Of a stretch of 35,701 nt of DNA, positions 1 through 35,701 are shown piece by piece (the first letter of the stretch is position 1; each line of letters starts with the position of its first letter). The notes below the pieces were generated by a model. It was not told the origin of the DNA. It worked only from the letters and a program-made list of their open reading frames with translations, and searched no databases. This stretch comes from Geobacteraceae bacterium (lineage in GTDB: Bacteria; Desulfobacterota; Desulfuromonadia; Geobacterales; Pseudopelobacteraceae). The stretch is from NCBI GenBank assembly GCA_021286935.1, contig JAJTBI010000023.1, positions 1-35,701 of the forward strand. The letters run 5' to 3'. The position numbers and the translations under genes were made by a program.

Positions 1-2
1 TG

Positions 3-602
3 GAGTTGAAAAGCAGGGGTGGACAGCGCCCCACCAATGAGCTAAATGGGAAAAAATATCTGACTCCGGTGGGGACCTGCTGGGATTATGATGTTGTTGA
101 ACTGCAGAAGTGCGGCTGCCGGCTGTTTGAAAGAGCCAGCGTCTGTTGCCGTAACGGCAGCTCAAAGGAATGTGAAGTGCGGATCGGCACCACCACCAAA
201 ATGCTTGATTGTGCCAAATACGGTAAGCCCAAGTTTGGGCTGTCCGGCACGGTTGAGCCGGAAGAGTGCAAGGTGCGCAAACAGGCAGCTGCCTGCTGGT
301 CCCGTCAGGATCTGCTCTTTGGACCTGGTGTAGCAATCGGCCCCTGCATGGAAAACGGCCCGGTCTTTACCTGCCCCAAAGGCCAGGATACCGTGACCGC
401 ATTTCTGGATAGACAATGCGGCCCAACACCAGAGGATTGTGGCTGTACGCTGGTTGAAGAATGCTCCAAGCCCCAGGGACTTGAGTGCTACAAACAGTGG
501 AAGGCGGACAAACAGGCGGTGGATTGTTTCTGGAACGAACAGCACGATAACAACTACAAGCGCTGGAAATGCTACGACGACCTGAAAAAATCCCGTCAGT
601 AG
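3..602 (+). CDS. Cysteine-rich protein of unknown function (5' end outside window)
   Basis: The reading frame is open from the left edge to a TAG at 600-602, so the gene is probably cut by the window. A TTG at 6 is the only nearby start and has no usable ribosome binding site. The visible ~199 residues contain 18 cysteines, including two CGC motifs and one CC pair, spread evenly among polar residues. There is no membrane segment and no recognisable CxxCH haem or ferredoxin pattern. The even cysteine spacing suggests a disulfide-rich extracytoplasmic protein, but the signal peptide, if any, would lie outside the window. I do not recognise the family. It converges on hybP, with 44 bases between the two stop codons. 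Confidence 0.6.
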   Translation, partial: ELKSRGGQRPTNELNGKKYLTPVGTCWDYDVVELQKCGCRLFERASVCCRNGSSKECEVRIGTTTKMLDCAKYGKPKFGLSGTVEPEECKVRKQAAACWSRQDLLFGPGVAIGPCMENGPVFTCPKGQDTVTAFLDRQCGPTPEDCGCTLVEECSKPQGLECYKQWKADKQAVDCFWNEQHDNNYKRWKCYDDLKKSRQ

Positions 603-632
603 CCAGCAATACCCTGATTATTCGTTGAACTA

Positions 633-668
633 CAGGATGGAGGAAGCTAGCAGCGGGCCTCCATCCTG
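633..668. terminator. Perfect 11-bp inverted repeat between convergent genes
   Basis: CAGGATGGAGG at 633-643 pairs exactly with CCTCCATCCTG at 658-668 around a 14-base loop. The structure overlaps the hybP stop codon and lies 31 bases past the stop of the Cys-rich gene. Neither side has a clear T run, so it may be a bidirectional, weak or factor-assisted terminator, or an mRNA 3'-end stabiliser. The function is inferred. Confidence 0.45.
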
Positions 669-1129
669 ATTCCTTCCGCCTGCAGCTCCTGCTGGATCAT
701 AGTGGCCAGTTGCGGCAGACGCACGGCCAGCTCCGGTGACAGCTCAATCCCGGCCTCATAGCTCTTGGGAACCACCCCGAACAGGGTGACCTGCTCCGGG
801 CAGCGGCCACGGATCTCGGACAGCAGTAGCATCTCCTGAATCCCTAACTGGTGGGGGGACATCTTGATCGGGATGGTGCGACCGATAAAGGCATCCTTCT
901 CATAGCGGTAGAGCTCTCCCGGCTCACCGGCGGTGGTGACCACATCCACCATGTAGACCCGGTCTGCCTCCTCCAGCTTGTGGGAGGCCATGAAACCCAG
1001 GGTACCGCCGTCGTACAGCTCTACATCGTCATCAAAGTTGTAGTTGTCGGCCAGATACTTGACCAGATGGACCCCGAAACCCTCGTCGGACAGCAGCAGA
1101 TTACCTGCACCAAAAATCAGAACTTTCAT
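647..1129 (-). CDS. hybP: [NiFe] hydrogenase maturation protease
   Basis: This is a nickel-sensing endopeptidase that removes the C-terminal tail of the hydrogenase large subunit after the Ni-Fe centre is assembled in the cytoplasm. The 160-residue length fits the HybD/HyaD (M52) family. The N-terminal GAGN...DEGFG motif is present, and the three metal-binding residues known from E. coli HybD are at the same positions: E16, D62 and H93 (in the MSPHQLG stretch). It is the last gene of the hyb operon, 237 bases after hybL, with an inverted-repeat element in the gap. Its substrate is almost certainly the adjacent HybL, which keeps a cleavable tail after its final His. Confidence 0.95.
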   Translation of the reverse strand: MKVLIFGAGNLLLSDEGFGVHLVKYLADNYNFDDDVELYDGGTLGFMASHKLEEADRVYMVDVVTTAGEPGELYRYEKDAFIGRTIPIKMSPHQLGIQEMLLLSEIRGRCPEQVTLFGVVPKSYEAGIELSPELAVRLPQLATMIQQELQAEGIRMEARC

Positions 1130-1149
1130 ATATACCTACTTTCATTCAT

Positions 1150-1353
1150 GGCCGCAAAAGAACGCAGAGAACTCAAAGAAAAGCGTTTACCACAGAGGTC
1201 GCAGAGGTTCACAGAGGAAAACCAAGAAAATTTGGTTTTGAATCTAAACCGGAAAAAGATCTTCCTCATGCCTTTCTCTGCGTTGCTCTGTGTACTCTGC
1301 GGTGCATTACTCCTTCTGTGTGAATTTTGCGTTCTTTGCGCTCTTTTGCGGCA
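1150..1353. repeat. Intergenic inverted-repeat element, copy 1 (hybL-hybP gap)
   Basis: The left end reads GGCCGCAAAAGAACGCAGAG and the right end GCGCTCTTTTGCGGC, which are imperfect reverse complements. A second, inner inverted pair is present: ACCACAGAGGTCGCAGAG near 1189 against CTCTGCGGT near 1308. Copies with the same ends lie at 3071-3199, 6741-6912 and 13701-13903. There is no coding capacity, so it resembles a MITE- or REP-like non-autonomous element. It separates hybL from hybP. Confidence 0.75.
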
Positions 1354-1366
1354 ATCAAGGGGCTTC

Positions 1367-3046
1367 TTACACCACTTTCACCTTGGTGATCTCTTTACTT
1401 TCCGGATCAATCGTATGCACCGCACAGGCGATGCAGGGGTCAAAGGAGTGTACGGTACGCAGTACCTCCAGGGGCTGATCCGGTTTGGCCACCGGGTTAC
1501 CCAGCAGCGAGGCCTCGTAGGGACCGGCATTGCCTTCGGCATCCCGCGGTGAGGCGTTCCAGGTGGAGGGGACCACGGCCTGATAGTTCTTGATCTTCTT
1601 GTCCTTGATCACCATCCAGTGGGACAGCACACCACGTGGTGCCTCGTGGAAGCCGACGCCGCGATGTTCACCTGACGGGATCTCGGTGTGGTTGGCATAG
1701 CTCTTGTCCCCCTTGCCGACGTTATCCACCAGCTTGTCCAGATACTCCAGCGACAGGTCAGACAGCAGGTGGGCACGGATGCCGCGGGCAGCCAGTCGGC
1801 CCATGGTGGAGTGCAAATCAGCTACACCAACACCGGCTGCCTTGCAGGTGCTGTCCACCAGCTTGCGCACCCGCTGGTTGCCGGCAGCATAGCCTGCCAG
1901 CAGTTGGGCAATCGGACCGACCTGGATCGGCTTGCCGTCAATCCGGGGCGCCTTGCACCAGGAATACTTGCCGTTTTCCTGGAAATCGGTGTAGTCAGGC
2001 TTGGTCTCACCTTCCCAGGGGTGCAGTACTGATTTGCCTTCATACCAGGCGCAGGCCACTGATTCCTTGATGCTGCCGATCAGCTGCTGGTCCTGATGGG
2101 TGCTGATCACACGGGCTTTGGCCACATCGCCGCCCATGATCAGACCGCCCGGCAGGGCAAAGCTGGTATTTTTGGTATCTTCCGGGAACTCAGGCACGGC
2201 CAGGTAGTTGACTACCCCTTTGCCATGTTTGAACCAGTCTTTGTAGGCCTTGCCGATCACCAGCAGGTCCGGGTAGTAGACCTTTTTGACAAACTCGCGG
2301 GTCTCGCTCATCAGCGCCCGCAGGTAGGCGATCCGCTCCATGTTGATCGCCGCCATGTTCTCCATGTTAAGCGCGGTTGCCACGCCACCCACGCAGAGGT
2401 TCTGGATATGGGGGTTCTTGCCACCCAGAATGGCCACTGCCTGGGCTGCCTTCTGCTGGTAGTCCAGCGCCTTCAGGTAGTGGGCCGTGGCGATCAGGTT
2501 GATCTCCGGCGGCAGGATCATGGCCGGATGGCCCCAGTAACCAGAGGCAAAGATCCCCAGTTTGCCGGAATCCACAAAGGCCTTCAGCCGCTTCTGGACA
2601 TCGCTGAACTCCTTCTCGCTGTTGCCGGGCCAGTCTGAGACCGACTGGGCTATGGAGGCGGCCTTCTTGGGATCTGCCTTGAGGGCCGAGACGATATCCA
2701 CCCAATCCAGGGCTGAGAGGTGATAGAAGTGGACGATGTGGTCCTGCACCGAATGCTGGGCCATGATGATGTTGCGGATGTACTGGGCGTTGAGCGGCAC
2801 CTCAACCTTGAGGGCGTGCTCCACGGAACGGATCGAGGAGATAGCATGCACCGTGGTGCAGACCCCGCAGAAACGCTGGGCATAGATCCAGGCATCCTGG
2901 GGCGGGCGATCTTTGAGAATGGTCTCAATACCGCGCCACATCTGGGCTGAGGACCAGGCCTTGCTGACCTGCCCGCCATTCACTTCAACATCGATCCGCA
3001 GGTGTCCTTCAATGCGGGTAATCGGGTCAATTGTAATTCGTGCCAT
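1367..3046 (-). CDS. hybL: [NiFe] uptake hydrogenase large subunit (precursor)
   Basis: This is the catalytic subunit that oxidises H2 at a Ni-Fe(CN)2CO centre. The 559 residues match Hyd-2 type large subunits. The N-terminal ligand motif RFCGVC supplies C60 and C63. The C-terminal motif DPCIACAVH supplies C538 and C541 and ends at H544. The 15 residues after H544 (TIDPESKEITKVKVV) are the expected tail removed by HybP. There is no signal peptide, as expected, because the large subunit is exported together with the Tat-bearing small subunit. The ATG is preceded by a GGAG-like site. It lies 170 bases after hybB, with a repeat element in the gap. Confidence 0.97.
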   Translation of the reverse strand: MARITIDPITRIEGHLRIDVEVNGGQVSKAWSSAQMWRGIETILKDRPPQDAWIYAQRFCGVCTTVHAISSIRSVEHALKVEVPLNAQYIRNIIMAQHSVQDHIVHFYHLSALDWVDIVSALKADPKKAASIAQSVSDWPGNSEKEFSDVQKRLKAFVDSGKLGIFASGYWGHPAMILPPEINLIATAHYLKALDYQQKAAQAVAILGGKNPHIQNLCVGGVATALNMENMAAINMERIAYLRALMSETREFVKKVYYPDLLVIGKAYKDWFKHGKGVVNYLAVPEFPEDTKNTSFALPGGLIMGGDVAKARVISTHQDQQLIGSIKESVACAWYEGKSVLHPWEGETKPDYTDFQENGKYSWCKAPRIDGKPIQVGPIAQLLAGYAAGNQRVRKLVDSTCKAAGVGVADLHSTMGRLAARGIRAHLLSDLSLEYLDKLVDNVGKGDKSYANHTEIPSGEHRGVGFHEAPRGVLSHWMVIKDKKIKNYQAVVPSTWNASPRDAEGNAGPYEASLLGNPVAKPDQPLEVLRTVHSFDPCIACAVHTIDPESKEITKVKVV

Positions 3047-3070
3047 CTATTTGATCTCCTTATCTTGTTA

Positions 3071-3199
3071 GCCGCAAAAGAACACATAGAACTTAAAGAA
3101 AGTCATTATTGAGTAAAACCTTTAGAATCAGATCCGCATGAGATTACAGATTCAACCCCTGTCTCAATCTTTGTGTTCTTTGCGCTCCTTCGCGGCCAA
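3071..3199. repeat. Intergenic inverted-repeat element, copy 2 (hybB-hybL gap)
   Basis: The left arm begins GCCGCAAAAGAACACATAGA and the right arm ends CTTTGCGCTCCTTCGCGGC. Aligning the left arm with the reverse complement of the right gives about 20 matches in 28 positions. It fills most of the gap between hybB and hybL and is the shortest of the four copies. Transcribed as part of the operon, it could form a long imperfect hairpin between these two cistrons. Confidence 0.7.
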
Positions 3200-3216
3200 T
3201 AGTTGTTTTGATGGGG

Positions 3217-4482
3217 TTATGCTTTTTCCACCACTTCATGCCCATGCAGCCGCGGCAGGACCGGGAACAGCTTGACCAGCACCTGGTAGCCCAGGATCTC
3301 GAACGCCACAATACCCACGGTGATCAGGATCTCGGCCAGTGATGGAAAGTATCGCCAGCCCTGGCCAGGGTTGAAACCGATCAGGTAGACATTGAAGCGG
3401 TAGAGGGCACCACCCAGCACGATCAACACCGCAGTAATGAACAACCAGCGGGGCGACTGGCGCCGTTTCTTGGAGAACAGCAGCAGTGAACCGCTGGCCA
3501 CCAGCCCGAACTCCAGCAGGAAGAAGGCGGAATAGAAATCTAACCGCAGGGCATTGGTCACCTGACCGCGCCAGACCAGATCGCCCACCACCACGCAGAG
3601 CCAGATGCTGGTCAGATATGGGGTAATTGAAGCCAGGCCGGAGAGCTGATCAATCTCAAAGGGGCGCTTGAAGCCGAATGAGGAGATGATTGACTCCAGA
3701 ATGGCAATGGAGTAGCCGATGAACATGCAGTTGATCAGGAACAAAAGCGGCAGGAAACCGGTATGCCAGAGCGGATACAGCTTGGTGGAGGCGATCAGCA
3801 GCAGCGACCCCAATGACGACTGGTGCATGGTGGGCAGGGTAATTCCCAACACGATCACAAAGATCAGCACCTTATCCAGCTTGGGTTGCAGCCAGACAGC
3901 CCGCTGACGTAGCTTCTCCAGTTTTTCCAGCACCACCGGGGTATCCAGGCCGAAACGGCCATGATACTTCTCCAGAAAGCCGCGGGCCCGGCTCCAGTTG
4001 GTTTCCTGCAGCCGGGTCAGCACTGCCGGTAAAAACTCGATCGCCAGTACCGTGGTGTAGGCCATAACGCACAACGCCACTTCAAACATGGCTGAATTGG
4101 CCTGCCACTGGGACGGCACAAAGAAATTATAGGCGTTCCAGGGGCGCCCCACATCCACCATGACCGAGAATCCGGCCAGACCGTAGCCAAACAGCGAGGT
4201 CAGCACCGCTGAACGGATCAGCGGGTGGTAATGCATCTTGTTGCGGATGTAGATCAGGATCGCCACGGCATACCCGCCGCAGGCAATGGCCGTACCGGTG
4301 GCCACGTCATAGGTAATCCAGATCCCCCAGGGATAGCCGTCACTCATGTTGGAGACAGCACCGATCCCCCAGATAAAGCGGACTGCAATCAGGGCAAAAC
4401 CGATCACCGCCAGGGTCAGCAGCACCCAGAAGGAGGGGGTCAGGATTTTGGCCCGGTGAATTTGATACTCATCGTGACTCAT
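3217..4482 (-). CDS. hybB: Hydrogenase integral membrane subunit, HybB/NrfD family
   Basis: This is a polytopic quinone-reactive membrane subunit expected to pass electrons from the HybA ferredoxin to the menaquinone pool. The 421-residue product has about ten hydrophobic segments, starting around residues 20-45, and fits the HybB/NrfD/PsrC family. I chose the ATG at 4482 (MSHDEYQ) because AGAGGGGGA precedes it closely. An upstream in-frame ATG at 4524 would add 14 residues but extend the overlap with hybA. With the chosen start, the gene overlaps the end of hybA by 14 bases, so translation is probably coupled. Confidence 0.93.
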   Translation of the reverse strand: MSHDEYQIHRAKILTPSFWVLLTLAVIGFALIAVRFIWGIGAVSNMSDGYPWGIWITYDVATGTAIACGGYAVAILIYIRNKMHYHPLIRSAVLTSLFGYGLAGFSVMVDVGRPWNAYNFFVPSQWQANSAMFEVALCVMAYTTVLAIEFLPAVLTRLQETNWSRARGFLEKYHGRFGLDTPVVLEKLEKLRQRAVWLQPKLDKVLIFVIVLGITLPTMHQSSLGSLLLIASTKLYPLWHTGFLPLLFLINCMFIGYSIAILESIISSFGFKRPFEIDQLSGLASITPYLTSIWLCVVVGDLVWRGQVTNALRLDFYSAFFLLEFGLVASGSLLLFSKKRRQSPRWLFITAVLIVLGGALYRFNVYLIGFNPGQGWRYFPSLAEILITVGIVAFEILGYQVLVKLFPVLPRLHGHEVVEKA

Positions 4483-5413
4483 TATTTTCCCCCTCTTCAG
4501 GTTTGTGGTCATCTGTATGACCATTCCCCTTCTTCATATTTCTGACAGCGATAAAGCAGAGTGTGCTGTACAGCGCAACCGGAGCGATAAACCCCTTGTA
4601 GATGGTGTGCTGAATCTTCTCAGAAAACTCGGCCGGTGCCTCTCCCTTCAGCTCCGGCAGGCCCAGCTTCTTAAACTGCAGTGCAGCCAGATAGAGGTGA
4701 TTGGTGCCGCCCAGTTCGTGCTCGCCATAGATATGGTTGACATACTGTTTGGGATGTTCGGCCAGCCGTTTTTTGGCCTCAGCCAGCAGGTCCTTACGCT
4801 TGCCAAACATGATCGCGCCGGTGGGGCAGACCTCGGCACAGGCTGAGATCCCCTTCTGCTTCAGATTGGTGTTTTTGCAGAGGTCACATTTCACAATCTG
4901 CGGGATCGCCTTTTCCCACTGGAACTTGGGGATGTTGAAGGCACAGGCCACCTGGCAGTAGCGACAACCGATGCAGGTATTCTTGTTGTAATCCACAATG
5001 CCGGTGATCTTGTCCTTGGTCATGGCGGAAACCGGGCAGACCGAGACGCAGGATGGCTTCTGGCAGTGCATGCAGGAGTACTTCACATAGGACCACTCCT
5101 TGGGAGAGTCTTTGACCAGCTTGATCAGGGTACGGGTGGAGCCGGACAGATCCTGGGGGGCATCCCAGAGCTTGTCAGGATCAAACTTGGCCTGTTCATA
5201 GGAAAGTGCCCCATAATCGCCATTCACCCGTTTGCAGGCTGACATGCAGGCCTTGCAGCCAACGCATTTGGTGGCATCGTACAGCATCCCCAGCTCTTCA
5301 TCATTAGCCCCGGCAACCGGGTGACCCGCCAGTGCCACAGCAGGCGCGGCCATCAACCCCGCACCGGCCAGACCTGCCAGTTTCAGGAATTCGCGCCTAC
5401 TCTTTTGGCTCAT
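4469..5413 (-). CDS. hybA: Hydrogenase-associated periplasmic four-cluster ferredoxin, HybA family
   Basis: This is an electron-transfer subunit linking the small subunit to HybB on the periplasmic side. The 314 residues begin with a Tat signal (SRREFLK at 5-11, hydrophobic stretch to the ALA at about 29). Cysteine groups of the CxxCxxCxxxC type follow (CVGCKACMSAC, CMHCQKPSCVSVC, CIGCRYCQVAC and CDLC...CAEVC), enough for four [4Fe-4S] clusters. Near the C-terminus a hydrophobic segment (APVALYSTLCFIAV) probably anchors it to the membrane. The ATG at 5413 is chosen because GGGAGG precedes it and the Tat motif sits at the right distance. It overlaps the end of hybS by 17 bases. Confidence 0.95.
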   Translation of the reverse strand: MSQKSRREFLKLAGLAGAGLMAAPAVALAGHPVAGANDEELGMLYDATKCVGCKACMSACKRVNGDYGALSYEQAKFDPDKLWDAPQDLSGSTRTLIKLVKDSPKEWSYVKYSCMHCQKPSCVSVCPVSAMTKDKITGIVDYNKNTCIGCRYCQVACAFNIPKFQWEKAIPQIVKCDLCKNTNLKQKGISACAEVCPTGAIMFGKRKDLLAEAKKRLAEHPKQYVNHIYGEHELGGTNHLYLAALQFKKLGLPELKGEAPAEFSEKIQHTIYKGFIAPVALYSTLCFIAVRNMKKGNGHTDDHKPEEGENNESR

Positions 5414-6527
5414 GGTCGCCTCCCTGCTCATGCTCAGCAGGTTGATCCGCATCAGGCAGTTTGCGGGCCAGCATAGCCCCGGCCCCCAGCGCTGCACCGG
5501 CTGCCAGACCCAATACGCCGGTGGTAACCGGGCTTGCCCCTTTGCCCTTCTCCTTCAGATCCACCGGTGCGTAGCTGTCAAACGGCGTCGGCTCGTGGAT
5601 CTGGACTTTATCGGCAATGGCGGTGCGGAACAGGATATCCGGCTCGGTACAGCCAATACAGGGGTGCCCGACAGAGACCGGCCAGACCCCGGCATCGTTA
5701 AAGCGCTGCACGGAACAGTTGGCATAGGTGGCCGGCCCTTTGCATCCCAACTTGTACAGGCAGTAACCCTGGGCATGGGTTTCGTGACCATAGGCCTTGG
5801 CAAAGCGCCCGGCATCAAAGTGTGGTCTGCGCTCACAATGCTCATGAATCCGGCGGCCATAGGCAAACTTGGGACGACCCATATCATCCAGCTCGGGCAG
5901 CTTTTTAAAGGTCAGGAAATACAGCACCGTGGAAAGCAGGTTGTAGGGTGAAGGGGGACAGCCGGGGATATTGATGATCGGCTTGTCCTTGATGATATCC
6001 CGCACACCCACGGCACCGGTGGGGTTGGGTGGAGCGGCCTGAATACCTCCGTAACTGGCACAGGTACCGACCGATATGATGGCCGCTGCCCCTTCAGCAG
6101 CCTTGCGCAGCGACTCCAGGGCGGTCTTGCCACCCACCTTGCAGTAGATGCCGTTTTCCTTGGTGGGGATCGCCCCTTCAACAATCAGGATATACTTGCC
6201 ATGGTTGGCCTTCATGGAATCATGCAACGACTTCTCAGCCTGGTGACCGGAACCGGCCATCAGGGTCTCGTGGTAATCAAGGGAGATCATCTCCAGCAGC
6301 AGCGTAGCCGGGGCCGGGTGATTGGCCCGCAGCAGCGATTCAGAGCAGCCGGTACATTCCTGGAAGTGCAGCCAGATCACCGGCGGTCGATCCGGTGCCT
6401 GGGCAGCCTCTGCCACCTTGGCTGCCATGCTGAACGGCAGCCCCATGACTGCTGTTGTTGCCACACAGGTCTTGATAAAATCCCGGCGACTGATGCCGTT
6501 GCCGAAAAAATGCCCTAGCTGACTCAT
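5397..6527 (-). CDS. hybS: [NiFe] uptake hydrogenase small subunit
   Basis: This subunit carries the Fe-S relay that takes electrons from the Ni-Fe site. The 376 residues start with a Tat signal (SRRDFIK, twin arginines 14-15, cleavage probably near residue 42). The proximal cluster motif ECTGCSE gives C58 and C61, followed by GTCASYGG and PGCPPSP. The medial and distal cluster ligands lie in the HEHCERR, CLYKLGCKGP, NCSV and HPCIGCTEPD stretches. The C-terminus has a glycine/alanine-rich hydrophobic helix and a charged tail, the usual membrane anchor. The ATG at 6527 has GGAGG six bases upstream; an in-frame ATG at 6689 would bury the Tat signal and is rejected. It is the first gene of the operon, behind a sigma-54 promoter. 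Confidence 0.96.
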   Translation of the reverse strand: MSQLGHFFGNGISRRDFIKTCVATTAVMGLPFSMAAKVAEAAQAPDRPPVIWLHFQECTGCSESLLRANHPAPATLLLEMISLDYHETLMAGSGHQAEKSLHDSMKANHGKYILIVEGAIPTKENGIYCKVGGKTALESLRKAAEGAAAIISVGTCASYGGIQAAPPNPTGAVGVRDIIKDKPIINIPGCPPSPYNLLSTVLYFLTFKKLPELDDMGRPKFAYGRRIHEHCERRPHFDAGRFAKAYGHETHAQGYCLYKLGCKGPATYANCSVQRFNDAGVWPVSVGHPCIGCTEPDILFRTAIADKVQIHEPTPFDSYAPVDLKEKGKGASPVTTGVLGLAAGAALGAGAMLARKLPDADQPAEHEQGGDHEPKE

Positions 6528-6559
6528 TCGTACCTCCGCAGTAGTTTGCAGGTTTATCC

Positions 6560-6576
6560 TGTATACAAACTGTATC
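6560..6576. promoter_or_regulatory. TGTATACA palindrome plus TGTATC near hybS transcription start
   Basis: The octamer TGTATACA (6560-6567), itself a palindrome, is followed by TGTATC at 6571-6576. The same pair recurs as TGTATACA at 6681-6688 and TGTATC at 6701-6706. The proximal copy falls just downstream of the start predicted from the sigma-54 promoter at 6590-6606, where a repressor could act. No regulator is assigned. Confidence 0.3.
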
Positions 6577-6589
6577 GAGCTGCGGAGAG

Positions 6590-6606
6590 AGCAGGAGTTA
6601 TGCCAA
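6590..6606 (-). promoter_or_regulatory. Sigma-54 promoter for hybSABLP
   Basis: Read on the minus strand, the sequence is TTGGCATAACTCCTGCT. The GG and GC dinucleotides are separated by exactly 10 bases, and TTGGCA and CTGC agree with the TGGCAC / TTGC consensus apart from one mismatch in each element. Transcription would begin near 6579, about 50 bases before the hybS ATG. An NtrC-family activator gene lies next to it. Confidence 0.68.
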
Positions 6607-6668
6607 CATGGACAAACTAGTAAATACAGCATGTTAAGGCAAACGCGCAGGTCGTTTACGGCACGGTC

Positions 6669-6695
6669 GGACAAATTTACTGTATACATTTGTCC
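6669..6695. promoter_or_regulatory. Putative enhancer site: 8-bp inverted repeat upstream of hybS
   Basis: GGACAAAT (6669-6676) and ATTTGTCC (6688-6695) are perfect reverse complements separated by 11 bases. A related half-site, GGACAAAC, lies at 6610-6617. The palindrome centre is about 100 bases upstream of the predicted sigma-54 start, a typical position for an activator of the NtrC class. The obvious candidate protein is the product of 6930-8279, but that link is inferred. Confidence 0.55.
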
Positions 6696-6740
6696 TGAAT
6701 TGTATCATTTTGTCTTTGCACTGCAGCAACCAGAAACCGA

Positions 6741-6912
6741 TTGGCCGCGAAGGAACACAAAGAGCGCAAAAAACAAACCATATATCCTGAAAATCTACGC
6801 CTTATTATTGCGTTAAACCAATTATCGCTTCATCTGTTTCTGTGCCTGAATTTTTGTATGATTCCTGTTTTAAGACTTTTCTTTGAGTTCACTGTGCCCT
6901 TTTGCGGCCAAA
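6741..6912. repeat. Intergenic inverted-repeat element, copy 3 (upstream of regulator gene)
   Basis: The left end is TTGGCCGCGAAGGAACACAA and the right end is CCCTTTTGCGGCCAA, matching the other copies at 1150, 3071 and 13701. With the sigma-54 promoter and palindrome it accounts for the ~400-base space between hybS and the regulator. Its right end lies 17 bases before the regulator ATG, so it forms most of that gene's leader. Confidence 0.7.
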
Positions 6913-6929
6913 TTGATTTGGAGTAGTCC

Positions 6930-8279
6930 ATGCCCCGTATCCTGATCTGTGATGATGAAGAAGGTATCCTGCGTTATCTGGCCAAGCTCCTTAAAACACA
7001 AGGCTATAGTATAGAGACATTCAGCAGTGGCACAGCGTTGCTGGCACGGCTGCAGGCACCTGTTGCAGAACCGGCTGACCTGTTACTGCAGGATGTACGT
7101 CTGCCGGACATCAGTGGCATTGAGATCCTGAAACAGGCACAGCAGTTGCAACCTGCCATGCCGGTGGTGGTGATGACCGCCCACGGTACGGTGGATGACG
7201 CCGTGCATGCCATCCGGCTGGGGGCCTACGATTACGTGATGAAGCCGTTTCCCAAGGAGAAAATCCTGGGGGTGCTGGCCAAGGCGTTGGAGCACCATCG
7301 ACTGGCTGATGAAAACCGCCGTCTGCGTGAAGAATTGCAGCGGGGCGGAGAAGACAGCTCGATTGTCTTCTCCTCTCCCCGTTTCCGGGAGGTGTATGAC
7401 CTGACCCTGCAGGTGGCCTCAAGCGATGCCAACATCCTGATTCTGGGCGAATCAGGCACCGGCAAGGAGTTGATTGCCCGCACCGTGCACAGCAATTCCG
7501 GCCGTCGTGAACGGCCCTTTATCTCGCTTAACTGTGCCGCACTGTCGGATTCGCTGCTGGAAAGCCAGCTCTTTGGCCATCTGCGTGGTTCCTTTACCGG
7601 CGCGATCATGAATCAGAAGGGGCTGCTGGAAGAGGCGGATGGCGGCACCCTGTTTCTGGATGAAATCGGTGACGTCTCACCTACGGTGCAAGCCAAACTG
7701 TTGCGGGTGATTCAGGAAAAGGAGTTCATGCCGATCGGCTCCACCAAGCCAAGCACCGTTGACGTCCGTTTTGTGGCTGCCACCAACCGCGACCTGCAAC
7801 TGGAGGTTGCTGAAGGCCGCTTCCGGGAAGATCTCTACTACCGTCTGAATGTTATTTCCCTGACCCTGCCTCCCCTGCGGGAACGGCCAGAAGATATAGA
7901 ACCGCTGGCCCGCCACTTTGTGCGCCGCTTTGCTGCGAGGATGAAAAAAGAGCTGCATGGTATTGACCCGGATGCCTTGCTCTGCATGACCCGCTACCAC
8001 TGGCCTGGTAATGTACGTGAACTGGAGAATGTGATCGAGCGGGCCGTGATCCTGGCCCAGGGGCATCTGCTAACTTCAGACCTGCTACCGGTTTGCAGCA
8101 GGACCACTCCACTTCGGGTTGATGAAGCCACACCGCTGGTTTCGCTGGAGGCACTGGAGCGTCAACATATTCTGGGGGTCTACAAACAGACCGGCTTTCA
8201 CAAGAGCAAGACCGCCGAGATCCTGGGGGTATCCCGTAAGACGCTTGATCGCAAACTGGCGGAATACCAGGCTCAATAA
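6930..8279 (+). CDS. Sigma-54 dependent response regulator, NtrC family
   Basis: This is a transcriptional activator that uses ATP hydrolysis to open sigma-54 promoters. Residues 1-120 form a receiver domain with the acidic pair D8/D9, phosphoacceptor D55 and K105. A central AAA+ domain (about 145-370) has Walker A GESGTGKE and Walker B GGTLFLDEIG. The sigma-54 contact loop reads GSFTGA rather than the usual GAFTGA. The C-terminal ~45 residues carry a Fis-type helix-turn-helix (KTAEILGVSRKTLDRKL). The ATG follows GGAG. It is divergent from the hydrogenase operon and stop-to-start coupled (3 bases) to a histidine kinase. Control of hyb is likely by location and promoter type, comparable to HoxA/HupR systems, but not shown. 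Confidence 0.93.
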   Translation: MPRILICDDEEGILRYLAKLLKTQGYSIETFSSGTALLARLQAPVAEPADLLLQDVRLPDISGIEILKQAQQLQPAMPVVVMTAHGTVDDAVHAIRLGAYDYVMKPFPKEKILGVLAKALEHHRLADENRRLREELQRGGEDSSIVFSSPRFREVYDLTLQVASSDANILILGESGTGKELIARTVHSNSGRRERPFISLNCAALSDSLLESQLFGHLRGSFTGAIMNQKGLLEEADGGTLFLDEIGDVSPTVQAKLLRVIQEKEFMPIGSTKPSTVDVRFVAATNRDLQLEVAEGRFREDLYYRLNVISLTLPPLRERPEDIEPLARHFVRRFAARMKKELHGIDPDALLCMTRYHWPGNVRELENVIERAVILAQGHLLTSDLLPVCSRTTPLRVDEATPLVSLEALERQHILGVYKQTGFHKSKTAEILGVSRKTLDRKLAEYQAQ

Positions 8280-8282
8280 CCC

Positions 8283-10130
8283 ATGAACGCCACCCCGACC
8301 TCTATCCGCAGACGACTGCTGCTGACCACCCTGCTGCCACTGGTAGCAGCCTTGCTGGTCTGCTGGCTGGCTGGCAATTACCTGATCAACGCCCGTGTGG
8401 CCGGACAGACTCAGGAAGAGGCCCGCAGCGACCTTGGTACAGCCAGAGAACTGTACCAAGGAGAGTTGAACCGGCTGGCTGAAGGGCTGCAGCTGATCAG
8501 CCGCAGCCCGGATCTGTCCCGCAGTCTGCAAGGGCCAGCGGCCTCCGAACTGGCCCGACTGCTGCCACTGCTGTCCGGCAGCCGCAGCTTCAGCTTTCTG
8601 ACCGTGGTGGATCGTTACGGTCAGGTCCGCTACCGGGCTGCCAACCCGGAACGGACCGGTGATACCCTGCGCCATCTCAAACCAGTGGCCGAGGCCCTTG
8701 CCGGACGACCCAGCCAGGGTAGCATGTTGTTTTCCAGCCTGCAGGCCGGCCAGGAAAACCCTTTACTGCCGGACCAGATGCTGGTTCCACTGCTTCCTTC
8801 ACAACATGCCGTGCCAACCAGCAAGACCGCTGAACAGCGCGGCCTGTTTCTGATTGCCGCCACGCCGATTTTAGGTGCTGATGGAGAGATCAATGGTGCC
8901 ATGCTGGCCGGTCAACTGCTCAATAATAATGAACAACTGGCAGACCGGATAACCCGCGTTATTGCGCCACAACAGCAGGATGGCACATTACGGGAAACCG
9001 CCACCATTTTTCTTGATGACGTCAGGATCGCCACCACGGTTACCGATGAAAACGGTCAACGGGCCACCGGCACCAGGCTTTCTGCTGAGGTGGCAAAACA
9101 GGTACTACACCAGGGGGAACGCTGGATTGCTCCGGCCTATGTCCTGCATGAGCGCTATTTTGCCGCCTATGAACCGCTCCGTGACCCGGATGGCACGGTG
9201 ATCGGTGCTTTGTATGTGGGCCTGCCTGAGCGTCCCTACCTCCATTTACGCAACAACCTCAACCTGACCTTTGCCGCCCTGCTGCTGGTCCTGACCCTGC
9301 TGGCAGTGGGGCTGACCACCAGCCTGGGCAAGCGGCTTGGGCAACGGGAAGAGGAGATCAATACCCTGAACCAGACACTTGAACAAAAGGTACAACAGCG
9401 GACCATTGAGCTGGAGGAAAAGAGCCGACAACTGCTGGAGACGGAAAAAGAGCTGGCCCGCACTGAGCGGCTGGCAGAGCTGGGGATGCTCTCTGCGGGT
9501 GTGGCCCATGAGATCAACAACCCGCTGGCCATTATCCGGGGCAATGCCGAACTGCTGCAGATGTCGATCCCTGCAGATGCAGAGGATCAGGAAGAAGTTA
9601 GCGAGATCCTGACCCAGGCCGGCCGGATCAACCGGATCACCTCCAGTCTGCTGACCCTGGCCCGCCAGGACAAACGTCAGGTTAGTCACTTTCCTTTGTC
9701 GGATCTCCTGGATGAGATCCTGGACCAGATCGGTCATCAGATTCCGTTGGCAACGTACCATGTAGAGCGCAGCTACCAGCAGACTGCCATCCAGCTGGAG
9801 GCGGATCGGGAGCAGCTGCGTCAGGTCTTCACCAACCTGATCCTGAACGGACTACAGGCCATGGAGAATGAAGGGCGGCTTACGATCAGCGCAGAGGCTG
9901 ATCCTGAGGCGACCTGTTCCATTACCATTGCCGATACCGGCCCCGGTATCGACCCGGAGCAACAGGAACGGCTGTTTTCACCGTTCTTTACCACCAAACA
10001 GAACGGCACCGGCCTGGGGCTTGCAATATCCTGGGGCATTATCCGCAACCACGGTGGCACCATTGAGGTTTTTAGCGCCCCTGGCTGCGGCGCACGCTTT
10101 ACGGTCACCCTGCCGTCATCACCCACCTGA
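8283..10130 (+). CDS. Membrane sensor histidine kinase, partner of the upstream NtrC-type regulator
   Basis: The 615-residue protein starts 3 bases after the regulator stop. A transmembrane helix at about residues 10-32 and another at about 325-348 bracket a ~290-residue periplasmic sensor region of the cache type. A coiled-coil linker (about 355-395) leads to a HisKA domain with H409 in the motif AGVAHEINNPLAIIRG. A HATPase domain follows, with NLILNGLQAM (N box), DTGPGID (G1), FSPFFTTK and GTGLGLAIS (G2). There is no receiver or PAS domain. By architecture it resembles NtrB/DctB-type kinases that work with sigma-54 activators. The signal is unknown; a small-molecule ligand bound in the periplasm is more likely than H2. 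Confidence 0.92.
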   Translation: MNATPTSIRRRLLLTTLLPLVAALLVCWLAGNYLINARVAGQTQEEARSDLGTARELYQGELNRLAEGLQLISRSPDLSRSLQGPAASELARLLPLLSGSRSFSFLTVVDRYGQVRYRAANPERTGDTLRHLKPVAEALAGRPSQGSMLFSSLQAGQENPLLPDQMLVPLLPSQHAVPTSKTAEQRGLFLIAATPILGADGEINGAMLAGQLLNNNEQLADRITRVIAPQQQDGTLRETATIFLDDVRIATTVTDENGQRATGTRLSAEVAKQVLHQGERWIAPAYVLHERYFAAYEPLRDPDGTVIGALYVGLPERPYLHLRNNLNLTFAALLLVLTLLAVGLTTSLGKRLGQREEEINTLNQTLEQKVQQRTIELEEKSRQLLETEKELARTERLAELGMLSAGVAHEINNPLAIIRGNAELLQMSIPADAEDQEEVSEILTQAGRINRITSSLLTLARQDKRQVSHFPLSDLLDEILDQIGHQIPLATYHVERSYQQTAIQLEADREQLRQVFTNLILNGLQAMENEGRLTISAEADPEATCSITIADTGPGIDPEQQERLFSPFFTTKQNGTGLGLAISWGIIRNHGGTIEVFSAPGCGARFTVTLPSSPT

Positions 10131-10228
10131 CCCAAATCAGTTTAAGGCCTGCTTGCATGGCGGACACAACAAGAGTAAAACGGTGCTGAACATCCGCATT
10201 GTATCCAAAGATCCCCACGGAGGTAGTT

Positions 10229-10699
10229 ATGAGATTAAAAGTAATGTTGTTGCTGGCCCTTACCGTTATGGCAACAACCGCGTATGCCGGTCCTTTTACC
10301 GATGAAATGTCCAAATGCCTGGTCAGATCCACCAGTGAGGCTGACAAGACCCTGCTGATCAAATGGATCTTTGCCGCCATGGCGACTCACCCCGATGTCA
10401 AAGCCTTAAGCGGCGTAACACCGGAGATGGGGGAGCAGCTCAACAAGGAAACCGGCAAACTGGTGATGCGGCTGCTTACTGTAAGCTGCAAGAATGAAAC
10501 CAGGCAAGCGGTTGATTTTGAAGGAGACGACACCTTTAAAGCGAGCTTTGGCGTGCTGGGACAGGTGGCCATGCAGGGACTTATGGCCAATGGTGAGGTT
10601 TCAAACTACTTCTCCGGCTTTGAAAAACATCTTAATGCAAAGGAACTGCAACGCGCCCTGGGCAAAAAACAGTCAGAGCCCGCTGCACCGGCCAAGTAG
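10229..10699 (+). CDS. Small exported protein of unknown function
   Basis: The ATG at 10229 has ACGGAGG close upstream and gives 156 residues. A clear Sec signal peptide (MRLKVMLLLALTVMATTAYA) precedes GPFTDEMSKC. The mature part is mostly helical in character with two cysteines (in MSKC and VSCK), which might form a disulfide, and ends in a short Pro/Ala-rich tail. I do not recognise a named domain. It follows the histidine kinase by 98 bases in the same direction, so it could be in that transcript, but nothing ties it functionally to the kinase. An upstream in-frame ATG at 10199 would spoil the signal peptide. Confidence 0.8.
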   Translation: MRLKVMLLLALTVMATTAYAGPFTDEMSKCLVRSTSEADKTLLIKWIFAAMATHPDVKALSGVTPEMGEQLNKETGKLVMRLLTVSCKNETRQAVDFEGDDTFKASFGVLGQVAMQGLMANGEVSNYFSGFEKHLNAKELQRALGKKQSEPAAPAK

Positions 10700-10830
10700 C
10701 AACCCAGCCCATACTGTCTCACTGGATTAATACTGGCAGCGACAAAGATCTTGACCTGTCTAGCGCTTCACAGTTTAGCGTAATCCTTGTCATGGCCACG
10801 ACACAGAGACATCATCACAAGGAGCAGACT

Positions 10831-11016
10831 ATGCACACAAAGGTAACTGTCGAAGAATGGGTTAGACGATTCAGGGAGATCGGCCTGGACGAAGACACGA
10901 TGCGCCAATGGCACCGGCTGTTTGAAGAACAAAATCCGGCTGGGCATCAAAGTTTTCTGGAATGGCTGGGATTACCAGCAGAGCGGATTACCGAGATCCG
11001 TACCGCAAGCAGATAA
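10831..11016 (+). CDS. 61-residue protein homologous to the C-terminal domain of the adjacent MerR regulator
   Basis: The ATG at 10831 is preceded by AAGGAG. Residues 10-60 align without gaps to residues 121-171 of the MerR-family protein encoded next door, with about 20 identities in 51 positions. Shared landmarks include W, G-x-DE, M-x-QWH, FE, P-x-x-H, FL-x-x-LG and IR-x-x-S. There is no DNA-binding domain, signal peptide or membrane segment. It is therefore a single-domain relative of the regulator's effector or oligomerisation region. It may bind the same ligand or partner, or form mixed complexes with the regulator; either role is inferred. Confidence 0.85.
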   Translation: MHTKVTVEEWVRRFREIGLDEDTMRQWHRLFEEQNPAGHQSFLEWLGLPAERITEIRTASR

Positions 11017-11023
11017 ACACCAC

Positions 11024-11046
11024 ACGGCCCCGTTTTTCGGGGCCGT
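11024..11046 (+). terminator. Hairpin between the 61-residue gene and the MerR gene
   Basis: ACGGCCCCG (11024-11032) and CGGGGCCGT (11038-11046) form a perfect 9-bp stem around a T5 loop, followed by ACCTTTT. It looks like a rho-independent terminator with a short T tract, and it lies 17 bases before the MerR ATG. Partial termination here would give more of the small protein than of the regulator. Confidence 0.6.
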
Positions 11047-11062
11047 ACCTTTTGGAGCCCGT

Positions 11063-11596
11063 ATGTACCGCATTACCCAACTGGCACGTCTGTTCGGCCT
11101 CTCCCGCAGCGCTCTGCTTTACTATGACCGGATTGGTCTGTTGCAACCCACCGGACGCAGTGAGGCCGGCTACCGCTGCTATTCCACTGCAGACAAAGAA
11201 CGGCTTGCAACCATCTGCTCCTACCGTCAGGCTGGGCTTGGTATTGAAGCCATCCGTCACCTGCTGACAACCGCTGCAGATGGCAGCGAGCTGGTCATCC
11301 GGCAACGGCTGGAGGCGATCGGGTATGAAATCAGAAACCTGCAGGCCCAGCAGCAACTGCTGGCTGGAATGCTGAATCTGCAGGCAGGGGGAGAGCTGGC
11401 GATTGCAATCGACAAACAGACCTGGATCGAGATGCTGCGTGCTGCAGGCATGGACGAAGCAGCCATGCAACAGTGGCACGTTGAATTTGAGCGCCGTGCC
11501 CCCCAGGCCCACCATGCCTTTCTGCTCTCACTGGGAATTGATGAACAAGAGGCGCTGCTGATCCGGCAGTTGTCAGCCGGGCAGTGGGCTAACTAA
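11063..11596 (+). CDS. MerR-family transcriptional regulator
   Basis: The 177-residue protein begins with a MerR winged helix (MYRITQLARLFGLSRSALLYYDRIGLL, then GYRCYS), residues 1-70. A dimerisation coiled coil follows (about 75-108). Residues 121-171 form a C-terminal domain that recurs as the separate 61-residue protein upstream. There is no cysteine-based metal-binding loop of the MerR/CueR kind, so a metal effector is unlikely. The ATG at 11063 is set by TTTTGGAG just upstream; the frame is open further 5', but that part has no MerR similarity and spans the hairpin. It converges on the unknown gene at 11598, with one base between the stops. Confidence 0.88.
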   Translation: MYRITQLARLFGLSRSALLYYDRIGLLQPTGRSEAGYRCYSTADKERLATICSYRQAGLGIEAIRHLLTTAADGSELVIRQRLEAIGYEIRNLQAQQQLLAGMLNLQAGGELAIAIDKQTWIEMLRAAGMDEAAMQQWHVEFERRAPQAHHAFLLSLGIDEQEALLIRQLSAGQWAN

Positions 11597-11597
11597 C

Positions 11598-12287
11598 TTA
11601 GCCTGCGTGGTTGACCGTGAGTTCCTTCAAAAAGGAAAGCAGAAATTCCTTGTTTTCCTGATAGTGTGCATCATTCTGCCCTTTGAAGCGATCCATCATG
11701 CTCAAAATATCCCGTACCTGGCCGGTGTAGCTAAAGCCAGGATCGCTATAGATATTCTTATAACCGGTCTCCCCCGGCTCATAAAAACCGCTTAAATCAG
11801 GCTTCAGGTTTGCACAGGCTGCAGCCGCCATAAAGGGGGCCATCTTCAGCCACTTCTCTGATTCCGGCACGCCTGCCGTGACCTCCTCCCAGGCCTTTTT
11901 GACCGCCTCGGGTGCGTTTGGCGGTGGATACTCCCAGATTTTTCCTGCCCCTATTCCCAGCAGGCCATCGTCATTAAGATCCTTTGCCTCACCCGGCGCC
12001 ATCAACAGGTTGTAGGCACCTTCAAAATCAAGCCCTGCCACTGAAATCGGGGTTGCAAGGCAGTGGACCTTCCGTAAAATCTCCATCTCATCGGTGGAAA
12101 GGCTACTCAAAAAAGACTTGGGATCGCTACAACCACCGGCATTGCTGGCAGTTGCAAGTATAGCGGCAAACCGTTCACGTTCCTGATCGGTAACCCCCCT
12201 GCGTTGCATAAGATCAAGGGAACGGGTTGAAAAGGTCAAGGGAGATGCCGTTGGCATGGGCGTGGTACATGTGGCGGCGGTGAACAT
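11598..12287 (-). CDS. Conserved-looking protein of unknown function with a DxNDDG loop
   Basis: The ATG at 12287 is chosen because AGGAGG precedes it by five bases; it gives 229 residues. There is no clear signal peptide or membrane helix. The middle contains DLNDDGLLGIG, which resembles an EF-hand or dockerin calcium loop, followed by WEYPPPNAPEAV. The C-terminal half is rich in aromatic and charged residues and includes FYEPGETGYKNIY. Several cysteines are scattered and unpaired in pattern. I do not recognise the family. It stands alone on the minus strand. About 180 bases upstream of it, to 12471, hold no gene or site I can support. Confidence 0.7.
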   Translation of the reverse strand: MFTAATCTTPMPTASPLTFSTRSLDLMQRRGVTDQERERFAAILATASNAGGCSDPKSFLSSLSTDEMEILRKVHCLATPISVAGLDFEGAYNLLMAPGEAKDLNDDGLLGIGAGKIWEYPPPNAPEAVKKAWEEVTAGVPESEKWLKMAPFMAAAACANLKPDLSGFYEPGETGYKNIYSDPGFSYTGQVRDILSMMDRFKGQNDAHYQENKEFLLSFLKELTVNHAG

Positions 12288-12471
12288 AACTCCTCCTGAG
12301 AACTGCAAACGATATACAATGCTAACTATATCGGCAGGTAACGCCGTAGACTCAAGAAACTGAAATGCCGCCACGAATTTTCCTGTAAATGTTGACTGTC
12401 CTGTATGGAGAAGTGAAATTATGCGGGCCTTCAGGCAGGAGGATAAAAATCTTGCTCGAAATGCATGATCG

Positions 12472-12885
12472 TTACACGGCAGGCGGGGGTAAACTCATTC
12501 TTCTGTCTGTTGTTCTGCTTCCGTAAAACCTTAAAAGTACAATCATTATTGCGCTGCCCACCAGATCAGCCACCAGATCAAGCCATTCAGCAGAACGGGT
12601 GGTAGTACACCATCCCTGCAACAACTCAATTGCGACACCCAGCAGCAACGTATAGCCAAACGCAAAGTAGAGTGCCCACGGTTTAACTGGTGCAGACCGG
12701 TGGGCAAGTAACGTCACCACAGCCATTGCAAGGGCATGATTCGACTTATCCCACCCCGTACTAACCGTTGGCGGAACAGGTACAAGAGACAGATACAAAA
12801 TGCCGGCTGTGCATGCCATAAGCAGCCCCCGCCACAACCATGTACCTGTCTGTGACCGGCATAGACCGGTTGCCAGATGCGTCAT
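12472..12885 (-). CDS. VanZ-like membrane protein
   Basis: The 137-residue protein has about four hydrophobic helices (LLMACTAGILYLSL, HALAMAVVTLLAH, YFAFGYTLLLGVAIEL and LVADLVGSAIMIVLL). Motifs typical of the VanZ-like family are present: WDKSNHALAM, then ELLQGW and the RSAEWLDLVADLVGS stretch. The family name comes from teicoplanin-resistance VanZ, but most members have no proven function, and no antibiotic role is implied. The ATG at 12885 lies 10 bases after the PPOX-protein stop and has only a weak ribosome binding site, so it is probably translated in coupling with that gene. It is the third gene of a short minus-strand cluster. Confidence 0.8.
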   Translation of the reverse strand: MTHLATGLCRSQTGTWLWRGLLMACTAGILYLSLVPVPPTVSTGWDKSNHALAMAVVTLLAHRSAPVKPWALYFAFGYTLLLGVAIELLQGWCTTTRSAEWLDLVADLVGSAIMIVLLRFYGSRTTDRRMSLPPPAV

Positions 12886-12895
12886 CTGCTGTTTC

Positions 12896-13360
12896 TCAGC
12901 GCCGTGCCTTGCCGCAGATACCGTCAATCTGCAGCTTGAATACCCGCGTCTTGGCGGCATCAGCCGCAATGTACTGCAAACCTTTTTCACGGTGATCCAG
13001 GCAGTACTTGTCCACCAGCGCTTCCAGACCGCACTGTTTATCCGCATCCAGCGCCTCTGTTACCCTGCCGGAAACAATCACGCTTGCATAACGGGTGGAG
13101 AATTTTTCCGGCAACACCTCGGTAGCCCCCACTACGCAGAACGAGGCCCGATTGTTGGCTGCCAGATTGTCCAGCTTGTGACCTTCAAGGGCACAGTGAA
13201 AATAGATGGCAGTATCCAGCAACGCATAACTGAGCGGTACACCATAGGGTTGGCCATCTGCAGCACTGGTGGAAAGCACGCCGTACTCACCACGCTCCAG
13301 CAGCATCCTGGCCTCGGTTTCAGCAATCTCCCGGTCTTTCCTGCGTAATTCGTGTTGCAT
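12896..13360 (-). CDS. Pyridoxamine 5'-phosphate oxidase-fold flavin-binding protein (NimA-like)
   Basis: The 154-residue protein has the split-barrel pattern of the FMN-binding PPOX family. The opening helix is MQHELRRKDREI, followed by GVLSTSAADGQPYGVPLSYA (first strands), IYFHCALEGHKLDNL (flavin-phosphate side) and the RYASVIVSGRV strand. Such proteins are usually reductases or oxidases of unknown substrate, and some, such as NimA, act on nitroimidazoles. The N-terminal RRKDREI and C-terminal GICGKAR stretches are typical of this branch. It lies 9 bases after the YCII gene and 10 before the VanZ-like gene. Confidence 0.85.
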   Translation of the reverse strand: MQHELRRKDREIAETEARMLLERGEYGVLSTSAADGQPYGVPLSYALLDTAIYFHCALEGHKLDNLAANNRASFCVVGATEVLPEKFSTRYASVIVSGRVTEALDADKQCGLEALVDKYCLDHREKGLQYIAADAAKTRVFKLQIDGICGKARR

Positions 13361-13369
13361 GTCAGCCCC

Positions 13370-13660
13370 TTACAGTTTCAGAAACCAGGTATACTCCGGC
13401 CCGGTACGGTTCGGTTCAAACTCAATGATTTCATAGCCGGCCACACCATGCTGTTTGAACGGGTCTTCCTGCAGGATTGCAGCAAGCTGTTCTTTGGTGA
13501 CGCCGGTGGCCAGAATGATACCGCCGGTACGGGGCACCTTACGGCCCGAGGCGATAAACGTGCCTGCGGCAAAGTAACGGTCAAGAAAGGCGAGGTGGTC
13601 GGCAAGGTGCTGATCAACCACCTCGAGCGGTTGCTGGTAGGTTACGGATACGATGAACAT
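13370..13660 (-). CDS. YCII-family protein
   Basis: The ATG at 13660 (MFIVSVTY) has GGGAG upstream and gives 96 residues, the normal YCII length. Family features include the central H-LAFLDRYFAAGTFIASGRK region, which holds the conserved His/Asp pair, then GGIILATGV and a C-terminal EIIEFEPNR strand. YCII proteins have a ferredoxin-like fold and a proposed His-Asp active site, but mostly unknown reactions. An earlier in-frame ATG at 13726 adds a stretch without similarity and reaches into the repeat element. It is the first gene of the YCII / PPOX / VanZ cluster. Confidence 0.85.
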   Translation of the reverse strand: MFIVSVTYQQPLEVVDQHLADHLAFLDRYFAAGTFIASGRKVPRTGGIILATGVTKEQLAAILQEDPFKQHGVAGYEIIEFEPNRTGPEYTWFLKL

Positions 13661-13700
13661 GGCGGCTCCCGGCACTGGTATATTGCTGAAGACAACAATC

Positions 13701-13903
13701 TGCCGCAAAAGAGCACTAAGAAACAATAGAAAAGCAGACAGTTACGCATACGTCCCCGAAACACCAAGCCGGTTTTTTTACTATTGGTTCTAACAGGCTT
13801 AAATCTCTGAAGGTATTCCGACTGTGATGAAGGTTGTTAACGACCCCCTGCTTACGGTTAAGCAGCTCATTTCTTTGTGATCCTTGAGTTCTTTAGCGGC
13901 CAA
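13701..13903. repeat. Intergenic inverted-repeat element, copy 4
   Basis: The left end reads TGCCGCAAAAGAGCACTAAG and the right end CTTGAGTTCTTTAGCGGCCA, matching the ends of the copies at 1150, 3071 and 6741. The interior is unlike the other copies. It takes up half of the 415-base gap between the divergent YCII and dehydrogenase genes. This is the only copy in the window outside the hydrogenase locus. Confidence 0.65.
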
Positions 13904-13959
13904 TCACTTGATTTGGGTAATAAGATAAGCCAGTATAGCCAATCTGTCAAAAATGGCTA

Positions 13960-14018
13960 GCTGGGCCTGCAGGGCCGCACCCAGCGCGCCGGCGTTGGAG
14001 GGATAGCCCGGTACCGGC
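13960..14018 (+). other. GC-rich region with two stem-loops upstream of the dehydrogenase gene
   Basis: GCTGGG (13960-13965) pairs with CCCAGC (13980-13985), and GCCGG (13988-13992) pairs with CCGGC (14014-14018). It lies 58 bases before the dehydrogenase ATG. The 3' part (GGATAGCCCGGTACCGG) recalls the tail of GEMM riboswitches, but the core sequence is missing. It may be a structured leader; no class is assigned. Confidence 0.3.
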
Positions 14019-14075
14019 AATCAGTCTGGTTTCCGTTGCGTAATGTCTGGCAGAAACATCCTGAGAGGGAGAATC

Positions 14076-15002
14076 ATGAAATTATCCAACCTTTTGATCA
14101 ACCTGAAAAACCCGATTGACGCCTTTAGCGCTACACCGGCCCAGATTGAGCGGATCAGGCAGACACTGCCGGAGACGGAGATTATGCTGGCCACCGGCAA
14201 AGACCAGTTTCTGGAGCTGCTGCCCCGTGCCGAATACGGTCTGGTCTGGAACTTCAAGACCGCCTGGTATCAGCAGGCCCCAAACCTGAAAGCGCTGTTT
14301 ACCCCGGCAGCGGGCAAGGACTGGATGGAACCTGAGCCCACGGGACGGGTTCGTACGTTCTACGGTAGTTTTCATGGCCGGATCATGCGGGAGAGTCTGC
14401 TCTCGATGATGCTCTGGTTCAGTCGCAGTCTGGGGCAGTCAGCGCGGGATCAGGAGCAAAAGGTCTGGGGACGTAACAGCTACAGCTCTAACCAGGCCCT
14501 GTTTGGCAGACGGGTGTTGATTATCGGCTGCGGTAGTCTGGGCTGTTCCGCTGCCGAACTGTTCAAGGCGTTCGGCATGCAGGTGGTGGGGGTCAGGCGG
14601 ACAGCCATGGTCACACCGCCTCCCTGTATTGATCGAATGATCACCTTTGACCAACTGTCTGAAGAACTGCCCCTGGCAGATCATATTGTGCTGTTGCTAC
14701 CGGGCGGGCCGGAGACCGGAGGTCTTATTACGGCTAAGCATTTTAAGGCTATGAAGCCGGGGGCGGTTCTGTACAACCTGGGACGGGGGAACTGCTATTG
14801 TGAGGCAGATCTACTGGCTGCCCTGCAGCATGGACCGCTGGCCGGTGCCGGTCTGGACGTGTTTGCCGAAGAGCCCCTTCCGGCATCCTCTCCCTTGTGG
14901 GAACAGCCCAATCTGCTGATCACTCCCCATTCCAGCGCCATCAGCCGGGAGTATCTGGATCTGTTTATTGATGAGTGGCTGCAGCGGCTGGCCTCTCTCT
15001 GA
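14076..15002 (+). CDS. D-isomer-specific 2-hydroxyacid dehydrogenase family protein
   Basis: This is a predicted NAD(P)-dependent oxidoreductase acting on 2-hydroxy or 2-keto acids. The ATG at 14076 has GAGGGAGA upstream and gives 308 residues. A poorly conserved N-terminal substrate domain leads to a Rossmann domain with GCGSLG (nucleotide loop). Catalytic positions follow: Arg in NLGRGNCYCE, Glu in DVFAEEPLP, and His in ITPHSSA. The short N-terminal half and the RESLLSMMLWFSRSL helix place it nearer the GhrA-like branch than phosphoglycerate dehydrogenase. The substrate cannot be told from sequence. It is followed by gyrA after 91 bases. Confidence 0.88.
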   Translation: MKLSNLLINLKNPIDAFSATPAQIERIRQTLPETEIMLATGKDQFLELLPRAEYGLVWNFKTAWYQQAPNLKALFTPAAGKDWMEPEPTGRVRTFYGSFHGRIMRESLLSMMLWFSRSLGQSARDQEQKVWGRNSYSSNQALFGRRVLIIGCGSLGCSAAELFKAFGMQVVGVRRTAMVTPPPCIDRMITFDQLSEELPLADHIVLLLPGGPETGGLITAKHFKAMKPGAVLYNLGRGNCYCEADLLAALQHGPLAGAGLDVFAEEPLPASSPLWEQPNLLITPHSSAISREYLDLFIDEWLQRLASL

Positions 15003-15093
15003 TCTCTTGAACGGCACGGTGTACAAGTGACAGAGGATGTGGTATAAATTTTCGCTTTTATAGCTTTAGATTCTACGCAGTGAAGGAACTCCC

Positions 15094-17640
15094 ATGCAGG
15101 AACAGGTAACGCAGAAGGTTGCAGTCAATATTGAAGATGAGATGAAGCGTTCTTACATGGACTATGCCATGTCGGTCATTGTCGGCCGGGCTCTGCCGGA
15201 TGTACGGGATGGCCTTAAGCCGGTACACCGCCGCTGTCTGTACGCCATGCACGACATGGGCAACGACTACAACAAGCCGTACAAGAAATCAGCAAGGGTA
15301 GTCGGTGACGTGATCGGTAAGTATCACCCCCACGGCGATACTGCCGTCTACGACACCATTGTACGGATGGCGCAGAACTTCTCGCTTCGTTATATGCTGG
15401 TGGATGGACAGGGTAACTTCGGTTCGGTGGATGGTGATAACCCGGCAGCCATGCGGTATACCGAAATCAGGATGAAGCAGCTTACCCACGAGCTGCTGGC
15501 CGATCTGGAAAAAGAGACCGTTCCCTTTACCCCCAACTACGATGAATCTCTCTCAGAACCGGCAGTGCTGCCGGCAAAGTTTCCCAACCTGCTGGTTAAC
15601 GGCTCAGCCGGTATTGCGGTTGGTATGGCCACCAACATCCCGCCCCACAACCTGGGTGAAGTGATTGATGCCATTATCGCCCTGATTCATAATCCTGATC
15701 TTTCCTATGAAGAGCTGCTTGAGATTGTGCCGGGACCGGATTTCCCCACCGGTGGTACCATCTATGGCCGTCAGGGAATCATTGACGGGTATGCCACCGG
15801 CCGCGGCGTGATTCAGGTTCGGGCCAAGGCCCATGTTGAGAACAGTAAAAAGAATGATCGTCAGTCCATCGTGGTGACCGAGATTCCCTATCAGGTCAAC
15901 AAGGCCCGCCTGATCACCAGTATTGCTGAGCTGGTCAAAGAAAAGAAGATCGAGGGAATCTCGGATCTGCGGGACGAATCTGACCGTGATGGTATGCGGA
16001 TTGTGGTGGATCTGAAGAAGGATGAAAATGCAGAAGTGCTGCTGAACCAGCTCTACAAGCATACCCAGATGCAGACCTCCTTCGGTATCAACATGCTGGC
16101 CATTGTCCACAACCGTCCCAAGCTGATGTCCCTGGCCGAGATGATGCACTACTTCATCGAACACCGCCGTGAGATGGTTACCAAGCGGACCCTGTTTGAA
16201 CTGAAGAAGGCCGAGGCGAGGGCCCATATCCTGGAAGGCCTCAAGATCGCGCTGGACTGGCTGGATGCGGTGATCGAGCTGATCCGTGAATCCAAGACCC
16301 CGCCAGAGGCCAAACTGGGTCTGATGGAAGGCCGTTTTGCTGATCCAGACTATCTGCAGCGGCTGAACCTGCCCCGCCCTGCCGGGTATGAGAAGGCGGT
16401 ACAGCTTTCAGAGATTCAGGCCCAGGCCATTCTGGAGATGCGTCTGCAGCGCCTGACCGGCCTTGAGCGGGATAAGATCATTTCCGAGTATGAGGATATC
16501 CTGCGTCTGATCGCCCGCCTGAAGGAGATCCTGGGGTCAGATGCCGAGATCATGAAGATCATTGTGGGCGAACTGACCGAGATCAAGGACCGTTTTGGCG
16601 ACAAGCGCCGCACCGAGATCGTACATCAGACTGCCGATATTTCTCTGGAAGATACCATTGAAGATGCTGAAATGGTGGTAACGGTCTCTCACACCGGCTA
16701 CATCAAGCGCAGCGCGGTTGATCTGTACCGTGCCCAGCGTCGGGGCGGCAAGGGTAAGACCGGCATGAAGACCCGTGAAGAGGATTTTGTGGAGCAGCTG
16801 TTCATCGCCTCCACCAAAGACTTCCTGCTGTTCTTCTCTGACATGGGCCGGGTCTACCGGATCAAGGTCTATGAGATCCCTGAAGGCAGCCGCACCACCA
16901 AGGGCAAGGCGGTGGTGAACCTGGTCAATGTCCAGGAAGGCGAGAAGATCACGGCGATTATGCCGGTCAAGGATCTGAACCGCGAAGACCTGTACCTGCT
17001 GATGGCAACCCGCAACGGCGTGGTCAAGAAGACCCCGCTGGTGGAGTATCTGAACATCCGTACCACCGGTATTAATGCGGTTAATCTGGATGAAGGGGAC
17101 AAACTGATTTCCGTTGCCCTGACCGATGGCCAGAAGGATGTTTTCCTGGCTTCGCGCCATGGCAAGGCGATCCGCTTCCCTGAGTCCGATGCCCGCCCCA
17201 TGGGCAGGGTCACCCGTGGTGTACGGGGTATGAACCTTGAGGCACGGGACGAGGTCATCGGTATGGAGGTGGTTGATCCAACCGCAACCGGCTCAACTAT
17301 CTTTACCCTGACCGAAAACGGGTTTGGCAAGCGGACCGATCTTGATGAGTATCGCGGTCAATCCCGCGGCGGCAAAGGCCTGATTACCATCAAGACCACT
17401 ACCCGTAACGGTCTGGTGGTCGGCGTAATGCAGGTTACTGACGAAAACCAGCTGATGGTTATCACGGACCAGGGTAAGATCCTGCGGGTGCCGGTGGCCG
17501 GCTTCTCAGTGATTGGCCGTAACACCCAGGGGGTCAGGGTGATGGTGACTGAAGAGCAGGAGAAGATCGTTGCCGTGGCCAAGCTGGCAGAACGGGATGA
17601 TGACGAAGGTCTGGAGCCGGAAGGTGAAGAAGAGGCCTGA
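15094..17640 (+). CDS. gyrA: DNA gyrase subunit A
   Basis: This is the breakage-rejoining subunit of gyrase, which with GyrB introduces negative supercoils. The 848 residues include the N-terminal winged-helix/tower domain with active-site Y122 (in [10 protein letters not shown]). The quinolone-determining region [10 protein letters not shown] carries T83 and D87. The C-terminal DNA-wrapping beta-pinwheel starts near residue 520, and its GyrA box QRRGGKG marks this as GyrA rather than ParC. The tail is acidic ([14 protein letters not shown]), as in many gyrases. Threonine at 83 is a natural alternative to serine, so no resistance should be inferred. The ATG follows AAGGA. Confidence 0.98.
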
Positions 17641-17644
17641 GCCA

Positions 17645-19240
17645 ATGGAGCTGACCGCAGGTGCCCGCCTGCGTACGGTCGATACCAGTTATCGTGAGCG
17701 GCGGCGCATTATCCGGCTGCTTGACTTTCTGACCCGTGATCAGTTGACCCGCGACCAGTTGGAGCGAATCGGCCGCCGCCTGCAAAAATCAGGTCGGCGG
17801 GCCCTGCCGCCGCTGGTGCGGCGACTCTGGCGTGAACAGGATCATGAACGGCTCTACCGCTATACCTGCATGCTGGATTTCTTTGATGCCACCTCCTGGC
17901 TGGATCAGCTGGTAACACTGACCCTTAAACGCCGTGATCTTGCAGATGAAGGCAGATTGCCGCTGCTGGAAATTCTGCAGGATTATGGCATTGATGTAAC
18001 CTCCCCGCCATTTTCCCGCGATGATGTAAGCAGTGCCACCCTGAACAGCTTCCTTGACACCTGCCTGCAGGAAGGGGCCTGGGGTATGGTCCGTTTTATG
18101 GACCGTTTCCTGAATGCGGATGAAATTCTGCGGGATCAGTTGATCCGCCGGCTTGGCAGCCGGTCTGATCATGGTGCTGAAGCAGCAGCGTTACTGCGGA
18201 TGCTGGCCTATTTTGAGTATAGCGAAGTGGCAACCCTGGCAGTGGAAAGCCTGGGCACCCTGCGCCACGGCTGCGCCGTGGCGGTACTACAGTCTCTGAA
18301 CTGTCTGACGGTTGAGGGACTTGAGGAACAGGTGAACCGTAGTATCCGGCGGTTGGGATTCCTTGGCATCAATCAGCCTGAACCGTTAGGTGCCCTGTTT
18401 GCAGAGCCGGTTGCCCTGATTACGGCACAGGCAACTCCACTGGACTGCTACGGAGTACGCACGGTCTGGTTCTCCTGGGAGATTGCTGATGGCTCCCTGG
18501 CCGGTCTGGTACTGCAGCTGGGGGAACATGACGGCGTACGCCATGCCGTGGCATCACGTTTCCAGAGCCGACAAGAACATGATGATTATCTGGATGAAGT
18601 CAATGCAGAAGAAGGGCTGTTTCCGGTAGGGCTGCCCTACGTTGTAAACCTGTTACGGGATGCCTTGCAGCAAAGCATTGAACGCAGTTTTTATCTGCCG
18701 CCTGACCTGTATGCCTGCCGCTACCTGTTTGGGCAAACTGACCTGCGTCCTGCTGATTATGTACCGGGGTTTCCGGTTGAACTGCTTGATGGACTGATTG
18801 AGCGGATGGCCTCGCTGCTGTCAGGCTGCGAAGAACTGCTGGATGAACCGTTTTTTGAAGGCTGGCTCTTTACCGATCCACTGATTTATGAGCTTGCAGA
18901 ACAATGCGGCACCGTTCCGTTGGGCAGCTGTTCAGAAGAAACACAACAGCTGGTGATTGAGCGTTTTTGTACCGAATTGATTGAACCGGATAAACCGGCT
19001 TTGTTGCGTCGGCTGCTATTAACCGCAGACTTTATGGTGCAGACCGATTGCCGTAAACGATCGGTTCAAAAAGTTTTGGCCCTTGGGCTGAGTCTGGCAG
19101 GATCTGCATTACCGTTGAGCCGCCATCCGTTTATCAGTCGATTGGGATTTGACAGCATTGAGATGGCTCGACAGGCACTGGTTGAAGGGTTTGACCCGCG
19201 TAAGAATCTTGCCTACGATGATGATGAGGAGTGGGAATGA
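17645..19240 (+). CDS. Helical-repeat (HEAT-like) protein of unknown function
   Basis: The ATG at 17645 lies four bases after the gyrA stop and gives 531 residues, ending in an ATGA overlap with gpsA. The sequence is nearly all amphipathic helix. HEAT-like stretches such as LPLLEILQDYGI, AAALLRMLAYFEYSEVATLAVESLGTL and HGCAVAVLQSLNCL fall at about residues 90-240. A mixed alpha/beta region (about 260-340) carries HDGVRHAVASRF. There is no signal peptide, membrane helix or catalytic motif. The start has a short tandem TRDQLTRDQL. Co-transcription with gyrA and gpsA is likely from spacing alone. I cannot assign a function; a scaffold role is the usual guess for this fold. Confidence 0.82.
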   Translation: MELTAGARLRTVDTSYRERRRIIRLLDFLTRDQLTRDQLERIGRRLQKSGRRALPPLVRRLWREQDHERLYRYTCMLDFFDATSWLDQLVTLTLKRRDLADEGRLPLLEILQDYGIDVTSPPFSRDDVSSATLNSFLDTCLQEGAWGMVRFMDRFLNADEILRDQLIRRLGSRSDHGAEAAALLRMLAYFEYSEVATLAVESLGTLRHGCAVAVLQSLNCLTVEGLEEQVNRSIRRLGFLGINQPEPLGALFAEPVALITAQATPLDCYGVRTVWFSWEIADGSLAGLVLQLGEHDGVRHAVASRFQSRQEHDDYLDEVNAEEGLFPVGLPYVVNLLRDALQQSIERSFYLPPDLYACRYLFGQTDLRPADYVPGFPVELLDGLIERMASLLSGCEELLDEPFFEGWLFTDPLIYELAEQCGTVPLGSCSEETQQLVIERFCTELIEPDKPALLRRLLLTADFMVQTDCRKRSVQKVLALGLSLAGSALPLSRHPFISRLGFDSIEMARQALVEGFDPRKNLAYDDDEEWE

Positions 19241-20238
19241 AGATCGGGGTGATCGGAGCAGGTAGCTGGGGTACTGCCCTGGCCAATGTGGTTGCTGCAA
19301 ATGGGCATGATACGACGTTGTGGGCCTATGAGCCGGAACTGGTTGCCGGAATGTCTGCAACCCGGATCAACCATCTCTTTTTGCCCGACATTAAGCTGCA
19401 TCCAGGGTTGCAGTATACCGGCAGCCTTGCAGAGGCCGCACAGGGGGCAGAGCTGGTGTTGCTGGTAACCCCTACCCAGGTCATGCGCGGCGTACTTGCC
19501 AGCCTGCTGACCGAGCTTGCCTCCACCGCCGTATTGGCAAGCGCCTCAAAAGGGATTGAGCTGGGCACCCTTTGCACCGTATCGCAGATTTGCAGTCAGG
19601 TACTGGGTGATGCAGTACAGGGGCGCTTTGTTGCCCTGTCCGGCCCCACCTTTGCCAAAGAGGTGGCGCTGGGGCTGCCCTCTCTGATTGTTGCCGGATC
19701 AACCAATCAAATCGCTGCTCATACGGTTCAGGCTGCCTTCAGTAATCCGGTTTTCCGGGTCTATACCAGTGATGATGCCATCGGTGTTGAATTGGGCGGG
19801 GCGGTTAAAAACGTGATCGCCATTGCAGCCGGCATCAGTGATGGCCTGGGATTTGGTCATAATACCAGGGCCGCCCTGATTACCCGCGGCCTGGCAGAGA
19901 TGAAACGTCTGGGACGGGCCATGGGGGCCCAGGATGCTACCTTTGCCGGTCTGGCCGGCATGGGAGACCTGGTGCTGACCTGTACCGGTGATCTTTCCCG
20001 TAACCGTACCGTAGGCGTTAAACTGGGACAGGGTCAGACGCTGGAAACTATCATGGCAGAGATGCGGATGGTGGCTGAAGGGGTTAAGTCTGCTGAATCA
20101 GTCAATGCCCTGGCCCGGCGTCTTGGTGTGGAGATGCCGATTACCGAGAAGGTCTATGAAATTCTTTATGGTAATAAACCGGCCCGACAGGCCGTACTGG
20201 AGCTGATGTCCCGCGACCTGAAACCGGAACAGGCCTGA
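19237..20238 (+). CDS. gpsA: Glycerol-3-phosphate dehydrogenase [NAD(P)+]
   Basis: This cytoplasmic enzyme reduces dihydroxyacetone phosphate to sn-glycerol 3-phosphate for phospholipid synthesis. The 333 residues match GpsA length. The dinucleotide loop GAGSWGTALA is at 7-16. Family motifs follow: SGPTFAKEVA, the catalytic-lysine region GGAVKNVIAIAAGISDGLGF, NTRAALITRGL, and GLAGMGDLVLTCTGDLSRNR. The ATG at 19237 overlaps the upstream stop as ATGA, with GAGGAG at good distance; a GTG two codons earlier is less likely. The 3' end may be overlapped by a small gene on the other strand. Confidence 0.97.
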   Translation: MKIGVIGAGSWGTALANVVAANGHDTTLWAYEPELVAGMSATRINHLFLPDIKLHPGLQYTGSLAEAAQGAELVLLVTPTQVMRGVLASLLTELASTAVLASASKGIELGTLCTVSQICSQVLGDAVQGRFVALSGPTFAKEVALGLPSLIVAGSTNQIAAHTVQAAFSNPVFRVYTSDDAIGVELGGAVKNVIAIAAGISDGLGFGHNTRAALITRGLAEMKRLGRAMGAQDATFAGLAGMGDLVLTCTGDLSRNRTVGVKLGQGQTLETIMAEMRMVAEGVKSAESVNALARRLGVEMPITEKVYEILYGNKPARQAVLELMSRDLKPEQA

Positions 20239-20366
20239 GTAGCCCGTGCTTTTGCCCGTTGTTTACCGGCAGCGGTCAACAGGCCGGCACCCTGCAGGAG
20301 ATCACCAACTGTCCATATCCCACCAGCAACTACAATCACCCCGCCCATAAAAACCATCGGTTCCAT
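20166..20366 (-). CDS. Possible small membrane protein, antisense to the gpsA 3' end
   Basis: The ATG at 20366 has AAGGAGG six bases upstream, one of the best ribosome binding sites in the window. The 66-residue product starts with a hydrophobic helix (MVFMGGVIVVAGGIWTVGDLL, about 4-24) followed by a basic, low-complexity tail. The last ~24 codons run antisense to gpsA, which casts doubt on the true 3' end. It lies 92 bases downstream of motB on the same strand. I see no family resemblance. It could be a real small membrane protein or a chance frame behind a good translation signal. Confidence 0.42.
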   Translation of the reverse strand: MEPMVFMGGVIVVAGGIWTVGDLLQGAGLLTAAGKQRAKARATQACSGFRSRDISSSTACRAGLLP

Positions 20367-20458
20367 AGTACGCCTCCTTTTGCTTTAGGAGACGATACCA
20401 TAGGGCTATGACACAATATGTCCTTTTGGGAATCTGCTGATCAGTTTTGCTGCAAAAT

Positions 20459-21274
20459 TCAGGGTTCGCCCTGCTCGGCATCGCCTGAAAGCAGCACAAT
20501 ATCAACGCGGCGATTCTTGGCGCGACCTTCAGCGGTAGTGTTTTCTGTTGTGGGACGGAACTCTCCGTAACCTGTTGCAGACAACTTGCCCGGTTCAACA
20601 TCGTAGTTCTTCTGCAGATAGCGCAGCACATTGGTTGCGCGGGAGACGGACAGCTCCCAGTTGGAAGGGAATACAGGGGTACTGATAGGGATATTGTCGG
20701 TATGACCTTCAACCCGTAGCGGGTTGGAATATTCCGTCATCGCCTCAAGGATCGTATTAAGCAGCTGGTAGCCTGCAGGCTTGATCACGGCAGAGCCTGA
20801 ATCAAAAAAACCGGCCTCTTTAAGGCTCACCACCAAACCACGCCGGGTAATCCCGATGGTGACCTTGTTCTGTGCGCCATGCTTGATCAGATAGGCCTCA
20901 ATGGCGGACTGAATCTCTTTAAACTCTTTTTCTTCTGCCTTGCCTTTGCCGCGCCCCTTTTCCATCCCCCCCTGCCTGGGACCGGCCGGAGGCATCTTGT
21001 TAATCATGGGAATAACAGCCATTTCAGGTTTTATGGCAGGTATCGGCTTGATGTCCTGAGACTGCAAAACACCCTTTTGCCCAGCTGCTGCCTGGGTGGA
21101 ATAACCAAATGATTCCCTGAGTGATGCTGCTACCTCCTCAACCTTTTTCTTGTCGGTCTGGGACATGGCGTACATGGTAACGAACACGGCAAACAGCAGG
21201 GTAATGAAGTCTGCATAGGAAACCAGCCATCGTTCGTGGTTCGCGTGCTTTTCAGGTTCTTTTTTCAGCGCCAC
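20459..21274 (-). CDS. motB: Flagellar motor stator protein MotB
   Basis: This is the peptidoglycan-anchored stator subunit that pairs with MotA to drive flagellar rotation. The 271-residue protein has a short basic N-terminus, one membrane helix (about 18-38) containing SYADFITLLFAVF with the ion-carrying D22, and a Lys/Gly-rich linker. The OmpA-like domain (about 150-262) carries VEGHTDNIPI, NWELSVSRATNVLRYL and GYGEFRPT...NRRVDIVL. The YADF context is typical of proton-driven stators. It begins 11 bases after the motA stop. Confidence 0.95.
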   Translation of the reverse strand: MALKKEPEKHANHERWLVSYADFITLLFAVFVTMYAMSQTDKKKVEEVAASLRESFGYSTQAAAGQKGVLQSQDIKPIPAIKPEMAVIPMINKMPPAGPRQGGMEKGRGKGKAEEKEFKEIQSAIEAYLIKHGAQNKVTIGITRRGLVVSLKEAGFFDSGSAVIKPAGYQLLNTILEAMTEYSNPLRVEGHTDNIPISTPVFPSNWELSVSRATNVLRYLQKNYDVEPGKLSATGYGEFRPTTENTTAEGRAKNRRVDIVLLSGDAEQGEP

Positions 21275-21285
21275 GCAGCAGGCTC

Positions 21286-22035
21286 CTAGTGTTCTTCACC
21301 GGCAAAGGCCTTCAGCTTTTGCTCGATAAAGTGGGGGTTCTCACCGTTTTGGATAGCGATCAGACCTTCAACAATCATAACCCGCCGCAGCACTTCTTCC
21401 TTCATCCGAATCTTGATTTTAGAGCCGATCGGCAGGCAGATAATGTTGGCGGTCATCAGGCCGTAGATGGTGGCAACGAAGGCGGCCGCAATACCGGCGC
21501 CCAGTTTTGAGGTGTCGGACAAGTTACCCATAACGTGGATCAGACCGAGCACGGCACCGATAATACCGATGGTGGGGGAGTAGCCGCCGGCTGCCTCAAA
21601 AAACTCAACCGAGTGTTTTTTATGATCCTCGTAGGCCATAATTTCAGCCTCAAGGGTCTCACGCAGTTTTTGGGGGTCAATACCGTCAACCACCAATGAG
21701 ATCCCCTTTTTGATAAAAGGATCTTTGGCGTTCTGAGCTTCCTGTTCCAGTGAGATCAGGCCATTACGACGGGCCTTGGTGGCGTAGCCGATGATATCCT
21801 TGACCACAGCCTCAGGATCAACCTTGGGGGGGAGGAAGGCGGTCTTGATATCCTTGAATCCATTGATACAGGCTTTAAGCGGAAACGAGATGAAAACAGC
21901 GCCAAAGGTACCACCCAGCACGATCATGGCTGAGGTGGGAGAGATCAGGGCGCCAATATGCACCCCTTCCAGCACGGCACCACCAAATACAGCACCAAAG
22001 CCGAGAATAATACCAATAATTGTTGCTAAATCCAT
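21286..22035 (-). CDS. motA: Flagellar motor stator protein MotA
   Basis: This is the four-helix membrane stator subunit forming the ion channel with MotB and touching the rotor through its cytoplasmic loop. The 249-residue protein has helices at about 3-22, 30-50, 150-172 and 182-205. The cytoplasmic loop has ARRNGLISLE, which holds the rotor-interacting basic and acidic residues. The channel-lining prolines lie in GGYSPTIGIIGAVLGLI and ANIICLPIGSKI. It starts 3 bases after the stop of the flbD-like gene and is followed by motB, so the three genes form one operon. Confidence 0.95.
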   Translation of the reverse strand: MDLATIIGIILGFGAVFGGAVLEGVHIGALISPTSAMIVLGGTFGAVFISFPLKACINGFKDIKTAFLPPKVDPEAVVKDIIGYATKARRNGLISLEQEAQNAKDPFIKKGISLVVDGIDPQKLRETLEAEIMAYEDHKKHSVEFFEAAGGYSPTIGIIGAVLGLIHVMGNLSDTSKLGAGIAAAFVATIYGLMTANIICLPIGSKIKIRMKEEVLRRVMIVEGLIAIQNGENPHFIEQKLKAFAGEEH

Positions 22036-22038
22036 AGA

Positions 22039-22356
22039 TCAGATGTCCTGGCGGTGGAGTGGTTGTAGTGCTGCTTTGGTGTTGGCGTTAAGAAAATGCT
22101 CACTCTCGCTACGATGATACTGAGCGTTGCGCTGCCGCCGCAAGTAGGCTCGACCGTTGGGAACGGCTGCAGAACGTCTGAGTATCTTTGTCCTAAAGGC
22201 AATGATCCGATTGAGAATAACCTGGCAATGCTCACGAACCAGAAAGTGATGACCATTAAATAGGGTAATCACTGTGTCAGGGGTCTCTTCGACACTGACG
22301 ATATGGTCAGGGTTCAGAAACATGGTTTGCCGGTCCAAGCGGGTGACCAAGATCAT
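22039..22356 (-). CDS. flbD: FlbD/SwrD-family flagellar protein with long C-terminal tail
   Basis: The first ~60 residues match the small FlbD family found in flagellar operons: MILVTRLDRQTMFLNPDHI, then VEETPDTVITLFNGHHFLV. Family members are usually 60-80 residues and, in Bacillus (SwrD), increase flagellar motor power. This one is 105 residues because of a basic, glutamine/histidine-rich extension from about residue 60. The extension might be real or might result from a frameshift that removed the normal stop. It has a good AGAGGA site and lies directly before motA, consistent with a stator-related role. Confidence 0.82.
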   Translation of the reverse strand: MILVTRLDRQTMFLNPDHIVSVEETPDTVITLFNGHHFLVREHCQVILNRIIAFRTKILRRSAAVPNGRAYLRRQRNAQYHRSESEHFLNANTKAALQPLHRQDI

Positions 22357-22449
22357 GTAATCCTCTATTTTTATTTTTCGCTAACAATATCAAACAACTG
22401 GATCTGGTCAAGCTTTTTCGGCGGATCATGTGGCAGGTACCGCGCATAA

Positions 22450-23544
22450 TCAGGCCAGCATGGCGTCTATCGCATCAAAACTTATATACTTTTCGGCAAT
22501 TGAGTTAATAAGTTCAATCTTTTCCGTATCGTCAGGCCCGATTTTAGAAACGTGCTCCCGCAGGCGGTAGTAAACCTGTGAGGTGGTGTCCTCAATTCTG
22601 ATGTAGGGAATATTGCTGTCCACCAGAATCCGCTGGGTAATGTCCGACATTGGCGCATGACCGGCAATAATCAGCCCTGCCAGGCGTTGGCGAAATTCCG
22701 GAATATGGTGCAGGGATGAGGCGGTGACAATCAGCTCATCGCGGGAGCTGGTCACAATCAGCAGGGTTGATTCTTCCAGACTGTCAATCACCCGCTGGGA
22801 AGAGGCGGCACCCAGCTGGATCGTATGGCAGATCCGGCTGCGATCCGCAGGATCACCATGGAGCGGCAATTCAAGCAGTTCACCAACATGTTGCAGGGTT
22901 GGATCAGCCAGAATCGGTGAATAATCAAAAGCGCTGCTCACCAGCAGATCCTGGCTTTGGAACGCCTTCCGCAGGTAGGCCATGGACCGCTCACGTTTTT
23001 CCGGCACCAGCTTGTTGGCCATAATCACCCGCACCTTGGCCTGTTCCCGGGCATACAGGGCCAGATTCAGTTCCACTGCATCGATCACGTTGCCGATGCC
23101 GCCGCCGGTTACCATTAAGACCGGAGCATCCAGCATGGCAGCCACCTGGGCGTTGTTCACCCCCACCACCGAACCAACACCGCCATGCCCGGCTCCTTCA
23201 ATGATCAGGAAATCAAGATGCTGTTCCAGTTCTGCACAGGCCTTGAGAATAGCCTGACGCGGTGCCTGTGGATCAACCTTGCCATCCAGAAACTGGCGGG
23301 TTGAGCCAGGGGTCAGGGTCATGGGGGACATCAGATGGGCAAACTCATCCATGCCAAAGACACTGGAAAACATGGCGGCATCCTTGTCCATGGTCAGGCC
23401 GCGGTACTGGATGCATTTGGGGCCGATCGGTTTCATAAAACCGACTCGACGGTATTTTTGACGGGCCAGATGCATCAAGGAGAGCGAGATGGTGGTCTTA
23501 CCGCAATGCTGGCCGGTTGCACCGACAAAGATCTTTCTACACAT
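22450..23544 (-). CDS. P-loop protein with DRTGG domain (phosphotransacetylase N-terminal-like)
   Basis: The ATG at 23544 has GGAGGTG upstream and gives 364 residues. Residues 1-200 form a BioD/CobB-like P-loop domain with Walker A GATGQHCGKTT (8-18), the FMKPIGPK strand-loop, and LIIEGAGHGGVGSVVG. A DRTGG-type regulatory domain follows (about 215-325: VIDSLEESTLLIVTSSRDEL and LAGLIIAGHAPMSDIT). This is the layout of the N-terminal half of long phosphotransacetylases, without the catalytic acetyltransferase domain. Free-standing versions have no settled function; an ATP-dependent amide-forming or sensing role is inferred. It overlaps the PilZ gene by 8 bases, suggesting coupled production. 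Confidence 0.85.
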   Translation of the reverse strand: MCRKIFVGATGQHCGKTTISLSLMHLARQKYRRVGFMKPIGPKCIQYRGLTMDKDAAMFSSVFGMDEFAHLMSPMTLTPGSTRQFLDGKVDPQAPRQAILKACAELEQHLDFLIIEGAGHGGVGSVVGVNNAQVAAMLDAPVLMVTGGGIGNVIDAVELNLALYAREQAKVRVIMANKLVPEKRERSMAYLRKAFQSQDLLVSSAFDYSPILADPTLQHVGELLELPLHGDPADRSRICHTIQLGAASSQRVIDSLEESTLLIVTSSRDELIVTASSLHHIPEFRQRLAGLIIAGHAPMSDITQRILVDSNIPYIRIEDTTSQVYYRLREHVSKIGPDDTEKIELINSIAEKYISFDAIDAMLA

Positions 23545-23902
23545 GTTTAACACCTCCACCAGGAACGGGCGAATCCTGAAATTCGCACAATCCCATATAA
23601 CGGTCGCGTCCAGCATGAAAGCGGATAATCCGCACACCCATACCGCTCTTTTTTACCAGATGGAACAGGTTTTGGGGAACACGTTTGGCCCACATCACCC
23701 GGGCGTCGAGGCAGATCGGCTGATCATCAACCAGCAGTTCAATCCGAAGCACCGTATTGGGATTACAGACATTAGCGGTTTTTATGAACAGCCCCAACGG
23801 CGAAAGATCCTCGGTAAAGGCGCGCCTGCTGGTTGATTCATCAGCTCCAAAGCAAAGGGCGATCCGTTTACGCTTCCGGTCTGAAATACGTGTGCCAGCC
23901 AT
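23537..23902 (-). CDS. PilZ-domain protein, probable cyclic-di-GMP receptor
   Basis: The 121-residue protein has both PilZ signature elements: RKRKR near residue 9 (RxxxR) and DLSPLG near residue 32 (DxSxxG), followed by the FIKTA strand and a beta-barrel pattern (LRIELLVDD, LDARVMWAK, GMGVRII). This predicts binding of cyclic di-GMP. There is no other domain. A GGGAGG lies about ten bases before the ATG. The end overlaps the start of the DRTGG P-loop gene, and the flbD-motA-motB operon follows further downstream on the same strand. A link to motility is suggestive only. Confidence 0.85.
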   Translation of the reverse strand: MAGTRISDRKRKRIALCFGADESTSRRAFTEDLSPLGLFIKTANVCNPNTVLRIELLVDDQPICLDARVMWAKRVPQNLFHLVKKSGMGVRIIRFHAGRDRYMGLCEFQDSPVPGGGVKHV

Positions 23903-24006
23903 ACGCAGTCATCCTCCCGTCCGTTGAGATGTTGCAAGCATACCACACTATTAAAAAACTGCATCTGCATGCTGTTTATACTGCTGCCGCGCAGGGGAGA
24001 ATACCG

Positions 24007-24035
24007 TTGACAATTAATGGCTAATCCACTAGGTT
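24007..24035 (+). promoter_or_regulatory. Possible sigma-70 promoter for the thi operon
   Basis: A perfect -35 hexamer TTGACA (24007-24012) is followed after 17 bases by TAGGTT, a poor -10. Transcription would begin about 25 bases before the riboswitch. A better -10-like TATGAT at 24049 has no matching -35. The -35 match is the main support. Confidence 0.35.
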
Positions 24036-24066
24036 TGGCCCAGTTCTTTATGATTAACAATGTAAA

Positions 24067-24149
24067 CCGCTAGGGGAGTTTCGACTGAGAGCAGCATCTG
24101 GCTGCGACCCTTGGAACCTGATCCGGGTAATTCCGGCGTAGGGAAGCGG
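24067..24149 (+). ncRNA. TPP (THI-box) riboswitch
   Basis: The sequence carries the thiamin pyrophosphate aptamer landmarks in order: GGGGAGT, CTGAGA (24085-24090), ACCCTT, GAACCTGATC and GCGTAGGGAA. The closing stem P1 pairs CCGCT (24067-24071) with AGCGG (24145-24149). It lies 84 bases before thiS, followed by a hairpin and T tract, so TPP binding probably lowers thi operon expression by transcription termination. Confidence 0.96.
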
Positions 24150-24181
24150 CTGATTTTGAGAAGAGTATCAAATTCCGAATC

Positions 24182-24214
24182 GCCGCCCCTGTAGCTACAG
24201 AGGCGGCTTTTTTT
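24182..24214 (+). terminator. Riboswitch expression-platform terminator before thiS
   Basis: GCCGCC and GGCGGC flank the inner palindrome CTGTAGCTACAG to form a long near-perfect stem (24182-24207), followed by seven T residues (24208-24214). It is an intrinsic terminator placed between the TPP aptamer and the thiS ribosome binding site, the standard arrangement for ligand-dependent termination. Confidence 0.88.
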
Positions 24215-24233
24215 ATTGCAGGAGGAAACGGTT

Positions 24234-24434
24234 ATGCAGGTGAGTATCAATGGAGAAATGCGACAGCTTGTCGATGGCTGCACCGTCAAGCAGATGCTGG
24301 AAGAGTTGCAGATTCCGGCTACACGGGTGGCGGTAGAGCTTAATCTGGAGATCGTTCCCAAGGCAGATTTCGCCGAGCGAACCGTGCAGGATGGGGATAA
24401 AATCGAGATAGTCCACTTTGTAGGGGGGGGATAG
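24234..24434 (+). CDS. thiS: Sulfur carrier protein ThiS
   Basis: This small ubiquitin-like protein carries sulfur as a C-terminal thiocarboxylate for thiazole synthesis. The 66 residues start at an ATG with CAGGAGGAAA upstream. The beta-grasp pattern is clear (MQVSINGEM, then AVELNLEIVPKADFAE and DKIEIVHFVGGG). The C-terminus ends in GGG; the family needs a terminal Gly-Gly for adenylation by ThiF. No thiF gene is present here. It is the first gene of the riboswitch-controlled operon. Confidence 0.95.
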   Translation: MQVSINGEMRQLVDGCTVKQMLEELQIPATRVAVELNLEIVPKADFAERTVQDGDKIEIVHFVGGG

Positions 24435-24445
24435 CGAGGTCCATC

Positions 24446-25063
24446 GTGATTGATTTTTCACTCTATCTGATCACTGACCGCCACCAGACCGCAGGCAGGC
24501 CGCTTTTGGACGTGGTTGAGGCTGCGCTTGAAGGTGGTGTGCGGGCAGTACAGCTGCGGGAAAAAGATCTGGCCCCGGCTGAGCTATATGACCTGGCCTG
24601 GGAAATGCGGGCGCTGACGGGGCGGTATGACGCCCGGTTGCTGATCAATGAACGGATTGATATTGCCCTGGCGGTTGAGGCCGATGGTGTCCATCTGGGG
24701 ATCAACTCCCTACCGGTTACCGCTGCCCGCAGGATCGCGCCAGATCTGTTGATCGGCTACTCCAGTCATGGTGTAGCCGAGGCTGCTGCTGCGATTGCCA
24801 AAGGTGCAGATTTTGTCACCTTTGGCCCGATCTTTCATACCCCTTCCAAGGCCGCCTATGGTGAGCCGGTGGGGTTGGGAGAGCTGGGGCGGGTTTGTCG
24901 GCAGGCGGTCGGTGATCTGGTTTTTGCCCTGGGTGGGATTAAACACGAAACTATAGAACAGGTAACCGCTGCCGGCTGTTACCGGGTGGCGTTGATCTCC
25001 GACATCCTGGCTGCGCCGGATCCGGCTGCTGCTGCCGAGGCATTCCGGCGCGGATTGCAATAA
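24446..25063 (+). CDS. thiE: Thiamin-phosphate synthase
   Basis: This enzyme joins HMP pyrophosphate and the thiazole carboxylate phosphate to make thiamin phosphate. The 205-residue TIM-barrel protein has the family motifs LYLITDR, VQLREKDL (pyrophosphate binding), INERIDIALAVEADGVHLG, SSH, and FGPIFHTPSK, then FALGGI. The start is GTG at 24446, with GCGAGG upstream; I see no better ATG in frame. It lies 11 bases after thiS. Placement between thiS and thiG is less common than a direct thiS-thiG pair. Confidence 0.95.
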   Translation: MIDFSLYLITDRHQTAGRPLLDVVEAALEGGVRAVQLREKDLAPAELYDLAWEMRALTGRYDARLLINERIDIALAVEADGVHLGINSLPVTAARRIAPDLLIGYSSHGVAEAAAAIAKGADFVTFGPIFHTPSKAAYGEPVGLGELGRVCRQAVGDLVFALGGIKHETIEQVTAAGCYRVALISDILAAPDPAAAAEAFRRGLQ

Positions 25064-25105
25064 GCCTAAACTCTGGGTCACAGCCCAATACTGAAAGGTA
25101 CCGAT

Positions 25106-25885
25106 ATGGATGAACTTATTATTGCTAACCGATCTTTCCGCTCCCGCTTGATGGTGGGAACCGGAAAATTTGCTTCCAACGCTGAAATGGCCGCCACCAT
25201 CGCCGCATCCGGTGCGGAAATCGTTACGGTTGCCCTGCGCCGTGTCAATATTGATGACCGCCAGGATGATCTGCTGAATCATATTGATCGTACCAAGTAC
25301 CTGCTTCTGCCTAACACCAGTGGCGCCCGGGATGCCGAAGAGGCGATCCGGCTCGCCCGTCTGTCCAAGGCCGCTGGCTGTGATCCCTGGATCAAGTTGG
25401 AGGTCACGCCCGATCCTTACTATCTGTTGCCTGATCCTGTCGAAACCCTGAAAGCTGCAAAAGTGTTGGTCAAGGAGGGTTTCATCGTGCTGCCCTATAT
25501 CAACGCTGATCCCGTACTGGCCAAACATCTGCAAGAGGAAGGCGTTGCTACGGTCATGCCTCTGGGCGCCCCCATCGGCTCCAATAAAGGGCTAAAAACA
25601 CGCGACAGCATCGCCATAATTATTGAGCAGGCAATCGTTCCGGTGGTTGTGGATGCCGGTCTGGGAGCACCATCACACGCTGCCGAAGCAATGGAACTCG
25701 GGGCCGACGCCGTAATGGTCAACACGGCGATTGCAGTTGCCGGTAATCCGGCTCTCATGGCAACCGCCTTTAGCCAGGCTGTTATCGCCGGACGGAATGG
25801 ATATCTGGCAGGGCTCGGCAAAGAACAACACAAAGCTTCCGCATCCAGCCCACTCACCGGCTTTTTGCACGAGGAACAATCATGA
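25106..25885 (+). CDS. thiG: Thiazole synthase
   Basis: This enzyme forms the thiazole ring of thiamin from 1-deoxy-D-xylulose 5-phosphate, dehydroglycine and ThiS thiocarboxylate. The 259-residue TIM barrel has MVGTGKF near the start, the Schiff-base lysine K97 in [11 protein letters not shown], and the phosphate-binding motifs [13 protein letters not shown] and [17 protein letters not shown]. The ATG has AAAGG upstream. Its last four bases overlap the thiH start (ATGA), in line with the ThiG-ThiH complex. Confidence 0.97.
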
Positions 25886-27006
25886 GTTTCGCAGATGAAA
25901 TAGTACGGTACCCCGCAGAACAGATCCTGGAGCAGATGTCCACTACCACGGCAAGCCGGGTGGAACAGGTCCTGGCTGCCGAGCGGATAAACGAGCGCGA
26001 CCTGATAACCCTGTTATCACCAGCCGCTGAACCATATCTTGAAGCCATGGCGCAAAAAGCGCATCAGATAACCAGGCAGCGTTTTGGCAACATCATCCAG
26101 TTATATACGCCGATGTATTTGTCTAACGAGTGCAATAATGGCTGTAAATATTGCGGGTTTAACGCCAAAAACAACATTCCTCGCGTCACCCTTACCCCAG
26201 ACGAGATTGAACAGGAAGCGCTGGCCATCCGTAATTACGGTTTTCGCTCAATTTTGCTGCTGACTGGCGAGCACCCCCAAAAGGCTGATAACAACTACCT
26301 GGCTGCGGCAGTAAAGCAGATAAGGCCACTCTTCAGTTCGATCAGCATTGAAGTCTACCCCATGGAGACTGAAGGCTATCAGCAAATGGTTGCCGCAGGG
26401 GTTGATGGATTAACCCTCTATCAGGAAACCTACGATCAAGCCCTGTACAAACAGCTCCACCCTTTTGGCAAAAAAAGTGATTATACGTGGCGGATTGAGG
26501 CACCTGACCGTGCCGGGCAGGCAGGGCTGCGGCGCATAGGCGTGGGAGCTTTACTGGGGCTTGGCCCCTTTGCAACAGAAGCATTTTATACCGGTTTTCA
26601 CGCATACTACCTCGCTCGCCACTACTGGCGCAGTCAAGTCAGCATCTCCTTTCCACGTATTCGCCCTGCTGATGGCGGTTTTGACCCGATTAACCCGGTC
26701 AGTGACAAGCAACTGGTGCAGATGGTGTGTGCCATGCGCCTGCTCCTCCCTGATGCCGGTCTATTTCTCTCCACCCGAGAAAATGCCAGGCTGCGCGACA
26801 GTCTAATGCGCCTCGGCATCACCCACATGAGTGCCGGATCGTGCACTGCCCCTGGTGGCCACGCCAACAAAGGGGAGCACACTGAGCAGTTTGTCATCGA
26901 TGATGACCGGACACCGGAACAGATGAGTGCAGTGATCCGCGCACAAGGCTATGAAGCGGTCTGGAAAGACTGGGATAGCGCATTTTTAAACGCAAGCGCC
27001 GTATGA
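25882..27006 (+). CDS. thiH: 2-iminoacetate synthase (tyrosine lyase), radical SAM
   Basis: This enzyme cleaves tyrosine by a radical SAM reaction to give dehydroglycine and p-cresol, supplying ThiG. The use of ThiH instead of the oxygen-dependent ThiO fits an anaerobe. The 374 residues match family size. The radical SAM cluster motif CNNGCKYC (CxxxCxxC) lies near residue 85. Further ThiH features include [15 protein letters not shown], the [10 protein letters not shown] stretch, [10 protein letters not shown] and a C-terminal [13 protein letters not shown] segment. It is the last gene of the riboswitch operon. Confidence 0.96.
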
Positions 27007-27163
27007 TGCACAAACAGAGCAGCGCCTCTATGGCACATCACCGCCTGAAATCAAGGTTGCCCTGCAATGGGGTTTGAAGAATAACCAGATGTGGTATGCT
27101 GTGCTGAACGAACTGAAGCGCCGGGACAGTTGTCGAGTGTGCAAAGAAACTCGTCGCGGTTAG
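27002..27163 (+). pseudogene. Open stretch without a start codon, possible gene remnant
   Basis: This frame is open from inside the thiH end to a TAG at 27161-27163 and lacks an upstream ATG or ribosome binding site. It encodes a protein-like stretch including TEQRLYGTSPPEIKVALQWG and then LNELKRRDSCRVCKETRRG, with a CxxC near the end. Composition and the basic, helical pattern look like real coding sequence that has lost its 5' part. I do not recognise the source family. Confidence 0.3.
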
Positions 27164-27180
27164 TTGATCCGACCGATGTT

Positions 27181-27212
27181 AAAGGACAGAATCATCATTC
27201 TGTCCTTTTTGT
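27181..27212 (+). terminator. Strong intrinsic terminator downstream of thiH
   Basis: AAAGGACAGAAT (27181-27192) and ATTCTGTCCTTT (27197-27208) form a perfect 12-bp stem with a CATC loop, followed by TT and a T-rich run. It can end the thi transcript and separates it from the BRO-type gene. The A run on the 5' side means it could also work in reverse. Confidence 0.85.
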
Positions 27213-27281
27213 TTGTGTGGCAATTGCCAAACTCATTTGTTATAAAGTTTAGGCGTTTAAGCGGCTGATTGGAGACAAAAA

Positions 27282-28127
27282 ATGACCGCACAACAACTCG
27301 TCAAGCTGGCTGTCTTTGAGGGCAAGCAAATCCGCAAAACCATCCACAATGATGAATGGTGGTTTTCGGTGGTGGATGTGTGTGAAGTATTAACAGAAAG
27401 CCCGGATGCAGGCGCTTACTGGAGAAAATTGAAACAGCGGTTAAACAAGGAGGGTAGTCAGGTCGTGACAAATTGTCACGGACTGAAACTACCCGCTGCC
27501 GACGGTAAAAAATACGCAACTGATTGCGCTAACACGGAAGGAATGTTCCGCATCATTCAATCCATTCCATCCCCCAAGGCAGAGCCGTTTAAACGCTGGC
27601 TGGCTCAGGTGGGCTATGAGCGGATTCAGGAGATTGAAAACCCGGAGCTGGCCCAGCAGCGGATGAAGGAGCTGTACGAGCAGAAAGGCTACCCTAAAGA
27701 CTGGATCGACAAGCGGTTACGGGGTATTGCCATCCGTCAGAACCTGACCGATGAGTGGCAGGAGCGGGGGATCAGCAGTGAACGAGATTTCAGTATCCTG
27801 ACCGCCGAGATTGCCAAGGCCACCTTCGGCGTTACGCCGTCAGAGCATAAAGAGCTGAAAGGGCTGACCCGCAAAAATGATAACCTGCGTGACCACATGA
27901 CCGACCTTGAGCTGATCTTCACCATGCTGGGCGAAAAGGTGACCACCGAGATATCACAGACAGAAAAGCCTGACACCTTTGAAAAGAACAAAAAAGTGGC
28001 TAAACGGGGCGGCAGAGTGGCTGGTGCAGCCCGCCGGGAAACAGAAAAAGAGTTGGGCAGAAGTATAGTCAGCAAGCAGAATTTTCTTCCCAAAGAGCTT
28101 GCAGAGGATACGGAGATAAACCCATGA
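27282..28127 (+). CDS. BRO-N / DinD-like DNA-damage or antirepressor-type protein
   Basis: The 281-residue protein starts at an ATG with TTGGAG upstream. Residues 5-110 form a BRO N-terminal domain (VFEGKQIRKTI, WWFSVVDVCEVLTESPDAGAYW, then TEGMFRIIQSIPSP...FKRWL). The C-terminal half resembles E. coli DinD (RQNLTDEWQERGI, ELKGLTRKNDNLRDHMTDLEL, then a QNFLPKEL-type end). BRO domains bind DNA and are common in phage antirepressors; DinD inhibits RecA filaments in E. coli. Which role applies here is unknown. No phage genes surround it, so it is either a resident SOS-type gene or a single-gene acquisition. Confidence 0.8.
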   Translation: MTAQQLVKLAVFEGKQIRKTIHNDEWWFSVVDVCEVLTESPDAGAYWRKLKQRLNKEGSQVVTNCHGLKLPAADGKKYATDCANTEGMFRIIQSIPSPKAEPFKRWLAQVGYERIQEIENPELAQQRMKELYEQKGYPKDWIDKRLRGIAIRQNLTDEWQERGISSERDFSILTAEIAKATFGVTPSEHKELKGLTRKNDNLRDHMTDLELIFTMLGEKVTTEISQTEKPDTFEKNKKVAKRGGRVAGAARRETEKELGRSIVSKQNFLPKELAEDTEINP

Positions 28128-28185
28128 AGATCATTTTGACATGAGCGGTTATCGTCGATAGCGTTGCATTACAGGAGGAACAACC

Positions 28186-29289
28186 ATGTCCAAAGTCTTT
28201 TTTGCTGATATGCGGGCCAGCCACAAAGAAAACCTGTTTGACAAGATAGCCAAGCTGCTGACTCTGTGCGGTCTGGCACAGCGAGTCAGTAAAGGGGATC
28301 TGACCGCAGTCAAGATCCACTTTGGTGAAAAGGGCAACAGCGCCTTTATCCGGCCGATCTTTGCCCGGCGGGTGGTGGATGAGCTGAAAAAGCTGGGTGC
28401 CAAGCCGTTTCTGACTGATTCTTCCACCCTCTACCCAGGTGAGCGTAAGGAGGCGGTCTCTGCCCTGGCCTGCGGTATTGAAAACGGCTTTGCCTATGCC
28501 GTGGTTAATGCACCGCTGATCATCTCGGACGGCCTGCGGGGGGTTACCGAGACCACGGTGCAAGTCAATGGTGAGCTGCTCAAAGAGGTCTACATCGGCA
28601 CCGAGATTGTTGAGGCTGATGCCCTGGTGGCCCTGTCCCACTTCAAATGCCATGAGCTGACCGGCTTTGGCGGTGCCATCAAGAACCTGGGCATGGGCTG
28701 CGCCAGCCGCAAGGGCAAGCTGGTACAACATTCCACCGTAGCCCCGGTGGTGACGGCCAAGCACTGTACCGGCTGCGGTCTGTGCATCAAGGCCTGCGCC
28801 CATGATGCGATCCGGATTGTGGACGGTGTAGCGCTGATTGATGCGATCAAATGTGCCGGCTGTTCCCGCTGTATCACGGTCTGCCCCACCAAGGCGGTGG
28901 CGATCCAGTGGAACGAGGCTGCTGATCTGGTGATGAAGAAAATGGCAGAGTATGCCAGCGGTGCGGTGGCCAACAAGCAGGGCAAGACGGTCTACCTCAA
29001 CTTTATCACCCAGGTTTCACCGGCCTGCGACTGCTACGGCCATTGTGACGCCCCAATTGTGAACGATATCGGCATCTGTGCCTCAACTGACCCGGTTGCC
29101 CTGGATCAGGCCTGTGCTGATCTGGTCAATCAGGCCCGCGGCAATCAGGATTCCGCCTTGAAGTCCGGCCATGAGCCGGGTGGCGATAAATTCCGGGGGG
29201 TCTGGCCCGAGATTCCCTGGCAGGTACAGCTTGAACATGCAGAAAAGGTCGGGCTGGGCAGCAGAGCGTATGAATTGGTGAAATTGTAA
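28186..29289 (+). CDS. DUF362 protein with two [4Fe-4S] clusters
   Basis: The 367-residue protein has an N-terminal DUF362 region (VKIHFGEKGNSAFIRP, FLTDSSTLYPGERKEAV, then LVALSHFKCHELTGFGGAIKNLGMGCASR). A 2[4Fe-4S] ferredoxin insert follows, with C194/C197/C200/C204 and C223/C226/C229/C233 (CTGCGLCIKAC and CAGCSRCITVC). The C-terminal DUF362 part has CDCYGHCDAPIV and STDPVALDQACADLV. It has no signal peptide or membrane helix, so it should be a cytoplasmic electron carrier. This is a common anaerobe protein whose partner is unknown. CAGGAGG precedes the ATG. It is followed by a weak terminator hairpin. Confidence 0.9.
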   Translation: MSKVFFADMRASHKENLFDKIAKLLTLCGLAQRVSKGDLTAVKIHFGEKGNSAFIRPIFARRVVDELKKLGAKPFLTDSSTLYPGERKEAVSALACGIENGFAYAVVNAPLIISDGLRGVTETTVQVNGELLKEVYIGTEIVEADALVALSHFKCHELTGFGGAIKNLGMGCASRKGKLVQHSTVAPVVTAKHCTGCGLCIKACAHDAIRIVDGVALIDAIKCAGCSRCITVCPTKAVAIQWNEAADLVMKKMAEYASGAVANKQGKTVYLNFITQVSPACDCYGHCDAPIVNDIGICASTDPVALDQACADLVNQARGNQDSALKSGHEPGGDKFRGVWPEIPWQVQLEHAEKVGLGSRAYELVKL

Positions 29290-29309
29290 AAACTGATACA
29301 CACCTTTCG

Positions 29310-29340
29310 AGGGGCTCTACTTGCGCCCCTTCTCTGTTCT
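29310..29340 (+). terminator. Weak terminator after the DUF362 gene
   Basis: AGGGGC (29310-29315) pairs with GCCCCT (29325-29330) around a 9-base loop, followed by the pyrimidine-rich TCTCTGTTCT. The stem is short and the T tract is broken, so termination would be partial. Confidence 0.5.
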
Positions 29341-29443
29341 GTTAGAATAGAAGACCCATGCTGGATACGGTGGACTGATAAAAGCTCAGCTATGTATGGC
29401 CGCCACGGTCGTTGTGTTGTTACCCAAAGCAGGAACGTGCCCC

Positions 29444-32400
29444 ATGGTTTTCAGCAGCTTCCGCCATAAGCTGATTCTTGCCTTCAGCCTGTTTATTACG
29501 GTGCTGCTGGCAGGCATTGCCTGGGGCACCTATGCCTGGTTCAAGCATCAGACCCAGCAGATGATTTTCCGCGAGCAGTTTGCCATGGTCTCCTCCCTAG
29601 CCCGTGGTCTGGATGACAAACTGCTTTCTGCCCATAATGCCTTGACTGCTGTGGCAAAGGTTGCGCCGGCTGACTCAATTTCCCACCATGCGCAGATGCA
29701 GGCCTGGCTGGATAACCGTACCGGCATCCGCTCCATCTTCAACCATGGCCTGTTTCTCTTCAATATTTCCGGCACGTTGATCGCAAACAGCCCCCGTACC
29801 CCCCAGTTAATCGGCAGCTCCTACGCCTTCCGGCCCTACTTTCAGGACACCCTTAAAAGCGGCAAGCCGATTATTGCACAGCCTTTTATCTCATCGGTCA
29901 ACGGATCTGCCGTTATTGCCATGACAGCCCCGATCCATGATCGTGAAGGGAGAATCACCGCTGTCATGGCAGGTCTGATTGATCTGCGTAACAACAGCGG
30001 CTTCTTCCATGAATTGAGCCGAGTCAAGGTAGGCAGTTCCGGTTATCTGTATCTGTTTGGACCGGACCGCACCATAATCCTGCATCCAGACCCCAGCCGG
30101 ATCATGAAGCGGGATGTACCCAAAGGATCAAATAAGCTGTTTGACCGCGCCATTGACGGATTTGAAGGTGCGGGTGAGACCATAAACAGCCGTGGCCGAC
30201 ATTTTCTGGCTGCCTTTAAACGTCTCCAGTCAACCAACTGGATTCTGGCCTCAAACTTTCCGATTGAAGAGGCCTATGCGCCGATCACCCGTTTCAGGAC
30301 GATCTACCTCTGGGGTATGGCAGCGGTCGTACTGCTCAGTGTTGCTGCTGCCTGGCTACTGGGGCAAACCATTACCCGTGGCATCACCAGTCTGGCTGGA
30401 CAGGTGCGTAATTTAAATACCCAGACCGGCATGGTTTCCCGGATTGAAATGCCCGGTGATGACGAGCTGAAGCTGCTTGCCGATTCGTTTAATGAGCTGT
30501 TGGAAGGAGTGGAAAGGCGGGAACAGAAGCTGCTGGACTTCTCTGTTACCATGGAGCAGAAAAACGTAGAACTGGAGATGGCGCTTGTTATGGCAGAAGA
30601 AGCCACCAGGGCCAAAAGTGCCTTTTTGGCAACCATGAGCCATGAGATCCGTACTCCGATGAACGGCGTGATCGGCATGACCGGCCTGCTGCTGGATACG
30701 GAGCTGTCTGAAGAGCAGCGCAGGTATGCCGAGATTGTTCGCAGAAGTGGTGAGAATCTGCTGGATATCATTAATGATATTTTGGACTTTTCAAAGATTG
30801 AGGCCGCCCGGCTTGAGTTGGAGAAAATGCCCTTTGACCTGCGGATGACCCTGGAAGATACACTTGAGCTGCTTGTGCAGCGCAGTGCAGACAAGGGCTT
30901 GGAGCTGATCTGCCTGGTTGATCCAGATATCCCCTGGGAACTGATCGGTGACCCGGGACGTCTACGGCAGGTGGTGCTAAATCTTACAGGAAATGCCATC
31001 AAATTTACCGAACGGGGCGAGATTACCATCAGGGCTGATCTGGAAAATTTTGAGGCAGAGCAGGTAACCATCCGTTTTTCAGTGCAGGATACGGGCATCG
31101 GCATTCCAGAACATCGCCTGGAAGCGGTTTTTGCACCTTTTACCCAGGTTGATGATTCTACTACCCGCAGGTTTGGCGGTACCGGCCTGGGATTGGCCAT
31201 CTGCAGACAGCTGGTGGAGCTGATGGGGGGGGAGATCGGGGTCACCAGCCAGGAGGGAAAAGGTTCCTGTTTCTGGTTTACGGCCAGCTTCAGTCCAGTG
31301 GTCGGGCAATCTGAGAATGAAGCGCGTTTTGCGGCAATTGAAGACTTACATGTGTTGGTGGTGGATGATAATGATACAAACCGTCAGCTGCTGATTACCC
31401 TGCTGGCCGGCTGGGGCTGCCGCTACGACACTGCCGGTAACGGCTCCACAGCCTTGGGAATGTTGCAGGAATACCATGCTGCAGAAGACCCGTTCCAGGT
31501 GGTCTTGATTGATGCTGTCATGCCGGAGATGGATGGAATGGCACTGGCTCAGATGATTCGTCACAATCCGGCTTTTGCAGAAACAAAGCTGGTGCTGTTG
31601 AGCGGATTGGGGGTACGGGGCGAAGCAGCAGAACTGCATCAGGCCGGTTTTACGGCATGGCTGACCAAACCGATTCGACAGCAACAGCTGCATGACTGTC
31701 TTTCACTGCTTGCAGGCCGTGCCAGCGTTCTCCAGTCGAAAGGCGAAGAGCTTATCACCCGTCATACGATCCGGGAGGTACAACGTCACAGCGCCCGCAT
31801 TCTGCTGGCAGAGGACAATCCGGTTAATCAGGCGGTGGCCTTGGCCATGCTGCAGAAACTGGGGTATCGTGCCGACGTGGTTGCAAATGGCCAGGAAGCG
31901 ATTGAAGCACTGTCGCGGATTAACTATGACCTGGTGCTGATGGATTGTCAGATGCCTGAACTGGATGGTTTTGAAGCAACAGTGCTGATTCGTAGCAGCT
32001 CTGTTCCTGTATTGAACCATGGGGTACCGGTCATTGCCATGACCGCCAACGCCCTGGCCGGTGACCGGGAACGGTGCCTCAAGTCCGGTATGGATGACTA
32101 TTTGTCCAAACCGGTCAAACAAAAGGAACTGGAGCAGGCACTGAACAGATGGCTGTCCGGACCTGACAACGAGCGATTTGTGCCGTTGGAAGCCTTAGCC
32201 GGGGCACTGCAACAGAACGAAACTGATGCAGACCAGATCTTTGATGAGCTGGAAATGCTTGAACGCCTGGGGGGTAATCAAGGGTTACTACAGGAAATTA
32301 TCTGCATGGCCTGCGATGACCTGCCAGTGAGGTTAACCCAGTTACAGCAGGCAGTCGCATCAGGTAATCGTGCTGCACTGAAGCAGACCGCCCACACGAT

Positions 32401-32563
32401 GAAGGGGGTAGCGGCCAACCTGTCTGCCTACCGGTTACAGCAACGGGCCGATCAGCTTGAAGGTCAGGCCGATCGTGCAGAAATGAGCCAGTTGCATCTG
32501 CTTACCCAGCAGATTTCAGAACAGACCGGGCTCCTGCTAGAGCGGCTGCGGCAGCAAATATGA
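29444..32563 (+). CDS. Hybrid sensor histidine kinase with cache sensor, HAMP, two receivers and HPt (BarA-like layout)
   Basis: The ATG at 29444 (MVFSSFRHK), with AGGA upstream, gives 1039 residues. The order is: helix at about 9-29; periplasmic double-cache sensor (about 35-285); helix at about 287-309; HAMP (about 310-365); coiled coil. HisKA has H400 in [14 protein letters not shown]. HATPase follows, with DTGIGIP and [12 protein letters not shown]1 (about 634-755) has D690, REC2 (about 784-900) has D834, and the HPt domain has H984 in [11 protein letters not shown]. All phosphorelay residues are intact. No response regulator with an output domain is adjacent, so the relay target is elsewhere. 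An ATG at 29396 would add 16 residues but lacks a ribosome binding site. Confidence 0.92.
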
Positions 32564-32591
32564 GGCAACCAATGGACCTGTCCTGCCTGGT

Positions 32592-32909
32592 ATGCTATGC
32601 TCAACTAGTATGATCAGCCGTGGCCATCACCGTATATACCGTTTTTGTTGCTGGCTGCTGCTGCTCGGCTGCTTGTTGCAGCTGGCTGCACCCGCCTTTA
32701 GTCATACCTTGTCAACCTGCCCCATCTGCCAGACGAGCCCTGATTGTGATCATACGGATCAGAACGACGATATTGACTCTGAGGATGACGAAGTGGCGGT
32801 TTTAGTGCCATTCTGGTCATTTTCAGCAAGGACTCGTACGACGCTCCCACAGTTTTCTCCCTCCCGCTTTCCTTCCGTCTACAGCACGCTTTTCTTGCCA
32901 CCAGAATAA
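32592..32909 (+). CDS. Small exported Cys/Asp-rich protein of unknown function
   Basis: The frame opens at an ATG at 32592, with a second ATG at 32610 (MISRGHH); neither has a clear ribosome binding site. A hydrophobic signal segment (FCCWLLLLGCLLQLAAPAFS) leads to a short mature part with STCPICQTSPDCDHTDQ and an acidic stretch, ending in SVYSTLFLPPE. The CxxC and nearby Cys/His/Asp residues could bind a metal ion. The layout is loosely like the DUF2946-type small proteins found near TonB receptors, and a TonB receptor gene is close by on the other strand. The assignment is tentative. Confidence 0.55.
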   Translation: MLCSTSMISRGHHRIYRFCCWLLLLGCLLQLAAPAFSHTLSTCPICQTSPDCDHTDQNDDIDSEDDEVAVLVPFWSFSARTRTTLPQFSPSRFPSVYSTLFLPPE

Positions 32910-32981
32910 CTCTCATACGCGGACAGCCTTTTGTTGCTGTTTTTGTACCGTACAGAGTTCAGTGGTAAGAAAGGTTTTGGC

Positions 32982-33197
32982 ATGAGCATTGAGCGTTGTG
33001 AAAATGCAGATTGCAATCAACGGTTTGAGGTAGTTGAGTTTGGCCATACCCGCCCGGCTAAATCCGAGCCCCGCAAGCTCGTCTGTCCCTATTGCGGCCA
33101 TACGATCTATCGCAAAACCAAAGGTGCATTCATAACTACCAGGCTTGAAGGAAGCTCGCTAACGTATGCAAATGATAATGCGCTCTGCGGAGACTAG
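32982..33197 (+). CDS. Small zinc-ribbon-like protein
   Basis: The ATG at 32982 (MSIERCE) has GAAAGG upstream and gives 71 residues. Two cysteine pairs are spaced as a zinc ribbon: CENADC near residue 6 and CPYC near residue 35 (in KLVCPYCGHTIYRKTKGAF). There is no signal peptide, so it should be cytoplasmic. The partner and role are unknown. Its stop overlaps the stop of the convergent TonB receptor gene by four bases. An in-frame ATG at 32931 would add 17 residues without similarity. Confidence 0.68.
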   Translation: MSIERCENADCNQRFEVVEFGHTRPAKSEPRKLVCPYCGHTIYRKTKGAFITTRLEGSSLTYANDNALCGD

Positions 33198-35248
33198 AAG
33201 CGATAACTGGCAGTCATGGTGACATTGCGTCCGTTTTCAGGGATGCGCGCTGTCGGGCTAAGCGGGTCACGCTGGTAGTACAGTGGCATGACGTAGCGGG
33301 CATCGAAAAGGTTATTAAGGCTGACAGTCAGGGTAATCCCCTTGTAACGCCCACCCGCCTGCAGGTCAGTAACCGCGTAACCGGGCATTGAGGTTTCATT
33401 CAAGGTGGTATCAAAGCGGTTCTGTCGAGCCACCAATGTCTGGTTGACGCCTGCAAAGAAGTAACGATTATCGTACTTGATCCCCAGCCGCCCACGTAAT
33501 GGTGGAATTTCTGCCAGGGGTCTGCTGCTCGTCCGGTTTTCCCCCTCGCTGTAGGAAAGCATGGCTGATAACTTCAGGTCAGCAGGTAGCTGTACCGTAC
33601 CTTCGCACTCCACGCCCCAGATGACTGCATCCAGATTGGTGGTACTGCGTGCCTGGGGCAGCGTGCCGCCAAGACGTCTCACCGGCAAAATAAAATTCGA
33701 GGCCTCCCCATAGAAGAAGGTCAGTTCAGCACGGTGTCCACCTGCAGACCAACTGGCCCCGGTATCAATCTGATTGACTACCGTCTGCTGCAGAAATGGA
33801 TTACTGACAATAGTGCTGCCCTGTCTAATCTGGCCCATATACAGCTCGCTGGCATCGGGTATTCTGACGGCCCGCCCCCCTTTTAAAAACAGTTCCAGCT
33901 GCGGTAATACCTTCCAGAACAGTTGGGCATTGGCGCTCCAATCGGCAAAATCACGTCCGGCCGGAACCCCCTGACCAGGGTAATAGGGTTGGTAGAGTGT
34001 CTGAATACGGTCCGGGGTCAGCCCATTGGCGTCAACCCGGCTGAAATCTCCCCGGGCGGAAAGTACTGCCCGCACCGTGTCGCTGAGCGGGGTTGCATAG
34101 GTCCAGAACATACCCAGGTTGCGGGTCACCGTATCTGGCAGCAATGGCTGGTTATCGTAGTACTGCCAGGGAGCGGCCCCCGGCTTCAAGAGTGCAGAAT
34201 AGCTGCCGTTCCAGTCCCGCTGATAAAAATCAATCCCCTTTGTAAGTATGCCCGCCCCCAGGGCAAGCTGTGATGTCAGTCTACCACCGGTTGTGGTGAC
34301 ATCAAACCGGTTGGAGGTAGCATAGCCACGGCTCAGAAAGGCGCGATAGGGCAACGCAGTGTTGGCCGTATCCGAGGTCTCCCGCAATGAATCATCCAAC
34401 AGGGTCCGGGCCTGGCTCCACCAGCCCTGCAGACTGATTTCCCGGATCAGGGGAGTGATATTACGCAGGGTAAGCCGGCCATTCAGCCGATGTACCTGTT
34501 CGTCCAGGACATCAATATTCTGGGTAGGAAACTTGATGTCGCTCCCCTGCACAAAGGCATAGGACAGCTCGAACCGGTTATCCGTGGTGGGGCTGATCCC
34601 GCCTTTCAGCCAAAAACTGTCTAGTCGGTACATAGCCAGCTCTTCGGCGCCAGCACGATAATTGTTGTTGGCATTGGGATAGCGAGTACGTACCAACGGG
34701 ACGCCACCACCAGCCTCAGGTACCCCGGAGGAACGGCCACGGTAGCCCGCACCAAAGTCTGCCAGTTGATTACCGACAGCTCCATACGCAGTTCCGTTTA
34801 CTGCATCGTACGAGCCATAGGAAAAAGAGCTCTTTGCGGAAAAACGTTTGGGATTTTCAGGAGAGCTGACCTCAATACTACCACCAGCCCCGCCGGGATA
34901 GGCCAGGTTGTAGGGGCCTTTGGTAACCACAATTTTGCTAATATCACTATTGTTGACAATAAAAGGTGGTGCGTCGCTTCTGAACGGTGTGGCGCCAAAG
35001 TAGGGAGCTCCGTCAAAGGTAATCATCAGGTTTTCGCGTTGATAGCCGCGAATGACAATGTTGGAAAGCGCACCTTTGTCAAAGGAATTGACTCCGGATT
35101 GGCGCAGTGTCTCCCGGGGGTCAAGGGGCAGGGGGAGATTTTCGTCAGCCGGTTCCGCTGCCAGACAAACAACCGGTGCCAGGGCCAACAGGTGTATTAT
35201 CAACAATCTGAATAGATGCATTGCCCGCCTGTTACATTGTTCCGGCAT
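33194..35248 (-). CDS. TonB-dependent outer-membrane receptor with shortened plug
   Basis: The 684-residue product has a signal peptide (FRLLIIHLLALAPVVCLA) and a plug with VIRGYQRENLMITFDGAPYF and VVTKGPYNLAYPGGAGGSIEV. A long beta-barrel follows, rich in alternating aromatic strands and ending in TASYRF, the terminal Phe needed for outer-membrane insertion. The segment between the signal and the plug core is short, and I see no standard TonB box (ETVTV-type). The plug pattern loosely recalls copper receptors of the OprC type, but the substrate is not assigned. The ATG at 35248 has AAGGGG upstream; an alternative ATG is at 35221. Confidence 0.88.
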   Translation of the reverse strand: MPEQCNRRAMHLFRLLIIHLLALAPVVCLAAEPADENLPLPLDPRETLRQSGVNSFDKGALSNIVIRGYQRENLMITFDGAPYFGATPFRSDAPPFIVNNSDISKIVVTKGPYNLAYPGGAGGSIEVSSPENPKRFSAKSSFSYGSYDAVNGTAYGAVGNQLADFGAGYRGRSSGVPEAGGGVPLVRTRYPNANNNYRAGAEELAMYRLDSFWLKGGISPTTDNRFELSYAFVQGSDIKFPTQNIDVLDEQVHRLNGRLTLRNITPLIREISLQGWWSQARTLLDDSLRETSDTANTALPYRAFLSRGYATSNRFDVTTTGGRLTSQLALGAGILTKGIDFYQRDWNGSYSALLKPGAAPWQYYDNQPLLPDTVTRNLGMFWTYATPLSDTVRAVLSARGDFSRVDANGLTPDRIQTLYQPYYPGQGVPAGRDFADWSANAQLFWKVLPQLELFLKGGRAVRIPDASELYMGQIRQGSTIVSNPFLQQTVVNQIDTGASWSAGGHRAELTFFYGEASNFILPVRRLGGTLPQARSTTNLDAVIWGVECEGTVQLPADLKLSAMLSYSEGENRTSSRPLAEIPPLRGRLGIKYDNRYFFAGVNQTLVARQNRFDTTLNETSMPGYAVTDLQAGGRYKGITLTVSLNNLFDARYVMPLYYQRDPLSPTARIPENGRNVTMTASYRF

Positions 35249-35421
35249 ACGGCCCCTTTTCTGTTGCGTGCTCTATTGTTTTAAACTATAGCGCAGTCAG
35301 GTCGGTTTGCAAGTCAGGGAGCAGCAACTGCTACTACTCAACGTAATCTGCTTTTAAACTCTGGAAACAGCGGTTGATAAATGGTATGTTGGCAAAATTT
35401 TTAAGGAGTAGCCCATAGACC

Positions 35422-35701
35422 ATGATCCGGCCCCGTACCACGCTTTTATTGGCTGCCAGCCTGTTCTGTTTTCTGCTCTTGCTGGGAAACGGCCCCGCGT
35501 ATGCCGTCGGACCACCTAAACAAGAGTATGTGCTGGGGGTTTTCCCGTTCCTTCCCTCTGCCAACCTGGAAGGTATTTTCGCCCCGATTGCAGCAGAACT
35601 GTCCAAAGCGCTGGGAAAGCCGGTACGGCTGCGCCTGACCAGCAGTTATGATTCCTTTGTACAGGCCCTGCAGGACCAGACCTTTGATCTCGTTCACATT
35701 C
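35422..35701 (+). CDS. PhnD-like periplasmic substrate-binding protein (3' end outside window)
   Basis: The ATG at 35422 opens a frame that runs off the window edge after 93 codons. A signal peptide (TTLLLAASLFCFLLLLGNGPAYA) is followed by YVLGVFPFLPSANLEGIFAPIAAELSKALGKPVRL and then a YDSFVQALQDQTFDLVHI stretch. This is the start pattern of the phosphate/phosphite/phosphonate-binding (PhnD-type) family, which also serves as the sensor part of some signalling proteins. AAGGAG lies 13 bases upstream, a long spacing. It is divergent from the TonB receptor. Ligand and C-terminal domains cannot be seen. Confidence 0.82.
   Translation, partial: MIRPRTTLLLAASLFCFLLLLGNGPAYAVGPPKQEYVLGVFPFLPSANLEGIFAPIAAELSKALGKPVRLRLTSSYDSFVQALQDQTFDLVHI

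Follow-up and report, generated by a model that had tools for sequence, protein, structure and literature searches.

A Predicted Formate-Sensing Two-Component Pair as a Probable Activator of the Divergent hybSABLP Hydrogenase Operon in a Geobacteraceae Bacterium

Introduction

Syntrophy relies on two diffusible electron carriers, hydrogen and formate. What signal, then, switches on a hydrogen-uptake hydrogenase whose operon lies back to back with the genes of a two-component system? This question is raised by a stretch of 35,701 nucleotides from a Geobacteraceae bacterium (referred to as the window), in which hybSABLP diverges from a response regulator and its sensor kinase. In the literature of one open-licence library, no account was found of how Geobacter-like bacteria regulate hydrogen and formate uptake enzymes, and no paper was recognised on this operator or regulator. 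Our analysis favors, with moderate confidence, the reading that the pair at 6930–10130 activates the divergent hybSABLP via predicted formate sensing, an operator at 6669–6715, and a predicted sigma-54 promoter at 6590–6605. What the DNA itself shows is a conserved divergent gene order, a putative operator and a promoter box at a fixed distance from each other, an operator that covaries with the recognition helix, and a formate-type module with its three residues.

Results and Discussion

Gene Organization

The genes of the locus and two segments within them are as follows:

647..1129, minus strand: hybP, hydrogenase maturation protease (Pfam HycI; TIGR00072 above cut-off)
1367..3046, minus strand: hybL, NiFe hydrogenase large subunit (Pfam NiFeSe_Hases, E 1.5e-224)
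3217..4524, minus strand: hybB, NrfD-type membrane subunit (NCBIfam PRK10881, 581.5 bits, cut-off 450)
4469..5425, minus strand: hybA, iron-sulfur subunit (NCBIfam PRK10882, 396.6 bits, cut-off 263)
5397..6527, minus strand: hybS, hydrogenase small subunit with Tat signal, leading hybSABLP (Pfam and NCBIfam TIGR00391 above cut-off)
6930..8279, plus strand: NtrC-type response regulator with REC, AAA+ (GSFTGA) and HTH_8 (Pfam above cut-off)
8232..8255, plus strand: codons of the recognition-helix signature SRKTLDRK (residues 435–442), which covaries with operator class
8283..10130, plus strand: sensor histidine kinase whose double Cache domain is flanked by two long hydrophobic helices, without HAMP (Pfam, alignment)
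8916..9254, plus strand: sCache_3_3 module with formate signature R248, T251, T264 (PF17202, 110.7 and 113.8 bits, cut-off 28.8)

The hybS start at 6527 is consistent with the reading frames in relatives. When compared with the E. coli-type hydrogenase 2 (HybOABC), HybA and HybB exceed the NCBIfam cut-offs listed above, whereas the small and large subunits fall under the equivalog cut-offs (461.2 against 659 bits and 791.8 against 969 bits). The REC, AAA+ sigma-54 and Fis-type HTH domains of the regulator all score over their Pfam cut-offs, and its phospho-acceptor D55 is invariant in 10 aligned members. The GAFTGA loop, present as such in 76 of 80 members, appears here as GSFTGA, a one-residue variant found in the other four. 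ZraSR and AtoSC, the best NCBIfam matches, have the same domain order in regulator and kinase core, but the scores lie far under the curated cut-offs, namely 459.8 against 714 bits for AtoC, 415.2 against 760 bits for ZraR, and 234.5 against 646 bits for AtoS with the kinase. Among 83 family members, 67 face a hydrogenase operon (45) or a formate-dehydrogenase-like operon (22). The initial annotation had linked the regulator pair to hyb, and the link is upheld, as far as comparison of sequences can tell, by this conserved gene order together with the operator and promoter, their near-invariant spacing, and the operator-helix covariation across paralogues described below.

Predicted Operator and Promoter of hybS

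The intergenic elements are located as follows:

6590..6605, minus strand: predicted sigma-54 promoter of hybS, TGGCATAACTCCTGCT (GG-N10-GC; box also in relatives)
6669..6675, minus strand: operator unit 3, inverted TTTGTCC, one palindrome arm
6681..6695, minus strand: operator unit 2, GGACAAATGTATACA, 20 bp on from unit 1, the other palindrome arm
6701..6715, minus strand: operator unit 1, AGACAAAATGATACA (consensus of 46 hyb promoters)

A sigma-54 promoter and a palindromic enhancer had been proposed ahead of hybS from the window alone, and both are found: the box reads 6605–6590 on the minus strand with exact GG-N10-GC spacing, and the inverted repeat GGACAAAT-N11-ATTTGTCC occupies 6669–6695. 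Its centre (6682) lies about 155 nt before the hybS ATG (6527) and some 100 nt before the transcription start that the −12 box implies. In the window alone, the palindrome and the box are not beyond chance. When the 402-bp intergenic region was shuffled 2000 times, each arose in 12–14% of cases: 279 shuffles contained a box that fits the consensus equally well (at 9 or more of 12 positions), and 234 contained a perfect 8-bp inverted repeat whose arms were no more than 20 apart. The whole window holds 19 boxes of at least 9 of 12 positions. A 14-mer repeated in tandem at 20 bp came up less often than either, in 5 of 500 shuffles. Comparison between genomes alters the verdict. When the best GG-N10-GC box downstream of the operator was taken, a box of 9–11 of 12 positions was found in all 46 hyb promoters (for G071, where the box picked first lay 176 bp on with an equal score, the 109-bp box was entered by hand), and the operator score exceeded 12 in 45 of them. 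An operator pattern fitted to other genera gave 36 matches with up to 2 mismatches in 35 of 76 genomes, against none for its reversed control in the same 76; all 36, whose coordinates were read by hand, adjoin hybS, a second hydrogenase small subunit or the regulator gene. Because of this conservation, it is very unlikely indeed, to the point of deserving hardly any weight, that the palindrome and box are chance matches.

The proposed palindrome is part of the operator but not its conserved core, since the operator is larger. The tandem repeat is kept before hyb across genera, whereas the full palindrome with both arms is a trait of the window's genus; outside it, the direct repeat remains strong and the inverted arm is less so (TTGTTT). 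The idea that the palindrome makes up the whole operator was therefore rejected. The pattern fitted to other genera had no match in 15 genomes of the window's genus, and in one locus (L054) the palindrome arms co-vary to AGACAAA/TTTGTCT. A looser tandem pattern is mismatch-free at only one site in the window's genome, which is this locus; one further place was found with 2 mismatches, compared with 12 control matches.

The distance from operator to box is fixed in 44 of 46 hyb promoters, measuring from the operator start 109 bp in 9 of 9 (the value of the window) and 127–134 bp in 35 of 37 others. The window's value falls in the range of some 80–150 bp at which NtrC-type enhancers stand upstream of sigma-54 promoters. 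Six of 32 spacings from the named loci L185–L232 are off-pattern (75 twice, 155, 162, 270 and 344). Helical phasing, which the spacings of 109, 130 and about 141 had suggested, was discarded on account of these and of the Rayleigh test (R 0.41, P about 0.23 for 9 distinct hyb values).

The conserved repeats might instead constitute a sigma-70 promoter of the regulator gene with an autoregulatory site, and no hyb enhancer. In the direction of the regulator the block is readable in other genera as TTGMTT-N17-TATCAT, and the site is kept by regulator genes without adjacent hyb (G023 C11, G057, G064, G065, and partially G068). Such a reading is nevertheless improbable, as the operator is still located before hybS, also or only there, in genomes where the two genes are apart or widely spaced (G001, G002, G005, G016, G026, G055); in G057 the site before hybS is sub-threshold (score 3.6), its units standing one base further apart. 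Furthermore, an operator of score 20 with a strong box 139 bp on precedes a formate-dehydrogenase-like gene in G064, on a contig separate from that of the regulator; this draft genome, 92% complete, gave no hyb match. The role as a hyb enhancer is hence preferred, and autoregulation of the regulator gene is likely as well, because in most relatives the start of the regulator gene is close to the operator.

An RpoN promoter was shown by primer extension for fdnG of Geobacter sulfurreducens (PMC2725144). The likeness to that regulon is the sigma-54 promoter, for which the consensus there is TTGGCACGGTTTTTGCT. The difference is that no activator, sensor or operator is named for fdn in the passages of that paper on this gene, and the hyb genes did not turn up when its main text was searched by term.

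A Possible Recognition-Helix Code

Operator classes were assigned with the test genome left out, and 9 of 83 loci, which were classless, were excluded. Operator class and helix class agreed in 62 of the remaining 74 loci; 12 had no site, and none was mis-assigned. The operator appears to follow the helix rather than the enzyme, as SRKTLDRK regulators keep the same operator beside another enzyme: the second hydrogenase of L080 and L095, and the formate-dehydrogenase-like operon faced in 16 named loci, 12 of which have it (seven Geomonas and one Citrifermentans among them). The class C regulators (TRKTLDRK-like) are heterogeneous, with no site in 4 of 11. When whole genera were left out, two of these 11 were assigned, eight were siteless and one was called A, class C being mostly unassigned because too few training sites were left. 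Homologues of the regulator are 95% identical, and paralogues range down to 57%. On a tree of 125 regulators, made by a quick method with the DNA-binding part omitted, at least five changes of helix class (6 classless regulators not counted) and at least six changes of target type (25 without target not counted) are needed. The scan of named genomes retained 80 of 110 confirmed loci, and no record titled G. sulfurreducens is among these 80.

Sensor Kinase and Its Predicted Ligand

HoxA and HupR are NtrC-family response regulators of hydrogenase operons in other bacteria, and their input is H2, perceived by a sensor hydrogenase and the soluble kinase HoxJ or HupT. By this precedent, the kinase of the window might sense H2 or redox state, its Cache module being a relic. 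The regulator is indeed of the same family. The adjacent kinase, however, does not look like a soluble kinase of the sort that couples to an H2-sensing hydrogenase: its sensor is a double Cache domain flanked by two long hydrophobic helices, unlike the HoxA type as the initial annotation had stated, and this domain was confidently modelled (pLDDT 92.2). Together with the paralogous pairs that face formate-dehydrogenase-like operons, this makes H2 or redox sensing a poor candidate. FhlA of Escherichia coli is a formate-responsive sigma-54 activator controlling hydrogenase and formate dehydrogenase, which lacks a receiver domain and binds cytoplasmic formate directly. The window differs in having a REC-type regulator and a predicted periplasmic formate-sensing kinase that would serve periplasmic uptake enzymes; no FhlA-type GAF domain was matched in the regulator, whose N-terminus is Response_reg in Pfam. 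The membrane position of the kinase was read from the sequence, and its alignment (A2) joined the kinase of the window to 39 homologues out of 120 listed.

The sensor was modelled on its own, without the kinase core, because kinase-core matches dominated the fold searches with the whole kinase. Against known structures, the model ranked 8py0 first (Z 18.3, rmsd 2.0, 146 residues) and 8py1 second (17.1), both of which are formate complexes; they ranked third and ninth by Foldseek E-value, and phmmer gave E values of 2.5e-8 and 3.9e-5. The predicted structure shares the fold of formate-bound sCache_3_3 members. Changes of R142, T145 and T158 in PacF affect formate binding (PMC12501870), and the R-x2-T-x12-T of the sensor has the spacing derived from these residue numbers. 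Formate was also the ligand assigned to a gut sCache_3_3 domain that carries the reported formate residues (PMC12415202). Of the 59 loci whose sensor is full-length, 51 were aligned with the window; among these 52 sensors, 43 carry R,T,T at the three positions, seven carry R,T,S, and two have lost the motif. The earlier suggestion that the input is a metabolite and not H2 thus gains a candidate in formate, which the module and its kept residues point to. PacF, Atu0526 and the chemoreceptor domains of 8py0 and 8py1 are alike in fold and residues, but they belong to chemotaxis receptors, whereas the window's module belongs to a histidine kinase, where it lies next to the membrane with a CitA-like module ahead of it. 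The same pair could also act through the same operator and promoter in response to a different small carboxylate, such as citrate or a C4 acid, bound by the CitA-like distal module, the formate-type module being structural. We regard this as unlikely, though worth weighing, since the formate signature is present in 50 of 52 sensors, in hydrogenase- and dehydrogenase-linked pairs alike, and the top Z is that of a formate complex.

Proposed Mechanism

With formate as the preferred ligand, the periplasmic sensor would bind it and the kinase would transfer phosphate to the NtrC-type regulator, which would then bind the tandem operator (6669–6715). DNA looping may bring the bound regulator to the sigma-54 promoter (6590–6605), by which hybSABLP would be switched on, that is, activated and not repressed. 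Because paralogous pairs stand before formate-dehydrogenase-like operons in relatives, periplasmic formate would be the signal that the family passes on, indicating a supply of one-carbon and hydrogen electron donors. A wider proposal is more tentative: in Geobacterales, two-component systems that sense periplasmic formate may form a family of paralogues, each pair matched to an operator code of its own, and drive respiratory uptake complexes for hydrogen and formate, and the window's organism may read formate as a proxy for hydrogen, inducing Hyb without keeping the matching formate dehydrogenase. In G. sulfurreducens, the level of HybL on formate exceeded that on H2 by 4.7-fold and that on acetate by 25.6-fold, a rise that the authors term unexpected (PMC7894505). 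A formate switch before an H2-uptake hydrogenase would explain it. Confidence in the main reading and in the wider proposal is tempered somewhat by the Foldseek ranks, a tie with DctB and proteome values that run the other way. The regulator-operator pairs also form a natural series, in which specificity residues could be read from the helix-site covariation.

GTATAC Element of the hyb Leader

One further element was detected downstream of the box:

6561..6566, minus strand: GTATAC element in the hyb leader (found in 42 of 46 hyb promoters; in 35 of 2300 shuffled controls)

Its offset is exactly equal in 34 of these hyb promoters, and in most other genera it stands immediately after the −12 box. 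In the window's genome, the GTATAC-box pattern with up to 2 mismatches was located at 40 places, none at hyb, against 9 control matches. That the element is a repressor site peculiar to hyb is no longer the favored reading, as GTATAC also follows the −12 of other sigma-54-like boxes; among the matches listed, in a search whose reversed controls gave matches too, these include the boxes of a small-protein operon (L233–L238) and of a TRAP transporter (L239).

Operator and Sigma-54 Box Upstream of hyb

The uptake hydrogenase operon is located on contig C86; the draft genome totals 3.2 Mb. Among the named loci, the closest match to its divergent regulator is that of Trichlorobacter thiogenes, at 95% identity. 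The features of this region are as follows.

Minus strand: hybSABLP
6930–8279: response regulator gene, divergent from hybSABLP
8283–10130: sensor kinase gene, divergent from hybSABLP
6715–6701: operator unit 1, RGACAAAATGATACA read in the hyb direction
6695–6681: operator unit 2, RGACAAA-, N5 after unit 1 in the hyb direction
6675–6669: operator unit 3, an inverted TTTGTCC-like arm after unit 2

The sigma-54 box and palindrome of the initial annotation were both present where it had placed them. Judged without other genomes they are weak: of 2000 shuffled intergenic sequences, 279 contained an equally good box and 234 an equally good palindrome. The palindrome, which had been proposed as an enhancer site, was rightly positioned but corresponds just to units 2 and 3 of a larger operator. 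Upstream of hyb in the 46 genomes having the same type of hybS, the operator scored >12 in 45 with the test genome left out, the single exception being G057 (3.6), and the best GG-N10-GC box 3' of the operator scored 9–11 out of 12. The operator–box distance was 109 bp in 9/9 genomes of the window's genus (in G071, chosen between two equal boxes) and 127–134 bp in 35 of the 37 beyond it, the exceptions being G055 (120 bp) and G007 (344 bp). The operator stays at hyb where hyb and the regulator gene are apart. Two of the drafts from the window's genus (L054 in G069 and L067 in G066) encode a regulator whose DNA-binding end differs or whose frame is shortened, which could be due to assembly error; both retain the operator before hyb.

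Regulator Family and Operator Classes

Regulator matches (E ≤ 1e-125) were obtained in 57 of the 76 genomes of the bacterial family. Among 83 members whose flanks were classified up to 2.6 kb, 40 face hyb, five face a second hydrogenase, and 12 and 10 face two kinds of molybdopterin operon; no hydrogenase or dehydrogenase-like operon of those types was found within 2.6 kb for the other 16. The molybdopterin operons probably encode formate dehydrogenase, because they contain Tat, Mo-Fe4S4, and molybdopterin domains, a reading frame interrupted by a TGA, which we read as selenocysteine, and HybA-/NrfD-like partners. The regulator at 6930–8279 has the AAA+ loop GSFTGA, not GAFTGA, as do only 4/80 family members. 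Neither a hydrogenase nor a formate-dehydrogenase-like gene of the kinds searched for adjoins a further set of paralogous pairs (L046, L114, L115, and L116; helix ARRTLDRK, about 57% identity).

Operator type tracks the recognition helix of the regulator, not the enzyme encoded, as is evident from SRKTLDRK loci at dehydrogenase-like operons and SRRTLDRR loci at second hydrogenases. The helix SRKTLDRK (class A) goes with the hyb-type operator, SRRTLDRR (class B) with RGACAGTTTTGCACA-type units, and the TRKTLDRK-like helix (class C) with GTATCAAAAATATAC-type units in 7/11 regulators, all in a common 20-bp register. Nine of the 83 regulators, with another or no helix class, were left out of these counts.

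Assignment of upstream regions to the operator class of their own regulator
Helix; test genome left out; whole genera left out
SRKTLDRK; 41/48; 40/48
SRRTLDRR; 14/15; 14/15
TRKTLDRK-like; 7/11; 2/11

With single genomes left out, 12 loci had no site and none was mis-assigned; with whole genera left out, there was one cross-call. Mono-nucleotide shuffles of upstream regions gave 0/370 operator-class matches. Among 16 named SRKTLDRK loci facing a dehydrogenase-like operon, 12 had a hyb-type site (including L176, whose dehydrogenase gene is 1.5 kb off) and four had none, and the second hydrogenases with SRRTLDRR regulators (L045, L102, and L108) bear the operator type of that helix. On a tree of 125 regulators made without the DNA-binding part, the target type (hydrogen or formate) changed at least six times. 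These sequence comparisons argue that operator and regulator form a matched set.

An unlinked site was located in G064, a 92% complete draft giving no hyb match. Before a dehydrogenase-like gene, its contig C28 has an operator (score 20) and, 139 bp beyond that operator, a box, TGGCACACATGTTGCT; the regulator is apart on contig C117. No such site was found in four other dehydrogenase-like upstream regions of the genus, which belong to distant types (33–54% identity); L257, a region of the close type, sits at a contig end.

In this family, many sigma-54 boxes have the element GTATAC after their −12 position; in the window it occurs at 6561–6566. It was found in 42/46 hyb promoters, at an identical offset in 34; most members of the window's genus have it about 20 bp farther downstream, as if the hyb promoter had been shifted upstream by two turns. 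It is also present in 13/14 class B loci with an operator site (the 14th faces neither enzyme; in five of the 13, TTGAT replaces TTGC at −12), but in just 1/7 class C loci. Among the matches listed, it also occurs at a small-protein operon and TRAP transporter (L233–L239).

Predicted Formate Input

Conserved gene order, operator, spacing, and helix match support the earlier proposal that the regulator–kinase pair would control hyb. In the extended reading, the uptake hydrogenase would be under a predicted formate-sensing NtrC-type two-component switch, which resembles FhlA in function, HoxA in target, and the sCache_3_3 formate receptors in sensor. NiFe hydrogenase subunits are listed among Proteobacteria sigma-54 targets in a 2025 comparison (PMC12316311), so that control by sigma-54 has precedent; no published account of the operator code, paralogue family, or predicted formate input was found in one open-licence library. 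According to another study, GSU0470 and GSU0471, a sigma-54 regulator and kinase, rise with hybS (GSU0782) on both supports when GSU1771 is deleted in G. sulfurreducens (PMC10599522).

Against the formate reading, the window's genome gave no match to the probable formate dehydrogenase, so formate would there need either to serve as a proxy or to be used by some different enzyme. Also against it, the predicted ligand module of the kinase is membrane-proximal, unlike in PacF, and the distal module may have a different carboxylate as its ligand. The kinase (8283–10130) of the window's genus lacks a HAMP domain; by precomputed Pfam lists, HAMP was present in 0/52 of the listed homologues at ≥61% identity and 68/68 of those at ≤51%. 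The sole further sCache_3_3 match in the genome, L251 (contig C100 of G000), is likely a chemoreceptor with the R-x2-T-x12-T signature of the kinase sensor, a candidate formate chemoreceptor.
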